A DNA stretch of 64,000 bases from Bryobacteraceae bacterium (GTDB lineage Bacteria; Acidobacteriota; Terriglobia; Bryobacterales; Bryobacteraceae). Below are positions 1 to 64,000 of the stretch, piece by piece. The position numbers and the translations under genes are program-made. Position 1 is the stretch's first letter. Every line of letters begins with the position of its first letter. Location: positions 248,001 through 312,000 of the forward strand of contig BPGD01000001.1 in assembly GCA_026002855.1 (NCBI GenBank). Reading direction: 5' to 3'. The notes beneath the pieces were generated by a model, which searched no databases, had not been told where the DNA came from, and was given only the letters and a program-made list of their open reading frames with translations.

Positions 1-105
1 GGCCAGGCAGAACACGGCGCACGGTTAGAGACTCCGCTGGCGGGGCGCGGAGCCGGCCGCAGCCTGGTACTCATAAATCTCCCTGTACGAAATCCCATGT
101 TTCTC

Positions 106-134
106 TTGACCTGAGCGCTTGGTTCCAGTAGTCT
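106..134 (+). promoter_or_regulatory. Possible sigma70-type promoter for the PEP-CTERM gene
   Basis: TTGACC (106-111) is followed after 17 bases by TAGTCT (129-134). The -35 matches consensus at five of six positions but the -10 is poor. It lies 47 bases before the chosen start of the downstream gene. Confidence 0.3.
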
Positions 135-180
135 TAGAACGATGCATGTCACCCAGGCTGCATCTCGGAGGAGACAACAA

Positions 181-936
181 ATGAAAGTGCTCAGGCTCTC
201 TCTTCTGTCAGGAATCATGGCGGTGCTGGCCTCCGGCACACCGATTCCCGGCCTTGTAAGCACGGGAACGGGCGCGACCGGTGCGGCCGACCCTGCCTGG
301 ACCGTGGCCTACTCGGCAACTCCGGGTCCAACATCCCTCAGCTTCGCCCCGGCCATCGTAACTGTGGACACCGGCTTCCCCTTCCCATACTGGGTCACGA
401 ACTCATCCACATCAAAGTGGGTGTCGCCAAACGCCGAGTACGGCCCGGGGTCGGGCGTCTACGACGATGCCGTCGGTTACTACTTCTACCAGTTGAGTTT
501 CAATCTGGGGCCTGGCTACGATCCGGCAACCGGGACCTTCACGTTCCGTTTCTCGGGCGACAACTGGCTGACCTCCATCTGGCTGAATTCCACCCAGATT
601 GTCACCGGCTACGAAGGCCCCGGCGTTCTGAACCACAATTACTGGACCTCCCCGATTACGGTCACCGCCGGGCCGGGATCCGGACTCGTAAGCGGCGTCA
701 ATAACCTGGTGGTGGTCGTTTACAATACGGGCATCCCCGGGGGAACCAACCCTCAGGACATGTCTACCTGGAACCCTGGAGGCCTCCGCTTCGAGGTTCT
801 CGACTCGTCCATCGTATTCCTGCCTCCGGAGGGAGGCGGCGGAGAAGAGGGTCCGGTGATCCCCGAGCCGGCGGCCTTTGTCCTCTGCGGGCTCGGGCTT
901 GCCTCTCTGGGCTTGATGAAGCTGCGCAGGGCCTGA
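181..936 (+). CDS. PEP-CTERM sorting domain protein, exported
   Basis: Secreted protein of 251 residues. The N-terminus has a short basic stretch and a hydrophobic signal segment. The last about 25 residues form a PEP-CTERM anchor: the motif VIPEPAAF, a hydrophobic helix rich in L and G, and a basic tail KLRRA. In this family the anchor is recognised by an exosortase/XrtA system and the protein ends up at the cell surface or in exopolysaccharide. The central region (pattern DNWLTSIWLN) looks like a beta-rich, lectin-like fold but I cannot name it. I start at 181 rather than the ATG at 142 because GGAGGAG sits at 167-173. No exosortase gene lies in the window. Confidence 0.8.
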   Translation: MKVLRLSLLSGIMAVLASGTPIPGLVSTGTGATGAADPAWTVAYSATPGPTSLSFAPAIVTVDTGFPFPYWVTNSSTSKWVSPNAEYGPGSGVYDDAVGYYFYQLSFNLGPGYDPATGTFTFRFSGDNWLTSIWLNSTQIVTGYEGPGVLNHNYWTSPITVTAGPGSGLVSGVNNLVVVVYNTGIPGGTNPQDMSTWNPGGLRFEVLDSSIVFLPPEGGGGEEGPVIPEPAAFVLCGLGLASLGLMKLRRA

Positions 937-973
937 GCTCCTGCAAGCCGCCGACGGATTCTTCCCCCTTCAG

Positions 974-1013
974 ATCCCTCCGGCGTCCCTCGGCACCGGA
1001 GGGATTTTTCTTT
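974..1013 (+). terminator. Rho-independent terminator after PEP-CTERM gene
   Basis: A perfect 10-bp inverted repeat, ATCCCTCCGG (974-983) and CCGGAGGGAT (996-1005), with a 12-base loop is followed by a T-rich run to 1013. It lies 38 bases after the stop codon. Confidence 0.85.
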
Positions 1014-1073
1014 CCAGGTTCCCGTTTACAACGGGCGGCGAAGGTCATATTGTGGAGTGCGGAGGGAGCGGCC

Positions 1074-2348
1074 ATGCGGTTGGTGCGGCTTGCCTTGGCC
1101 ATCGGGCTGGCATCCTGCCAGGCGAACCCGCCAGGCGCGTCCGCGGCAATCAGCGTGGACTACCAGTCGGTCATCCATCCCGTCTCGGTGGAGATCCTCC
1201 GGCACGCCCTGGATCAGGCGAAGCGCGAACAGGCGCCTCTCGTGCTCGTGCGGCTGAACACGCCGGGCGGGCTGTTGGAGGCGACGCGGGAAATCATTGA
1301 AACGATCAGCGCCTCGCCGGTTCCGGTGGTCACCTTCGTCACTCCTTCCGGAGGCCGCGCAGCCTCGGCCGGCTTTTTCATCCTGTTGAGCGGCGACGTC
1401 GCCGCGATGGCCGAGGGAACGCGCACCGGCGCCGCCTCGCCGGTGACGCTGGGCGAACCCATGGATCCGGTCATGCGCAAGAAGGTGGAAAGCGATGCCG
1501 CCGCGGCCCTGCGCAGCCTGGCCGGCCGGCACGGACGCAACTGGCAGGCGGCCGAGGCGGCCGTCCTTCAGGCAAAGTCCTTCACCAGCGAGGAGGCGCT
1601 GAAGGAGAAGCTCATTGACCTCGTCGTCCGCGATGAGAAGGAGCTGTGGAGCCGGCTCGATGGGTGGCAGGTGAAGCGGCCTGACGGAACCACGGTCACG
1701 CTGCGCACTTCCGGCATCACAGTGAAGCCGTATGAGCTGACTTTGCGGGAGCGGGTCGTGCAGGCGCTGGCCGACCCCAATCTCGCCTTTCTGATCCTGG
1801 TCGCCGGCGGGTTGCTGCTGTACTGGGAGTTCACGCAGCCGGGCATGATCCTGCCGGGCGTCTCCGGCGCGATCCTGCTGCTGCTGGGACTGCTTGCCCT
1901 TTCGGTGCTGCCCATCAACCTGGCGGCGGTGGGCCTGCTGGTGCTGGCCGTCGTGCTGTTCGTGCTGGAGGCGAAGATCGTGTCGCATGGAATTCTGGCC
2001 ACCGGCGGCGTGGTGGCGATGGTGCTCGGGGCGGTTCTACTCGTGGAGGGACCGCCGGAGGTGCGGATCCGCTGGGGCACGGCCCTCGCGGTGAGCATTC
2101 CGTTTGGCATCATCACGGTTTTTCTGCTGTCCCTGGTGATCCGCGCACGGCTGCGGCCGCCCGCAACGGGCGTGGAAGCCATGGTGGGCGAGATTGGCGT
2201 CGCCCAGACCCCGCTTCAGCCTGCCGGCACCGTGTTTGTGCGGGGCGAATACTGGACGGCGCACTCGGATGAGCCCATCGAAGCGGGCGCTCGCGTCCGC
2301 GTCGAGGCTGTCGAAGGATTGCGTCTGAAAGTCAGGCGCGCAGAATAA
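1074..2348 (+). CDS. nfeD: NfeD-family membrane serine protease (long form)
   Basis: Membrane-bound ClpP/SppA-class protease of 424 residues that acts with stomatin-like proteins. The start at 1074 is set by GGAGGGAG at 1061-1068. The N-terminus has a signal with a lipobox-like LASC (Cys15), so it may be a lipoprotein. The protease domain covers about residues 26-210. The expected Ser-Lys dyad is Ser98 in AASAG and probably Lys137. Four or five membrane helices follow (about 225-370), then a C-terminal NfeD beta-barrel (about 370-424). A slipin gene follows after 20 bases, the classic pairing for this family. The physiological substrate is unknown; the archaeal homologue cleaves a stomatin C-terminus. 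Confidence 0.88.
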   Translation: MRLVRLALAIGLASCQANPPGASAAISVDYQSVIHPVSVEILRHALDQAKREQAPLVLVRLNTPGGLLEATREIIETISASPVPVVTFVTPSGGRAASAGFFILLSGDVAAMAEGTRTGAASPVTLGEPMDPVMRKKVESDAAAALRSLAGRHGRNWQAAEAAVLQAKSFTSEEALKEKLIDLVVRDEKELWSRLDGWQVKRPDGTTVTLRTSGITVKPYELTLRERVVQALADPNLAFLILVAGGLLLYWEFTQPGMILPGVSGAILLLLGLLALSVLPINLAAVGLLVLAVVLFVLEAKIVSHGILATGGVVAMVLGAVLLVEGPPEVRIRWGTALAVSIPFGIITVFLLSLVIRARLRPPATGVEAMVGEIGVAQTPLQPAGTVFVRGEYWTAHSDEPIEAGARVRVEAVEGLRLKVRRAE

Positions 2349-2368
2349 GCGCATGAAGGGAGATTCCC

Positions 2369-3130
2369 ATGCTTCCCGTACCGATGATCGTCCTGTTCAT
2401 CCTGATCCTCTATCTGCTGTCCGCCATCAAGATTCTCAACGAGTACGAGCGCGGCGTCATCTTCCGGCTCGGCCGCGTGCTGCCCCGGCCGAAAGGGCCC
2501 GGCTTCATCCTGGTCTTTCAGCCGATTGACCGCATGGTCCGCGTCTCGCTCCGCATTGAGACACTCGACGTGCCCTCTCAGGACGTCGTCACCCGCGACA
2601 ACGTCACGGTGAAGGTCAATGCGGTCGTCTTCTTCCGCGTGGTCGATCCGCAGAAGGCGGTTCTTGAGGTTTCCAACTACCTCTACGCCACGTCGCAACT
2701 GGCCCAGACGACGCTGCGCAGCATCCTCGGCGAGGTGGAGCTCGACGAACTCCTCAGCCAGCGCGAGAAGCTGAACATGCGGCTCCAGGAGGTGCTCGAC
2801 AAGGACACCGATCCGTGGGGCGTCAAGGTCGTCAAGGTGGAAGTCAAGCAGGTGGACCTGCCGGACACGATGGTGCGCGCCATCGCGCGCCAGGCCGAAG
2901 CCGAGCGCGAGCGGCGCGCCAAGATCATCCACGCCGAAGGCGAGTTCGCGGCCGCGGAGAAACTCGCCATGGCGGCTGCGGTCATCCAGAAAGAGCCGGC
3001 CGCCATCCAGCTCCGCTATCTGCAAACTCTGATCGAAATTGGTTCGGAAAAAAACACGACCGTCGTCTTTCCCCTGCCGATTGACATCATTTCCGGCGTG
3101 AAGTCCCTGCTGGAACAGCGCCGCGACTGA
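2369..3130 (+). CDS. Slipin / stomatin-like SPFH protein
   Basis: A 253-residue membrane scaffold protein. One N-terminal transmembrane helix (about residues 3-20) is followed by an SPFH/band-7 domain beginning [14 protein letters not shown] long charged helical segment with [16 protein letters not shown] runs to about residue 215, as in bacterial slipins that oligomerise in membrane microdomains. It directly follows the NfeD gene and is almost certainly co-transcribed. The pair is thought to act in membrane quality control, and slipin is the likely partner or substrate of the NfeD protease. The length is usual for the family. Confidence 0.9.
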
Positions 3131-3256
3131 ATGGACCGTCAGGCTACACTAAAAACTGACCCGTGGGGCCGCGCCGCCGGGTGACGCCTGGCGCCGGCCA
3201 GCGCCACGAGTGGCGGCTGGCGGCCCATATCTTCACGTCAAGAGGGAGGTCCGCGC

Positions 3257-3820
3257 ATGGCGCTGACGGAGTCTGTGATGAAGGAGCTGGGCACGCCGCT
3301 GCCCGCATTCTCGCTGCCGGATGTGGTCACCGGACGGCTGGTCTCGCCCGCCGATTACGCCGACCGCAAGGCGCTGCTCGTCATGTTCATCTGCCGCCAC
3401 TGCCCGTACGTGAAGCATGTGGAGCAGGAACTGGCGAAAATTGGCCGCGATTATCAGGGGAAATCGGTCGGAATCATTGCCATTTCTTCCAACGATGCCG
3501 AAAGTTATCCCGAGGACGCGCCCGAAAGCCTGAAAGAACAGGCGCTGAAGCTTGGCTTCGTTTTTCCGTACTGCTACGACGAATCGCAGGAAGTCGCCCG
3601 TGCGTTCCAGGCCGCCTGCACGCCGGATTTCTTCCTCTACGACGCGGATCGGAAACTGGTTTACCGCGGCCAGCTCGACGACAGCCGGCCTGGCAACGGG
3701 AAGCCGGTCACCGGGCGCGACCTCCGCGCCGCCATCGACGCCGTGCTCGAAGGCCGTCCGGTCCCTGTGGACCAGCGGCCGAGCGCGGGGTGCAACATCA
3801 AGTGGAAGGCTGGCCGCTAG
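3257..3820 (+). CDS. Thioredoxin-fold protein, AhpC/TSA-like
   Basis: A 187-residue cytoplasmic protein of the redoxin family that acts on RNA-independent thiol chemistry. Start chosen from GGGAGG about 10 bases upstream. It has a thioredoxin fold with a CxxC pair, CRHC (Cys46 and Cys49), directly after the first strand. The VMFICRHCPYVKHVE block is typical of a small subgroup of TlpA/redoxin-like proteins described as thioredoxin family without a defined substrate. No signal peptide is seen. Likely a thiol peroxidase or disulfide reductase; the physiological partner cannot be told from the sequence. Confidence 0.8.
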   Translation: MALTESVMKELGTPLPAFSLPDVVTGRLVSPADYADRKALLVMFICRHCPYVKHVEQELAKIGRDYQGKSVGIIAISSNDAESYPEDAPESLKEQALKLGFVFPYCYDESQEVARAFQAACTPDFFLYDADRKLVYRGQLDDSRPGNGKPVTGRDLRAAIDAVLEGRPVPVDQRPSAGCNIKWKAGR

Positions 3821-3948
3821 GCCCGCAGCCGCCTCTGGAGGAGTCCGCCCCTCCCGCCAGGGGCCGCCGTCGGTGATGTTGTCCGCCGCTCTCAGTGGCA
3901 CACCCGGCACGGGATGCATTATCCTGAGCAATTGACTTCCCTCCTGGG

Positions 3949-5070
3949 GTGAGACGAGTGACAACGGTAACGGGGGTCTCCGTGCCAGCGGTTCGCGCGG
4001 CATGGTTGCGCGCGGGCGACTGGTTTCTTGATTCGGGCATCCAGCTGGCCTGCGGCGGCGTCGCCCGCTACCACTGGATCGCCGAACGGCGCAATGCGCC
4101 CGTTTCCACGGAGATCACCGGCTATGCCATCTCGGCCCTGCTGGAACTTCATGAACGCGCCGGCGACGGCCGCTACCTGGCCGCCGCGCGCCGCGCCGGA
4201 GATTTTCTCTGCCGCGCCTGGGACCCGCTCTGCCAGGCGATGCCCTTCGAGTGGAGCGACGGGCAGGCGCCGGTCGAGCAGCTGAGCTATTTCTTCGACA
4301 ACGGCATCATCGTCCGCGGTCTGTTGCGGCTGTGGCAGGCAACCGGCGTCCACGCGTACCTGGAGACCGCCCGCCGCTGCGCGGACTCGATGGCGCGCGA
4401 TTTTCTCAACGGGCACGACATCCACCCGGTCCTCCGCCTGCCGTCCAAAGAGCCGCTGGAACGTGACGCAGGCCGCTGGTCGCGTTGCGGCGGCTGCTAT
4501 CAGCTCAAGTCCGCCCTGGCGTGGCGCGACCTCGATGCCATCCAGGGAGAAGCGCGCTATCAGGCGGCTTTCGACCGCGCCTTCTCGCTGGCTCTTGCCG
4601 ATCACGATTCGTTTCTCGATGCCGCGCCGGATGACCGCGGCCGCATGGATCGCCTGCACGCCTACTGCTATTTCCTGGAAGCCCTGCTGAGCCGCCCGGA
4701 CGACAGCCGGGCGCGCGACGCTCTCGCCGCCGGCATCGATCGGGCAGGCGCGGAGTTGCGGCGGATCCGTGCCCGGTTCGAGCGTTCAGACGTCAACGCC
4801 CAGCTCCTGCGCGTGCGCCTCTGGGCGGATCGGCTCGGCCTCGTCGCACTCGATGGAGAGGCAGCGGCAGAGGAGGCTCAGCGCGTGGCCTCATTCCAGA
4901 TGAGCAGCGCGGAGGCCCGCCTGGACGGCTGTTTCAATTTCGCCCGCCACCGCGGCCAGCTGTCCAATTTTGCCAACCCGGTCTCGACGGCCTTCTGTCT
5001 TCAGGCGCTGGCCATGTGGGAAGAGCACCGGCACGGGGGCCTGCGAACCGGCTGGGACCGCCTGATCTGA
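3949..5070 (+). CDS. Six-hairpin glycosidase-like protein
   Basis: A protein of about 373 residues made of repeated helix pairs, with patterns such as ITGYAISALLELHERAG, YFFDNGIIVRGLLRLWQ and FANPVSTAFCLQALAMW. This is typical of the alpha/alpha six-barrel (six-hairpin glycosidase-like) superfamily. The stop is one base before the GTG of the double glycosyltransferase, so the two are translationally linked and probably act on the same polysaccharide. No catalytic residues can be assigned. The start is uncertain: GTG at 3949 is the longest, but GTG at 3958 behind GGGGTGA fits better as a ribosome site. Activity, if any, is unknown. Confidence 0.65.
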   Translation: MRRVTTVTGVSVPAVRAAWLRAGDWFLDSGIQLACGGVARYHWIAERRNAPVSTEITGYAISALLELHERAGDGRYLAAARRAGDFLCRAWDPLCQAMPFEWSDGQAPVEQLSYFFDNGIIVRGLLRLWQATGVHAYLETARRCADSMARDFLNGHDIHPVLRLPSKEPLERDAGRWSRCGGCYQLKSALAWRDLDAIQGEARYQAAFDRAFSLALADHDSFLDAAPDDRGRMDRLHAYCYFLEALLSRPDDSRARDALAAGIDRAGAELRRIRARFERSDVNAQLLRVRLWADRLGLVALDGEAAAEEAQRVASFQMSSAEARLDGCFNFARHRGQLSNFANPVSTAFCLQALAMWEEHRHGGLRTGWDRLI

Positions 5071-5071
5071 C

Positions 5072-7849
5072 GTGGCTGAGCGGTCTCAAGCTCTGCTGGC
5101 TTTTGCCTCCACCTGGGGCGACCGGGCCACGGCCTACCTGACGCGGCTCCTGGAACTGGCCGCCGGCGCCGAGATCCTGTACGTCTCTGAGCTCCCGCCC
5201 CCACGCGGTTTCGCACGCGCCCAATGGATTCCCTGGTTCCCGCGCCGAACGCTCGGTCAGAACATCGCCCGCATCCGCGATGCGCTGCGTGGCCGGAGGC
5301 CGGTGTGGACCACACTCGTCCTCGACCGCCAGGTCCCTTACTGGCGGATGCGCGCCGCCGCGCTCTGGGTATCGCGCGGACGGTTGCTCCTGTTCAACGA
5401 GGAGCTGAACCACTTCGCGCTGCGCCCGGGCGACGCCCCTCAGGCGTTGCGCTGGCTGCGGTGGCGCCTGCGCGACTGGATCCACGATCAGACGCACCCC
5501 GGCGGCTGGTTCTACACGCAGCTCTGGCGCCTCCGCCATCCGAAAGCTTACGTGCGGCCGCTCGTGGCAACCCTGGCCGGCTGGATGGGCAGGATTCTTG
5601 CCCTCGGAAAACGCCTTCACCGGCCGGCGCAGGCGCTGGCGGCCACGGAGAACGTGCTCGAAGATGGCATTTCGGTGATCATCCCTTCCCGCGACGGCCG
5701 CGCACTGCTCCAGAACCTGCTCCCGGCGCTCAAAAGGGAGCTGCACGGCACTCGCAACGAGATCTTCGTGGTCGACAATGGCAGCACGGACGGCAGCGCC
5801 GCGTGGCTCCGCCAGGCGCACCCGGACGTTGCGGTTCTCGAATCGGCCGAGCCGCTCAGCTTCGCCGCAGCGGTCAATCGCGGAATCGCCAGGGCGCGCT
5901 TCCGCCACACGCTGCTGCTGAACAACGACATGGAACCGGCGCCCGGCTTTGTCGCTCCCCTGCGGGCCGCATTCGGCGAAGTGCCTCATCTGTTCTGCGC
6001 CGCCGCACAGATCTTCTTTCCACGAGGCAGGCGGCGCGAGGAAACGGGCAAGGCCGTTTGGCGCCGGAAGCGCGGCCGCGGGGAGTTTTTCGTCCACTGC
6101 ATTGAGCCGCTCGAGGGCGAAAACCTGACGCCGGTGCTCTACGGCAGCGGCGGCTGTTCGCTGTTCGACACGGCAAAGCTGCGCGCGCTCGGCGGATTCG
6201 ACGAGGCGCTGGCCCCGGCTTACGTGGAAGACCTGGATCTCGGTTTCCGGGCATGGCAGCGGGGCTGGCCGAGCGTGTTCGTCTCCGGCGCGCAGGCGGT
6301 GCACCATCACCGCGTCACCACTTCCCGCTTTTACGGGCCCGAACAGCTCCAGACATTCGTCGAGATCAACTTTCTGCGGTTTCTGGTCAGGACCATTTCT
6401 GATCCGCGCCTCTTTCTGGAGCTCTGGCGCGAGGCCACGGACCGGCTCAACTGGCACGCCGCCCAGGAGCCGCCACCCCCCTGGGCGATGTTCGCGCTGC
6501 GCGCCGCCTGCCGCGCCTACCGCTGGCTGCGCGCCGCGCCGCGGCCGGAAGCGCCGGAGCGCGGCATTCTGGCGGCAGGCTCGGGCGCCATCGCGGTGTT
6601 TCCCGGACGGCGGCGGGACCGGACAAAACCGCTCATTTTTGTTTTAAGCGCCTATCTGCCCTGGCCCCTCTCCCATGGAGGCGCGGTGCGCATGGACAAC
6701 CTGATGCGGCGCGCCGCGCAGGACTTCGATCAGGTTCTCATCGCCTTCTGCCCGAAGCTGGCGCCGCCCGCGCGCCAGTGGCTGGACGTGTGCGCCGAAG
6801 TGATCCTGGTCGAGCGCGAAGGGTCCCACCTGCGCCCGATGACGGAGCGGCCCGAGATGGTGGAAGAGCACGACCAGCCGGCCTTCCATGCGGCGCTGCG
6901 GCTGGCGCTCGAGCGCCACCGCCCGGACCTTGTCCAGATGGAGTTCACACACATGGGTCTCTATGCGGAGGACTGCCGCGGCGTGCCCACGGTGCTGGTG
7001 GAGCACGACATCACGCTGGATCTGTACCGGCAGCTTCTGCGGGAGCAGGACGGCTGGGAGACGCTCGAGCAGTGGAAACGCTGGGAACGGTTCGAACGCA
7101 CGCTGTGGCCGCGCGTGGATTGCGTCGTCACGATGTCGTCCCGCGACGCCGCAATGGTCGAGGGCGCGCGCCGCGTTGAGGTGATCCCGAACGGCGTCGA
7201 CACGGCCCGATTCACGCCCGCGGCCGAAGAGCCCGAACCCGGGCGTCTGCTCTTCATCGGCTCGTTTGCGCATCTGCCCAACCTGCTGGGTCTGGAGGCG
7301 TTCCTCCGCGAGGCCTGGCCGCGGCTGCGCGAGGCGGGCGCGGTGCTGCATGTGATTTCTGGCGCGGATCCCGAGCATTATCTGGATCTGTACGGGGACC
7401 GCGTCCAGGTGGACCTGCGCGGCCCGCAGATTGAGTGGGACGCCTATGTGGCCGATGTGCGCCCCGCCTACCGGCGCGCCGAGGTCGTGGTGGCGCCGCT
7501 GCTGGCCTCCGCCGGAACGAACATCAAGATCCTGGAAGCCATGGCGATGGGAAAGGCGATTGTGGCCACGCCCGCCGCCGTCCATGGGCTGGAAATCGAG
7601 CCTGGCCGCGAAGTCGTGGTGGCCGCGTCGATCGCCGGCATGGCGGAAGAAGTGCTCGCGTTGCTTCAAGATCCCGACGGCCGCCGCGCGATGGGCCGCG
7701 CGGCGCGGCGCAGGGCCGAAGACGTCTACGATTGGAACCGGATCGCGGAGCGGCAGGCGGAGCTCTACCGCTCGCTGATCCGTCCCGGCGCACGGGCCGG
7801 CGCGGCCCTCAGCGGCGTTTCCCCTTGCCCCTCACATAGTCCGCAGTGA
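5072..7849 (+). CDS. Bifunctional glycosyltransferase, GT2 plus GT4 modules
   Basis: A 925-residue cytoplasmic protein with three parts. Residues 1-195 are an unassigned N-terminal region rich in W and R. About 199-470 is a GT2 (GT-A) module with ISVIIPSRDG, VDNGSTDGS, LLNNDMEP as the metal-binding loop, and YVEDLDLGFR. About 520-915 is a GT4 (GT-B) module with VIPNGVD, LLFIGSFAHLPN and GTNIKILEAMAMG, the nucleotide-sugar binding block. It should add two successive sugars in surface polysaccharide or O-antigen assembly; donors and acceptors are not predictable. GTG start, one base after the preceding gene. Its 3' end overlaps the convergent queF by 41 bases. Confidence 0.88.
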   Translation: MAERSQALLAFASTWGDRATAYLTRLLELAAGAEILYVSELPPPRGFARAQWIPWFPRRTLGQNIARIRDALRGRRPVWTTLVLDRQVPYWRMRAAALWVSRGRLLLFNEELNHFALRPGDAPQALRWLRWRLRDWIHDQTHPGGWFYTQLWRLRHPKAYVRPLVATLAGWMGRILALGKRLHRPAQALAATENVLEDGISVIIPSRDGRALLQNLLPALKRELHGTRNEIFVVDNGSTDGSAAWLRQAHPDVAVLESAEPLSFAAAVNRGIARARFRHTLLLNNDMEPAPGFVAPLRAAFGEVPHLFCAAAQIFFPRGRRREETGKAVWRRKRGRGEFFVHCIEPLEGENLTPVLYGSGGCSLFDTAKLRALGGFDEALAPAYVEDLDLGFRAWQRGWPSVFVSGAQAVHHHRVTTSRFYGPEQLQTFVEINFLRFLVRTISDPRLFLELWREATDRLNWHAAQEPPPPWAMFALRAACRAYRWLRAAPRPEAPERGILAAGSGAIAVFPGRRRDRTKPLIFVLSAYLPWPLSHGGAVRMDNLMRRAAQDFDQVLIAFCPKLAPPARQWLDVCAEVILVEREGSHLRPMTERPEMVEEHDQPAFHAALRLALERHRPDLVQMEFTHMGLYAEDCRGVPTVLVEHDITLDLYRQLLREQDGWETLEQWKRWERFERTLWPRVDCVVTMSSRDAAMVEGARRVEVIPNGVDTARFTPAAEEPEPGRLLFIGSFAHLPNLLGLEAFLREAWPRLREAGAVLHVISGADPEHYLDLYGDRVQVDLRGPQIEWDAYVADVRPAYRRAEVVVAPLLASAGTNIKILEAMAMGKAIVATPAAVHGLEIEPGREVVVAASIAGMAEEVLALLQDPDGRRAMGRAARRRAEDVYDWNRIAERQAELYRSLIRPGARAGAALSGVSPCPSHSPQ

Positions 7850-8231
7850 TCGCCGTATAGATGCCGCCCCGCGGGGTGAATTCGCCGGTGACAACCATTT
7901 CGCGCGGCCGGCACGCTTTCACGCAGTCATCCAGGATGCGGTTGACGGCGTTTTCCTGGAAGATGCCCATGTTGCGGTAGGCGAGCAGGTACATCTTCAG
8001 CGATTTCAGCTCCAGGCAAAGCCGGTCCGGCACGTAGCGGATGGTGATGGTGCCGTGATCAGGCAGCCCCGTGCGCGGGCAGACGCTGGTGAATTCCGGC
8101 GAGGTGATCTCGATCCAGTAATCGCGCTGCGGAAACTGGTTGGGCCAGCACTCGATGTCCGGCAACGGCGCCGAGACGCCGGAGGCGGCGTGTTCGTCCG
8201 TGTACAATTTCTGCTGTTTCTGTTTTGGCAT
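7809..8231 (-). CDS. queF: NADPH-dependent 7-cyano-7-deazaguanine reductase
   Basis: A 140-residue unimodular QueF that reduces preQ0 to preQ1 in queuosine synthesis. The nucleophilic cysteine is Cys51 in SVCPRTGLPD, with Asp58 as the acid/base. The QueF motif ELKSLKMYL (74-82) binds NADPH, and Glu93 in FQEN contacts the substrate. Length matches the Bacillus-type enzyme. The ATG shares one base with the TGA of the upstream TIGR00300 gene (TGATG), so translation is coupled. No other queuosine genes are in the window. The 3' end overlaps the convergent glycosyltransferase gene. Confidence 0.95.
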   Translation of the reverse strand: MPKQKQQKLYTDEHAASGVSAPLPDIECWPNQFPQRDYWIEITSPEFTSVCPRTGLPDHGTITIRYVPDRLCLELKSLKMYLLAYRNMGIFQENAVNRILDDCVKACRPREMVVTGEFTPRGGIYTAITADYVRGKGKRR

Positions 8232-9487
8232 CAGGCTTTCTCCCCGCGCCGGTTTTCCGGCAGGTGGCGGTCAAGCTGCTCGAGGAAAATCCCCACGTCG
8301 GTCACCACGCCGACCGCCTGTCCCGTGCCGCGGTCGCCGAGTTTGGTCACCACCGCCGGATTGATGTCCACGCAGACGGTTTTCACCCAGCCCGGCAGCA
8401 TGTTGCCCGTGGCGATGGAATGCAGCATGGATCCGAGGCAGAGCACCAGGCCGGCGCCTCGCAACTGTTCCGCGTAGGCGTCCTGAGCGGCGTTCATGTC
8501 GGTAATGGTTTCCGGCAGGGGCCCGTCGTCGCGCAGGCTCCCGGCCAGGACAAAGGGGACGTTGTGAATGATGCACTCGTAGAGCACGCCCTTCTTCAGC
8601 ACGCCCCGGGCCACGGCCTCGCGCACCGAACCGGCATGATAGATGCGGTTGATGGCCCGCATGTGGTTCCGGTGGCCATGTTCTTCCTGACGGCCGTCGC
8701 TGAGGCGCACGCCCAGCGAGGTACCGAACAGCGCCGACTCAATGTCATGCACGCCCAGCGCGTTGCCCGCCAGTAGCGCGCTCACGTACCCTTTGCGGAT
8801 CAGCGAGGCCAGCCAGCGGCCGCCGCCCGTGTGAACAACCACCGGGCCGGCGACGACGACGACGCGCTGGCCGGCATCGAGCGCCTGGCGGATGAGCGCG
8901 GCCGTCTGCCGCACGGCCGTCTCCACCTGCCGTTCGCTCGATATGCCGTTCGACATGAAGGCGAACGCCAGCCGGTCGCGCTCCTTCGATTCAGGAATCA
9001 CCCGGATGCCGCGCATGCCAACGACGATCTCATCGCCCGCTTTCAGGTCGCGCAGGCGGCGCGCCCAGGGCCGCCCATCCTGCCAGACGATGACGGCGTC
9101 CATGCGCTGGTTCTGCACCTCATGCCACTGTCCGCCGCGGCGCACGAGCGTGCGGTGGTTCGTGGTCGAGTAGAAATCCTCGGGGGCGCAGCGGTCGCGT
9201 TCGACGCGGACGAAGGCGGCGTCCTGCTCTTGCACCGGTGCGCAGCCGAGCGCGTGGAGCTGGCCGAGCATCTTCTCGAACGCCGCCCGGTCCGGCGCCT
9301 CCACGCGCAGCCTGAGCCGCGACGGCTCGGCGTTGGTCCGCCCAATGTGGAAGTGCTCGACCTCGAAGCGGCCGTGATACTCGATCACGGTGTCAAAGAT
9401 CTGCTCCATGATGTGGGAGTCAATCAGGTGGCCCTCGGCCTCGACCACTTCTTCGAATTTCTGCTGGGTCTGCTTTTTCATGCTCAT
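8231..9487 (-). CDS. TIGR00300 / LOR-SDH family protein, ornithine cyclodeaminase-like
   Basis: A 418-residue protein of the TIGR00300 (LOR/SDH) family. It has an N-terminal beta-rich domain (about 1-110) and a C-terminal Rossmann-like domain with GPVVVHTGGGRWLASLI and LVLCLGSMLHSIATGNML. From memory, archaeal and cyanobacterial (AgrE/ArgZ C-terminal) relatives make proline from ornithine with NAD, so ornithine cyclodeaminase is the best guess; it is unproven here. The start at 9487 is chosen because ATGA overlaps the stop of the methyltransferase gene; a longer frame to 9613 would run into that gene. Confidence 0.8.
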   Translation of the reverse strand: MSMKKQTQQKFEEVVEAEGHLIDSHIMEQIFDTVIEYHGRFEVEHFHIGRTNAEPSRLRLRVEAPDRAAFEKMLGQLHALGCAPVQEQDAAFVRVERDRCAPEDFYSTTNHRTLVRRGGQWHEVQNQRMDAVIVWQDGRPWARRLRDLKAGDEIVVGMRGIRVIPESKERDRLAFAFMSNGISSERQVETAVRQTAALIRQALDAGQRVVVVAGPVVVHTGGGRWLASLIRKGYVSALLAGNALGVHDIESALFGTSLGVRLSDGRQEEHGHRNHMRAINRIYHAGSVREAVARGVLKKGVLYECIIHNVPFVLAGSLRDDGPLPETITDMNAAQDAYAEQLRGAGLVLCLGSMLHSIATGNMLPGWVKTVCVDINPAVVTKLGDRGTGQAVGVVTDVGIFLEQLDRHLPENRRGEKA

Positions 9488-10131
9488 TTCACGGCGGTCC
9501 AGCAGAGGAAGAGTCCGTCCGGACGGACATCCTCCCAATACGAGATGGGACGGCAGGATGCGGCCCTGCAATGGCGGCGCAGCAGCCCGAGCAGCTCTTC
9601 CTCGCGGAACCATTTTTCCCAGGGCGGCGTTTCAAGCCGCCCCCAGTGACGCGCGTTCTTGTCGATGATGACGAGCCGCCCGCCCGGTTTCAGCACGCGA
9701 CATAACTCGTCTGCGGCTCTCTCGATGTCCACGGCGTGCTCGAGCGATTCGGTCGCATAGGCGGCGTCGAAACAGGCGTCCGGAAACGGCAGTTCCAGCA
9801 TCGAGCCGGCCACGCGTCCGAGACCCGCCGGCGCATGAGCGAGCATCGCGCAGGCCAGGTCCAATGCGACGACAAGCGCCTGCGGATAAGCGTTGCGCAC
9901 ATGGACGGCGAAGCGGCCCTTGCCACAACCGGCGTCCAGCACGCGCGATCCGGGCCCGAGCGGGGCCACGCCTTCCACCACGGCCCGCACATGGAGAATG
10001 CGCGGATCGATGACGGAAGGGAAGTGCTCCTCGTCGCCGGCCGCCTCCTCAAACGAACGCCGGATCTCCCGGGCGAGATCCGGCGTCAGCACAGGCTTCC
10101 GTTTCTGGAAGAATCGCTCGAAAAGAGGCAT
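9484..10131 (-). CDS. Class I SAM-dependent methyltransferase
   Basis: A 215-residue soluble methyltransferase with motif I VLDAGCGKGRF, an acidic end of strand two (VVALDLA) and a post-I block LPFPDACFDAAYATESLEH. It resembles the UbiE/Methyltransf_11 group; the substrate is unknown. I take the ATG at 10131, which overlaps the phosphofructokinase stop as TGATG, rather than the GTG at 10143. Both ends are therefore coupled to neighbours in a four-gene unit. A role on a metabolite of that unit cannot be shown. Confidence 0.85.
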   Translation of the reverse strand: MPLFERFFQKRKPVLTPDLAREIRRSFEEAAGDEEHFPSVIDPRILHVRAVVEGVAPLGPGSRVLDAGCGKGRFAVHVRNAYPQALVVALDLACAMLAHAPAGLGRVAGSMLELPFPDACFDAAYATESLEHAVDIERAADELCRVLKPGGRLVIIDKNARHWGRLETPPWEKWFREEELLGLLRRHCRAASCRPISYWEDVRPDGLFLCWTAVK

Positions 10132-11312
10132 CAAAGCTTGCACAGGAACACGGGCAGGCCGCGCTTGTGGTCATAGCGGGGCCGGTACCGCTCGGTGTTG
10201 TACATCGTCTCGACGTCCACCTTGCGCGGCCCAAGCTTCGGGTCGGGGATCTCGACCAGTTCATAGCAGCCGTTGACGATGCCCGTCATCAGGCCGCTCT
10301 TGCCCTCTTCGAGCGCGTCCATGGCCATGTTGCCGAAGGTGCAGGCCACCATCTTGTCGATGAAGTCCGGATCGCCCGAGCGCAGGTCGTAGGTCAGATC
10401 GCTCACGATGGTTTCTTCGCCGGTGCGCGCCTTGATTTCCGCGGCCAGGTCTTCGCCGACATTGGCCTTCTTGCGGTGGCCGTAGGCGTCCGCCTCGCCG
10501 TAGTGCTTCACCTGGTAGCCTTCCCACTCGGCGCCTTCGGACAGAATCACCAGCGAGTAATTGGACGGATTGTTGCGCTTGTCCTCGATGAGGAGCTGAA
10601 TGAGCTTTTCGAGGTTGACCTTGTGTTCGGGGATCACGCAGCGGATGTTGGTGACATAGGCGGTGTAGAGCGCAGTGAAGCCGGCATCGCGGCCGAAGAC
10701 GCGGAAGATGCCAATGCGCTCGTGCGAGCCCACGGTCGTGCGCTGCCGCTGGATGGCGGAATCGGCGCGGGTGATGGCCGTCGAAAAGCCGATGCAGTAC
10801 TCGGTGTTGCGGACGTCGTTGTCCATCGTCTTCGGGATGGCCATGATCCTGACGCCCTCATCGTGCAGCCGCCGCGCGTAGCTCAGCGTATCGTCGCCGC
10901 CAATGGCGATCACCGTATCAGCGCCGAGCCGCTCCAGGTTCCTGAGCACGGCCGCTGTGACATCGTAAGTGACGATCTTTTGCCCGTCCTTTTCGGTCTC
11001 CCGCGTCGGGAAGGACTGGCCCTTGAGATGATCGGGCAGGCTCTTCATCCTGGCCGGATTGGTGCGCGAAGAATGAAGGAAGGTGCCGCCGGTGCGGTCG
11101 ATGGTCCGGGTGTTGAGCGGCGTCAGTTGCAGCGTGTAGCGCTGGACGCTGGCCGGATCGTCCATGTTCAGGTGCGTGAGTCCCTCCCATCCGCGCCGGA
11201 TGCCGATGACCTCGCAACCCATCGCGCAGCCGCGATAGGTCACCTGCTTGATGACGGCATTCAGTCCGGGAACGTCGCCGCCGCCGGTGAGGATAGCAAT
11301 TCGTTTGGGCAT
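10131..11312 (-). CDS. 6-phosphofructokinase, probably pyrophosphate-dependent
   Basis: A 393-residue group A phosphofructokinase that phosphorylates fructose 6-phosphate. The N-terminal loop GGGDVPGLN and the substrate motif PKTMDND (160-166) are clear. At the phosphoryl-donor site the sequence is GGDD (138-141) and PK, where ATP enzymes usually have GGDG and PG. Asp and Lys at these positions are the accepted signature of PPi-dependent enzymes, which would make the step reversible. Start 11312 is set by AGGAG 8 bases upstream. It is the first gene of the unit with the methyltransferase, TIGR00300 and queF genes. An alternative sugar phosphate substrate such as sedoheptulose 7-phosphate is possible. 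Confidence 0.88.
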   Translation of the reverse strand: MPKRIAILTGGGDVPGLNAVIKQVTYRGCAMGCEVIGIRRGWEGLTHLNMDDPASVQRYTLQLTPLNTRTIDRTGGTFLHSSRTNPARMKSLPDHLKGQSFPTRETEKDGQKIVTYDVTAAVLRNLERLGADTVIAIGGDDTLSYARRLHDEGVRIMAIPKTMDNDVRNTEYCIGFSTAITRADSAIQRQRTTVGSHERIGIFRVFGRDAGFTALYTAYVTNIRCVIPEHKVNLEKLIQLLIEDKRNNPSNYSLVILSEGAEWEGYQVKHYGEADAYGHRKKANVGEDLAAEIKARTGEETIVSDLTYDLRSGDPDFIDKMVACTFGNMAMDALEEGKSGLMTGIVNGCYELVEIPDPKLGPRKVDVETMYNTERYRPRYDHKRGLPVFLCKL

Positions 11313-11394
11313 TCTGTCTCCTGATCCTGAAGGATAATGACGGGGTTCAGTCAAAATCAGTATATCCGGTCTGATATCGGCCGCGGCGCGCCGG

Positions 11395-12735
11395 TCACGG
11401 CTTCAGCAGCGACTCAAACGCGGCGGCGATGCGCGCGGCCGTCTCCGGCCCCGCCGAATTCACCTCTCCGTACCAGCGCTGGGTCGCGCCAAACGTGTAA
11501 GGCGGCTTTTCGTCCCACTGGCATTTCGGCAGAATGTAGCCGATCTCGTCGTTGGCCAGCCCGAACAGCATGCGGAACGGGGCCGCCAGCATGGGCTTGA
11601 GCGGCCGCTCGACCGGGGCCTGGGGAAAATCGGCGTTGGGATCGCAGACCGCACCGCCAACGCTCAGCTCGGGGTATAGCTCGCCCGGCACAAGCGCCGC
11701 CTCCACCACCGGCGCCGTGCCGTGGGCGATCCTCAGATAGCCTACCGGCACGGCCGTGCCGTCCCCTTCCAGCGCCTTGCGGCCGCCGAACACGCCGAGT
11801 TTTGCCGCCGTCAGAAAAGCCTGGTTGGCGACCGGGACCTGCGCCATCACCTCGCGATACAGAACCGTATCCACGGCTGCGGACTTCGCTTTCTTCTGCG
11901 ACTCGATGACGCGCCGGGCGGCGTAACGGCCAACGATCTCGGCGAAGCGGAAGCTGTCTTTCGGCGCGGGCTGCCCCGTCTCCGGATCCAGGATCTTCGC
12001 GCCCAGCGGGGACTGCATGCCGCCGAGGGCGCCGTTGATGAAAACCACCGTGCCGAAGCCCTCCTGCTCAAGCATCTGCCGCAGGTAATGGACGTAATCC
12101 GACGTGATCAGCGTGTTGCGGCTCCCCAGCGCCTCCGGGTGATTGTTCCAGTTGACCAGCGTGCCTACGGCGCGGCCGCGGCGGTCGCGGAAGACGAGCG
12201 AAAGGACCTCCGGGTCGTGCACCACGGGCGGGCGCGTGTCGTCATAGTAGCCGGCAACGTCTGGCGGTGTTACCGCCGCGGGAAACATGCGGACTGGCGA
12301 AAGGCGCGCAATCGCCTCCCGCGCGGCAGCGGCCGTTTCGCTGACGACGAAGGCATTGTAAGCTTCATCCAGGCCGCTCACGCCCGGCCTGGGCCCCCAC
12401 TGCCCCATCGTGTCGGGGCCCTGATGGACGTGCGTCGCGGCGACTATGACCCGCACGCCGGGCACGGCGTCTCGTACCATCCGCACGTCGTCATGGAACA
12501 GGCCGATCAGGTCCACCGCGCACAGCACCACCGGCTCATGACCGGCGCGAAGCGCGAGACAGCGTGCCCAGAGATCGTCGTGCACGCCTGTGGCGACGCG
12601 GTTGTTGCCAAAGCCTGCCAGATAGACGGGCCGGTCGAGCTTCGGCGTGATCTTCCGCGCCGAGGCTCCCGCCTCCAGCCGGTCCGCCGCCACGGCTGGA
12701 ACACACAGGGCAGCGAAAAAGACCAATGCGCGCAT
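11395..12735 (-). CDS. Secreted neutral/alkaline ceramidase-like hydrolase
   Basis: A 446-residue exported protein. Residues 1-17 are a signal peptide (MRALVFFAALCVPAVAA). The rest matches the N-terminal catalytic domain family of neutral/alkaline ceramidases, with likely zinc histidines in ATHVHQGPD and NWNNHPEAL. It lacks the C-terminal domain of true ceramidases, so the substrate may be another amide. Many environmental bacteria carry such shorter homologues. It stands alone, 82 bases upstream of the phosphofructokinase gene on the same strand, with no clear terminator between. The start is chosen at the signal peptide; a long upstream extension of the frame has no coding character. Confidence 0.8.
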   Translation of the reverse strand: MRALVFFAALCVPAVAADRLEAGASARKITPKLDRPVYLAGFGNNRVATGVHDDLWARCLALRAGHEPVVLCAVDLIGLFHDDVRMVRDAVPGVRVIVAATHVHQGPDTMGQWGPRPGVSGLDEAYNAFVVSETAAAAREAIARLSPVRMFPAAVTPPDVAGYYDDTRPPVVHDPEVLSLVFRDRRGRAVGTLVNWNNHPEALGSRNTLITSDYVHYLRQMLEQEGFGTVVFINGALGGMQSPLGAKILDPETGQPAPKDSFRFAEIVGRYAARRVIESQKKAKSAAVDTVLYREVMAQVPVANQAFLTAAKLGVFGGRKALEGDGTAVPVGYLRIAHGTAPVVEAALVPGELYPELSVGGAVCDPNADFPQAPVERPLKPMLAAPFRMLFGLANDEIGYILPKCQWDEKPPYTFGATQRWYGEVNSAGPETAARIAAAFESLLKP

Positions 12736-13399
12736 ACTCCAATTGTGCCTTGCCGCGCCAAACGGCTGCCCGCCACGCGTCCTGATCCTGGAGTCGCCTC
12801 CGGCGCCACACCGCACAGGACGCCGGCTCCGGCGCGTCTGACGAAGAAATGTGCCCGGAAACGGGACGGGATTCCCAGGCCCGGCAAAATGGCTTTCCCC
12901 AAGACAAATGACCCGGCCCAGGACAAAAGGCGCCTCAGGCCTGTGCTGACAAAAGAATCGGGAAGACACGCGGAGCGAAAGCCAATCCCGCCGGAGAGTC
13001 AGCTTCGGGAACGGAATGGCGGCGATGGATATCGCTGCGGTGCCGTACTGGCTTGGCCAGGGACTCTTGGGCCGGCTCCGGCCGGACGGCCCCCGGTTCC
13101 ATTCACGGAGGATGTCTTGTGCCGGCGCCAGCCTCCGGAAACACGGGCGGCGCAGCCGCGCCGTGGCCGCTCGTTCCTGCGGCGCCTCGCGCTGCTTCGC
13201 TCGCGGCTCTGAGAGCCGTGCTTTTCCCGGAAGCGGGCCAGTTGCAAGGACCCGGCCGGTGCCTCCGATTCCCCGGACGGGTCTCCCCCGCCAATTTCGG
13301 CGTGCGGAATGCGAAGGGCGGTCTTGATCCCGGCCCCCACGGACGGCCGGGATCGCAGACAGCCTCTCCCTTCCTCCGAAAACGTCCCCCCAAATGGAC
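12736..13399. other. 664-base stretch without a recognised gene
   Basis: No open frame here has family-like content. It holds two hairpins: CGGCTC-TGA-GAGCCG (13204-13218), followed on the plus strand by a short T run, and an imperfect GC-rich hairpin at 13250-13282 that belongs to the duplicated unit. The left part should hold the promoter of the ceramidase-like gene. Confidence 0.5.
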
Positions 13400-14042
13400 T
13401 TACTTCGAAAGGGCCAGGGCGTAGACCGCCCTCTCGGGTTGACCTCCCGCGGCCACCAGATCCTTCTCGGCCACACCGGGCAATACCCGCGAGCTCGCCC
13501 CGGACGAGTCCCGGATTTCAGACAGGAACGACACAGCCCCATACCTGTGAAACACAAGCTGCGCCGGGCCCGGCTCCGCAGATTCCTGCGACGGGACCAG
13601 CATCAGCATGAAGAAGTGCTTGCCGTCCTGGCTACGGATGGTATACAGACTTCTGTTCGCCCTGCTCTGCTCGAACTTCCATACGCCGGCAGGGCATTCC
13701 TTGTCCCCAACAGTGAACGAGAACGGCACATCCGCCGTGATTCTTGACTGAGCCGAAGCGGCGGGCACGGTGGCACACAGCGCCGCGAACGCAAACACCA
13801 GATGTAATTTCATGCAGCCTCTCTTTCCTTACGGGCAGCGCCATCCGGCCTCAAGGGCCTTGCGGCGCGTGCTCGTGGCAATGGGGTGAGCAATTCGGCG
13901 GCCAATCGGGGCAAGCTCACCGCACGTTCCAATCCGATCGAAAACAAACAGACATCGCCACAGGCGCGCCGTGGCCCTCCGGCCCGGACAGTCTAGCTGT
14001 TGCCGGAACGGCTGTCCGGAAGTTTCCAAATCGGCAAGTTTC
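13250..14042 (-). repeat. Tandem duplication, copy A
   Basis: Copy A of a duplicated unit. It comprises a hairpin (13250-13282), a small secreted-protein gene (13400-13813), its ribosome-site leader, and a conserved upstream element with core TTTCCAAATCGGCAA (about 14020-14042). The same parts in the same order occur in copy B at 14414-15143. The upstream element lies about 230 bases before the start codon in both copies. Confidence 0.7.
13400..13813 (-). CDS. Small secreted protein, duplicated family, unknown function
   Basis: A 137-residue protein with a clear signal peptide (MKLHLVFAFAALCATVPAASA). The mature part has SRITADVPFSFTVG, CPAGVWKFEQ and QLVFHRYG, probably a small beta-barrel domain. 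I do not know a function. A paralogue with the same signal peptide lies next to it at 14503-14912 but is frameshifted. Start is supported by GAGAGG about 8 bases upstream, conserved in both copies. Similar small secreted proteins are common in acidobacterial genomes in my recollection; this is weak evidence. Confidence 0.75.
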   Translation of the reverse strand: MKLHLVFAFAALCATVPAASAQSRITADVPFSFTVGDKECPAGVWKFEQSRANRSLYTIRSQDGKHFFMLMLVPSQESAEPGPAQLVFHRYGAVSFLSEIRDSSGASSRVLPGVAEKDLVAAGGQPERAVYALALSK

Positions 14043-14502
14043 CAGTCAGTGGGTGACACGCGCGCTGACAAAGCACCTGCTTCGAGGGGAAGAAAATCGC
14101 CGGTCCGGGATTCACTGCGGTCCGGGACCGCCATCGGGAGGGCCTGTGAAGAAGAAAAGGAGCCAGGGAACCGGCGGCGGCAAGGACCACCGGTCTCGCC
14201 AAACCGCAACGCCAAGGAGCGCGACGGGCCGCCACTGTGTACGCGGCCGGTCAGAGCAGGTTGTGAATGTGCAGGAGGAATACGCGTCTGAAACCAGGGT
14301 AGATTTTCCGCCGCTATGTGATCCATCTAGAGAAAGGCAGTGCCGTGCTGAGACGGGTGAAACCGCGATTTCGGCCCGCCACTGGTTGAAGTGCGGGCGC
14401 CACAATAACAGAACCCGGCCAGGCCCTCCGATTCCCTGGCCGGGCTCTTTCCCGTCTCAGCTCCACCCGCCGCGCTCTTTCTTCCCCCAGATCCTGGACG
14501 TG
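13814..14502. other. 689-base stretch between the two paralogues
   Basis: Holds the promoter side of copy A up to about 14042, then some 370 bases with no recognisable gene or repeat, then the terminator of copy B at 14414-14444. No frame shows protein-like composition. The conserved element at 14020-14042 is the only part I can tie to something else. Confidence 0.5.
14414..14444 (-). terminator. Terminator after the copy B gene
   Basis: Perfect 10-bp arms CCCGGCCAGG (14414-14423) and CCTGGCCGGG (14435-14444). On the minus strand the stem is followed by a moderately T-rich TTCTGTTATT. It lies about 60 bases after the gene. Copy A has a degenerate version. Confidence 0.6.
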
Positions 14503-14912
14503 TTACTTCCTGGCAAGAACAAAAACTGTCTTCTCGGGCCGTTGACCCGACGCCAGCAGCCTCTCCTCCACCGAGCCGGCCTTCAGCTTGGCGCCCGAGC
14601 CAGGCGACCTCCAGATTTCCGCAAGGTAGTACTCAGTTCCGTAGCGGTGAAACACCAGCCTAGGGGGGCCGAATTGGTCATCTCCCCCAGGGCCGTAGTC
14701 AATACCATCGCCACGGCCTTGCTGTTCTGATCGCGGAGCGTGTAGAGATTGGGGGTGGAGGCGCTTCGCTCGAACGTCCAGGCTCCGGCGGGATACGCGT
14801 TGTTCCCTACCGTGAATGCGAACGGGATGTCCGCTCCGATCTTCGACTGGGCAGACACAAGTGGCGCGGCGGCACACAGCGCCGCGAACGCAAACACCAG
14901 ATGCAATTTCAT
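14503..14912 (-). pseudogene. Frameshifted paralogue of the small secreted protein
   Basis: The first about 82 codons (MKLHLVFAFAALCAAAPLVSA and following, from ATG at 14912) are in one frame. The conserved continuation PRLVFHRYGTEYYLAEI to the end at 14503 is in another. The break falls at a run of six G on the plus strand (14663-14668). One more base there would restore a 136-residue protein collinear with its paralogue at 13400. As written, the frame ends early at 14583 after 109 residues with an unrelated tail. It could be a true pseudogene, a sequencing error in the homopolymer, or slippage. The leader, ribosome site and terminator are intact. Confidence 0.75.
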
Positions 14913-15201
14913 GCAGCCTCTCTTTCTGACGGGCAGCGCCTGCCGGCCAGCCCGGCTTGCCGGCGACCGCTCGTTGCATACTGGAGGGCAATTCAGCGGC
15001 CATTTGCCAGCGGTTGGCGTTCGGTCCGCATACCTGCGTGAGGACAGACGCAATGGCTCGAATCGTCCGGCTCGCGTGTGGCTCTTTCTTCGCCGATCTC
15101 ATGCCAGAAAGGCTCGCCGGAAATTTCCAAATCGGCAACTTTTTACATCCGAAGGGCCGGAATGGCAGACAACGAGGCGTAGACTATGAAGTGGAGGATT
15201 C

Positions 15202-17067
<1,866 letters not shown>

Positions 17068-17246
17068 GCCCCGGGCGGGCGTACTCCCTCTCCCGCAACC
17101 ACAGGACGCGTGATTTTCAGGGAACCGGCTGCTCATATCGCAGCCCGGCCGTCCCGTGCCCGCTCGTCCTCCCGCCGCTTCGCGTCCCTCACTGGCGGCT
17201 CTGACGCGGACGGAACTCGCCGCTGGGCCGGCGGAACCCGAGCGCC

Positions 17247-18857
17247 TCACACGCCCCAGCAGTAGTCTTCCACCGCTTTTTCGATGCTCTCGTCCCTGTC
17301 GGCCAGCCGCATCAGCTCCAGCCGGATGGCGTCCACAAGCGCGTTCCAGCTCGCCTCGATGATGTTTTCGCTCACGCCCACCGTGCACCAGGAGCGGCGA
17401 TGGTCGCTCCATTCCACCAGCACGCGCACCTTGGAGGCGGTCCCGCGTTCGGTCGAAATGACGCGCACCTTGTAATCGGTGAGCCGCACGTTGGCGATGG
17501 CCGGATACACGGTGGACAGGCACTGCCGCAGACACAGGTCGAGCGCGTTCATCGGGCCTTCGCCGGTGGCGGTGGCCGAATGGATCGCGTCGTTCACGCG
17601 CAGGATGACAGTGGCCGTGGTCACCGAGTCGCGGTTGCCGATCTTGCGCGTTTCCACTTCCAGCGAGACGACCTCGAAGAAGTGCAGGCCCGGCTGGAGC
17701 GCCTCACGGACCAGCAGTTCAAAGGTGCCTTCGGCGGCCTCCAACTCGTAGCCGAGGTATTCCATCGTCTTGATCCGGTCCAGCAGCTCGCGCTTGGCCT
17801 CTTCGGTCAGCCGGTCCTTCAGGCCGTACTGTTCGAGCTTGTAGAGCACGTTGCCGCGCCCGCTCATGTCGCTGAGCAGCACGCGCTGGCGGTTGCCGAC
17901 GACGCTGGGCTTGATGTGCTCGTAGGTGATCGAATCCTTCAACACGGCCGACACATGCACGCCGCCCTTGTGGGCGAAGGCCGCCCGCCCGACGAAGGGC
18001 TGGTTGGGCGGCAGCGGGAGGTTGGCGAGCTCGGCGATGTAGTGGCAGACCGAAGTCAGCGAGGTCAGCTTCTCCGGCCCAACGGTCGTGTGGCCCATCT
18101 TGGCTTCGAGGTTGGCGATCACCGAGGCCAGGTTCGCGTTGCCGCAGCGTTCCCCGTAGCCGTTCATGCAGCCCTGGACGTGAGTGACGCCCTCGCGCAC
18201 GGCGGCCAGCGTGTTGGCCACTGCCAGGTCGCTGTCATTGTGGCAGTGAATGCCAAGCACGCCGTCGAAGCGGCGGCGGACTTCGGCGACGATCTCGGCC
18301 AGGCGATCGGTGAGCGTGCCCCCATTGGTGTCGCACAGCACCAGCACGTCGGCGCCGGCCTCTTTGGCGGCCTCCAGCGTCCGCAGGGCGTAAGACGGGT
18401 TCGCGTTGAAGCCGTCGAAGAAGTGCTCGGCGTCGTAGATGACCTCGCGGCCGTGTTCCTTCAGGTATCGCACCGTGTCGCTGATCAGCGCCAGGTTGTC
18501 CTCCAGCGAGATGCCGAGCACGCGCGTGGCATGGATGTCCCAGCTCTTGCCGAAGATGCTGATGGCGGGCGTTTGCGCCTCGATCAGCGCGGCCACGTTG
18601 GGATCCTTTTCCACCGGATTGCGGGCGAAGCGCGTCGAGCCGAAGGCGGTGAGGCGGGCGTGCTTGAGCGGGATGCTCTTCATGCGCTCGAAGAACTCCT
18701 TGTCCTTCGGGTTGGACATGGGCCAGCCGCCCTCGATGTAATCGATGCCCAGCTCGTCCAGCTTCTGGGCGATGAGGATCTTGTCGTCCACCGAGAACGA
18801 GACGGACTCGCCCTGCGTGCCGTCGCGGAGCGTGGTGTCGAATGTCCAGATGCGCAT
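17247..18857 (-). CDS. cimA: (R)-citramalate synthase
   Basis: A 536-residue enzyme that condenses pyruvate and acetyl-CoA to citramalate, the threonine-independent entry to isoleucine. The N-terminal TIM barrel has TTLRDGTQGE, the HMGL-like signature, and the metal histidines in GIHCHNDSDLAVAN. The C-terminal LeuA allosteric domain (about 410-536) would bind isoleucine. It differs from 2-isopropylmalate synthase by the FSVDDKI region and by overall CimA-type length. Start ATG 18857 follows AGGAG; the preceding TTG is less likely. It is last in the ilvB-ilvN-ilvC-cimA order, 104 bases after ilvC. Confidence 0.92.
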   Translation of the reverse strand: MRIWTFDTTLRDGTQGESVSFSVDDKILIAQKLDELGIDYIEGGWPMSNPKDKEFFERMKSIPLKHARLTAFGSTRFARNPVEKDPNVAALIEAQTPAISIFGKSWDIHATRVLGISLEDNLALISDTVRYLKEHGREVIYDAEHFFDGFNANPSYALRTLEAAKEAGADVLVLCDTNGGTLTDRLAEIVAEVRRRFDGVLGIHCHNDSDLAVANTLAAVREGVTHVQGCMNGYGERCGNANLASVIANLEAKMGHTTVGPEKLTSLTSVCHYIAELANLPLPPNQPFVGRAAFAHKGGVHVSAVLKDSITYEHIKPSVVGNRQRVLLSDMSGRGNVLYKLEQYGLKDRLTEEAKRELLDRIKTMEYLGYELEAAEGTFELLVREALQPGLHFFEVVSLEVETRKIGNRDSVTTATVILRVNDAIHSATATGEGPMNALDLCLRQCLSTVYPAIANVRLTDYKVRVISTERGTASKVRVLVEWSDHRRSWCTVGVSENIIEASWNALVDAIRLELMRLADRDESIEKAVEDYCWGV

Positions 18858-18961
18858 CAAAAACTCCTGCGCCCCTGCGGGGCCTTCGCCGCCGGCTTCG
18901 GGCCGGCGCGCGGTCTGCCTGGGCGGCGCCCCGGCCCGCCGGGCCGGGCGCCGCCCGTGTC

Positions 18962-19969
18962 CTACTGTTCGACCTTCTTCTTTTTCAGGAAGGTCATCAT
19001 TTCGCGCAGCTCGGCGCCGACCACTTCAATCGGGTGGTTGCGCGCGGCCTCGCGCATGGCAAGAAAATTCTTTCTGCCGCTGCGGTTTTCCTCCATCCAT
19101 TCGCGGGCGAAGGCGCCGGACTGGATTTCGGCAAGAATCCTGCGCATTTCGGCCCGGGTCTGCTCGTTGATGATGCGTGGGCCGCGGGTATAGTCACCGT
19201 ATTCGGCCGTGTCGGAGACCGAATAGCGCATGTAGCTGAGCCCGCCCTCGTAGATGAGGTCGACGATCAGCTTCAGCTCGTGGAGGCATTCGAAATAGGC
19301 GATTTCAGGCGCGTAACCCGCCTCGACAAGCGTTTCAAAGCCGGCCTTGATCAGCTCGCTGACGCCGCCGCACAGCACCGTCTGCTCACCGAACAGGTCG
19401 CTTTCGGTCTCCTCGCGGAAGGTGGTCTCAATGACGCCCGCCTTCAGCGACCCGAGCGCCAGCGCGTAGGCAAGCGCGTTCTGAAGCGCGCGCCCCGAAG
19501 CGTCCTGCGCCACTGCGACCAGCGCCGGCACGCCCTGCCCTTCCAGGAAGACTTCGCGGACGCGGTGGCCCGGCGCCTTGGGCGCCACCATCGAGACGTC
19601 CACGCCCTCGGGCGGACGGATGAAGCCGAAGTGAACGTTGAACCCGTGTGCGAACATCAGCGTCTTGCCGGGTTTCATCGACGGGGCGATGTCAGAGCTG
19701 TAGAGATCGGCCTGGATGTGATCCGGCACGAGAATCATGATGAAATCGGCGCGGGCAGCCGCCTGGGCGGGATCCAGCACGGTCAGGCCGGCATTTTCCG
19801 CCTTCGCGCGCGAGCGCGAACCGGCAGGCAGTCCGACGACCACCTGGACGCCGGAATCGCGCAGGTTCAGCGCGTGGGCGTGACCCTGCGAGCCGTAGCC
19901 GATGATGGCGACGGTCTTTCCTTGCAAGGGCTCGAGCGAGCCGTCCTGTTCGTAGTAACGCTTGGCCAT
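18962..19969 (-). CDS. ilvC: Ketol-acid reductoisomerase, class I
   Basis: A 335-residue enzyme that converts acetolactate and acetohydroxybutyrate to dihydroxy acids in valine, leucine and isoleucine synthesis. The N-terminal Rossmann domain has [19 protein letters not shown]. The C-terminal knotted domain holds metal ligands in [18 protein letters not shown] and downstream acidic residues. Length is that of the short class I form. The residues after strand two ([15 protein letters not shown]) are basic and serine-rich, which fits NADPH. It follows ilvN by 22 bases. Confidence 0.96.
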
Positions 19970-19991
19970 GATTTCAGGGACTTCCTTCTTT

Positions 19992-20534
19992 CTATCGGGT
20001 GTGTGCGGGTTCGGATTGAGGCTGCGACTTCGGGATCGGCGGGGCCAGCTTCAGCCGCTTGGGCTCGAGCGAGACGGCCACAAGGCCCGAGCGCGTCACC
20101 TCGATCTCGCCGTAGGTTTCCATGACGGCGATGAATTCTTCCAGCTTCTCGGGATCGCCGCTGGCTTCCAGCGCGAACCCCTCCACCGAGCTGTCGACGA
20201 CACGGGCGCCGAAGATCTCGGCTTCCTTGAGGATCGCCGTGCGGTTGTCGAGGCTCGTGCGGATGCGCACGAGCACCATCTCGCGGATCACCGCCGGCGC
20301 TTCGGTCAGGTCCACGGCCTGGAGGACGTTCACCAGCCGGTTCATCTGCTTGATCAGCAGCGGCCGCAGCCGTGGCTCCACATCGACGCAGATGGTCATC
20401 CGCGACAGCGACGGGTCGAGCGTCCGCGCCACCGTGAGCGATTCAATGTTGTAGCCGCGCTGCGACAGCAGCCCGGTGACGCGCATCAGCGCGCCCGGTT
20501 TGTTCTCCATCAGCAGGCTAATGGTCATCAGCAT
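19992..20534 (-). CDS. ilvN: Acetolactate synthase regulatory subunit
   Basis: A 180-residue small subunit with an N-terminal ACT domain ([31 protein letters not shown]) that binds valine for feedback inhibition, and the usual C-terminal ALS_ss domain (about 80-160). Start ATG 20534 is chosen with AGGAG 9 bases upstream; the TTG at 20543 would touch the ribosome site. The last 20 residues, rich in P and K, extend beyond the usual end. It sits between ilvB and ilvC. Confidence 0.95.
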
Positions 20535-20560
20535 GGTCGGCAACTCCTTTGCAGGCGGCT

Positions 20561-22291
20561 TCAGGCGGGCACTTCGACCGGCTTCGGCGGGCCGAGAACC
20601 ATTTCATTGATCGCCGCCCCGGCAGGCACCATCGGATACACGTTTTCGAATGGCGAGACGCGCACGTCCATGAGCACCGGGCCCGGGTGGCGGATGGCGT
20701 CTTCGAGCGCAGGGCGCAGCTCCGAGGGCTTCTCCACGATGCGGCCGCGAATGCCATAGGCATCGGCCAGCTTTTCGATGTTCGGAAAAGCCTCGATCTG
20801 CACGGCGCTGAGGCGGCTCTGGTAGAACAGATCCTGCCACTGGCGCACCATGCCCAGGTAGCCGTTGTTCATGATGATCACCTTCACCGGCAGGCCCTGA
20901 TTGGCGATCGTGGAGATCTCCGGAATCGACATCTGGAAGCCGCCGTCGCCGACGATGGCGATCACCAGCGCCTCCGGATGCGCCACCTGCGCGCCGATCG
21001 CCGCCGGCAGGCCGAAACCCATCGAGCCAAGCCCCGACGAGCTCAACCAGGTGCGCGGCCGGTCGAAACGGATGAACTGCGCCGCCCACATCTGATGCTG
21101 GCCGACGTCCACGCTGACAATCGCCTGGCCATTGGCGATGCGGTCGATCTCCACCATCAGGTGCTGCGGCTTGATCTCGTCGGCGCTGAAAACAGGCTTC
21201 AGCGGGTGCTCCTCCTGCCAGGCGCGGATCTGCCGCCACCACTCGCGGCGCTCTTTCTCGCGCAGCGGCTTCATCTCCGGCGCCATCTCCCGGAGCACGC
21301 GGACGAGCTTGGAAAGCACCTTCTTCGCGTCGCCGACGATGGGCAGGTCAGCGGCGCGGTTCTTGCCGATCTCGGCCGGGTCGATGTCGACGTGGATCAC
21401 CTTGGCGTGCGGCGCAAACGACGCCAGCCGTCCGGTGACGCGGTCGTCAAACCGGACGCCGAGCGCGATCAGCAGGTCGCACTCGTACATGCCCATGTTG
21501 GCCGCATAGGAACCGTGCATGCCGGGCATCGAAATGAAGTTCGGGTGGTTGCCGGGCAGCGCGCCAAGGCCCATCAGCGTCAGCACCGCCGGCGCGTCCA
21601 GCGTCTCCACCAGCTCGCGCAGCTCTTCATGCGCGCCGCTCGAAATGATGCCGCCGCCCGCGTAAACATACGGCCGCGACGCCTCCCACATCATCTGCGC
21701 CGCCCGCCGGATCTGCCCCGCGTGGCCCTCCGTCACCACCTTGTAGCCCGGCAGGTGGATGGCGTGCACCGGCGTGTAATGGGCCTGGCCCTGGAGCACG
21801 TCCTTGGTGATGTCGACCAGCACCGGACCGGGCCGTCCCGTCGAGGCGATGTAGAAGGCCTCGTGAATCACCGACGCCAGGTCTTTGATGTCCTTCACCA
21901 GGTAGTTGTGCTTCGTGGCCGAACGCGTGATGCCGAAAGTGTCGGCCTCCTGGAAGGCGTCCGAGCCAATCAGCTTCGAGGACACCTGTCCGGTCAACGC
22001 CACCACCGGGATCGAGTCCATCATGCAGTCCACCAGCCCGGTGACCAGATTCGTTGCGCCCGGCCCCGATGTGGCGCACGCCACGCCGACCTTGCCGGTG
22101 GAGCGTGCATAGCCGGAAGCCATGAAACAGGCGTTTTCTTCGTGCCGGACCAGAATGTGGCGGATCGCCCCTTCGTAGATCGCATCATACAGCGGCAGCG
22201 TCACACCGCCCGGATAGCCGAAGATCACCTCCACGCCTTCGCGTTGCAGGCACTCCATCAGGATGCGCGCGCCGCTCATTGTCTGCGCCAT
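20561..22291 (-). CDS. ilvB: Acetolactate synthase catalytic subunit
   Basis: A 576-residue thiamine diphosphate enzyme that joins two pyruvates, or pyruvate and 2-oxobutyrate. It has the catalytic glutamate region (EVIFGYPGG), the FAD-binding middle domain, and the ThDP motif GDGGFQMSIPEISTIANQG near the C-terminus. Start ATG 22291 begins MAQTMSGARILMECLQ; a longer frame to 22384 would run into the attenuator. It is the first structural gene after the leader peptide and terminator at 22367-22554, so transcription is very likely controlled by branched-chain amino-acyl tRNA supply. Confidence 0.96.
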   Translation of the reverse strand: MAQTMSGARILMECLQREGVEVIFGYPGGVTLPLYDAIYEGAIRHILVRHEENACFMASGYARSTGKVGVACATSGPGATNLVTGLVDCMMDSIPVVALTGQVSSKLIGSDAFQEADTFGITRSATKHNYLVKDIKDLASVIHEAFYIASTGRPGPVLVDITKDVLQGQAHYTPVHAIHLPGYKVVTEGHAGQIRRAAQMMWEASRPYVYAGGGIISSGAHEELRELVETLDAPAVLTLMGLGALPGNHPNFISMPGMHGSYAANMGMYECDLLIALGVRFDDRVTGRLASFAPHAKVIHVDIDPAEIGKNRAADLPIVGDAKKVLSKLVRVLREMAPEMKPLREKERREWWRQIRAWQEEHPLKPVFSADEIKPQHLMVEIDRIANGQAIVSVDVGQHQMWAAQFIRFDRPRTWLSSSGLGSMGFGLPAAIGAQVAHPEALVIAIVGDGGFQMSIPEISTIANQGLPVKVIIMNNGYLGMVRQWQDLFYQSRLSAVQIEAFPNIEKLADAYGIRGRIVEKPSELRPALEDAIRHPGPVLMDVRVSPFENVYPMVPAGAAINEMVLGPPKPVEVPA

Positions 22292-22366
22292 AGCGACTGT
22301 ATACCTCTCCTTCGTCTCGCAACCACCACAGGGGCGGGTTCGGGATCCCTCGCCGCCGGAGGACCT

Positions 22367-22415
22367 GAAAACCAAAAGGGCCACCCGCGGGAGGTTCGCC
22401 CGCCTGGTGGCCCTT
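22367..22415 (-). terminator. Attenuator terminator in the ilvB leader
   Basis: On the minus strand a 10-bp stem (AAGGGCCACC with GGTGGCCCTT, 22406-22415 and 22376-22385) encloses a 5-bp inner stem (22399-22403 with 22387-22391). It is followed by TTTTGGTTTTC (22377 down to 22367). It lies 25 bases after the leader peptide stop and 76 bases before the ilvB start, so it can stop transcription before the operon. Confidence 0.9.
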
Positions 22416-22451
22416 CGATTTGTTCCGGTTGCAGGGTCACTCAGGCGGGCG
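22397..22451 (-). promoter_or_regulatory. Alternative antiterminator pairing in the ilvB leader
   Basis: CGCCCGCCTG at the end of the leader peptide frame (22451-22442 on the minus strand) is perfectly complementary over 10 bases to CAGGCGGGCG inside the 5' half of the terminator (22406-22397). The two pairings exclude each other. A ribosome at the leader stop would cover the first segment and let the terminator form; a ribosome stalled earlier would leave it free. Confidence 0.8.
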
Positions 22452-22554
22452 CCGGTACAGCGACTCCAATCCGAATGATCCCTACAATGACGAGAATGGA
22501 GACACCACCGGACGGCAGGAGCTGCGGGTCACAGACTGTCGTCCCGGAAGGCAT
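22441..22554 (-). CDS. ilv operon leader peptide
   Basis: A 37-codon frame from ATG 22554 to TGA 22443-22441, in no annotation-size class. Residues 18-33 read VSILVIVGIIRIGVAV, with 11 of 16 Val, Leu or Ile. The run sits 25-90 bases before a strong terminator and an alternative stem, the layout of classical branched-chain attenuators. GTG at 22557 and GTG at 22563 are other possible starts; none has a strong ribosome site. The control codons include all three branched-chain amino acids, so the signal is probably multivalent. Confidence 0.82.
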   Translation of the reverse strand: MPSGTTVCDPQLLPSGGVSILVIVGIIRIGVAVPAPA

Positions 22555-22712
22555 CACGAACACAGCTTAGCGGAAAAGCCAGGGAAATGCAATAGGCCAT
22601 GACAATAAATTGTTTTTATGGATCTATTCGACGAGCCGCAACAATAAAGCGCAACTGGGGCTCTCCGATAACCGCCCTCAGATTCCCCCGCCGGGATGCT
22701 TGTACTGACCCA

Positions 22713-22724
22713 CACTGGCCAGTG
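22713..22724. promoter_or_regulatory. Perfect palindrome upstream of the sigma factor gene
   Basis: CACTGGCCAGTG, a 12-base perfect palindrome, lies 52 bases before the sigma factor start, where an operator would be expected. No matching second copy was noticed in the window. A factor cannot be named. Confidence 0.35.
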
Positions 22725-22775
22725 CCATGGTGGAGAACAAAACCGCCTGCTCGTTCGTGTGAATGATGGAGACCA

Positions 22776-23318
22776 ATGACGGCGGCAGGAACCATTCCCA
22801 TGAGCGTGAGCCAAGCGGGCCAGGCCGGCTCGTTCAATGAATTCTTCCACCGGACAAACCGGAGAGCCTACGTCTTTGCCCTGCACCTGAGCGGGAACCG
22901 CGAAGACGCCATGGACATCCTCCAGGAAGCGTACCTGAGGATGCATCGCCGGTGGAGCGAGTGCGAGGGCGAGGCCAAGGCTGTCGCATGGCTCTATACG
23001 ATCGTCCGCAACCTGGCCCTCGATCACCTGCGCCGGCGCGCACGGCGCGCCGAAGCTGAGATCCAGGAGAGCACCCTCAGCTCGTCGGCGGACGGGCCGG
23101 AGCGGGCCGCGGCGCGGGAGGAGCTGTCGCGGCGGCTGTGGGATGCGATCCGAAAACTGCCGGCCGAGCAGCGCGAGATTCTGCTGCTGCGGGACTGGCA
23201 CGGGTTGAACTATTCCGAGATCGCCCAGGTGCTGGGGCTGAGTCTCGGAACGGTTTCCTCGCGGATCCACCATGCCCGGGAGAAGATCCGCGAGGCGATG
23301 GAGGACTATCTGCGATGA
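22776..23318 (+). CDS. ECF-type RNA polymerase sigma factor
   Basis: A 180-residue sigma70-family factor with only regions 2 and 4. Region 2 runs from FNEFFHRTNRRAYVFALHL through DILQEAYLRMHRRW to AWLYTIVRNLALDHLRRR. Region 4 has LPAEQREILLLRDWHGLNYSEIAQ and the DNA-reading helix LGTVSSRIHHAREKI. It would direct transcription of a stress or surface regulon once freed from its anti-sigma factor, which starts inside its stop codon. A start at ATG 22800 is also possible, with AGGA 9 bases upstream. Confidence 0.9.
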   Translation: MTAAGTIPMSVSQAGQAGSFNEFFHRTNRRAYVFALHLSGNREDAMDILQEAYLRMHRRWSECEGEAKAVAWLYTIVRNLALDHLRRRARRAEAEIQESTLSSSADGPERAAAREELSRRLWDAIRKLPAEQREILLLRDWHGLNYSEIAQVLGLSLGTVSSRIHHAREKIREAMEDYLR

Positions 23319-23758
23319 CGGCGGAACGGCACGAGGAGATCCGGCGGATGCTGTCCGCCTGGCTGGACGGTGAACTCACGCAGGTGGAAGAGCAGCGGGT
23401 CCGGGTCCATCTGGAGGACTGCGTGGAGTGCCGCCGGGCCTGTGAAGACATGGCCCGGCTTCAGGAGATGACCCGCTCGCTGCGCTTCGCCGGGCCCGGG
23501 GAGGACCGGATGAAAGAGATCGAGAAAAGCCTGATGGTGCAGGCGCCGCGGCGTCTCGGATGGCTGTTCCTTGTCGGAGGGCTGGCGGCGTGGCTGGTCT
23601 ATGCGGCGGTGATGGCGGCGCGCCACTGGCGTCCGCCCACGGTGGAGGAGCTGATCGCCGGCGCCGTGGTCATCGGATTTGTGATGCTGCTGGTGAGCGT
23701 GCTTATGGAACGGGTGCGGCAGTTGCGGCATGACAGGTACCGGAGGATCCACAAATGA
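23315..23758 (+). CDS. Anti-sigma factor with zinc-finger domain
   Basis: A 147-residue membrane protein. The N-terminal anti-sigma (ZAS) domain has the zinc motif H-x3-C-x2-C (His32, Cys36, Cys39) after MLSAWLDGELTQ. Two hydrophobic helices follow (about 88-103 and 114-130), so the sigma-binding domain is cytoplasmic and tethered. ATG overlaps the sigma factor stop as ATGA, typical of a cognate pair kept in ratio. A longer upstream frame lies inside the sigma gene and is not used. The stimulus is unknown. Confidence 0.88.
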   Translation: MTAERHEEIRRMLSAWLDGELTQVEEQRVRVHLEDCVECRRACEDMARLQEMTRSLRFAGPGEDRMKEIEKSLMVQAPRRLGWLFLVGGLAAWLVYAAVMAARHWRPPTVEELIAGAVVIGFVMLLVSVLMERVRQLRHDRYRRIHK

Positions 23759-24075
23759 TCATCACGACTGTGCCCGAAATCGCGGGCAAACGAATCGTGA
23801 GAACGCTCGGCCTGGTACGGGGCAACTCGGTCCGCGCGCGCCATATTGGAAGAGACATTCTGGCGCAATTGCGCAACATCGTCGGCGGCGAGGTGACCGA
23901 GTACACGAAGCTGCTGGCTGAAAGCCGCGAACAGGCGCTGGACCGGATGGTGGAGGAAGCCCGGCTTCTCGGTGCCAACGCGATCATCGGCGTGCGCTTT
24001 GTCACATCCATGGTGTCGCAGGGGATGGCCGAGCTGCTCGCCTATGGCACGGCCGTGGTGGTGGAAGATGAGTAG
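23755..24075 (+). CDS. YbjQ / UPF0145 family protein
   Basis: A 106-residue protein that matches the YbjQ family: ITTVPEIAGKRI, GGEVTEYTKLLAESREQALDRM and ANAIIGVRF. Family members form pentamers and are labelled heavy-metal binding on weak grounds; the function is not settled. ATG overlaps the anti-sigma stop (ATGA), so it belongs to the sigma/anti-sigma operon. Length is typical. Confidence 0.9.
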   Translation: MIITTVPEIAGKRIVRTLGLVRGNSVRARHIGRDILAQLRNIVGGEVTEYTKLLAESREQALDRMVEEARLLGANAIIGVRFVTSMVSQGMAELLAYGTAVVVEDE

Positions 24076-25384
24076 TCTAAAATCGGCCTGGCTGCTGGCG
24101 CTGGCCGCGGCGCTGGCGGCCGTGCCGCCAGAGCAACTGCGCCAGCAGGCGGCGGAGGCGGCCGGGCTTCTTGTCGATGGGCGCTACGAGGAGCTGACGG
24201 CGCGCTTCAGCCCGGCGATGAAGCAGGCCGCGCCGCCCGAAAAGCTCCGGCCGGCCGTGGAGCCGGCGCTGAAGCCTCTCGGCGCGGTGAAGCGGATCGG
24301 AGAGCCGCAGATCGGCCGGCTCACCGGGATGGACGCGGCGCTGGTGCCGGTGGAATTCGAAAGGGGCTCGCTTCAGATCCAGGTCACGTTTGACTCATCG
24401 GACGCCATCGCCGGCCTGTTCCTCCGCCCCCCGGGCTTCACGCTGACACCCGCCTGGCAGCGCCCGCCCTACAGCCGCCCCGAAGCGTTTGAAGAACGCG
24501 AAGTGACCACAGGCGCCGAGGGTTGGCCGCTGCCTGCCACGCTGACCTTGCCACGCGGTGCGGGCCCCTTTCCGGCCGTGGTCCTGGTTCACGGCTCGGG
24601 CCCGAACGACCGCGATGAGACGGTGATGGCCGCCAAACCGTTCCGCGACCTGGCCGAGGGCCTTTCCAGTTGCGGCGTGGCGGTTCTGCGGTATGAGAAA
24701 CGCACGCGCCAGCACGCGCAGAAGCTGGCCACGGCCGACATCACCCTGGAGCAGGAAGTGCTGGATGACGCGCTGGCCGCAATCGCGTTTCTGCGCCGTG
24801 AGCCGGGCATCGACCCCAGACGGATTTTCGTGCTCGGCCACAGCCTGGGCGCGTGGGCGGCGCCGCTCGTCGCCGCCGCCGACGGCCGCCTGGCCGGGGC
24901 CATCCTGATGGCGGCTCCGGCGCGTCCGCTGGAAGAGCTCTACCTGGAACAGATGCGGTACCTGGCCTCGCTTCATGGAGAGCCTCGCGCGGCCGAGCGC
25001 GCAAAACTGGAACAGGCCGCGCGCGAGGCGGCCGCGGTGCGGCAGATCCGCGAGACCGGCCAGGGGACGGAGCGCGCGCTGGGCGCGCCGCGCTCCTACT
25101 GGCTGAGCTTCCGCGGCAAGGACCCGCTGGCGGCGGCGGCGCGGATTTCCACGCCGATGCTGGTGCTACACGGCGGCCGGGACTATCAGGTGACCGACGA
25201 GGACTTCCGCCTGTGGCAGCGCGCTCTGGAAAGGCGCCCCGGCGCGGCGCTCAGGCGCTACCCGGCGCTGAACCATCTCTTCCAGCCGGGAGAGGGCCGC
25301 AGCACGCCGGATGAATACAACCGTCCCGGCCACGTAGCGGCGGAAGTGATTGAGGACCTCTGCGCCTGGATCCGGGGGCGTTGA
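24068..25384 (+). CDS. Secreted alpha/beta hydrolase with DUF3887-like domain
   Basis: A 438-residue exported protein. Signal peptide about 1-20. Residues about 22-125 resemble the DUF3887 domain often found before such hydrolases. An alpha/beta hydrolase follows, with oxyanion motif LVHGSGPNDRDET, nucleophile Ser in GHSLGAWAAP, acid in HGGRDYQV and catalytic His in NHLFQPGEG. It is an esterase or peptidase of the S9/dienelactone-like group; substrate unknown. Start ATG 24068 overlaps the YbjQ stop by 8 bases. Its stop abuts the convergent leuS stop with no base between. Confidence 0.85.
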   Translation: MSSLKSAWLLALAAALAAVPPEQLRQQAAEAAGLLVDGRYEELTARFSPAMKQAAPPEKLRPAVEPALKPLGAVKRIGEPQIGRLTGMDAALVPVEFERGSLQIQVTFDSSDAIAGLFLRPPGFTLTPAWQRPPYSRPEAFEEREVTTGAEGWPLPATLTLPRGAGPFPAVVLVHGSGPNDRDETVMAAKPFRDLAEGLSSCGVAVLRYEKRTRQHAQKLATADITLEQEVLDDALAAIAFLRREPGIDPRRIFVLGHSLGAWAAPLVAAADGRLAGAILMAAPARPLEELYLEQMRYLASLHGEPRAAERAKLEQAAREAAAVRQIRETGQGTERALGAPRSYWLSFRGKDPLAAAARISTPMLVLHGGRDYQVTDEDFRLWQRALERRPGAALRRYPALNHLFQPGEGRSTPDEYNRPGHVAAEVIEDLCAWIRGR

Positions 25385-27820
25385 TCAGCCCTTGACGACA
25401 ATATTGATCAGCCGGCCCGTGTGAATCACCTTGACGATCTGCCGGCCGTCAGTGTGGGCGCGGACGCGGGGATCGGCCAGGGCGAGCCGCTGCTGCTCCT
25501 CCACCGGCGTGCCATGAGGCACGCTGATGCGGCTGCGGAGCCTGCCGTTGACCTGCACCGGCACCTCGAGCTCTTCTTCGCGGGCGAGATTTTCGTCGAA
25601 TTCCGGCCATTTTTCCTTAAAAACTGGAGTCGAATGGCCCAGAATTTCCCACAATTCCTGGGCGGCGAAGGGCGCAAAAGGCGCCAATAATAATGTCACT
25701 TTTTCGGCGCAGCCGCGCAGGGCGGACGCCGACATTGCCGGCTCGCACGCGTGCAATTCATTCATCAGTTCCATCAGCGCGGCGATGGAGGTATTGAAGT
25801 GCCAGCGGTTTTCAAAATCCTGGGTGATCTTGCGGATGGTCTGGTGGAGCTTGCGGAGGGCGCGCGCGTCGGCTTCGCCGGAGCCGCCGGCCGGGTCGGC
25901 GTTGCGCGACACCCAGCGGAACAGCCGGCTGAGAAACCGGTACTGGCCCTCGACGCCGCTCTCGTTCCAGTCCATGTTCTTTTCCGGCGGGGCCGCAAAC
26001 AGCGTGAACAGCCGGCAGGTGTCGGCCCCGTATTTGGCCACCATCTCGTCGGGATCGACGATGTTGCCCTTCGACTTCGACATCGTCTGCCCGTGCAGTT
26101 GCACCATGCCCTGCGTGAACAGGTTGCGGAAGGGCTCGTCGATTTCCACCAGGCCGATGTCGCGCAGCACCTTGCACCAGAAGCGGGAATACAGCAGGTG
26201 CAGGATGGCATGGGTGATGCCGCCGATGTACTGGTCGACCGGAAACCAGGGCCTGACACGCGCCGGGTCGAACGGAAGCCGGTCATTGTGCGGGTCGATG
26301 TAGCGGAAAAAGTACCACGAGCTGTCGACGAAGGTGTCCATCGTGTCGGTCTCGCGCTCGGCGGGCGCGCCGCAGCGCGGACACGTCGTCTCGACGAAGC
26401 TCTTCAGGTTGGCCAGCGGGGAGCGGCCGCGGCCGGTGAACTCGACGTTTTCCGGCAACACGACCGGGAGCTGATCGTCCGGCACCGGCACCGCGCCGCA
26501 GGCCTTGCAGTGGACGATCGGGATGGGCGTGCCCCAGTAGCGCTGGCGCGAAATGCCCCAGTCTTTCAGGCGGTAGGTGACAGCAGCGCGTCCGAAGCCT
26601 TCCTTTTCCGCTTTCTCCGCCATCCGCCGGCGGCCTTCGGCGCTGGGCAGGCCCGACCATTCGCCCGAGTTCTCCAGGATGCCGTCTTCGGTGAAGGCCT
26701 GCTGCGGATCGGGATCGAGCGCCCCGTCCACCGGCCGGATCACGCTCACAACCGGGATGCCGTACTTGCGGCAGAATTCGAAGTCGCGCTCGTCGTGCGC
26801 CGGCACGGCCATGATGGCGCCCGTGCCATAGGTGGCCAGCACGAAGTTGCCCACCCAGACGGGGATCTCGGCGCCGTTGAACGGATTGATGGCGGAATGG
26901 CCGGTGAAGAAGCCCTCCTTCTCCATGTCCTCGGGCCGCTTGCGCGCCTGCTCGTCGATCATCTCCTTGCGCCGCGCGGCCAGCTCGCCGGTGCAGATCT
27001 CCCTGGCCAGCGGATGTTCGGGCGAAAGGATCACACAGGTGGCCCCATAAATCGTGTCCAGACGCGTGGTGAAGATGCGGATCGGCTGGCCGGAGCCCTT
27101 CAGGCGGAAGTCGATCTCGGCGCCCTCGCTGCGGCCGATCCAGTTGCGCTGCATCGCCAGCACCTGCGGCGGCCAGCCCGCCTCGATCTGCTTCATGTCC
27201 TCCAGAAGCTGGTCGGCGTAGGCGGTGATGCGCAGGAACCACTGGTCGAGCTCGCGCATCTCGACCGGCGTCGTCTCATGCCGCCAGCAGCAGCCGTCCA
27301 CGACCTGCTCATTGGCGAGCACCGTCTGGCATTCGGGACACCAGTTGACCAGCGACGTCTTGCGATAGGCCAGGCCGCGCTCAAACATGCGCAGAAACAT
27401 CCACTGGTTCCAGCGGTAATACTCCGGCAGGCACGTGTTGACCTCGCGGTCCCAGTCGTAGGCAAACCCAAGCCGCTGGAGCTGCTTCTTCATGTAGGCG
27501 ACGTTGGAGTGCGTCCACTCGGCCGGGTGCCGGCCGTGCTTGATGGCGGCGTTTTCGGCCGGCAGGCCGAAGGCGTCCCAGCCAATCGGGTGCATGACGT
27601 CGTAGCCGCGCATCCACATGTAGCGCGCCAGCGTGTCGCCGATCGAGTAGTTGCGCACGTGGCCCATGTGCAGCCGCCCGCTCGGATAGGGGAACATCTC
27701 AAGCACGTAATAACGCGGCCTGGAACCATCGTCGAGCGCCTTGTATAAACTGCGGTCCTCCGTCCAGCGGGAGCACCATTTCAGCTCGATTTCTTCGTGG
27801 CGGTACGGGATTTCCGGCAT
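25385..27820 (-). CDS. leuS: Leucyl-tRNA synthetase
   Basis: An 811-residue class Ia synthetase. HIGH-type motif HMGHVRNY (51-58). The CP1 editing domain is about 220-420 with the threonine-rich site [11 protein letters not shown]. Two zinc-type CxxC pairs are seen ([10 protein letters not shown] and CPRCGAP). The second signature is TMSKS near residue 580, where most have KMSKS; the T variant occurs in some bacteria. The anticodon-binding and C-terminal domains are complete. Its start lies 40 bases inside the nfo gene on the same strand. Sitting downstream of ilv control is not implied; it has its own context. Confidence 0.97.
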
Positions 27821-28662
27821 AGCGATTTCAGTGTCTCGACGTTGCGCTGATCATCGCCCGGCTCGTCGACGGGCGTCTCCAGCACGAAGGCCTTTCGGCG
27901 CAGAGCGGGGTGATTCAGGATGCGGCGAAAGCCATCGAGCCCGATCTGCCCTTCTCCTATGTTCGCATGACGGTCCAGCCGCGAGCCAAACGCCCCGCGG
28001 CTGTCGTTGGCATGGATCACCGGGACGTTGTCGAGCCCCAGCGCCTCTTCCGCCCGGCGGACGGTCTCGCTCAGCCCCTCGCGCGTCGACACGTCATAGC
28101 CCGACACGAACAGATGGCACGTGTCCAGGCAATAAGCCACCGGAAACGGCACCACGCGCTCGAGCCGGCGGCGGAGTTCGCGCAGCTCCTCGAATGTCCG
28201 CCCGATGGTGGCACCCGCGCCGGCGGTGTTTTCCAGCAGGAACACGAAGCCGTCCGGCGCGCGCAGCCCGCGCGTGGCCTGCCGCAGGGAATCCACAATG
28301 CGCTCCATGCCCTCCTCCACGGCGGCCTGGCGCGCGCTGCCGGGATGAATCACCAGGTACTCCGCGCCGATCTGAAAGGCGCGTTCCAGCTCGCCGCGCA
28401 TGGCCTGGATGCTCTTCGAGCGGATCGACTCGTCGGGCGCGGCCAGATTGATCAGGTAGCTGTCGTGAATGACCAGCGGCCGCAGGTCGTGCTCGGCCCG
28501 GAAGCGTGTCAGCTCTTCGATCTGCTCGGGCGGCGGCGGGCTGGCGCGCCACATGCGCGGGCTGGAGGAAAAGATCTGGAAGCAGTTGGCGCCCACCTCG
28601 ACCGCGCGCCGGGCCGCGTTCACCAGCCGTCCCGAGGTCGAACAATGCAGACCAATGCGCAT
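27781..28662 (-). CDS. nfo: Deoxyribonuclease IV (AP endonuclease family 2)
   Basis: A 293-residue DNA repair enzyme that cuts 5' to abasic sites. The TIM barrel carries the three-zinc ligand set: His in VIHDSY and VIHPGSA, Glu in LLENTAGAG, Asp and His in [13 protein letters not shown], Asp/His in [11 protein letters not shown] and Glu in VLETP. Start ATG 28662 begins [11 protein letters not shown], the usual family start; a longer frame has unrelated sequence. The last 40 bases overlap the start of leuS, so the two are likely co-translated. A divergent lpxC gene starts 219 bases away. Confidence 0.95.
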
Positions 28663-28823
28663 GCTTTTCGAGTCTAGCAGGCATGGATCGAAGGCCGAGG
28701 GCAGCACCCCCGATGTCAGGCAGACGAGATCGAGGGGAGGGGCCGGCGGCGTGGTGCCGAAAACACACAGGCACGTCAAAATGTGTCACAACTACCACAG
28801 AGAAGACCACTGCAAATATTTCT

Positions 28824-28846
28824 TCAGGAAGGACTTACATTCCTGA
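28824..28846. promoter_or_regulatory. Inverted repeat between nfo and lpxC
   Basis: TCAGGAA (28824-28830) and TTCCTGA (28840-28846) are perfect 7-bp arms with a 9-base spacer, in the divergent promoter region. CTTACA/TAGCAT-like boxes overlap it for lpxC. It could be an operator or a short hairpin. Confidence 0.3.
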
Positions 28847-28881
28847 GAAGGCTCTGTTAGCATATTGGCTTGGGAGCCGCG

Positions 28882-29787
28882 ATGAGGCCTTTGCCCGTCT
28901 ACGAAACCACGATCTGCCGGTCGGTGGAGTGCCGCGGCGTCGGCCTGCACAGCGGCGTGCCGGTTCGGCTGCGGCTGCTGCCCGCGCCGGCGGCGACAGG
29001 CATTGTGTTCCGGCGGACGGACCTCGATGGTTTCGAGATTCCGGCAAGCTGGCGCTATGTCGAGCGGGTGAGTTATGCGACGTCGCTGATGCGGCAGGGC
29101 GTGCTGATTTCGACCACCGAGCATCTGCTGAGCACGTTCTACAGCGTGGGCCTGGACAACGCCTACGTCGAGCTGGACAACCTGGAGGTGCCGATTCTGG
29201 ACGGCAGCGCGGCGCCTTTTGTCGAAATGCTCCAGGAGGCGGGCATCCGGCCGACGAAGCGGCGGCGGCGCTACCTGCGCATTGTCCGCCCGGTGACCCA
29301 CGAAGTCCCGGGAAAATCGATTTCCATCCGGCCGGCGGACTCATTCCGCCTGAATTGCCACGTTTATTTTCCGCATCCGATGGTCGGCCGCCAGTCGCTC
29401 TCGCTCGATGTAACGCCGGAGAGTTTCGCCGCCGAAATCGCCCCCGCGCGCACGTTCGGCTTTGAAAATGAGCTCGGCCAGATGCGCAGCATGGGGCTGA
29501 TCCGCGGCGCCAGTCTGGAAAGCGGCGTCTGTTTTTCGGTCGCCGGCGGCGTGCAGAATGAGGGAGGGCTGCGCTTCCCCGACGAGCCCTGCCGCCACAA
29601 GGCGCTCGATCTGATCGGCGATCTGGCGCTGATCGGCAGGCCGCTCATCGGCGAGGTCGTGGCCGAGCGCGCCGGTCATGCCATGCACGTGGCGCTGGTG
29701 GCAAAGATCATGTCCGATCCGTCGCTGTATGAAATTGTCACCGCGGCGGAGCTGGCCGGGCGCGCCGTGGCGGCGCCGGCGCGATGA
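28882..29787 (+). CDS. lpxC: UDP-3-O-acyl-N-acetylglucosamine deacetylase
   Basis: A 301-residue zinc enzyme for the committed step of lipid A synthesis, evidence of an LPS outer membrane. Zinc ligands are His81 in STTEHLLST and the His and Asp of PCRHKALDLIGDL; the catalytic His is in AGHAMHVAL. The N-terminal CRGVGLHSG is typical. Start ATG 28882 follows GGGAG; the TTG at 28870 is not needed. No other lpx genes are in the window. Its stop overlaps the next ATG. Confidence 0.96.
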   Translation: MRPLPVYETTICRSVECRGVGLHSGVPVRLRLLPAPAATGIVFRRTDLDGFEIPASWRYVERVSYATSLMRQGVLISTTEHLLSTFYSVGLDNAYVELDNLEVPILDGSAAPFVEMLQEAGIRPTKRRRRYLRIVRPVTHEVPGKSISIRPADSFRLNCHVYFPHPMVGRQSLSLDVTPESFAAEIAPARTFGFENELGQMRSMGLIRGASLESGVCFSVAGGVQNEGGLRFPDEPCRHKALDLIGDLALIGRPLIGEVVAERAGHAMHVALVAKIMSDPSLYEIVTAAELAGRAVAAPAR

Positions 29788-30332
29788 GGCACTGGCTGCC
29801 GAACGCCCTGACGCTGTTGCGCGTGGCGCTGACTCCGGCGGTCGGTGTTTCCCTGGCCCGCAACGACGCGCGCACGGCCCTGCCCCTGCTGGCCGCGGCG
29901 GCCCTGAGCGACGCCGCCGACGGGTGGCTCGCGCGGCGGCTTGGCGCCACGAGCAGCGCCGGCGCGTATCTGGATCCCATCGCCGACAAGCTTCTGGCCG
30001 CCACCGTGTTTGTCGGGCTCGCCTCCGCCGGCCGCCTTCCCGGGTGGCTGGCCGCGCTCGTGCTGGGGCGTGACCTGCTCATTCTGCTCTTTGCCTGGTG
30101 GGCGCTGCGATTCACTCGGCTGCGCCGCTTCCCGCCTTCGGGATGGGGCAAGCTGAGCACCATCCTTCAGTTTTCGTTGGGTGTCGGTTGCGTTCTGGAG
30201 ATGGCCGCGCCCGCCGCATGGCTGGACGCCCTTGTGCGCATGCTGATCCCCCCCGTCGCCGCGGCCACGGCATGGAGCGGGCTGCATTATGGGTGGACTG
30301 CGGTCCGCCGGCTGCGGCAAATGGCGGATTGA
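29784..30332 (+). CDS. CDP-alcohol phosphatidyltransferase family protein
   Basis: A 182-residue integral membrane enzyme with the signature D-x2-D-G-x2-A-R-x8-G-x3-D-x3-D (SDAADGWLARRLG and GAYLDPIADK). Four to six helices are visible. It transfers a phosphatidyl group from CDP-diacylglycerol to an alcohol; PgsA (glycerol 3-phosphate) is the likeliest but cardiolipin synthase-type enzymes look alike. ATGA overlap with lpxC suggests coupled expression of envelope lipid genes. Confidence 0.85.
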   Translation: MRHWLPNALTLLRVALTPAVGVSLARNDARTALPLLAAAALSDAADGWLARRLGATSSAGAYLDPIADKLLAATVFVGLASAGRLPGWLAALVLGRDLLILLFAWWALRFTRLRRFPPSGWGKLSTILQFSLGVGCVLEMAAPAAWLDALVRMLIPPVAAATAWSGLHYGWTAVRRLRQMAD

Positions 30333-30363
30333 CGGGGCGTGCCGCGGAGAGTAGGCTTGAATT

Positions 30364-30918
30364 GTGACGCCAGGTGCGATCCGTTTCCATCCCGCCCGCG
30401 CCTATCTGACGCTGGCGGCGATCGCCTTAGGGCTTGCGGTCTTCTCCGGCTGGTGGGCCCGGTTGTGGCTTCCGGCGGCGATTCCGGCGGCGCTGTTCCT
30501 GGCCAGCGGCGGCCTGGCCCTGTGGCTGGCGTTGCGCCCGGTGATCGAGGTCAGCGAAGAAGGTTTGCGGATCGGGAACGATGTGATTGCCTGGCGGGAC
30601 ATCCGCCGCGTGGACCAGACCGGCTGGATCGCACCGCTGGTGGCCGATCTCACGCTCGTCGGCAAGCGCCGCATCCGCATCATTTACCCTGGGGAAACCG
30701 CCAGCGCCAACCGCCTGCTCCGGCTGATCCAGCAGAACTCCTCGCAGGCGTTGATCAATGGCGTCCCCTGGCGGCAGATCTTTGGCGACGTGGCCGAGCC
30801 CCAGCGCGTGCAGCCCGCGCCCCAGCGGCCGCGCCTGCTGCGTGAAGAGGACGAGGCGGAAGTCGAAAGGCTCTATCAGAAACTGCGTAGCGCCGGGCGG
30901 CTGGACCCCGAGAAATAG
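30364..30918 (+). CDS. Membrane protein with PH-like domain, unknown function
   Basis: A 184-residue protein with two N-terminal helices (about 12-55) and a cytoplasmic beta-rich domain (IEVSEEGLRIGNDVIAWRDI) resembling bacterial PH-like domains. The C-terminal tail is charged and helical (LREEDEAEVERLYQKLR). GTG start. It lies in an envelope gene run between the phosphatidyltransferase and a DUF218 protein. I do not recognise a function. Confidence 0.65.
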   Translation: MTPGAIRFHPARAYLTLAAIALGLAVFSGWWARLWLPAAIPAALFLASGGLALWLALRPVIEVSEEGLRIGNDVIAWRDIRRVDQTGWIAPLVADLTLVGKRRIRIIYPGETASANRLLRLIQQNSSQALINGVPWRQIFGDVAEPQRVQPAPQRPRLLREEDEAEVERLYQKLRSAGRLDPEK

Positions 30919-30928
30919 CCGCGGGAGC

Positions 30929-31552
30929 ATGCCGGCCCATTCGAGGTATGCGACACGGCGCGGGGTCGCGCTGGTTCCCATCCTGGCCCTGATAGCCGTC
31001 TCCATTGCCATATACGTGTTTCGCGAGCCGCTCCTGCGCGCCCCGGCGCTGTTTCTCGACGTCGGCCAGCCGCCGCAACGGGCCGACGCGGTTCTGGTGC
31101 TCGCCGGCGGCTGGCGGGGAGAGCGCGTGCGGAAGGCAGGGGAACTCATCCGGCAAGGCTACGCTCCCAGGGCGTACCTGAGCGGCCCGAAGAGCTTTTA
31201 TGGCCGCAGCGAATGCGAGGCGGAAATCCCGTTCGCCGTAGAGAACGGCTTCCCGGCTGCATGGTTCGAGTGCCTGCCCAATGACGCCAGTTCCACGCGC
31301 GAGGAAGCGCGGGCGCTGCTGCCCGAGCTTGCCCGCCGTGGCGTCCGCCGGCTGCTGCTGGTGAGCGTGCGCACCCATCTGCGGCGGGCGCGCCGCTTCT
31401 TTGAAGCCGAGCGGCCGCACGGCATGGAAATTCTCTATATCGGCGCCGATGATCCGGCCTTCCGGCTGGAGCAATGGTGGAAAAACCGGGAAGGCCGGAA
31501 GGCGGTTGTGCTGGAATGGATCAAGATTCTCGCGCTTCCGGTGGACAGCTGA
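30929..31552 (+). CDS. YdcF / ElyC-like DUF218 membrane protein
   Basis: A 207-residue protein with one N-terminal helix (about 12-32) and a periplasmic DUF218 domain: ADAVLVLAGGWRGERV, NDASSTREEARALLPEL and RRLLLVSVRTHLRRAR. Relatives include E. coli ElyC, SanA and YdcF, linked to envelope integrity and carrier-lipid use; the biochemical reaction is unknown. The ATG at 30929 has GGGAG only one base away, so the start is not firm. Next to an ABC exporter gene after one base. Confidence 0.75.
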   Translation: MPAHSRYATRRGVALVPILALIAVSIAIYVFREPLLRAPALFLDVGQPPQRADAVLVLAGGWRGERVRKAGELIRQGYAPRAYLSGPKSFYGRSECEAEIPFAVENGFPAAWFECLPNDASSTREEARALLPELARRGVRRLLLVSVRTHLRRARRFFEAERPHGMEILYIGADDPAFRLEQWWKNREGRKAVVLEWIKILALPVDS

Positions 31553-31553
31553 G

Positions 31554-33293
31554 ATGAACGCCGACCTCGAATTCTGCCTGCCCTATCTGCGGAAGTATCG
31601 CCGCAGGATCACGCTCGGCACGGGCGCCCTGGTGGTGAAAGACGTCGCCGGGGCGGGCGTCCCGCTGCTGATCAAGTGGGGCGTGGACGCGCTGACGTCC
31701 GGAGCGCCGCTCGGGCGCGTGGCGTGGCTGGCCGCGGCCGTTACCGCGTTGTCGCTGCTCAAGGGCGTGTTCATGTACTGGATGCGCGTCATCCTGGTGG
31801 GCGTGTCGCGCGATGTCGAATACGACATGCGCAACGATCTCTTCGCATGCCTGGTGCGGCTCGACGGCAGTTTTTACGCCCGTTTCCGCACCGGCGACAT
31901 CATGGCGCGCGCCACCAATGATCTGAATGCGGTCCGCATGATGATGGGCCCGGCGGTGATGTATCTGGCCGAGACGTCGCTCACGCTGCTGCTGGCGCTG
32001 TCAGTGATGCTGGCCGTGGACTGGCGCCTGACGCTGTGGGCGCTCGCGCCGGCGCCGCTCATCAGCCTGGCGGTCGTCTTTTTCGGCCGCCGGATTCATG
32101 AGCGCTTCGAGGCGATCCAGCGGCTGTTTTCCGACATCAGCAGCCGCGTGCAGGAGTCGCTGGCAGGCATCCGCGTCATTCGCGCCTATGTGCAGGAAGA
32201 GGCCGAAATGCGCCGCTTCCAGGAGCTGAACGAGCGCTTTATCGGCGAAAATCTCCGGCTGGCAAAACTCAGCGGGCTGTTTTTGCCGCTGCTGTTTTTC
32301 TTCGTCGGACTCACATTTCTGATCGTCCTGTGGGTGGGCGGGCTCCAGTTGCTGGAGGGCCGCATCACCCTGGGCAGCTTCGTCATGTTCAACAGCTACA
32401 TGGCGATGCTCGTGTGGCCGATGATCGCCTTCGGCTGGGTGACCAATCTCGTGCAGCGCGGCCGCGCCTCGCTGGGACGCATCCGCGAGCTGATGGCCGA
32501 GCAGCCTCGCATCGCCGCGCCGCCAGCGCCGCGGCCGGTCCCGGCGGGCCCGTGCGAGATCCGCTTTGAGGACGTGCGGGCCGCCTTCGACGGACGCACG
32601 GTGCTCTCCGGCATCTCGCTGCGCATCCCTGCGGGCAGCACGGTAGCCATTGTCGGCCGGACCGGCAGCGGCAAAAGCACGCTGGTCCACTTGATTCCGC
32701 GCCTGCTGGACCCCGCCGGCGGAGCCGTGCTCCTGGGCAATGTCGACCTCCGCGAACTGGACCCGCAGCAGGTGCGCCGCCGCATTGGCTTCGTGCCGCA
32801 GGAGACGTTCCTGTTCAGCGCCACGCTGGCCGAAAACATCGCCTTCGGCGCGCCCGGAGCCCCGCGCGAGGAGATCCTGCGGGCGGCGCACATGGCGGGC
32901 CTCGAGCAGGACCTCCAGTCGTTCCCGCAGGGCCTGGACACCGAGGTGGGCGAGCGCGGCCTCACGCTCTCCGGCGGGCAGAAGCAGCGGGTGGCGATTG
33001 CGCGGGCGCTCGTGCGCAACCCGGAGATCCTGATTCTTGACGACGCGCTGTCGGCCGTGGACACGCTGACCGAAGACCGGATCCTTTCCGGACTGCGCCA
33101 GTTCATGCACGGCCGGACGACGATTCTCATCTCCCATCGCGTCTCCACAGTGCGTGAAGCGGACACCATCTACGTGCTCGACCAGGGCCGCATCGTCGAA
33201 CAGGGCAGCCACGACGAGCTGCTGGCCCTCAACGGCTATTACGCGGATCTGTACCAGAAGCAGCTTCTCGAGGAAGAGCTCGAGTCGATCTGA
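31554..33293 (+). CDS. ABC transporter, fused membrane and ATPase domains
   Basis: A 579-residue half-transporter of the MsbA/MdlB exporter type. Six helices are in residues about 15-315. The ATPase domain is about 335-575 with Walker A GRTGSGKST, Q-loop FVPQETFLF, signature LSGGQ, Walker B ILILDDALSAVD and H-loop SHRVS. Walker B ends in DD rather than DE, so the second residue of the usual glutamate switch is Asp; some active exporters share this. It should work as a homodimer. The neighbours (lpxC, phospholipid synthesis, ElyC-like) hint at a lipid or glycolipid substrate; this is inference. Confidence 0.9.
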   Translation: MNADLEFCLPYLRKYRRRITLGTGALVVKDVAGAGVPLLIKWGVDALTSGAPLGRVAWLAAAVTALSLLKGVFMYWMRVILVGVSRDVEYDMRNDLFACLVRLDGSFYARFRTGDIMARATNDLNAVRMMMGPAVMYLAETSLTLLLALSVMLAVDWRLTLWALAPAPLISLAVVFFGRRIHERFEAIQRLFSDISSRVQESLAGIRVIRAYVQEEAEMRRFQELNERFIGENLRLAKLSGLFLPLLFFFVGLTFLIVLWVGGLQLLEGRITLGSFVMFNSYMAMLVWPMIAFGWVTNLVQRGRASLGRIRELMAEQPRIAAPPAPRPVPAGPCEIRFEDVRAAFDGRTVLSGISLRIPAGSTVAIVGRTGSGKSTLVHLIPRLLDPAGGAVLLGNVDLRELDPQQVRRRIGFVPQETFLFSATLAENIAFGAPGAPREEILRAAHMAGLEQDLQSFPQGLDTEVGERGLTLSGGQKQRVAIARALVRNPEILILDDALSAVDTLTEDRILSGLRQFMHGRTTILISHRVSTVREADTIYVLDQGRIVEQGSHDELLALNGYYADLYQKQLLEEELESI

Positions 33294-33298
33294 AAGGC

Positions 33299-33313
33299 AG
33301 CGCCGCCGGCGCT
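33299..33313. terminator. Short hairpin between convergent genes
   Basis: AGCGCC-GCC-GGCGCT sits between the ABC exporter stop and the shell protein stop. It lacks a T run on either strand, so it is at best a weak or Rho-assisted terminator. Confidence 0.35.
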
Positions 33314-33936
33314 CAGCCCTGCCGCGGCAGCAGCGACAGCACCGCCTCGGTGGGGCTGGGGATGACGTGCGCTGCGATCAGTTTGCCCAGTCCGTCCACT
33401 CTGGCCTTGCCGGCCTCGATGGCGGCACGCACGGCAGCCACGTCTCCCTTGATGACGACGGTAATGTAGCCCCCGCCGAGTTTTTCTTTCGCGAGCACTT
33501 CGACGTCGGCCGTCTTGCAGGCGGTGTCGATGGCCTCGAAGACGGCGGTGAAGCCCTGCGTTTCGATCAGTCCCACGGCGAATGGCGCCTGCCCCTTCAC
33601 GTTGGCCTCCCTATAACGAGCATCCGGCGTGTGTACCACGTCCTGTTCGATCAGCGGATTGTATTCGCGGCCGCTTTCCCAGCCGCGGCGGCCCCGCGGC
33701 TCCGGGCTGGCGATGATGTCGGTGACGCACGCCACTCGCATCTCCGCTGCCAGCCGCCTGCCCTCCTCAATGGCCGCGCGCACCGCCCCCAGCGGTCCGG
33801 TAATCTTCATCATCGCGCCGGCCAGGTCATTCAGCTCGATCTGGAACAGCTCGATCCCGGCGGTCTTCTCCATCGCGTCGAGCACGACCATCGAAGGGCT
33901 CCAGCCGGCGATTTCGACGAGGCCGAGTGCGTTCAT
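33313..33936 (-). CDS. Bacterial microcompartment tandem-domain shell protein (BMC-T)
   Basis: A 207-residue shell protein with two BMC domains: residues about 1-80 ([21 protein letters not shown]) and about 118-200 ([21 protein letters not shown], then [16 protein letters not shown]). Such proteins form pseudohexameric trimers that tile a protein shell. ATG 33936 overlaps the stop of the lyase gene as ATGA; a longer frame to 34074 is inside that gene. No BMC-H or pentamer (BMC-P) gene lies in the window, so this would be a satellite locus. Both domains look intact. The cargo is probably the upstream lyase. Confidence 0.92.
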
Positions 33937-34949
33937 TCCACCAGACCCCTGCGGCGCAGCGTATCCATGACTTCGAGGACGATCTGTTCGATGCGGTCGC
34001 GCGATGGCTCGCCGGTGCGGACGGCACAGCCCGATTCGGGCGGCTCGACGACGCCCGAGTCGGCCAGCAGGCACTGAAGCACGCGCTTGAGCGCGGCGCG
34101 ATCGGCCCGTTGCGAGGCGCTCTGCGGCTGGCGGCCGCGGCCGAAGCGGAAGCCGCGCATCTCGGCGCCGGCGCGAAATCCGTCGGGAAACTCGAATTGG
34201 TTCAGCATCAGGTCGAACAGCTCGAGGATGCGGTACTGCAACTGCATCGCCTCGTCGAGCCGGCCCCCGCGCACCAGGTCGTAGAGCTTCCTCAGCAGCT
34301 CGGGCACGACGTTGGAGGCGGCGTTGGTGCCGCCGTCGGCGCCGGCGAGCATCATCGGCACGAGCACGCAGTCCCAGCCGGTGAGGAAAGTGAAATCCGG
34401 CCGGTGGGGGCGAATCGCGGCGATCATCCGCATCATGAAGGCGACATCGCCGGAGGAGTCCTTGATGCCGATGATGCGTTCGAACTCGCTCAGCCGCCGG
34501 ATCGTCGTCAGGTCAATCGGGCTGGCAAACAGCGGAATGTTGTACAGCGTGACGTCTATCGGCGAGTGCAGCGCGATTTCACGGAAGTAGGCGTAGACGG
34601 ACTCCGGGCTCAACCGGTAGTAAATGGGCGAGACGATCGCCACGGCGCGCGCGCCATAGGAGTGATAGAGCTCGCAGGCGGCGATCGTCTCCCGCACGTT
34701 GGCCTCCGCCGCTCCGGCCAGCACCGGCACGCGGCCGGCGGCTTCTTCACAGGTGATCCTGACGATCAGGCGCCGCTCCTCCACGGTGAGGCGCGTGAAC
34801 TCGCCCGTGGAACCGTTCGGATACAGCCCGTGGACGCCCTTCTCCACCAGCCAGCGGATGAACCGGCGCAGCTCGGCCTCGTCGATGCGGTCCCGCTCGT
34901 CAAGCGGGACGAGCATCGGCGTGAAGATGCCCTGGAGCCGCGCGGCCAT
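33933..34949 (-). CDS. DHDPS/NAL-family lyase with encapsulation-peptide-like tail
   Basis: A 338-residue class I aldolase-type enzyme. The barrel has GSTGEF (46-51) for pyruvate carboxylate binding, Tyr136 in VTLYNIP and Schiff-base Lys163 in GIKDSSGD. Family enzymes cleave or form 2-keto acids such as dihydrodipicolinate or keto-deoxy sugar acids; the substrate here is open. The catalytic part ends near residue 295. The last about 20 residues ([20 protein letters not shown]) form an amphipathic helix after a linker rich in P, G and S, as in microcompartment cargo. The shell gene overlaps its stop. No strong ribosome site is seen before ATG 34949. Confidence 0.85.
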
Positions 34950-35113
34950 GCGAGTATTATCGTTTCATTTCCGGCCCCGCACGGGCAAGCCGCTGCCCGC
35001 CCGGAGATTCAAACGGGGTCATACACCCAATGCTCCGTTTTCCTCTTGCATCGCCCCAAGAACATGAGCACGTTGACTCCTCAAAATGAACTGAGACGCC
35101 CATTCAATATAAC

Positions 35114-35134
35114 CAATGGTGTTTCACCCCATTG
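35114..35134. promoter_or_regulatory. Dyad upstream of the lyase gene
   Basis: CAATGG (35114-35119) and CCATTG (35129-35134) flank a 9-base spacer, 165 bases before the lyase start. Possible operator half-sites; weak alone. Confidence 0.3.
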
Positions 35135-35177
35135 CTTTCGGGCCGCGAGTGAGGCAGCCGAAGACCGCCGAAATGCG

Positions 35178-35202
35178 CAGTTCATGCGGCCGCCATGAAC
35201 TG
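35178..35202. promoter_or_regulatory. 25-base palindrome, candidate operator
   Basis: CAGTTCATG and CATGAACTG are perfect 9-bp arms around CGGCCGC. It lies 229 bases upstream of the lyase start in the only long non-coding gap of the shell/cargo/transketolase cluster. The size fits a dimeric repressor site. No regulator gene is adjacent. Confidence 0.45.
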
Positions 35203-35336
35203 AAGCCGGTCGGAGACCAGAGTCCCCATTCATGGAGTGCAATCCCGGCAGTGGCTGAATCCTGATCGGATGCGAGGGGCTCACGCCATGCGCGGCGCGG
35301 TCTCGATGGGGAAACGATGGGGACGCCGCTCAGCCG

Positions 35337-36299
35337 TTACGGCTTCCGTGCAAGCACGCGGCGCACTGCGTCCACGATGTTCGACGCGCGCAGGCCGTAC
35401 TTGTCCAGCAGCTCGTCGGGCGAGCCGGACTCGGCATAGCCGGTGAGGCCGATGAACTCGATCGGAGCAGGATGGCGCCGGGCCAGCGCCTGCGCCACGC
35501 GGACACCGAGTCCGCAGTCCACCAAATGCTCCTCCACGACGACCAGCGCCCCGGTCTCGCGGGCGGCGCGCTCCAGCGCGTCTTCATCGAGCGGCTTGAT
35601 CGTGTGGATGTCCAGCACCCGCGCCGAGATGCCCTCGCCTTCCAGTTGGCCTGCGGCCAGCAGCGCCTCGGCCACCATCAGCCCGGTGGCCACAATCGTG
35701 ACGTCCGTGCCCGGCACCAGCTCCACTGCCTTGCCGATTTCAAAGTGCGCGTCGGAGTTGTACACGATGGGGGCCTTCGGCCGGCCGGTGCGGATAAAGA
35801 CCGGCCCCACGTGCTCGGCCGCCCAGCGCACGGCCCAGCGGGTCGCCACTTCATCGGCCGGCGACAGGACGACAAAGTTCGGCAGGGCGCAGGCCAGCGC
35901 GATCTCTTCCACGCTCATCTGCGACGGGCCGTCCTCGCCGATCGAGATGCCGCTGTGCGTGCCGACGACCTTCAGGTTGACGTTGGGATACGCCACCAGC
36001 ACGCGGAGCTGCTCGAAGCCCTTGGTCATGACGAAGGCCGAGAAGCTCGACACGAAGGGGATCTTGCCCGCCAGCGCCAGGCCGGCCCCAATGGCCACCA
36101 TGTTGGCCTCGGCGATGCCGCACTCGAACAGCCGGTCGGGAAATTCCTTGGCGAAATAGGTCGTCATCGTGGACTTGGTGAGATCCGCGTCCCCGACCAC
36201 GACGTTCGGGTTCTCGCGGCCCAGTTCCACAAGCGTCCGGCCGAAGGCTTCGCGCGTGGCGGCGCCGAGCTTCTTTTCGTATCTGGCGGCAATCAGCAT
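35337..36299 (-). CDS. Transketolase, C-terminal subunit
   Basis: A 320-residue protein matching the pyrimidine-binding and C-terminal domains of split transketolases (also DXS-like), with ESKEF-type region VVGDADLTKSTMTTYFAKEFPDRLFECGIAEANMV broken across positions 30-65, and GEDGPSQMSVEEIALACALP. It pairs with the N-terminal subunit encoded just upstream, one base away. The start is taken at ATG 36299 with AAGGAG 10 bases upstream. Together they would move two-carbon units between sugar phosphates. It ends 387 bases before the lyase gene on the same strand. Confidence 0.9.
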   Translation of the reverse strand: MLIAARYEKKLGAATREAFGRTLVELGRENPNVVVGDADLTKSTMTTYFAKEFPDRLFECGIAEANMVAIGAGLALAGKIPFVSSFSAFVMTKGFEQLRVLVAYPNVNLKVVGTHSGISIGEDGPSQMSVEEIALACALPNFVVLSPADEVATRWAVRWAAEHVGPVFIRTGRPKAPIVYNSDAHFEIGKAVELVPGTDVTIVATGLMVAEALLAAGQLEGEGISARVLDIHTIKPLDEDALERAARETGALVVVEEHLVDCGLGVRVAQALARRHPAPIEFIGLTGYAESGSPDELLDKYGLRASNIVDAVRRVLARKP

Positions 36300-36300
36300 C

Positions 36301-37137
36301 TCAGGCAAGCTCCTTCAGGGCGAGTTCCACTTCTTCCGGCGTGGGCGCCACACCGTGATATTTCGGGTTGTTTTCCATGAAACTGACGCCCTTGCCTTTC
36401 ACGGTATGAGCAATAATCACTGTCGGTTTGCCCTTCACCGAGGCGGCCTCGGCAAATGCGCCCTGCAACGCCGGGATGTCGTGGCCGTCCAGCTCGATCA
36501 CGTGCCAGCCGAAGGCCTGCCATTTCGGCACGAGCGGCTCGAGGTCCATGATGTCCTTGACGAAGCCGTCGAGCTGGATCTTGTTGTAATCGACAATCGC
36601 GCAGATGTTGTCCACCTTGTGGAACGAGGCGAACATGGCCGCTTCCCAGATCTGCCCTTCCTGGATCTCGCCGTCGCCAAGCAGCACATAGGTGCGGTAA
36701 TCGCGCCGGTCGAGCCGCGCCGCCAACGCCATGCCGATGCCCGCGCTCAGTCCTTCGCCCAGCGAGCCGGTCGAGGCTTCCAGCACCGGGATGAAACGCT
36801 TGTCGGGATGGCCCTGATAGATCGAGCCCAGCTTCCGCAGCGTGTTCAGCGTCTCTTTGGGCGTGTAGCCGCATTCGGCCAGCGCCGCGTACAGCACCGG
36901 CGCCGCGTGGCCCTTGGAAAGGATGAAGCGGTCGCGGTCCGGCCAGTCGGGGCGCGCCGGATCGTGCCGCATGACGTCCCAATACAGGGTGACGACGATC
37001 TCGACCGCAGAGAGCGAGCCGCCCGGATGGCCGCTCTTCGCAGCGCCCGTCATGGTGATGATGTGACGGCGGATCTGCTTGCAAATGGCCGCAAGCGCAG
37101 CAGGGTCCTTCGTGCGTTCCATGGAAGCTACTAACAT
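36301..37137 (-). CDS. Transketolase, N-terminal subunit
   Basis: A 278-residue ThDP-binding subunit. Motifs are SGHPGGSLSAVEI, RDRFILSKGHAAPVLYA and the ThDP site GDGEIQEGQIWEAAMFA with DYNKIQLDG. Half-length transketolases of this kind work as two-subunit enzymes. The start may be 37137 or the ATG at 37122; neither has a good ribosome site. A 195-base gap separates it from hemB upstream. Its link to the microcompartment genes downstream is only positional. Confidence 0.9.
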   Translation of the reverse strand: MLVASMERTKDPAALAAICKQIRRHIITMTGAAKSGHPGGSLSAVEIVVTLYWDVMRHDPARPDWPDRDRFILSKGHAAPVLYAALAECGYTPKETLNTLRKLGSIYQGHPDKRFIPVLEASTGSLGEGLSAGIGMALAARLDRRDYRTYVLLGDGEIQEGQIWEAAMFASFHKVDNICAIVDYNKIQLDGFVKDIMDLEPLVPKWQAFGWHVIELDGHDIPALQGAFAEAASVKGKPTVIIAHTVKGKGVSFMENNPKYHGVAPTPEEVELALKELA

Positions 37138-37332
37138 ATCACAGCCGCGCGCGGGCCAACGATGGAAACGGTCTCGTCCTGGGGCGAAGTCGGGAATCAG
37201 ACTGCGGCGGCCGCCGCCGGCGCGGCGGGCGGCATCGAGCCGGAATCCGACAGGAAAGTCCCGGCAAATTCGATGACTGGCCGCCCGGAAGGACGCGCTC
37301 TTTTTTGCCTCCGGCCCGAAATGATCAGCGAT

Positions 37333-38307
37333 TTATTTCTGGAGCAGCCGTGCCGCTTCCCGGGCAAAATACGTCAGAATCACGTCGGCGCCGGCGCGGC
37401 GGATGGCGATAAGCGACTCCATCATCGCCCGCTGCCCGTCCAGCCAGCCATTGGCCGCGGCGGCCTGGATCATCGAAAATTCGCCCGACACCTGGTAGGC
37501 GGCCAGCGGAACGTCGAAGCGGTCGCGCGCCATGCACAGGATGTCGAGGTACGGCATGGCGGGCTTCACCATGATCATGTCGGCGCCTTCCTCGATGTCC
37601 AGCGCGATTTCGCGCATCGCCTCGCGCGCGTTCGGCGGGTCCATCTGATAGCTGCGCCGGTCGCCGAACTGGGGCGCGCTTTCGGCCGCCTCGCGGAAAG
37701 GGCCGTAGAAGACGCTGGCGTATTTGGCGGCGTAGCTGAGGATGGGCGTCTTCGTGAAGCCGGCCTCGTCGAGCGCGCGGCGGATGGCGGCGACGCGCCC
37801 GTCCATCATGTCAGAAGGCGCGACGATGTCGGCGCCGGCCCGGGCATGCGAAACGGCCGACGCGGCCAGCCAGGCGAGCGTGGCGTCGTTGTCCACGTCG
37901 CCGTCCACCACCTTGCCGCAATGGCCATGGCTCGTGTACTCGCAGTTGCAGACGTCGGTGATGACGACAAGCGAGGGATAGCGGTCCTTCAGAGCGCGCA
38001 CCGCGCGCTGCACGATGCCGTCCTCGCGGTAGGCCTCGCTGGCCGATTCGTCCTTGTGAGCGGGGATCCCGAACAGGATTACCCCGCCGAGGCCAAGCTC
38101 CACGCACTCGGCGCACTCCCGGAGCAGCTCGTCGATGGAGAGCTGGTAATTGCCGGGCATCGAGGAGATCGGCCTGCGCACGCCCTCGCCTTCGGTGACA
38201 AACAACGGGAGGACCAGGTCGGCCGGCTCGAGCGTCGTCTCGCGCACCAGGCGCCGCAGCGGCTCGCTGGCGCGCAGCCGCCTCATGCGATGGATCGGGA
38301 ATGGCAT
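37333..38307 (-). CDS. hemB: Delta-aminolevulinic acid dehydratase (porphobilinogen synthase)
   Basis: A 324-residue haem-pathway enzyme that joins two aminolevulinates. The active-site zinc loop is [14 protein letters not shown] with three cysteines, so a zinc-dependent type. Schiff-base lysines are in [15 protein letters not shown] and [10 protein letters not shown]. Length and start are standard. It is divergent from acyP, 29 bases between starts, so the promoters overlap. Haem from this path is needed for the tetrahaem cytochrome encoded near 58.5 kb. Confidence 0.96.
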
Positions 38308-38336
38308 GACATCCTGATTGTACCCGCGCGGAGATA

Positions 38337-38633
38337 ATGAAAGGCATGGCGAAAGAGTCGCGGAAGCAGGCGCGGCGGTTCATCATCCGGGGGCGGGTGC
38401 AGGGCGTCGGCTACCGCTGGTTCGCCCAGCAGTGGGCCTCGCAGATCGGCGTCACCGGCTGGGTGCGCAACTGCGACGACGGCAGCGTCGAAGTTTACGC
38501 CTGCGGGTCGTCCGAACAACTGGACGAGTTCTCCATGCGGCTGCGGCAGGGGCCGCGTTTCAGCGACGTGCGCCACGTCGAAGAGCAGGAGGCGCCTCTG
38601 TTACAATCAAGTGGATTCACCATCCGCGGCTGA
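38337..38633 (+). CDS. acyP: Acylphosphatase
   Basis: A 98-residue acylphosphatase that hydrolyses carboxyl-phosphate bonds. It has the phosphate loop [14 protein letters not shown] with the catalytic Arg, and Asn in [14 protein letters not shown] start at ATG 38346 is also possible; the first residues ([11 protein letters not shown]) are variable. It leads a run of plus-strand housekeeping genes starting with apt after 14 bases. Confidence 0.93.
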
Positions 38634-38647
38634 GTCCTCCTGCTCCC

Positions 38648-39169
38648 ATGCTCGACCTCAAGTCTCTGATCCGCGAAGTCCCGGACTTCCCCAAACCCGG
38701 CATCAATTTCTACGACATCACCACGCTGCTCAAGGACCCGCGCGGCTGGCGCGAGACCATCGACGCCCTCAAGAGCCATTACGAGGGCATGACGGTGGAC
38801 CTTGTCGTCGGCGTCGAGGCCCGCGGCTTCTTCTTTGCGCCGGCGATGGCCTACGCTCTGGGCGCCGGGTTCGTGCCGGTGCGCAAGCCCGGAAAGCTGC
38901 CGGCCGAGACGGTGAGCGTCGAGTACGAGCTCGAATACGGCACCGACAGCCTTCATATGCACCGGGACGCAATCGCTCCCGGCCAGAAGGTGCTCATCAT
39001 CGACGACGTGCTCGCCACCGGCGGCACCGCCGCTGCCGTGGCGAAGCTCGTCGAAAAGCTCGGCGGCGTGGTGGCCGGGCTCGGCTTTCTCGTCGAGCTC
39101 GATTTTCTCAGGGGCCGCGAGAAGCTCTCCCGGTACGACGTCTTCTCCCTCATCCACTACGAGAAGTAA
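38648..39169 (+). CDS. apt: Adenine phosphoribosyltransferase
   Basis: A 173-residue purine salvage enzyme that makes AMP from adenine and PRPP. It has the N-terminal [13 protein letters not shown] block, [18 protein letters not shown], and the PRPP loop [16 protein letters not shown]. Start ATG 38648 gives the normal family length; the longer frame upstream is not coding. ispE begins on the base after its stop. prs, which makes PRPP, lies two genes down. Confidence 0.96.
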
Positions 39170-40126
39170 ATGCTGCCGCGCCGCGCTGCCGTCCCTTCGT
39201 TTGCGAAGGTGAACCTCAGCCTGAAGGTGCTGGGCCGCAGACCGGACGGCTACCACGAGCTGCGAACGGTGTTCCAGACCGTCGGCCTCGCGGACCGGAT
39301 CGAGTTTGAATTCGCCCCGGCCCGGCGCGGGTTGCAGATCGAGCTCGACGATCCGCTCGGCATCGAGGACAATCTCGTCCTGCGCGCCGCGCGCCTGTTC
39401 TGCGAAAGCGAACGCGTGCGCGGCCGGCTCCGCATGCGGCTGGTGAAGCGGATTCCGATGGGGGCGGGACTTGGCGGCGGCTCGGGCAACGCGGCGTCAG
39501 TGCTGCTCGCGCTTGGCCCCCTGACCGGCCGCAATACGAGCCCGCAGCGGCTCCACGCCCTGGCCGCCTCGCTCGGCAGCGATGTCCCGTTTTTCCTCTA
39601 TGGCGGCACCGCCCTCGGGCTGGGCCGCGGCGAGGAGCTGTATCCGCTGCCCGATGCCCCCGCCTGGCCGGCGCTGATCCTGGCGCCCGATTTGCATGTG
39701 TCCACCGCCGAAGCCTACCGCGCCCTGCGGCGGCCCGAATTGACTTCCCCGGTGGACTACCGTAAACTGGATGTTTTCCAGTCGTTTGTCTGGCGAGGGC
39801 AGTATCTGTCCGGCGCGGAGAACGACTTCGAGGCCGCCGTGTTCGCGCTCCATCCGGAGCTCAAGCGGTGGAAGAGGAAACTCGAACGGCTCGGGGCCCA
39901 GTCTGCACGGCTCTCCGGCAGCGGGGCAGCACTCTTCGGGGTGTTTCCGGACCGGGCCAAGCTTCAGGGAGCCCTTCCGCAGTTCTCCACGGAACCTCTC
40001 AAAGTTTTCTCGACGACGTTGCTTTCGCGCCGGCAATACCGCGCGCGGATCGGAAGCAGTTTGCGGGAGCATGCGGTTGCCAACACCTGGCCGCCCCGAA
40101 GCCGGTACGTGAGAGATGAATTGTGA
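39170..40126 (+). CDS. ispE: 4-diphosphocytidyl-2-C-methyl-D-erythritol kinase
   Basis: A 318-residue GHMP kinase of the non-mevalonate isoprenoid pathway. It has the N-terminal catalytic Lys in [22 protein letters not shown] broken at residues 10-31, the ATP loop [15 protein letters not shown], and the catalytic Asp in SDVPFF. The C-terminal about 40 residues ([17 protein letters not shown]) extend past the usual end. It starts immediately after apt and overlaps prs by 11 bases, an arrangement seen for ispE-prs in many bacteria. Confidence 0.95.
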
Positions 40127-41063
40127 TCGGTTCAAAATCCTGAGCGGCAACGCCAACCCGGCCTTGGCCCTCGCCATCTGCCGCGAGCTCGGCATGCCGC
40201 TGGCCGGCGCCACCGTCAAGACCTTCTCTGACGGCGAAATCTGGGTCCAGATCACCGAGAACGTCCGCGGCGCCGACGTCTTCGTCATCCAGCCCACCTG
40301 CCCGCCCGCCGACCGCCACCTGATGGAGCTGATCCTGATGATCGACGCGCTCAAGCGCGCCTCGGCGGACCGGATCACCGCCGTCATGCCCTACTACGGC
40401 TACGCGCGCCAGGACCGCAAGGATCGGCCGCGCGTGCCCATCTCGGCCAAGGTCATCGCCAGCATGCTCGAGCGCGCCGGCGCCCACCGCCTGCTGACAC
40501 TCGACCTGCACGCAGCCCAGATCCAGGGCTTCTTCGACATCCCCGTCGATCATCTGTTCGCCGCGCCGGTGATGATCGATTATGTCCGGCGCAACTACGA
40601 TCTTTCGCGCCTCATCGTCGTTTCGCCCGACGCCGGCGGCGTCGAGCGCGCCCGCGCCTTCGCCAAACGCCTGGAGGCGCCGCTGGCCATCATCGACAAG
40701 CGCAGGGAACGGCCCAACGAAAGCGAGGTCATGAACATCATCGGCGACGTGCGCGGCCTCGACTGCCTGCTGGTGGACGACCTCATCGACACGGCGGGCA
40801 CCCTGGGCAAGTCCAGCGACGCCCTGCTGGAGGCCGGCGCGGCCAGTGTCACCGCCTGCGCCACCCACCCGGTGCTGTCCGGGCCGGCGATCGAAAACAT
40901 CCAGCGTTCGCGCCTGCGCGAGGTCATCGTTTCCGATTCGATCCCGCTCCGCGAGGACGCAAAGGCCTGTGGCCGGATCAAGGTTCTTTCCGTGGCTCCG
41001 CTGTTGGCCAAGGCCATTCAGAGCATCCACGAAGCCACGTCGGTGAGCAGTTTATTTGTCTGA
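40116..41063 (+). CDS. prs: Ribose-phosphate pyrophosphokinase
   Basis: A 315-residue class I PRPP synthase. It has the flexible loop [20 protein letters not shown], the divalent-metal and PRS signature [21 protein letters not shown], and the ribose 5-phosphate loop [14 protein letters not shown] feeds purines, pyrimidines, histidine and apt upstream. Overlaps ispE and precedes rplY by 21 bases, a common order (ispE-prs-rplY-pth). Confidence 0.97.
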
Positions 41064-41084
41064 GACAAGGACAGGAGCAGCGTT

Positions 41085-41747
41085 ATGAGGAAGGACATCA
41101 CCATCGCCGCCGAGCCGCGCCCGGCGCGGGGCAAGAACGAGGCCCGGCGCCTGCGCGCGCGCAAGCGGATCCCGGCGGTCGTCTATGGCGCCGGCAAGGA
41201 GTCGGTGGCGGTCAGCGTCAACCCGCTCGAAATCGAAAAAATCCTGCATTCGTCTTCCGGCGTCAACACCATCTTCAACCTGGACATCCAGGGCGTCGAA
41301 TCGACGCCCGTCATGGTTGTCGACTGGCAGCTCGACCCGGTCAAGAGCCACCTGCTGCACGTCGATCTGAAGCGCATCGACCTGTCGAAGCGCCTCCGTG
41401 TGAAGGTGCCGGTGCACACCACCGGCGATCCCCGCGGCGTCAAGGAGCAGGGCGGCCTGCACGAGGTCATCACGCGCGAGATCGAAATCGAGTGCCTGCC
41501 GGACGAAATCCCCGAACATTTCACCGTGGATGTGTCGCATCTCCGCATCGGGCAGAGCCTCCGCGCCGGAGACGTTCCGCTCAGCGGCTCGATGAAGCTG
41601 TTGACGCCCGCCGATCTCGTCATTTCGCACGTTGTGGCGACGCGCGGCTCAGCGGTGACCGAGGAAGCCGAGGCCGCCGCCCCGGCCGAGCCGGAGGTCG
41701 TCAAGAAGGGCAAGAAGGAAGAGGAAGGCGGGGAGAAGAAGAAGTAA
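41085..41747 (+). CDS. rplY: 50S ribosomal protein L25 (Ctc form)
   Basis: A 220-residue long-form L25 that binds 5S rRNA. The N-terminal L25 domain (about 5-95) is followed by the TL5-type C-terminal beta domain (about 100-190). The tail is low complexity and charged (KKGKKEEEGGEKKK). It lies between prs and pth as in many genomes. Confidence 0.94.
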   Translation: MRKDITIAAEPRPARGKNEARRLRARKRIPAVVYGAGKESVAVSVNPLEIEKILHSSSGVNTIFNLDIQGVESTPVMVVDWQLDPVKSHLLHVDLKRIDLSKRLRVKVPVHTTGDPRGVKEQGGLHEVITREIEIECLPDEIPEHFTVDVSHLRIGQSLRAGDVPLSGSMKLLTPADLVISHVVATRGSAVTEEAEAAAPAEPEVVKKGKKEEEGGEKKK

Positions 41748-41768
41748 CGCGGTCGAGGCCGGCATGGT

Positions 41769-42371
41769 ATGGCCGAAGTCGAGATGCTGGTGGTGGGGCT
41801 CGGCAACCCCGGGCCCGAATACGAATGGACGCCGCACAATCTCGGCTTCCTCACCGTGGACCGGCTCGCCGGCCGCCACTCGATCCGGATCAGCCGCTAC
41901 GAGTGCCGCGCGCTGGTCGGGCAGGGCCGCATCGGCGGACGCACGGTGATGCTGGCCAAGCCGCAGACGTTCATGAATCTGAGCGGGCAGTCTGTCAAAG
42001 GGCTGCTCGAAAAGCTGGAGCTGGGGCCGGAACGGCTGCTGGTGATCTACGACGACCTGGACCTGCCGTGGCTGAGCCTGCGGATCCGCCCGAAGGGCTC
42101 GGCCGGCGGACACCACGGCGTCGAAGACATCATCCGCTGCCTCGGCCGGCAGGACTTCGCCCGGCTACGGCTGGGCATCCATCCGGGTCATGAGGTCCGT
42201 GATGGTGCAAAGTTCGTGCTCACTCCTTTCCGGAGCGGGCAAAGGGAGGAACTGGACCGGCTGCTGGACGACGCAAGCGCCGCCGCCGAGTCCGTCATCA
42301 CCGAGGGCGTCGAAAAGGCCATGGCGGTTCACAACCGCCGCGCCCCCGGATCGAACAGAGAGGAAGAATGA
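41769..42371 (+). CDS. pth: Peptidyl-tRNA hydrolase
   Basis: A 200-residue enzyme that frees peptide from prematurely released peptidyl-tRNA. It has LVVGLGNPGPEY, catalytic His23 in TPHNLGF, Asn70 in KPQTFMNLSG and Asp95 in YDDLDLP. The usual GGHNG motif reads GGHHG, so the asparagine that in E. coli (Asn114) binds substrate is His116. All other key residues stand. Stop overlaps the rpsF ATG. Confidence 0.94.
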   Translation: MAEVEMLVVGLGNPGPEYEWTPHNLGFLTVDRLAGRHSIRISRYECRALVGQGRIGGRTVMLAKPQTFMNLSGQSVKGLLEKLELGPERLLVIYDDLDLPWLSLRIRPKGSAGGHHGVEDIIRCLGRQDFARLRLGIHPGHEVRDGAKFVLTPFRSGQREELDRLLDDASAAAESVITEGVEKAMAVHNRRAPGSNREEE

Positions 42372-42817
42372 CCAAGAGGACGTACGAAGAATTCTTCATC
42401 GTGGAGCCGGACACGCCGGAAGAGCAAATCGATGCCTACATCGAGCAGATCAAGGCCATCATCACCGCCGCCGGCGGAACCATCGACAAGGTGGACAAGT
42501 GGGGCAAGCGCAGGCTCGCCTACAAAATCAACAAGTTCACCGAAGGCTATTACGTGCTCATCCAGTTCAGCTCGCCGCCGGATCCGGTGCAGGAGATCGA
42601 GCACCGCATGCGCGTCACTGACATGGTGATGCGCTGGGTCACCGTGCGGATCGACGAGAAACTGAAGAAGCTGGCAAAGAAGACGAAGCAGCGCGAGAAG
42701 CGGGCGAAGAAGCGGCCCGCCGCCCAGCCCGTGGCCGCGCCCGCAGCCCCGGCCGCGCCCATGCCCGGCGCGCCGGCCCCGGCCGAGCCCGCACCCGCTG
42801 CCGGAGATCAAGCCTGA
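42368..42817 (+). CDS. rpsF: 30S ribosomal protein S6
   Basis: A 149-residue S6. The first about 95 residues form the conserved domain (TYEEFFIVEPDTPEEQIDAYIEQI, then WGKRRLAYKINKFTEGYYVLI). The C-terminal 50 residues are a lysine-rich stretch followed by Ala/Pro-rich sequence, longer than usual. It starts a ribosomal run rpsF-rpsR-rplI with no ssb gene between, unlike many bacteria. Confidence 0.95.
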   Translation: MTKRTYEEFFIVEPDTPEEQIDAYIEQIKAIITAAGGTIDKVDKWGKRRLAYKINKFTEGYYVLIQFSSPPDPVQEIEHRMRVTDMVMRWVTVRIDEKLKKLAKKTKQREKRAKKRPAAQPVAAPAAPAAPMPGAPAPAEPAPAAGDQA

Positions 42818-42840
42818 GCAAGAGGAGGGAGTGACAAGCC

Positions 42841-43155
42841 ATGGCAGAACAGAAAAGCGGACGCCCCATCGCGGCCAGCCAGAAGCCCACGGGCACGGAC
42901 AAGGCCATCGCCACCGGCAAGCGGCAGTACTTCCGGCGCAAGAAGGTCGACCGGATCTGCCTCGAGAAGATCGACTACATCGACTACAAGGACGTCAAGC
43001 TCCTGTCGCAGTTCCTCACCGAGCGCGGCAAGATCATCCCGCGCCGCATCTCGGGCCTGAATGCGCAGAACCAGCGCCGCATCACCGAGGCGATCAAGAT
43101 CGCCCGCATCATGGCGCTGCTGCCCTTCGTCGGCTCGGTCGAAAAGGAGAAGTGA
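42841..43155 (+). CDS. rpsR: 30S ribosomal protein S18
   Basis: A 104-residue S18 with the conserved core [19 protein letters not shown] broken over residues 32-50, [21 protein letters not shown] and [12 protein letters not shown] variable basic N-terminal extension of about 28 residues precedes it. Three bases separate it from rplI. Confidence 0.96.
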
Positions 43156-43158
43156 GCG

Positions 43159-43611
43159 ATGGAAGTCATCCTGCGTGAAGACATCGAAAAACTGGGCTCG
43201 CGCGGCCAGGTGGTGAAGGTGGCCGACGGCTTCGCACGCAACTACCTGCTGCCCCGCCGCCTCGCCGTGCCCGCCACCGAGGCCAACCGCAAGATCGTCG
43301 AACAGGAACGCCAGGCGGCCCTGCGCCGCGAGGCCAAAGAGAAGGCCGCCGCCGAGGAGCTGGCCAGAATGCTGGCCGGCGTCGTGCTCACCACCACCCA
43401 GAAGGCCGGCGAAGCCGATCAGCTCTTCGGCTCCGTCACCGCCAAGGACATCGCCGAACTGCTCGAAAAGCAGGGCTACCAGATCGACCGCCGCAAGATC
43501 CTGCTCGACCACCCCATTAAGACCCTCGGCGAACACAAGGTCACCCTCCGGCTGCACCGGGAAGTCTCGGTGGAGATCACTGTCAACGTCAACCGGGAAG
43601 AGTCCGAATAG
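43159..43611 (+). CDS. rplI: 50S ribosomal protein L9
   Basis: A 150-residue L9 with the N-terminal RNA-binding domain (MEVILREDIEKLGSRGQ, VVKVADGFARNYLLPRRLA), the long connecting helix and the C-terminal domain (GSVTAKDIAELLEKQG). Last gene of the ribosomal run, followed by a strong palindrome. Confidence 0.97.
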   Translation: MEVILREDIEKLGSRGQVVKVADGFARNYLLPRRLAVPATEANRKIVEQERQAALRREAKEKAAAEELARMLAGVVLTTTQKAGEADQLFGSVTAKDIAELLEKQGYQIDRRKILLDHPIKTLGEHKVTLRLHREVSVEITVNVNREESE

Positions 43612-43638
43612 CCCGACTGTCCGAGCCTTCCTTCAACC

Positions 43639-43662
43639 GGGGCGGCGCCGCGGCGCCGCCCC
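43639..43662 (+). terminator. GC-rich perfect palindrome after rplI
   Basis: A 24-base perfect palindrome (GGGGCGGCGCCG and its complement) begins 27 bases after the rplI stop. It is followed by TGGCTTTGC, a poor T run, so it is a strong stem but an imperfect intrinsic terminator. Confidence 0.6.
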
Positions 43663-43677
43663 TGGCTTTGCTCCGCC

Positions 43678-45216
<1,539 letters not shown>

Positions 45217-45286
45217 CCGTTTTGTTTGATCGTCAATTCATCATCCGGACACGCTGCTTTGATCCTCCGCGGCGAGTCTGGAGACG

Positions 45287-46417
45287 ATGGCGCAGACGCT
45301 TGTCCGGTATGAATGGCAGCAGGACTGGCGCGCCGCCAGGCCGCGCAGCGGCGTCTCGCTGCACAGCCACACGTCCTGCTCGTTGGAACGGCTGGACTTC
45401 ATCCCTCGCTGCAGGCAGCGCTGTCCCTGGCTCGCCCCTCTGCTCGAGCGATACGAAAGGCGTTACCGCAGGAGCCTCGGCTGCCCGCTGGATTACTCCG
45501 CCGCATGGTGGACGCCCCCGCTGGGCCCGCGCGAGGCGCTGCGGGTGGAATCGGATCAGATCGAAAGGCTCGGGCTCCGTCCGCTGGTCTCCATCACCGA
45601 CCACGACACCATCGAAGCCCCGCTCGCACTCCACCTCCTCAGCGAGGTGAGCCGCCTGCCCGTCAGTGTCGAATGGACCGTGCCCTGGCGCGGCACCGTC
45701 TTCCATCTCGGCGTCCACAACCTGCCCGAACCGCGCGCCCGCGGCCTGATGCGGCAGCTGGCCGCGTTCACGGCCTCGCCTCGCGCCTCCGACGTCGAGC
45801 CGCTACTGGACCACCTGGCATCGCATCCGGAGGTCCTGATCGTTCTCAACCATCCCTACTGGGACGAGCAGCAGTGCGGCGCCCATTATCACGCCGCCAT
45901 GGCAGAGCAGTTTCTGGCCCGTTACAGGCGCTGGATCCATGCGCTCGAACTCAACGGACTGAGGCCCTGGAAGGAAAACCGCCGCGTCCTCGACCTCGCC
46001 GCCCGCTACCGCCTGCCCGCCGTTGCCGGAGGCGACCGCCACGGCTGCGAGCCCAACGCGCTCATCAACCTCTCCTGCGCTGCTGATTTCAATACCTTCG
46101 TCGACGAGGTGCGCTGCCGGCGCGAGAGCTCGATCCTCGTGATGAAGCAGTACCGCGAACCTCTGCCCGCACGCATCCTGGCCGCTGTGGCCGACGCGGT
46201 CGGAGACCGGCAGCAGGGCTGGAGCGGAGTCCGCTGGAAAGATCGCGTCTTCTTCCGTGATGCCGGCGGACGCGTCCGCTCTCTGTCTGAGTGCTTTGCC
46301 GCCGGCGATGAGCCTTTCCCAATCCGGCTGTTTGTTCTGCTGGCGCGCGTCGGCGGCGTCCCCGCGGTCCGCCATACCGTGGGCTGGATTCTTGCCGGCG
46401 GGGAGGAATTCGCATGA
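45287..46417 (+). CDS. PHP-domain metal-dependent hydrolase
   Basis: A 376-residue protein with PHP motifs in order: SLHSHTSCS, SITDHDTIEAP, LNHPYWDE and AGGDRHGCEPN. These bind two or three metals for phosphoester cleavage. The spacing between motif I and II is long (about 80 residues). The C-terminal 110 residues are not of a known kind. Stop overlaps the next gene's ATG, a GT4 glycosyltransferase, so the pair probably serves one glycoconjugate pathway. Substrate unknown. Confidence 0.82.
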   Translation: MAQTLVRYEWQQDWRAARPRSGVSLHSHTSCSLERLDFIPRCRQRCPWLAPLLERYERRYRRSLGCPLDYSAAWWTPPLGPREALRVESDQIERLGLRPLVSITDHDTIEAPLALHLLSEVSRLPVSVEWTVPWRGTVFHLGVHNLPEPRARGLMRQLAAFTASPRASDVEPLLDHLASHPEVLIVLNHPYWDEQQCGAHYHAAMAEQFLARYRRWIHALELNGLRPWKENRRVLDLAARYRLPAVAGGDRHGCEPNALINLSCAADFNTFVDEVRCRRESSILVMKQYREPLPARILAAVADAVGDRQQGWSGVRWKDRVFFRDAGGRVRSLSECFAAGDEPFPIRLFVLLARVGGVPAVRHTVGWILAGGEEFA

Positions 46418-47595
46418 ACGGCGCCCCCCGTGTGGCCCTCTTCACCGACAGCCTGCTGGAAGTCAACGGCGTGGCGCGTACCTGCCGCATGCTGGAGGAA
46501 TATGCGCACAGGCGCGCCCTGCCCCTTCTCGTCGTCCACGCCGGCCCGGAGACGGGCCGGAAAAACGTCGGCAGCGTGGAGCGGTTGTCGTTGAGACCAG
46601 GGCCGCTGAACCTGTGCCTGGAAGACGGATTGAAATTCGACCTCCTGTTTGCAGGACACCTTCCGCTGGTGATGGAGACGCTCCGGGCCTTCCGCGCCGA
46701 GGCAGTCCACCTTACCGGTCCCAGCCACGTCGGCTTTCTCGGATCCCTCGCGGCCTGGCGTCTGCGGCTTCCGGTGGTGATGAGCTGGCACACCAATGTC
46801 CATCAGTACGCTTCTTGCCGTCTTCCGGCCGGCGTGCCTCCCGGGCTGCGCCGCCTGATTGAGCGTTGGAGCTGGCGCGCGCTGGCGCTCTATTACCGCC
46901 AGGCGCGGATCGTGCTGGCACCCAATCCGGAGGTGGGCGCTGCGCTGGCATGCGCCGTCGGCCGGCCTGTCCGCCTCATGCCGCGCGGGGTCGACTGTGA
47001 GCTGTTTCATCCCGGGCGCCGGGATCGCAGCGACCGCGCGTTCCGTGTCGGCTACGTGGGACGCCTGTCGCCGGAAAAGTCCGTCCGCCGGTTGAGGTGT
47101 GTGGCGCGGGCTCTGACGGCCGCCGGCATCGACGGATTTTTCATCGACGTCGTCGGCGCCGGCCGCGAGCAGGAATGGTTGCGGGACCACGTGCCGAACG
47201 TCCGTCTGCACGGCGTGCTTCGGGGTGAGGCGCTCGCTCGCGCTTACGCGAACTTCGACGTCTTCGTCTTTCCGAGCGAAACAGATACCTACGGAAATGT
47301 TCTTCTGGAGGCGATGGCCTCCGGCGTGCCGTGCGTCGTGATCGGGCGGGGAGGTCCCGCCTCGATTGTCAACGATCATGTCACGGGACGCGTGTGCCGT
47401 GACGTCGAAGAGTGGACGGCGGCCGTTGTCGAACTCGCCCGCCGCTCCGAGCTCCGCCGGAAGCTCGGCGAAGCCGCCCGCCGCGTCGCCGGCAGGCGAA
47501 GCTGGGACGCTGTGGGCGGCATCGTCTGGGACGCGTACTGCTACGCCATGACTTCGGATTCGGCAACGCGCGTCGAGGCCCGCTGCCTGGCCTGA
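46414..47595 (+). CDS. GT4 family glycosyltransferase
   Basis: A 393-residue GT-B enzyme. The N-terminal acceptor domain starts VALFTDSLLEVNGVART and has LTGPSHVGFLG and SWHTNVHQYA, as in lipid-directed mannosyl/glucosyltransferases of the MgtA/SqdX group. The C-terminal donor domain has GYVGRLSPEKSV and FPSETDTYGNVLLEAMASG, with the EX7E-type glutamates. Probably adds a hexose to a lipid or polyprenyl acceptor. ATGA overlap with the PHP gene. Confidence 0.88.
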   Translation: MNGAPRVALFTDSLLEVNGVARTCRMLEEYAHRRALPLLVVHAGPETGRKNVGSVERLSLRPGPLNLCLEDGLKFDLLFAGHLPLVMETLRAFRAEAVHLTGPSHVGFLGSLAAWRLRLPVVMSWHTNVHQYASCRLPAGVPPGLRRLIERWSWRALALYYRQARIVLAPNPEVGAALACAVGRPVRLMPRGVDCELFHPGRRDRSDRAFRVGYVGRLSPEKSVRRLRCVARALTAAGIDGFFIDVVGAGREQEWLRDHVPNVRLHGVLRGEALARAYANFDVFVFPSETDTYGNVLLEAMASGVPCVVIGRGGPASIVNDHVTGRVCRDVEEWTAAVVELARRSELRRKLGEAARRVAGRRSWDAVGGIVWDAYCYAMTSDSATRVEARCLA

Positions 47596-47752
47596 CCCTC
47601 CTGTGAAACTGTGTGACGGCGCCGGAGGGCCCCGGTCCGGCTGCGCTCCACAGCCTTCGCTCCCGGCGTCCGGCCGTTCGATGGACGCCTCCCGGTTCGC
47701 GCCGGCGCTTCGGGTTCAATCAACCAGGCTACGGACGCTAGAATCGGATCAG

Positions 47753-48574
47753 ATGCGGCGTCTTGTCCCTCTTCTCCTCGCCTCCACGGCGCTCCTGGCG
47801 CAGACTCGCACCCCGGAATGGGCGAGGAAGGTCATCGACGACGCCCTCCAGGCGCTCGGCGGAGAAAAATTCCTTGCCATGCGCGACCGCGTCGAAGAAG
47901 GCCGGTCCTACGCCTTCTATCGCGAAGACCTCTCCGGCATGAGCCGTGTGAAATTCTACGTCCGCTACCTGACGCCGCCCGAGCCCATGCAGCCGGACTT
48001 CCTGGGGCAGCGCGAACGCCGCACCTTTGGCAACAAGGGCGACGTCTACCTCATTTACAACGAGCAGGGCGCCTGGGAGATCACTTACCGCGGCGCGAAG
48101 CCGGTGGCGGCGGACGTGTTCGAGTCGTGGAAAGAGACGCTGCTGCACAACGTCCTCTACACTCTGCGCGTGCGCCTCAGGGAGCCGGGCCTCGCTTTTG
48201 ATCCCATGGGGACCGACATCGTCGACCGCCAGCCCTGCAACGTCGTGCGCATCGTCGATGCCGCCAACCGCCAGACCACGGTCTGGTTCCACCAGACCAC
48301 ACACCTTCCCGTTCGCCAGCAGTGGGAGCGGCGCGATCCGAAGCTGAAATTCCGCATCGAGGAAGTCACCATCTTCGACAAGTACCGCGATGTCGGCGGC
48401 GGCGTGCAGTGGCCCTTCGTCGTGCGCCGCGAACGCAATGGCGAGCGCAATTTCGAAATGTACGCCGACAGCGTCGCCATCAATCAGGGCCTGACGGACG
48501 ATCTGTTCACGCTGCCGGCCGGCATCCGGATGCTGGAGCCCGGCGGCAGCAACCTGCGGCCCGGCAGAAAGTGA
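47753..48574 (+). CDS. Secreted protein of unknown function, LolA-like fold possible
   Basis: A 273-residue exported protein (signal about 1-16, MRRLVPLLLASTALLAQ). The mature part shows VKFYVRYLTPPEP, RRTFGNKGDVYLIYNEQGAW and QTTVWFHQTTHLPVRQQWERR. This pattern of strands resembles outer-membrane lipoprotein-sorting (LolA/LppX) folds, but I cannot assign it firmly. ATG 47753 is chosen at the signal peptide; the longer frame upstream is not coding. A single gene with no clear partner. Confidence 0.7.
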   Translation: MRRLVPLLLASTALLAQTRTPEWARKVIDDALQALGGEKFLAMRDRVEEGRSYAFYREDLSGMSRVKFYVRYLTPPEPMQPDFLGQRERRTFGNKGDVYLIYNEQGAWEITYRGAKPVAADVFESWKETLLHNVLYTLRVRLREPGLAFDPMGTDIVDRQPCNVVRIVDAANRQTTVWFHQTTHLPVRQQWERRDPKLKFRIEEVTIFDKYRDVGGGVQWPFVVRRERNGERNFEMYADSVAINQGLTDDLFTLPAGIRMLEPGGSNLRPGRK

Positions 48575-48698
48575 GCACGCGCGTCACAACCGGTCGGCCT
48601 GTGCCGCGGCTTTCTATGATGAAGGGGGAACTTGTCCGCCGCACTTTCCCGGCGTAGACTGGGCGGCGGCCGAAATTGTGGAAATGGAGTTCATGGCC

Positions 48699-49661
48699 AT
48701 GAATCGAAGACTCATCTGGATGATCGCGCCGTGTCTGGCCTTCTGGGGCTGCGGAGGCGGCGGACCCGCGCATCAGACGACCGAGAAATACTACCTCGTG
48801 TGCGCCAATCCGAAGATCCCCTACTGGCAGGAAGCCGGCGCCGGGTTCCTGGCCGCCGCCCGTGAGCTCGGCGTGCAGGCCGAGGTGGTGGGGCCGGAAT
48901 CCTATGACGCGCAGGCGGAACGCGACGAATTCCGGCGCATCATGACGAAAAAACCGGCCGGCGTTCTGGTCAGCGTCGGCAATCCCCAGCTCCTGACGCC
49001 AGAGATCGACGCGGCCGTGCAGGGCGGCACCCCCGTGGTCACCGTGGACGCGGACGCTCCGCAGAGCCGCCGCCTGTTCTTTGTGGGCACGAATAACTAC
49101 GAAGCCGGGCAGATGGGCGGTCGGCTCCTGATCAAGCTGCTCAACGGCAAGGGAACGGTCGTGTTTTTCACCATCGCCGGCCAGAAGAACCTCGAAGACC
49201 GGCTCGACGGCTACCGCGCGGCGCTCGAGTCCGCGCCCGGCATCAAGGTGGCCGCGGTGCAGGACATGAAGGGCAACTCGGGCCTCGCATTCGATATCGC
49301 CAAAGACTACGTGGACAAAAAGAACCTGCCGGACGCTTTTGTCGCGCTGGAGTCGCTGTCAGGCGCGGAAATCGCCGATGTGCTGGACCGCGCGCGGATC
49401 GAGAACAAGGTGATCATCGCCATGGACGCCGCGCAGAACACGCTCGAATGGATCGAAAAGGGCCGGATCGCGGCCACCATTGCGCAAAAGCCCTACACGA
49501 TGGGATATTACGGGCTGAAAGCGCTGGCTGACGTGGTGCTGCGCAGGCCGCCGTCTCTCACTGCGGATTTCCGCAATGACCCGCGCTCGCTCCTGCCCGT
49601 CTTTATTGATACCGGGACGCTGCTCGTGGACCGCAACAACGTTGCGAATCTGAGGAAATAA
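48699..49661 (+). CDS. Periplasmic sugar-binding lipoprotein (Peripla_BP_4)
   Basis: A 320-residue substrate-binding protein of the RbsB type. The N-terminal signal ends with FWGC, a possible lipobox (Cys near 18). It has YYLVCANPKIPYWQEAGAGF, GVLVSVGNPQLLTPEID, VVTVDADAP and GNSGLAFDIAKDYV, typical of ribose/xylose binders. Start 48699 is favoured by GGAG 9 bases upstream; 48693 is also possible. No permease or ATPase gene lies nearby, so it is an orphan here and may work with a distant transporter or a sensor. Confidence 0.85.
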   Translation: MNRRLIWMIAPCLAFWGCGGGGPAHQTTEKYYLVCANPKIPYWQEAGAGFLAAARELGVQAEVVGPESYDAQAERDEFRRIMTKKPAGVLVSVGNPQLLTPEIDAAVQGGTPVVTVDADAPQSRRLFFVGTNNYEAGQMGGRLLIKLLNGKGTVVFFTIAGQKNLEDRLDGYRAALESAPGIKVAAVQDMKGNSGLAFDIAKDYVDKKNLPDAFVALESLSGAEIADVLDRARIENKVIIAMDAAQNTLEWIEKGRIAATIAQKPYTMGYYGLKALADVVLRRPPSLTADFRNDPRSLLPVFIDTGTLLVDRNNVANLRK

Positions 49662-49690
49662 CGCACCGCGCCCGGCGCTATGCTTGAGGC

Positions 49691-50188
49691 ATGGCTGTCT
49701 GGACCGCTGCCGAGCTGGCGCCCGGCCTCTGGCTGTTTGTAGCGGCCGCTGACGGCGCTTTGCGCCGGGCCGCATTCTCCTCTTCTGAAACCGCGCTGCC
49801 TGCGGGTTTCGACCCCGCGGCGCGCCGCGACCGCGACCCCGTGCTCGTTCAGGCGCGGCGCGAACTGGCCGAATATCGCCGCGGCAGAAGGCGGCGGTTC
49901 GAAGTGCCGTTTGAACTGGAAGGCACCCACTTCCAGTGCGAAGTCTGGAAGGCACTGTTCCGGATTCCCTGGGGCGAGACCCGCACTTATGCAGAAATCG
50001 CGCGCGCCGTGGGCCGCCCCGGAGCCGCGCGCGCCGTGGGCGCGGCCGCGGGCCGCAATCCGCTGCCCGTCATCGTGCCCTGCCACCGGCTGGTTGCGGC
50101 CAACGGAAAACTCGGTGGTTTTTCCGGCGGTATCGAAGTAAAGAAACGGTTGCTCGAGCTCGAGGGCGTCACGCCCGGCCGCGCCTGA
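49691..50188 (+). CDS. ogt: Methylated-DNA-protein-cysteine methyltransferase
   Basis: A 165-residue suicide DNA repair protein that takes alkyl groups from O6-guanine onto Cys131 in the motif PCHRL. It also has FQCEVWKALFRIPWGETRTYAEIA, the helix-turn-helix, and the arginine finger region in GRPGAARAVG. Length is that of Ogt without an Ada domain. Start ATG 49691. Confidence 0.95.
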   Translation: MAVWTAAELAPGLWLFVAAADGALRRAAFSSSETALPAGFDPAARRDRDPVLVQARRELAEYRRGRRRRFEVPFELEGTHFQCEVWKALFRIPWGETRTYAEIARAVGRPGAARAVGAAAGRNPLPVIVPCHRLVAANGKLGGFSGGIEVKKRLLELEGVTPGRA

Positions 50189-50304
50189 GGCGCCCCGCGC
50201 AAGCGGTGGCGGCCGACGCCGGTCTTGCCTGAAGCAGACATGCACCGTGAGACGAGAAACGCGGCGCAAACCCAGGGGATGCAGAAATCAGAGGAGAGAG
50301 GAAC

Positions 50305-51255
50305 ATGCAAAAGAAACCGGTCGTTGCGATCGCGGGCGCCACGGGAGCGCAGGGCGGCGGACTCGCCCGGGCCATCCTGAAGGATCCGGAAAGCCCGTTC
50401 GCGGTGCGCGCGCTCACGCGCGACCCCGCTTCTCCACGGGCGCAGGAACTGGCGCGCCTGGGCGCCGAAGTCGTGGCCGCTGACGTGGATCAGCCGGACA
50501 GCGTCGCCGAGGCCTTCGCGGGCGCCTACGCCGCCTACTGCGTGACTTTTTACTGGGATCATTTCTCTCCGGAGAAGGAGGTCGCGCAGGCCTCGGCCAT
50601 GGCCCATGCCGCCAAAAGGGCCGGTCTCGGGCATGTGATCTGGTCCACCCTGGAAGACACGCGGCAGTTCGTCCCGCTGCAAGACGGCCGGATGCCGACG
50701 CTGATGGGCCGTTACAAGGTGCCGCACTTTGACTCCAAGGCCGAGGCAGACGCCATCTTCGCCGAACTCGGGCTGCCGGTCACTTATCTGGTCACGAGTT
50801 TCTACTGGGACAACTTCATCCACTCCGGCCTGGGCCCGGTCCGGGACGACAGCGGCAGGCTCGTGTTGACTCTTCCCGTCGCGAACGCAAAATTGCCGGG
50901 CATTGCGGCGGCCGACATTGGCGGATGCGCCTACGGCATCCTCAGGCGCGGCGCGGAATTTCATGGCGCCCGCGTGGGCGTAGCCTCCGAACATCTGACC
51001 GGGGCCGAGATGGCGGCGGGCCTCGCCGAGGCCGTGGGTGAGCCCGTGGAATACCGGCCGATGCCGCCCGCAGTGTTCCGTCAGCTCGGCTTCCCGCACG
51101 CGGACGACCTGGGCAACATGTTCCAGGTCTTTGCTGAATTCTCCGAAGCCTTCTGCCGCGCCCGGGACACCCGGCTTTCGCGGGAGCTGAATCCGGACAT
51201 GCTCTCGTTCCGCCAGTGGGTGGAAATCCACCGCGGCAGGATTCCGGTGGCGTGA
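50305..51255 (+). CDS. NmrA-like NAD(P)-binding protein
   Basis: A 316-residue atypical short-chain dehydrogenase-like protein. The Rossmann motif is VVAIAGATGAQGGGLAR, with an acidic/basic pattern ADVDQPDSVAEAF after strand three. NmrA-type proteins sense redox state or act as NADPH quinone reductases; they often lack the catalytic YxxxK, as seems so here. The ribosome site is GAGAGGA. Function not determined. Confidence 0.82.
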   Translation: MQKKPVVAIAGATGAQGGGLARAILKDPESPFAVRALTRDPASPRAQELARLGAEVVAADVDQPDSVAEAFAGAYAAYCVTFYWDHFSPEKEVAQASAMAHAAKRAGLGHVIWSTLEDTRQFVPLQDGRMPTLMGRYKVPHFDSKAEADAIFAELGLPVTYLVTSFYWDNFIHSGLGPVRDDSGRLVLTLPVANAKLPGIAAADIGGCAYGILRRGAEFHGARVGVASEHLTGAEMAAGLAEAVGEPVEYRPMPPAVFRQLGFPHADDLGNMFQVFAEFSEAFCRARDTRLSRELNPDMLSFRQWVEIHRGRIPVA

Positions 51256-51271
51256 ATCGGCTGCCGCGGCG

Positions 51272-52462
51272 TCAGCGGGCGAAAGAGATCCAGCCCCGGC
51301 GCGCGGCATGGTGAAGCAGCGTGCCGGCCGCCATGCCGATCACATAGCCATAGGGCAGCAACAGCGCGCTCAGGCCGACCAGGGCGGCGATGGCAAAGTC
51401 CTCCCTTTCCGGGGCCACGTCGCGTACCAGTAGCAGCAGCGTCAGGCTTTCAAAAAGCAGCAGAATTCCGAGCACAGGCAGCGGGAAAATCTCGATGACT
51501 TTCTGAAATCCGGCGCTGAAAAACAGGCCGAGGATGGCATAAATGGCGCCGTAAATCACCACCGATCCCCCCGTTCGCCCGCCAAAGGCGTAGTGGCCCG
51601 CCATGCCTCCCGAGCCATGGCAGGTGGGAACGCCTCCGAGAAAAGGATTCACCAGGTTCATCAGCGAATACGTGAACCCGATCTGGCGCACCGTGGGCGC
51701 GCGCTCCGGGAACAGATCGGCCGCCACCTGCCGGGTGGCCAGCACCGAGTTTGCCAGCGACAGCGGAAGCTGCGGCAGGCTGAGCACGAGGAAGCCGGTC
51801 CAGATGTCCGGCCAGCCCGGCGCCTGCACCTGCGGCAGCCGGAAGCCGGCCGCGTGAAGGAAATCCGCCGCGTTCAGCTTCAGAGTCAGCGCGTAGGCGA
51901 ACCCCAGCCCGACCAGCGCCACCGCTGACGGAAAACGGGGCCGCCGCATCAGCCACAACGTCAGCACGAACCCGGCCGCGGCCAGCGCCCAGCCCATGCG
52001 GCCGTCAGCCCGGACATACTCGCGCAGGGCGATGGAGGCCAACTGGAGCCCCAGGCCGAACTGGATGCCGCGGACCACCGGTTTGGGAACAATGCGCGCC
52101 ACCCAGGTGATGGCCCCACTGATGCTGAGCAGCAGCATGACCACGCCAATGGCCAGCCCGCCCCCGTAGACCACCGCTGCCGGAAGCTTCTGGGCGATGA
52201 TCAGGGCCGCCATCGCTTTCAGGGGCTGCACTGGCATCGGCATGCGGTACCAGAGCCCGGTGAAGATCTGCATCAGTCCGAAAACGGTGAGCACGCTGGC
52301 CGAATCAAGCCGCGCCGCGAGGATCATGCCCACCAGCAGCGGCAGATCCGTCCCCATGTCGCCGAATGCCCCGGACCACTCGTGTCGGTCAAAGCGCAGC
52401 GGTGGTCTCTGCCGCCGGACGGCGGCCGTTGTTTCAGCGGCGGGAGGAATATTTGTTGACAT
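51272..52462 (-). CDS. MOT1-type molybdate/sulfate transporter
   Basis: A 396-residue integral membrane protein with 9 to 11 helices. The family motifs are GAFGDMGTDLPLLVGM near residue 30 and RMPMPVQPLKAMAAL near 70, as in MOT1/MFS_MOT1 putative sulfate and molybdate permeases; a second pair occurs later (QLPLSLANSVLATRQVAADL, VPTCHGSGGMAGHY). Start ATG 52462, MSTNIPPAAE; the frame upstream to 52693 is not coding. The molybdenum-enzyme link is not supported by neighbours. Confidence 0.85.
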   Translation of the reverse strand: MSTNIPPAAETTAAVRRQRPPLRFDRHEWSGAFGDMGTDLPLLVGMILAARLDSASVLTVFGLMQIFTGLWYRMPMPVQPLKAMAALIIAQKLPAAVVYGGGLAIGVVMLLLSISGAITWVARIVPKPVVRGIQFGLGLQLASIALREYVRADGRMGWALAAAGFVLTLWLMRRPRFPSAVALVGLGFAYALTLKLNAADFLHAAGFRLPQVQAPGWPDIWTGFLVLSLPQLPLSLANSVLATRQVAADLFPERAPTVRQIGFTYSLMNLVNPFLGGVPTCHGSGGMAGHYAFGGRTGGSVVIYGAIYAILGLFFSAGFQKVIEIFPLPVLGILLLFESLTLLLLVRDVAPEREDFAIAALVGLSALLLPYGYVIGMAAGTLLHHAARRGWISFAR

Positions 52463-52607
52463 CGCCAATGGAACTGCGGGCGCGCGGCCCCTCCAGATCA
52501 CTCCGAGGGTGCAATTTTCCAGAATAACAGGCCGCAAATACGGGCTTGTATCCTCCGCCAGCCGTGCTATTCTCGCAGCCAGAGCGAGGCGGGAAGGGAA
52601 CAGGCCA

Positions 52608-53477
52608 ATGCGGAACCCTTTGCAGGCGCTCGACAGGGCGCCCGAAGAGCTCACCCAGGGCCGGCTGAAGCGGATCGGTGAAGGGGTCGGCAAGGTCGTC
52701 TATGCCAGCGAGCACTGGGTGGTGAAGCGCGACCGCGGGGCGAGCGAAATCATCGCCCTGATCCTCATATGGCGCCTGCTAAAGCGGCTGGAACGCTTTC
52801 TGCCGCGCCGTCTGGCAGCGCGCTGGACCACGCATCCATCGAACGCCCTGCGCCTGCTCCGCGTCGCCATCCAGGCGGTCGTCTCTCTGGTGCCCAGGGC
52901 GCTCTGGTTCAGCACTCACTGGGGCCGCATCTGGCAGAAATTTGTCCATCGCGACGTCCGCGGCGAATACCTGGCGGTCAAGCACCTGGCGGGCACGTCA
53001 CTGGTTCCCGAAACGGTCACCTTTCCACCTACGCTTGTCAAGGTCTCGGGATGGCCAGGCTGGCTCGTCGTCACCGAAGCGACCGAGCGTGTCGAAGAGA
53101 CGCTGTATGACCGGCTCAAGAGGCTCGCCGCCCAGCGGCGATGGAACGAGGTCGAGCGGTGGCTGGAGCGGCTCCTCGAGCTGCGCCGCGCCGGTTGGCG
53201 GCGCGGCGTGTTCAGCGTGGACGCGCACCTGAAGAATTTCGGCGTCATCGAAAGCCGCGTGGTGCTGCTGGATGCCGGCGGACTGACGGACCGCTGGGAG
53301 GACGTGGAGCAGCACCTCGCTTCGCTCGCAAAGAACGGCCCGCCGTCGCAGCAGTTCGGCCTCGCCGAGATCCTCAGGGACGCACCGGAGCTGGCCGCGC
53401 GCTTCGACGCTCGCTGGCGCGAGGTGGCCGATCCTCAGTCCGTCCGCGACCTCTGGCCAGTGAAGGGGACCGCTTGA
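52608..53477 (+). CDS. Protein-kinase-fold protein, LPS-kinase-like
   Basis: A 289-residue protein with a kinase-like C-lobe: the catalytic loop reads SVDAHLKNFGV (Asp, His, Asn as in HxDxHxxN) and the metal loop VLLDAGG replaces DFG. The N-terminal part has IGEGVGKVVY, a shortened glycine loop, and VVKRDRG for the lysine. It resembles lipopolysaccharide or aminoglycoside kinase-type folds (RIO/WaaP-like). Substrate unknown. Start ATG 52608 behind GGGAAGGGA. Confidence 0.72.
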   Translation: MRNPLQALDRAPEELTQGRLKRIGEGVGKVVYASEHWVVKRDRGASEIIALILIWRLLKRLERFLPRRLAARWTTHPSNALRLLRVAIQAVVSLVPRALWFSTHWGRIWQKFVHRDVRGEYLAVKHLAGTSLVPETVTFPPTLVKVSGWPGWLVVTEATERVEETLYDRLKRLAAQRRWNEVERWLERLLELRRAGWRRGVFSVDAHLKNFGVIESRVVLLDAGGLTDRWEDVEQHLASLAKNGPPSQQFGLAEILRDAPELAARFDARWREVADPQSVRDLWPVKGTA

Positions 53478-53524
53478 CCCGGCGCCTTCGCGCCCTCTCG
53501 CGACTCGGCCGGGGACTCCCTTCC

Positions 53525-54166
53525 TCACCCGGTGCGGCGCCGCGAAACCAGACGCGGCTGTCTGCCGGCCAGACCGGCCGCGTAGGATACCGGATCCATC
53601 GGCGCCAGCCGGCGGATCTGTTCCGGGCTCAGCAGGCGGATGTGCGGAATCCCGGCCAGGTGTTCCGCGATGTACCACACGTCTTCCTCGCTGCACATCC
53701 AGCCGAGGCGGTCGAACCGGCTCAGGTTCACCGGACGGCTGTAGGCCCGCAGCGTCTTCTCGCCTTCCAGGTTGTAATAGTCCGGGAAGTAGCTCATCAC
53801 CAGCTCCCGCAGCGTGCGGTACACGGGGTCACGGTAGCGAAGCCCGGCGTAACTTGACTTCGCCACGGCGCCCCAGCCGCCGGCTTCGCGAAACACCGCA
53901 AGGACGTGATCGTCGTCGCGCACGGCCGCCAGATCCACAAGCAACGGCGGCCGGCCCGCCATCCGGAACGCGGCGGCCGCCAGCAACGCGCCCTCCAGAC
54001 AGTGCGCCCGGCCGTGACGGAGCACCAGCCGCGGGGAAAAGCAGGTGTGCGGCGAGGAGTCGTAGTTATAAGGCAGCCCGTCCAGGAACTGCTGGACCCG
54101 TAGCGGCGAGTGGAGACGCCGCAACTCCCGGATCTCGGCGCGGGTCAGCCCCCAGTCGGCGGCCAT
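53525..54166 (-). CDS. Transglutaminase-like cysteine protease fold protein
   Basis: A 213-residue soluble protein. HCLEGALLAAAAFRMAG places a cysteine at a helix start, DDDHVLAVFRE gives the histidine, and an acid may follow in GGWGAVAKSSY or later. This matches the transglutaminase-like catalytic arrangement. No signal is seen. It is 13 bases from the M16 peptidase gene upstream on the same strand. Activity is a guess; some such proteins are inactive scaffolds. Confidence 0.6.
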   Translation of the reverse strand: MAADWGLTRAEIRELRRLHSPLRVQQFLDGLPYNYDSSPHTCFSPRLVLRHGRAHCLEGALLAAAAFRMAGRPPLLVDLAAVRDDDHVLAVFREAGGWGAVAKSSYAGLRYRDPVYRTLRELVMSYFPDYYNLEGEKTLRAYSRPVNLSRFDRLGWMCSEEDVWYIAEHLAGIPHIRLLSPEQIRRLAPMDPVSYAAGLAGRQPRLVSRRRTG

Positions 54167-54179
54167 GCCATCCCCCGTC

Positions 54180-55574
54180 TCAGAAATCCGCCGCCGCGAA
54201 ACCGGGCTCTTTCACCGGAATCACTTTCATCGACTTTGCATACCGGGCGGCGTCCTTCTGGATGGCCGCCGCGTTCCCTACCAGGCAGAACTGGAGATTG
54301 TCACGGGTAAAATGCCGGCGGACGACGGAATTCACCCTGTCTACGGTCAGTTCATCCAGCTTCTGGAAGAACGTGTCGACGTCTCTCCGATCCAGCCCGT
54401 TCAGCTCCAGCTCGGCAAGGAGCGCGCACAATTGATCCGCGGTTTCCAGCCGGTCTGTAGGAAAATTCCCCTTGATATACGCCCGGGCCGAGTCGAGCTG
54501 CTCCTGCGTAATCCCGTTGCGCAGCAGCCGGTCGAGCACCTCCAGCGCCAGCTCGATCGCCTGGGCGGTGGTTTTCGTCGGCGTGTAGGAATTGATCGCA
54601 ATCGCACCCGGCAGACGGTCCTGGTCGAGAATCGAGTTGGCCCCGTAGGTGAGGCCCGCATTGACCCGCAACGCGTCGTTCAGCATCGAAGTGAACCGCC
54701 CGCCAAAAAGCGTGTTCGCCACCAGCAGCGCCACGCGGTCCGGGTCGCGGCGGTCGATTCCCGGCATGCCGATCCGGAAATAGGTCTGGGTCGCGTCCGG
54801 CTTGTCCACGATCAACAGCCGCGGCTGCGCAAAGCGCACCCGCTCCGCTCGCGCCGACGGCGCCGCTTCGCCCGCCGGCAGCGCCGAAAGCGCCTCCCGG
54901 ACCAGCGCGCCGAACTGTTTCGGATCAAAATCCCCTGCCGCGATAAAAACGACGTTCTTTCCGGCGGCCATGCGGCGATAATATTTCAGGATTTCCTCCC
55001 GGTTCATCCGCGCCACCGAGGACTCGTCCGGAGCGCCCGAATGCCGGTAAGGATGCCCGGCAGGAAAGAAAAGACCGTTGAAATATCGCCCGATGGCCAT
55101 GCCTGGATTGTCCTTCACCGCACGCACCTGATCGGCCGTGCGTGCCAGCACCTTGCGCACCTCCTCTTCGGGAAACGCCGGCCGGACCAGAATATCGCCG
55201 AGAATCCCGATGGCCGCAGGCGCCGTTTTCGCCAGGAATTCCAGCGCGAAATAGGCCGAGCTCCGGTTTGCGCCGGATTGCAGCGTCGCGCCCAGGCCGT
55301 CCAGATCCAGGTCGATCTGCTCGGCCGTGCGCTTTCCCGCCCCGCGGCGCATCAGCTCCACCGTGACCGAGGAGATTCCGTTCAGCCCCTCGGGTTCCGT
55401 CTCGGCGCCGCCGCGGAAGACGGCGCGCACCGAAATCAGCGGCACATCGTGCTTCGGCAGCAGGATCAAGGTCGCCCCGTTGGGCAAAGTCTCGCGGGTG
55501 AACTCGGGCAGGCGGACCTGGGCTGTCATGGGCATCATTGCAGTTGTCAGCAGGATGAGGGCGCCAGATTTCAT
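54180..55574 (-). CDS. M16-family peptidase subunit lacking the HxxEH site
   Basis: A 464-residue exported protein with an M16 fold: TLPNGATLILLPKHDVPLISV and FPEEEVRKVLARTADQVR. The position of the HxxEH zinc motif reads GISSVTVELMRRG, so it is non-catalytic. It begins inside the stop of the active subunit (ATGA). As in bacterial PqqL/processing-peptidase-like pairs, it should form a heterodimer with the active partner and hold the substrate. Signal peptide about 1-18. Confidence 0.9.
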   Translation of the reverse strand: MKSGALILLTTAMMPMTAQVRLPEFTRETLPNGATLILLPKHDVPLISVRAVFRGGAETEPEGLNGISSVTVELMRRGAGKRTAEQIDLDLDGLGATLQSGANRSSAYFALEFLAKTAPAAIGILGDILVRPAFPEEEVRKVLARTADQVRAVKDNPGMAIGRYFNGLFFPAGHPYRHSGAPDESSVARMNREEILKYYRRMAAGKNVVFIAAGDFDPKQFGALVREALSALPAGEAAPSARAERVRFAQPRLLIVDKPDATQTYFRIGMPGIDRRDPDRVALLVANTLFGGRFTSMLNDALRVNAGLTYGANSILDQDRLPGAIAINSYTPTKTTAQAIELALEVLDRLLRNGITQEQLDSARAYIKGNFPTDRLETADQLCALLAELELNGLDRRDVDTFFQKLDELTVDRVNSVVRRHFTRDNLQFCLVGNAAAIQKDAARYAKSMKVIPVKEPGFAAADF

Positions 55575-56887
55575 CGGGCCACCTCCGCGCGCTGTTCCGG
55601 AATGAGCGTGGCCACGGTCCGGTTCCGGGGCGAAAAGATCTTCGCTGCCACGCGCTGGACGTCGGCCGCCGTCACTTTCTCGATTTTCTGCGGCGCGTTG
55701 TTGATCTCGTTCCAGCTTCCATAAAAGACCTCGTACGTGCCGATGAGGTTCGCTTTTCCGGCAATCGTCTTCAACTGCCGGTAGAACTCGGCCACAATCT
55801 GATTGCGAACCTTCTGAAGTTCCGCTTCGGGGACCGGCTCGCGCCCCAGCCGGTCGAGCTCTTCATACAGTGCCTTTTCCACGTCCTCCGGCCTCTTTCC
55901 GCTGCGCACCTGGAAGGTGAAGAGGAACTGCCCCGGATCGAGCGTCGGGTTGATCCCGCCGCCCACGTTCAGCACCAGTTGCTCCTTTTCCACCAGCCGC
56001 TGATGCAGTCTCGAACTGCGCCCGCCGGCGAGAATCGTGTCGATCACCTCGTAAACCGGGTAATCCGGGTCCTTCGCCGAACCGATGTGGTAGCCGGCCA
56101 TCAGGATGGGCAGATTGGCGGACCGGAGCACGTTCACCCGCCGCTCGCCCAGTTGCGGCGGCTCCACCGTCCGCACCGGCGGTGGCGGCTCCTGCCGGGG
56201 AATCGGCTCGAAGTATTTTTTCGCCAGCCCCATCACCTCTTCCGGAGTCACGTCCCCGGAGACCACGACCACGCAGTTGTTCGGCGCGTAGCCCATCCGG
56301 TAATGCGCCTTCAGGTCGTCGATGGTCCAGCTCTCGATGTCCGACGCCCAGCCGATGACCGGCCATTGATACGGATGCGCGATGTAGGCGGTGGCGAAGA
56401 ACTGCTCATACAGCGTGCCGATCGGATTGTTCTCCACTGAGGTGCGGCGCTCGCTGCTGACCACGCCGCGCTCGCTTTCCACGATTTTCGGGTCAAACGA
56501 CAGGTCGCGGATGCGGTCCGCTTCCATGTCGAACATCAGCTCGAGCGCCGTCCGTGGGAACCAGTCCGTATAAACCGTCACATCACGCGTCGTGTACGCG
56601 TTGTTCCTCCCGCCCGCTCTTTCCATCTGAATGTCGAACTGTTTGGGGCCGTATTTTTTCGCCCCGTTGAACATCATGTGCTCGAAAAAGTGGCTGATGC
56701 CCGTCGTGCCGGGCCGCTCATTGCGTGAGCCGACCTTGAAGAACAGATAGAGCGCCACGTTGGGCACGTCGTGGTCCTCGTGGACCAGGATTTTCATTCC
56801 GTTGGCGAGCGTGTGTTCGGCTACTTTCACCATCTGGGCACTCATGGCAAACGGAGCCAGCAGCAGCATGGCAGAAATGCGGCGCAT
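55571..56887 (-). CDS. M16-family zinc peptidase, active subunit
   Basis: A 438-residue exported M16 peptidase. Signal peptide about 1-17 (MRRISAMLLLAPFAMSA). The inverted zinc motif is HFFEHMMFNG, with the third ligand Glu about 75 residues on (ESERGVVSSER). The C-terminal domain has the usual R/Y pair region. Start ATG 56887 marks the signal peptide; the frame extends far upstream without coding value. Its partner overlaps by four bases. Probably degrades small peptides in the periplasm. Confidence 0.93.
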   Translation of the reverse strand: MRRISAMLLLAPFAMSAQMVKVAEHTLANGMKILVHEDHDVPNVALYLFFKVGSRNERPGTTGISHFFEHMMFNGAKKYGPKQFDIQMERAGGRNNAYTTRDVTVYTDWFPRTALELMFDMEADRIRDLSFDPKIVESERGVVSSERRTSVENNPIGTLYEQFFATAYIAHPYQWPVIGWASDIESWTIDDLKAHYRMGYAPNNCVVVVSGDVTPEEVMGLAKKYFEPIPRQEPPPPVRTVEPPQLGERRVNVLRSANLPILMAGYHIGSAKDPDYPVYEVIDTILAGGRSSRLHQRLVEKEQLVLNVGGGINPTLDPGQFLFTFQVRSGKRPEDVEKALYEELDRLGREPVPEAELQKVRNQIVAEFYRQLKTIAGKANLIGTYEVFYGSWNEINNAPQKIEKVTAADVQRVAAKIFSPRNRTVATLIPEQRAEVAR

Positions 56888-56916
56888 AGAAATAAAGATA
56901 GCAGCGGCCGCCCGCC

Positions 56917-58011
56917 TCAGTGGGGCAGCGCCTCCCGCACCGGCGGCGCTGCCGCCGTCACGGCCGAGCGAAAATCTTCGCCCAGCAGCGCGGCCACCGT
57001 CGAGGCCAGCTGCGCCTGGGCCACCGGCTGCGCCGTCTTCCGCACGCCCGAGGCCGGCGTGTCCGGCCCGAGAAAGGCCATCCAGACATACTGCGACTCC
57101 GGAATCCGCCGCCCGTGACTGCGCCACGCCTTCCTGCCGGACCCGCGCCCGTGGTCGGTGGCAAGAATCAACGTCGTCGAGCCGCGGTATTCCGGCATCG
57201 ACTGAAGCGTCTCCCATAGCCGCCGGACATAGTCATCCACACGGTGGGCCGCCTTCAGATACAGGTCATACCGGCCCGCATGCGCCCATGCGTCGGTCTC
57301 CCCCAGCAGAACGGCCAGCACCCGCGGCTTCAGCAGTCGCAGGGCTTCAAGAGCGGAATGAAAAACGAACGAATCGAACGCTTCCGAATCCCAGTATTCG
57401 GTTTCCGCTTTCAGCCGGTTGATCAGTTCCACGCTCGCGCTATGCCCGGAAAGGCGCAATGGCTCATAACCGGCGTTGACCAAAATCCCCGAACGCGGCG
57501 CGTTCAGAATCCATGGAAACAGGTCCCAGGCTCCGAACACGGCCACCCGGCCCTCAAAGCCGGGGCGCCGGTGGAGAAACTCCAGCACGTTCAGGTTCGG
57601 GTTGTAGAGGCGGTCGTTTGAGTTGATTCGCGGATCCACCACGCCGCAGAAGGCCTCGCTGTAGCCGGGGTAGGAGAAGTTCAGCCCGTTGGTGACGCGC
57701 GCCTCCGAACCGGCCGCGCGGTCGCCAAACACGGTCCCCTGCCGCACCACCACACTCCAGAAGAAGGGCAACAACGCAGCGCGCCGTTCTTCTACCGACT
57801 CACGCCAGAATTGCTTCCGCAGCGCGCCCACATCGGCCACGCCGCCCGGCTTGCGCTCCATCAACACCGGGTCCGCGCCCCGGAAAACTTCCTGCCAGCG
57901 CAGCCCGTCGGTCATGACGATGACAACGTTCTGCGTCCGCCGCGGCGCCTGTGCCAGCGCGGCGGCCGCAGAGAAAACCAGAACACAAAGGAAAAGGAAC
58001 TGGCGTCTCAT
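56917..58011 (-). CDS. Alkaline-phosphatase-superfamily phosphodiesterase, exported
   Basis: A 364-residue secreted protein (signal about 1-20, ending AAALAQA). The metal motifs are VIVMTDGLRWQEVF, with the nucleophile region, and ILATDHGRGSG near the C-terminus, plus ETDAWAHAGRYDLY. This fits type I phosphodiesterase/nucleotide pyrophosphatases and related sulfatase-like enzymes. Substrate unknown. AAGGAG is 5 bases before the start. It shares a 480-base divergent region with the hydrogenase operon. Confidence 0.82.
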   Translation of the reverse strand: MRRQFLFLCVLVFSAAAALAQAPRRTQNVVIVMTDGLRWQEVFRGADPVLMERKPGGVADVGALRKQFWRESVEERRAALLPFFWSVVVRQGTVFGDRAAGSEARVTNGLNFSYPGYSEAFCGVVDPRINSNDRLYNPNLNVLEFLHRRPGFEGRVAVFGAWDLFPWILNAPRSGILVNAGYEPLRLSGHSASVELINRLKAETEYWDSEAFDSFVFHSALEALRLLKPRVLAVLLGETDAWAHAGRYDLYLKAAHRVDDYVRRLWETLQSMPEYRGSTTLILATDHGRGSGRKAWRSHGRRIPESQYVWMAFLGPDTPASGVRKTAQPVAQAQLASTVAALLGEDFRSAVTAAAPPVREALPH

Positions 58012-58213
58012 GGGTGCTCCTTCCGCAGCCTACCAAAGGCGGGCGGCCCAGCCGCTCCGCCAGGCCTTGCCGCACCGGACGGTCCAGATGTTCGCAGCGG
58101 ATGGCCCACCCGCCGGGTCGCCCGCGGCAGACACCGCCTGCCCGTACATAGGCGAGCCGGGCTCACAGCCTGCGCCCAGCTGCCGGCCCTCATCTGGGAC
58201 AGCCTGTTCCGGT

Positions 58214-58238
58214 ATCTTCGCCGGCTGGAGGCGAAGAT
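58214..58238. repeat. 9-bp inverted repeat in the hydrogenase upstream region
   Basis: ATCTTCGCC (58214-58222) and GGCGAAGAT (58230-58238) with a 7-base spacer form a stable stem. It lies 180 bases before the promoter. It may be an operator, or structure inside an old coding remnant. Confidence 0.4.
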
Positions 58239-58419
58239 CACCGCAGCCCGGGATGACGGCCTGCTGGAGGCACACCGAAGGACCACGGGGGCGGATCACG
58301 GCTCCGGCCGTCGTCAGCATGGTCTCCCGGTCGGTGCTTCAATACACGGCCTCCTGGTTCCCGACTTCCGGGCAATCGCCGGAGGGCTCCGTCAGGATCA
58401 GGATTTTGTCGGACCCCCC

Positions 58420-58448
58420 TTGACAAGGCGAAACGCCCGGCCTAATTT
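58420..58448 (+). promoter_or_regulatory. Sigma70-type promoter of the hydrogenase operon
   Basis: A perfect TTGACA (58420-58425), a 17-base spacer and TAATTT (58443-58448). The cytochrome start is 45 bases on, preceded by GGAGGGG. This is the best promoter match in the window. Confidence 0.75.
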
Positions 58449-58492
58449 GGTCTTGGTTAAGGCCAATCAGGTCTTTTTATCTTGGAGGGGAC

Positions 58493-58981
58493 ATGCGAGC
58501 CTTGCTGGCCGGTCTTTGCTGCGCGGCCCTGGCCGCACAGGCGCCCAAAACGCCAGCGCCCAGTGCGCCAGAGACGATCACCCTGAGGGACGCCGCCCTC
58601 GGCGCCGTCACGTTCAACCACAAGCTGCACGACCAACGGACAGGCGGCAAGTGCCAGACCTGCCATCACGCTTCGAAACCGGAGAAGCCGGAGACCAGAC
58701 CCAACCAGCCGTGCCGCGACTGCCACACCAAACCGCCCTCGGCGGGCATGAAGACATCGCGGCAGGCCGCGTTCCACAACCCGACCGCGCAGAGCGGCGT
58801 CTGCATCGACTGCCACAAAAAGCAGGCGGCCGCCGCAGGCAAGGCGCCGCTCAAGTGCGCCGAATGTCACAGGAAGGAAGCCAAACCGGTTGCAGGAGGA
58901 CGGTATGGGCAACCATGGCATTCCACGGCGGGAGTTCATGCGGTGGGCTTCGGCAGCCACGGCGCTGACTCCCTTCCATGA
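58493..58981 (+). CDS. Periplasmic tetrahaem cytochrome c (class III-like)
   Basis: A 162-residue exported protein with signal about 1-16 and four CxxCH haem sites: Cys54/57-His58, Cys74/77-His78, Cys104/107-His108 and Cys122/125-His126. Four other histidines (43, 46, 59, 95) could serve as distal ligands, as in cytochrome c3. It is first in the hydrogenase operon, so it most likely takes electrons from the hydrogenase. The last about 32 residues lack haem motifs and are encoded in DNA shared with the small subunit gene. Confidence 0.9.
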   Translation: MRALLAGLCCAALAAQAPKTPAPSAPETITLRDAALGAVTFNHKLHDQRTGGKCQTCHHASKPEKPETRPNQPCRDCHTKPPSAGMKTSRQAAFHNPTAQSGVCIDCHKKQAAAAGKAPLKCAECHRKEAKPVAGGRYGQPWHSTAGVHAVGFGSHGADSLP

Positions 58982-59855
58982 GGCGTTTCTGCCGCGCCTC
59001 GGCGCGGCGCTCGCTGACGCCGTCAAGGAATATCCGATCATCTGGATGCAGCACTCGGCTTGCAGCGGGTGCTCAGTGTCGGTCATCAACACGATCCATC
59101 CCAGCATCAAGAACGTCATCCTCGATCAGATCCTGCCAGGACATCAGCTTTTCCTGAACTACCATTCGACGCTGATGGCCGCCGCCGGTCATCTGTCGAC
59201 GGACGCCGCGATGGAAACGGCCCGGAAGCACAAGGGCAAGTACGTCTTCATCGTGGAGGGCGCCATACCGACGCGGGATGGCGGCATCGACGGCACGCTC
59301 GGCGAAGAAGACGGCAAACCGGTGACGATGCTGGAATGGATGCGGCGGCTGGCGCCGGGCGCCATGGCGATCCTCGCCGTCGGCACCTGTGCGGCCTACG
59401 GGGGCATCTCTGCGGCCGCGCCGAACCCGACTGAGTCAAAGGGCGTCCGCGACGTGCTGCGAATGCTCTCCATCAACGTCCCGGTGATCAACATCCCGGG
59501 CTGCCCGTGCCACCCCGACTGGTTCATCGGAACCGTGGCCCGCGTCCTGCTGTACGGCATCCCCCCCGCAAAGGACCTCGACGAGCACGGCCGCCTGAAA
59601 ATCTATTTCGCCAAAACGGTGCATAACCGGTGCATCTTCCGCGACTACCTCGACGACGGCGTCTTCGCTTCGAAATTCGGCGAGGTCGGCTGCATGATGG
59701 AGCTGGGCTGCAAGGGGCCATTCACCCACGCCGATTGTCCCATCCGGCAGTGGAACAGCGGCGTCAACTGGTGCATCAACGCCAGCGCTCCCTGCATCGG
59801 GTGCACCGAACCGGGATTCCCGGACGCGCACTCGCCCCTGTACCAGAGGAGGTGA
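58905..59855 (+). CDS. [NiFe] hydrogenase small subunit, Tat-exported
   Basis: A 316-residue iron-sulfur subunit. Tat signal PRREFMRWAS near residues 7-16. Proximal cluster ligands are Cys53, Cys56 (CSGC), Cys162 (AVGTC) and Cys200. Distal cluster: His240, Cys243, Cys263, Cys269. Medial cluster: Cys278, Cys290, Cys297, Cys300; Cys290 stands where [3Fe-4S] enzymes have proline, so a [4Fe-4S] medial cluster is predicted. The two extra proximal cysteines of O2-tolerant enzymes are Gly55 and Gly167 here. No C-terminal membrane anchor. Start 58905 follows AGGAGG. It overlaps the cytochrome gene by 77 bases. Confidence 0.94.
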   Translation: MGNHGIPRREFMRWASAATALTPFHEAFLPRLGAALADAVKEYPIIWMQHSACSGCSVSVINTIHPSIKNVILDQILPGHQLFLNYHSTLMAAAGHLSTDAAMETARKHKGKYVFIVEGAIPTRDGGIDGTLGEEDGKPVTMLEWMRRLAPGAMAILAVGTCAAYGGISAAAPNPTESKGVRDVLRMLSINVPVINIPGCPCHPDWFIGTVARVLLYGIPPAKDLDEHGRLKIYFAKTVHNRCIFRDYLDDGVFASKFGEVGCMMELGCKGPFTHADCPIRQWNSGVNWCINASAPCIGCTEPGFPDAHSPLYQRR

Positions 59856-59858
59856 CCC

Positions 59859-61343
59859 ATGCCGCAGAAGGTGATTCTCGATCCCCTGACCCGCATCGAG
59901 GGCCATCTCGGCATCGAGGCGGTGGTGGACAACGGCAGGGTCGTCGACGCCCGGTGCTCCGGCACGCTATACCGCGGCTTTGAACAGATCCTCATCGGGC
60001 GCGATCCGCTGGACGCCGTCCAGATTACCCAGCGCTTCTGCGGCGTCTGCCCCGCCGCCCACGCCCTGGCCAGCGCGCAGTGCCTGGACAACGCGCTCGG
60101 CCTGGTGCCGCCTCATAACGGCCGCGTCATCCGCAATCTCATTCAGGGCGCAAATTATATCCAGTCCCATATCCTGCATTTTTACCATCTCGCCGCTCTC
60201 GATTATGCCCGCGGCCCGGAATTTCCGCCCTTCATTCCGCGCTTCGAGGCCGACTATCGCCTGCCCGCAAAAGTGAGCCAGGATATTGTCAGCCACTACG
60301 TCCAGGCCCTGCATATCCGCCTCAAGGCGCACGAAATGTCGGCCGTATTTTCGGGAAAAATGCCGCATTGCGCCTCGGTGGTTCCCGGCGGAGTGACGGT
60401 GACGCCGGCCGTGGACAAGGTGACCACATTCCTCTGGCGGCTGAAAGAACTGCGGGAATTCATCGACAACGTATACATCCCCGACGTGCTGACGATCGCC
60501 GCCGTCTACCGCGATTACTCCGAAATCGGGCGCGGCTGCCGCCGCTTCCTCTCTTACGGCGCATTCGACCTGGACTCCGAACCGGACGTCCAGAAGCGGA
60601 CGCGATTCTTCCAGATGGGGCGCGTCGTGGACGGCCGGCGCGCACCGGTCGATCCGGGCAGAATCACCGAAGACGTCCGGCACGCCTGGTATCGCGAGCG
60701 TCCGCCGGCCCACCCCTCCCGGGAGACCACCGAGCCGGACCGCAAGAAGGCCGGCGGCTATAGCTGGCTGAAAGCACCCCGGTACGAAGGCCTGGCCTAT
60801 GAGGTCGGGCCGCTCGCGCGCGCCATGGTCAACAGCGCCGACAACGCCAATCCCGCCCTTGCCAAAGCGCTCGATGGTGCGCTGGCCCAGTTGCGGCTCA
60901 GGCGCGAAAATCTCTGCTCGGTCATGGGCCGGCATCTGGCCCGCGCCCTGGAAACCAAGGTGCTGGCCGATGCCATGGCGGACTGGGTTCTCCAGATCAA
61001 ACTGGACGAACCGGTGGCCGTGGGACACAAGCTCCCAGAAGCGGCCGCAGGCATGGGCCTGTGGGACGCCCCGCGCGGCGCTCTCGGTCACTGGATCTCG
61101 ATCCGCAACCAGAAAATCGAGCGTTACCAGGCCGTGGTTCCAACCACCTGGAACGCTTCGCCGCATGATGGCAAGGAGCAGCCGGGGCCCATCGAGGAGG
61201 CGCTGCTCGGCGCGCCCGTCGAGGACCCGGCCAATCCGTTCGCGCTCGCTCGCATCGTGCGTTCGTTCGATCCCTGCATCGCCTGCGCCGTGCATCTGGT
61301 GACGCCGCGCGGGCGCCTGCTGGCCTCGGCGCGCATCGTCTGA
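59859..61343 (+). CDS. [NiFe] hydrogenase large subunit
   Basis: A 494-residue catalytic subunit. Nickel ligands are Cys61 and Cys64 in RFCGVCPAAH (L2) and Cys473 and Cys476 in DPCIACAVH (L5). After maturation, cleavage after His479 would remove 15 residues. It belongs to group 1 membrane-associated or periplasmic uptake enzymes; I do not assign a subgroup. It carries no Tat signal and would be exported with the small subunit. AGGAGG precedes the start, three bases after the small subunit stop. Confidence 0.95.
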   Translation: MPQKVILDPLTRIEGHLGIEAVVDNGRVVDARCSGTLYRGFEQILIGRDPLDAVQITQRFCGVCPAAHALASAQCLDNALGLVPPHNGRVIRNLIQGANYIQSHILHFYHLAALDYARGPEFPPFIPRFEADYRLPAKVSQDIVSHYVQALHIRLKAHEMSAVFSGKMPHCASVVPGGVTVTPAVDKVTTFLWRLKELREFIDNVYIPDVLTIAAVYRDYSEIGRGCRRFLSYGAFDLDSEPDVQKRTRFFQMGRVVDGRRAPVDPGRITEDVRHAWYRERPPAHPSRETTEPDRKKAGGYSWLKAPRYEGLAYEVGPLARAMVNSADNANPALAKALDGALAQLRLRRENLCSVMGRHLARALETKVLADAMADWVLQIKLDEPVAVGHKLPEAAAGMGLWDAPRGALGHWISIRNQKIERYQAVVPTTWNASPHDGKEQPGPIEEALLGAPVEDPANPFALARIVRSFDPCIACAVHLVTPRGRLLASARIV

Positions 61344-61353
61344 GCGGCCAGCG

Positions 61354-61818
61354 ATGGAAAACAGAACGTTGATCGCCGGCGCCGGCAACCTTCTGCTCGG
61401 CGACGAAGGAGTTGGCGTGCACGCGGTGCGCGCCCTGATGGAGCAGGGACTTCCCGAAGGCGTGGACGCCGTCGATGCGGGCACCGCGCTCGGAGACCTG
61501 CTCGGCGACCTTGCCCGCTACAGCGCGTTGATCCTCGTGGACGCCATCCGCGGCGGCGGCCGGCCCGGCGACCTGTATCGGCTGGAAATCCGCTCGCCGG
61601 ACGATCTGGCCCCCAGCGCCGGGCCCCTGTCCCTGCACGAGTTCGGCGTCGCCGAAGCGCTCGCCCAGGCCCGCGCGCTCGGCGTCCTGCCCCCGCGCGT
61701 GGTCCTCATCGGGATGGAGCCCGAACGGCTTCAACCCGGAATGGAGCTGTCGCCGGCCGCCGCCGCCGCCCTGCCTCGCCTGCTGGCGCTCATCCGCGCC
61801 GAAATCGCCACCCGCTAG
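61354..61818 (+). CDS. Hydrogenase maturation endopeptidase, HyaD/HybD type
   Basis: A 154-residue nickel-sensing protease that trims the large subunit C-terminus. It has AGAGNLLLGDEGVGVH with Glu18, Asp63 in LVDAI and His95 in SLHEFG, the three nickel ligands of HybD. It follows the large subunit by 10 bases. No hypABCDEF genes are in the window, so the general maturation set lies elsewhere. Confidence 0.93.
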   Translation: MENRTLIAGAGNLLLGDEGVGVHAVRALMEQGLPEGVDAVDAGTALGDLLGDLARYSALILVDAIRGGGRPGDLYRLEIRSPDDLAPSAGPLSLHEFGVAEALAQARALGVLPPRVVLIGMEPERLQPGMELSPAAAAALPRLLALIRAEIATR

Positions 61819-62009
61819 GCTTCCCTCCCGCTCCTGACTCCTCCTCGCGCTGAGCACGAAACGGAGCGGCTGTCCTGGCGCCTTCGCCGCAGCAGTGGCG
61901 CAGCACGCCGGCGGCGCGCCACGCCGCGGGCGCGCAGCGCCCGGCAACGAGCCGACCCGTCCTGTCGCCCTTCAAACCCGCGAGTCAAGCGCTCCCGGCG
62001 CCGGAATCG

Positions 62010-63434
62010 TCACGCTCTCCCTGCCGCTTCAGGCGCGCGGTGAAAGACCTGCGCACGGAACACCCAGAGCCTGGCCTCGCGGTCTCTCCACGCCCCCGCC
62101 GGCAGGCCCGCCTTGTGGGCCAGCGCATCCAGGAACCATTCCGCGTTGACGCGGCGCTCCCTGCCCACCTGCGGCAGCAGCAGCCCGCGGCGGCCCCAGC
62201 ATTCGATGTAGGCTCCGTGTTCGCCCAGGCGGAAGCGGCGAGGATCGGGCAGGCGCTTGAAGGGCGTCAGGATCGAAATTTCGATCTCCAGATCCGGCGG
62301 CGCCGTGGCCCTCGTCGGAAAGCGCGGGTCGTGCAGCGCCGAAAGCGTCAGCTCGGGAACAGCCGCGCGGTAGGTGTCCTCGTCGCCGAGCCGGCCGATG
62401 CAGCCAAACAGTTCCCCGCGCTCGTGCAGGCTGACAAACACGCCGCCGCGGCGGTCCAGTTCTTCGAGCGGCGCCTCGCTCTCCACCGGACGCTCGATGC
62501 CGCGCTCGCGGAGCTGCGCGAGCGTCGCCTCGGCGCTGTCCAGCAGCGCCTGCCGCGCCGCCTCGCTCAGATAAAAGCTGCTTTCGCGGAAGTAACCCAG
62601 CGCGGCATAGCCGACCGAAAGAGAATAGTCCCCGTTCAGATCCCCGCTGGTCATGTAGTCGAGCGTCGCCTGAAAGATCTCTTCCTCGCCCGGCAACATC
62701 GACAGGATCTCCAGCAGCAGGCTCACTGGCGCCACCCCGCATGTGGTCGATCCGTTGCGGCGCAGCTCAGCCAGGAAGAACGCCGGGTCGAGGCTCGAGG
62801 CCGCTTCGATCACTTCGCGGTCCAGCGCATGGAGATTCGCCCCCGTTCCGCTGTCGAGCGGGAACGGCGTAAATCCGAAGCGCCGCCCGTAATGGGTGAG
62901 GTCGGTGCTCGCCACCAACACGTCGCCCGGCCGCAGCGCGGCCGCGATCCGCTGCGCCGCCTCGCGACGGATGCGCTCATGCGCGGATCCGACATATAAC
63001 GGCGCCACCGCCACGCCCGGCAGCAGCCGCTGGACGAACGGAAGCTGGATCTCCAGGGAATGGTCGCAGGCCTGCGCCGGCGACATGGCCGGAAAGTCAA
63101 AGCCGGACAGATCCACCGGGACGCGGCCCAGCGGCGTCGAGTAGGCCCCGATGCGCGGCATGATCACCTCGGCCGGCCCGCCCGAGTGAAGGAAGCCAAG
63201 CATCACGACCCGCGCCGGCCGCGCCGCCGCCACGTGCCTCCACGACGCGGCCGCCACCGAGCCCGAATAAACCAGCCCCGCGTGCGGCACAACCGCCGCC
63301 AGCACGCCGGGCCACAGGGCGGCGCCGGTTCGCTCCTCCGAAGTCTCCAGCAGTTCTTCCAGCAGCTCTTCCAGCTCGGCCGGCTCCGCCGGATACCACG
63401 CGCCGGCATACGGAGTGGCGAATGTCGTGGTCAT
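62010..63434 (-). CDS. Fused Memo-AMMECR1 protein of the AmmeMemoRadiSam system
   Basis: A 474-residue fusion. Residues about 1-275 are a Memo-like domain related to LigB dioxygenases, with metal-type histidines in VPHAGLVYSG, DHSLEIQLPF and STDLTHYGRRF. About 290-460 is an AMMECR1 domain with GVFVSLHERGELFGCIGRL and EIEISILTPF. These and a radical SAM enzyme form a conserved trio of unknown chemistry. GGAGGAG precedes the ATG. The radical SAM gene upstream ends 10 bases away. It converges with the hydrogenase operon. Confidence 0.9.
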   Translation of the reverse strand: MTTTFATPYAGAWYPAEPAELEELLEELLETSEERTGAALWPGVLAAVVPHAGLVYSGSVAAASWRHVAAARPARVVMLGFLHSGGPAEVIMPRIGAYSTPLGRVPVDLSGFDFPAMSPAQACDHSLEIQLPFVQRLLPGVAVAPLYVGSAHERIRREAAQRIAAALRPGDVLVASTDLTHYGRRFGFTPFPLDSGTGANLHALDREVIEAASSLDPAFFLAELRRNGSTTCGVAPVSLLLEILSMLPGEEEIFQATLDYMTSGDLNGDYSLSVGYAALGYFRESSFYLSEAARQALLDSAEATLAQLRERGIERPVESEAPLEELDRRGGVFVSLHERGELFGCIGRLGDEDTYRAAVPELTLSALHDPRFPTRATAPPDLEIEISILTPFKRLPDPRRFRLGEHGAYIECWGRRGLLLPQVGRERRVNAEWFLDALAHKAGLPAGAWRDREARLWVFRAQVFHRAPEAAGRA

Positions 63435-63443
63435 GGCTCCTCC

Positions 63444-64000
63444 TCAGACAGCGGTCCGCGCCGGGACCCGCCAGAAGCCTGCAATTTCGGCCAGGCACGA
63501 CGGGCAGCGCCCGTCCGCGCCAATCCGGTTCTTCAGCACGCGGAAGCCGTAGCGCTCGATCAGCGTTGCGCCACACTGCCAGCAGCGCGTGTTTTCCAGC
63601 TCTCCCAGCCCGGGCAGGTTGCCCGCGTAAACGTAGCGCAGCCCAGCCTCCTTTCCGGCACGCACCGCCCGCAGCAGGTCGGAGGCCGACGTCGGCCGCA
63701 CGTCCTCCATCTTGTAGTCCGGATGGAAAGCCGTCACATGCCAGGGAATGTCTACCGAAATGGACGCCAGGAAACGTGCAATCTGGCCGAGCTCTTCGTC
63801 TGAGTCGTTGAATCCAGGCACCACCAGCGTCACCACCTCCAGCCAGAACCCCATCTCGTGGATGCGCCGGATCGAGTCCAGCACCGGCCCCAGCCGCCCG
63901 CCCAGCCTGCGATAGTTTTCGTCGCGGAAGGATTTCAGGTCCACCTTGAACAGGTCAAGCCACGGCCGCAGGAACTCGAGCACCTCCGGCGTGGCGTTGC
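63444..64000 (-). CDS. Radical SAM protein of the AmmeMemoRadiSam system, partial
   Basis: The C-terminal 185 residues of a gene that runs off the right edge; the radical SAM CxxxCxxC lies outside. The visible part has the barrel end KVDLKSFRDENYRRLGG, VVTLVVPGFNDSDEELGQ and PWHVTAFHPDYKM, then two CxxC pairs (CWQCGATLI and CPSCLAEI) that look like a zinc or extra iron site typical of this group. It is co-directional with the Memo-AMMECR1 gene 10 bases downstream. The frame is open to base 64000. Confidence 0.88.
   Translation of the reverse strand, partial: NATPEVLEFLRPWLDLFKVDLKSFRDENYRRLGGRLGPVLDSIRRIHEMGFWLEVVTLVVPGFNDSDEELGQIARFLASISVDIPWHVTAFHPDYKMEDVRPTSASDLLRAVRAGKEAGLRYVYAGNLPGLGELENTRCWQCGATLIERYGFRVLKNRIGADGRCPSCLAEIAGFWRVPARTAV

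Follow-up and report, generated by a model that had tools for sequence, protein, structure and literature searches.

A predicted branched-chain attenuator ahead of ilvB-ilvN-ilvC-cimA in a family of Acidobacteriota, with leader codons that track gene content

The ilvB-ilvN-ilvC-cimA gene run in a genome of Acidobacteriota is very probably controlled by a classical ribosome-mediated transcription attenuator, a reading based on sequence comparison and folding models. Computation established a leader open reading frame (ORF), the stems, their conservation and covariation, a codon content that tracks the genes downstream, and the spacing of the promoter; together, these point to leader translation, ribosome stalling, termination, and a response to starvation. 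The codon content is the strongest evidence for the attenuator, and the analogy with enterobacterial ilv/leu attenuation that was drawn in the initial annotation is supported by the conserved leader, by both stems, and by this codon content.

Gene Run and Leader Elements

The window, i.e., the whole stretch of DNA analyzed, comprises 64 kb within a 4.44 Mb one-contig genome (labelled G000). The host lineage is Acidobacteriota, and the closest named relatives of its IlvB are found on contigs labelled Acidobacteria or Bryobacterales (71–73% identity). The names ilvB, ilvN, ilvC, and cimA were assigned by NCBIfam models (Table 1); for ilvN, the profile search listed 19992–20519, and the ATG at 20534 was taken from the sequence. 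Citramalate synthase, the product of the final gene, provides the pyruvate route to isoleucine. The proposal that this run stands behind the leader is borne out by the NCBIfam matches in G000 and by the position of cimA behind ilvC in 20 of 20 relatives checked for gene order, all of which keep the order ilvB-ilvN-ilvC-cimA, and cimA is presumably co-transcribed with ilvBNC. The ilvC-cimA gap of about 100 bp (18858–18961, minus strand) contains very strong GC hairpins with no T tract directly after them, which could set the level of cimA against that of ilvBNC. In two other genomes (G100 and G047), fewer than 25 bp separate the two genes.

Table 1. Features of the leader region and of the gene run in G000 (positions within the window).
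Feature	Position	Strand	Basis
cimA, citramalate synthase (final gene of the run)	17247–18857	-	TIGR00977, 697 bits
ilvC, ketol-acid reductoisomerase	18962–19969	-	NF004017 and TIGR00465 above cut-off (profile span 18962–19966)
ilvN, acetolactate synthase small subunit	19992–20534	-	NF008864 and TIGR00119 above cut-off
ilvB, acetolactate synthase large subunit	20561–22291	-	TIGR00118, 798 bits
T tract TTTTGGTTTT	22368–22377	-	Sequence
Terminator hairpin (3:4)	22377–22414	-	Folding, T tract, compensatory changes
Segment 3 (terminator 5' arm and antiterminator 3' strand)	22397–22414	-	Fold, covariation
Segment 2 (final leader codons, stop, and next bases; antiterminator 5' strand)	22433–22451	-	Fold, covariation
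Leader ORF, 37 codons and TGA	22441–22554	-	ATG 22554, TGA 22443–22441
Control codons VSILVIVGIIRIGVAV, 11 of 16 Ile/Val/Leu	22456–22503	-	Sequence; family codon-position profile
Segment 1 (protector hairpin 5' strand; pairs with 22429–22444)	22471–22487	-	Minimum free energy fold
-10 element TAAGCT	22564–22569	-	Family promoter alignment
-35 element TTGCAT	22587–22592	-	Family promoter alignment
AT-rich dyad ATAA-N7-TTAT (T-N11-A), probable regulator site	22605–22619	-	Conserved columns

The leader ORF and the hairpin are located between the ilvB start (22291) and an opposite-strand ORF (22776–23318, plus strand), which is sigma-factor-like by eye. The leader peptide reads MPSGTTVCDPQLLPSGGVSILVIVGIIRIGVAVPAPA; its 37 codons and the density of branched-chain codons reported in the initial annotation were both recovered on the minus strand (22554–22441 and 22503–22456, respectively). 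Three elements expected of an attenuator are present: a small ORF ahead of the genes that carries a cluster of codons for the operon's end product, a predicted intrinsic terminator between the leader ORF and the first gene (from folding and covariation), and, from folding, an antiterminator that is mutually exclusive with the terminator and would be toggled by ribosome position.

The terminator starts 26 nt past the leader stop and, folded in isolation (22414–22368), reaches −28.5 kcal/mol (z = −3.4), with 0 of 200 shuffles equally stable. The description of a strong terminator followed by a T tract holds for the hairpin, which was found at 22414–22377, and less well for the tract, which is interrupted by GG in G000; moreover, a generic consensus scan detected neither promoter nor terminator at this locus. 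The perfect 10-nt alternative pairing described earlier was found (22451–22442 with 22406–22397), and the antiterminator exceeds this first description, comprising 16 pairs broken by a single bulge and a single mismatch (22450–22433 with 22414–22398) and occupying nearly all of the terminator 5' arm. The segment that contains it folds in isolation to −34.3 kcal/mol, a stability equaled by 1 of 200 shuffles. A protector hairpin (1:2) is present in the best fold of the whole G000 leader, in keeping with the label of a complete attenuator; that label fits less well in that two folding models conflict on the ribosome-free state, and the generality of the protector across the family is doubtful on the folding results.

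Upstream of the leader, a TTGCA-type hexamer, a spacer of 17–18 nt, and TAnnnT were found in 78 of 84 relatives. Both hexamers served as search criteria, so that the independent signs of a promoter are the spacer (17 nt in 72/78), a C at the fifth -10 position (71/78), the flanking columns, and the start codon. A start codon in the leader frame occurs 5–8 nt past the -10 box in 39 of the 78 promoters, compared with 2 and 1 for the remaining frames; at 5–15 nt, the counts are 60 of 78, as opposed to 2 and 4. The dyad, of the form ATnA-N7-TnAT, sits 12 nt upstream of the -35 element, and its key columns are kept in 62–75 of the 78 aligned promoters; it resembles a LysR-type regulator site, which suggests that initiation is regulated as well.

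In G000, transcription is predicted to start at about 22557, as estimated from spacing, and an in-frame GTG at 22557 immediately precedes the ATG at 22554; use of this alternative start would make the mRNA leaderless. Because a start codon in the leader frame often lies only a few bases past the -10 box, initiation on the leader mRNA is probably leaderless or nearly leaderless. A transcription start downstream of 22441 had been named as a finding that would speak against the attenuator, and a conserved promoter-like element is instead seen upstream of the leader start. Across three Acidobacteria genomes, the estimated share of leaderless genes averages 13% (PMC3160421).

Conservation and Covariation in the Family

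The family sample comprised 101 genomes, 93 of which had ilvB at E ≤ 1e-150. Three of these were left out because the match starts at a contig end (G003, G059, and G072) and two because the match is partial (G038 and G073, both of which are matched by the covariance model described below); with one of the 88 retrieved upstream regions too short for the leader scan (G083), 87 were usable. A leader and a terminator were found in 84 of these 87 regions, with 5 to 11 Ile/Val/Leu in the best 12 codons and at least 8 in 63 of 84 real regions versus 23 of 840 shuffles. The ORF chooser favored ORFs ending in Ala or Pro-Ala, and without this bonus the same ORF was best or joint best in 83 of 84 cases; the hairpins of G005 and G054, for which the automatic choice was off, were placed by hand. 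The leader ends in Pro-Ala in 66 of the 84 sequences and in Gly-Pro-Ala in 44, often encoded by GGCCCCGCC TGA, and GGCGGGG is common in the 5' half of the terminator. Conservation of the leader frame and of both stems among relatives, which had been proposed as a check, was found for all three in these regions and in the covariation analyses. As a side observation, the Ile and Val codons of the family leaders differ from those of ilvB itself (ATT 0.60 vs 0.21, GTA 0.52 vs 0.09), and GTG is used at 0.04 in the control region vs 0.40 in ilvB, which fits a choice of starvation-sensitive codons or an avoidance of G+C pairing.

No terminator hairpin with a T tract was found upstream of ilvB in G069, G084, and G050, and the covariance model gave no match at the ilvB loci of these three genomes or of a named contig (L033). 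The TTGCAT element is kept (by eye) in all four, though the leader-terminator pair is absent (L017, L150, and L160 for the three genomes, respectively, and L033); G069 has a match to the model elsewhere in its genome, and one further ilvB upstream region that keeps the TTGCAT element has a degenerate pair (L339, G368). The covariance model built from the 84 sequences matched 180 of 200 family genomes at E ≤ 0.01, training genomes included, and in G000 it recovered the leader described here, a match to the opposite strand of that site (E = 0.005), and two weak matches (E = 0.2 and 1).

The terminator covaries clearly and the antiterminator moderately. For the 13 terminator pairs, 89.2% of the cells are paired versus at most 55.6% when the structure is slid, and cells with both sides changed number 83 versus 29.8 in shuffles (0/500), where these shuffles, like the permutations and Mann-Whitney values, ignore relatedness among the genomes; there was no clear excess in double-change pairs (7 vs 6.0; 160/500) or in pair types (19 vs 18.6; 251/500). 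For the seven pairs of the antiterminator core, 87.1% of the cells are paired versus at most 67.9% when slid, some of the unpaired cells being one-base alignment shifts in sequences with an extra base. Double-change cells number 16 versus 8.2 in shuffles (0/500), a count exceeded when the structure is slid by -3 columns (20 cells); double-change pairs number 4 versus 2.3 (40/500), and pair types 12 versus 9.5 (19/500). The duplex of each sequence's own segments 2 and 3 reaches −26.3 versus −23.7 with partners permuted (0 of 5000 permutations as good). In one genome (G029), the ORF stops earlier and CCCCGC stands behind the stop codon, with the antiterminator pairing still kept; selection therefore acts on the RNA and not on the end of the peptide.

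Ribosome Position and the Proposed Switch

Two folding models were compared, namely an order-of-synthesis model, in which the RNA downstream of the ribosome is folded before the terminator 3' arm exists (84 sequences), and a full-length equilibrium model (82 sequences, G005 and G054 left out). Under the former, the mean antiterminator probability is 0.97–1.00 for ribosomes stalled at codons -14 to -6, counted from the stop, and 0.08 for a ribosome at the stop. The control codons are distributed accordingly along the leader, with Ile/Val/Leu frequencies per position of 0.45–0.90 at codons -14 to -5 and of at most 0.09 at codons -4 to -1 (82 sequences); a ribosome at one of the latter codons would cover segment 2. 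In a swap control at codon -9, own segments 3 are slightly separated from foreign ones (0.999 vs 0.977), the foreign segments still pairing because the scaffold is conserved.

Under the full-length model, the terminator in G000 has a probability of about 1 when the ribosome is absent or sits at the stop, and of 0.003–0.54 when it is stalled at codons -13 to -7. The family mean favors the terminator at all stall positions (0.58–0.96, with at most 39% of the 82 sequences below 0.5), and the switch therefore needs the order of synthesis. The two models also disagree in other respects: without a ribosome, the full-length model favors the terminator in 80% of 82 sequences, G000 included, whereas before the terminator 3' arm is made the antiterminator is favored in 83% of 84 sequences (0.68 in G000). 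For early stalls in G000 (codons -20 to -14), the full-length terminator probability is 0.98–1.00 and the order-of-synthesis antiterminator probability is 0.94–1.00, and the models are likewise at odds for G000 at codons -6 and -5.

In the proposed mechanism, the transcript would begin with the leader start codon or have only a few bases in front of it, so that the leader ORF would be read from an mRNA with little or no 5' untranslated sequence. With sufficient Ile, Val, and Leu, the ribosome would reach the stop codon and cover segment 2, leaving segment 3 to pair with segment 4, and transcription would end before ilvB. A shortage of any of the three amino acids would stall the ribosome in the Ile/Val run with segment 2 open; segment 2 would then pair with newly made segment 3, and RNA polymerase would read into ilvBNC-cimA. 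With a ribosome stalled very early, or with none at all, the protector hairpin 1:2 may bring termination back, a point on which the folding models disagree.

Leader Codons and Gene Content

In the family, the codons of the leader follow the genes behind it. Among the last 20 codons, leaders before ilvBNC-cimA carry on average 3.85 Ile, 4.57 Val, and 1.46 Leu (74 genomes), leaders before ilvB without cimA carry 0.50, 5.12, and 2.88 (8 genomes), and leaders before a stand-alone cimA, on the same RNA scaffold, carry 4.45, 0.73, and 3.45 (11 genomes). The ranges per 20 codons are 1–6 Ile and 2–8 Val for the fused set, 3–6 Ile and 0–2 Val before stand-alone cimA, and 0–2 Ile before split ilvB; five of the 74 fused leaders have one Ile or fewer. 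The fused set was defined by cimA close behind ilvB on the same contig, with seven ambiguous genomes excluded (cimA on another contig or unmatched). Examples of leaders from the split clade are MNRLLTLVPLVVAVANSTA and MKRLSSVVVLLSVVAYCAA before ilvB, and MLTFLSIGIIIGAGITSPA and MLLIIQGILLISVAITGPA before stand-alone cimA, the 11 genomes of the latter set including G296 (ilvB not found) and, from outside the clade, G382 with its additional copy of cimA.

On a 50-genome IlvB tree, 10 genomes with cimA elsewhere share one fully supported branch, where the position of cimA was shown for nine and assumed from the genus for G368; the split-clade mean covers 8 genomes, with G050 (leader lost) and G368 (degenerate) omitted. 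The separation of cimA is a single event on this tree, and the codon shift therefore counts once; the copies in G382, G335, and G386 are further single cases. In G335, the gene behind a Leu-rich leader (SGILNLSLLALGLLTGPA) is leuA, and in G386 an Ile-rich leader, AMAIIMIANSA, stands before an ilvN-like gene and ilvA (NCBIfam identity for both). These extra copies were obtained from a covariance-model search of 37 selected genomes, with the matches in G076 and G077 left out, and their leader frames were chosen by Ile/Val/Leu content. Weaker matches in G013, G357, G350, and G001 have no branched-chain gene behind them. Ile- or Ile/Val/Leu-rich leaders on the same scaffold were also seen before ilvN-like (ACT) genes away from ilvB at three loci (L323, L324, and L313 in G080, G008, and G002), the gene identity resting on NCBIfam for G008 and G002 and on tblastn for G080.

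No Ile/Val/Leu-rich leader was seen upstream of leuA or ilvD in G000; directly upstream of this leuA (L239, around 3184896) lies a divergent ORF that resembles a LysR-type regulator by eye. Among matches to leuA in 108 family genomes, the best 30 loci were scanned for Ile/Val/Leu-rich ORFs and none was convincing, so the Leu-rich copy in G335 is a single case. It is moderately likely that one ancestral scaffold acted as a re-codable cassette that was copied before cimA, leuA, and ilvA, with its control codons swapped to match the end product, and that the Ile codons left the ilv leader when cimA left the operon.

Alternative Explanations and Known Attenuators

It is improbable that the terminator is regulated by an RNA-binding protein, by Rho, or by a ligand, with the ORF as a by-product of base composition. 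Such control without translation draws support from the similar-looking ilvB leader of Streptomyces coelicolor, which is independent of its codons in that their replacement had no effect (PMC1262725, in its accessible part), and leader translation in G000 is itself something we infer; however, the codon content follows the gene content while the RNA scaffold stays, only in the leader frame does the start codon sit at a constant spacing from the -10 box, and Ile/Val/Leu-dense leaders far outnumber those in shuffled regions. As to a ligand-binding or other RNA family, an Rfam search that included T-box, leader families, and riboswitches returned no match at gathering score within the window.

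Less probable still is a leader that controls ilvB translation, by coupling or re-initiation, and not transcription. Between the leader stop and ilvB lie 82–231 nt (median 118; 84 sequences) with a terminator-like hairpin and a T tract, whereas for the leader genes near structural genes that were proposed to aid re-initiation, Acidobacteria included, the accessible part of PMC4833913 gives a distance peak at about 10 bp. A chance placement of a Val/Ile-rich ORF before an unrelated terminator borders on the negligible, since conservation and covariation in 84 genomes and the further copies before cimA, leuA, and ilvA speak against it, even though 7 of 1000 dinucleotide shuffles of the 450-nt region ahead of ilvB produced an ORF in which 9 or more of 12 codons were for Ile, Val, or Leu. 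The ribosome-mediated attenuator is therefore retained as the preferred reading.

The enterobacterial ilvGMEDA, ilvBN, and leuABCD attenuators combine a leader peptide rich in branched-chain residues, mutually exclusive antiterminator and terminator hairpins, and a biosynthetic operon downstream, and the present leader is alike in all three respects. It differs in that the antiterminator 5' strand consists of the last leader codons and the stop, that the leader ORF probably starts at or close to the 5' end of its mRNA, and that the run includes cimA. The ilvBNC leader of Corynebacterium glutamicum shares the ilvB operon, the Ile/Val/Leu leader, the competing hairpins, and a leaderless mRNA in its model (PMC11857589), and the predicted actinobacterial ilvB leaders share all but the last (PMC1262725); both belong to another phylum, and the codon shift with gene content is seen here only, as far as the accessible parts of these sources allow comparison. 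Similarly, the trpL transcript of Sinorhizobium meliloti begins at the leader ATG, although trpL belongs to a trp operon and to another phylum (PMC7298713).

Wider Occurrence and Novelty

In a phylum sample of 197 genomes, 99 had ilvB at E ≤ 1e-120, and 69 upstream regions were read, one of them from the family. An Ile/Val/Leu leader with a terminator and a competing pairing was found in four families (f10, 1/1; f20, 3/5; f30, 2/2; f58, 1/1) and, less clearly, in f22 (2/10) and f23 (2/6); no convincing terminator was found for the candidates G127 (f23) and G190 (f50). The family covariance model weakly matches 6 of 9 such loci supplied (E = 1e-5 to 3e-3), and a common origin of the leaders across the phylum is possible. 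At the other loci, ilvB stands behind ilvD or no leader was seen; in several families ilvB lies directly behind ilvD, so that a leader would have to precede ilvD.

According to the accessible part of a 2010 survey, a function could be associated with hardly any of the predicted acidobacterial attenuators, and until the survey's own case in Firmicutes all demonstrated leader peptide systems came from Proteobacteria and Actinobacteria (PMC2965389). No branched-chain leader in Acidobacteria and no cimA leader were found in the titles and abstract openings searched; subscription literature lay outside this scope, so an earlier prediction is possible. In mechanism and logic, the system follows known attenuators. 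As far as searched, the new points are its occurrence in this phylum, where it is nearly universal in one family, the copies placed ahead of cimA, leuA, and ilvA, and the change in leader codons that goes with a separate cimA.

Biological Significance

If the attenuator is true, the branched-chain genes of this organism would be switched on only when branched-chain amino acids run short. The family-wide covariance model can serve to locate additional leader genes. Genomes in which cimA is separate from ilvBNC amount to a natural experiment, in which one scaffold has nearly lost its Ile codons in one place and kept them in the other, and they make codon specificity testable in pairs of relatives.
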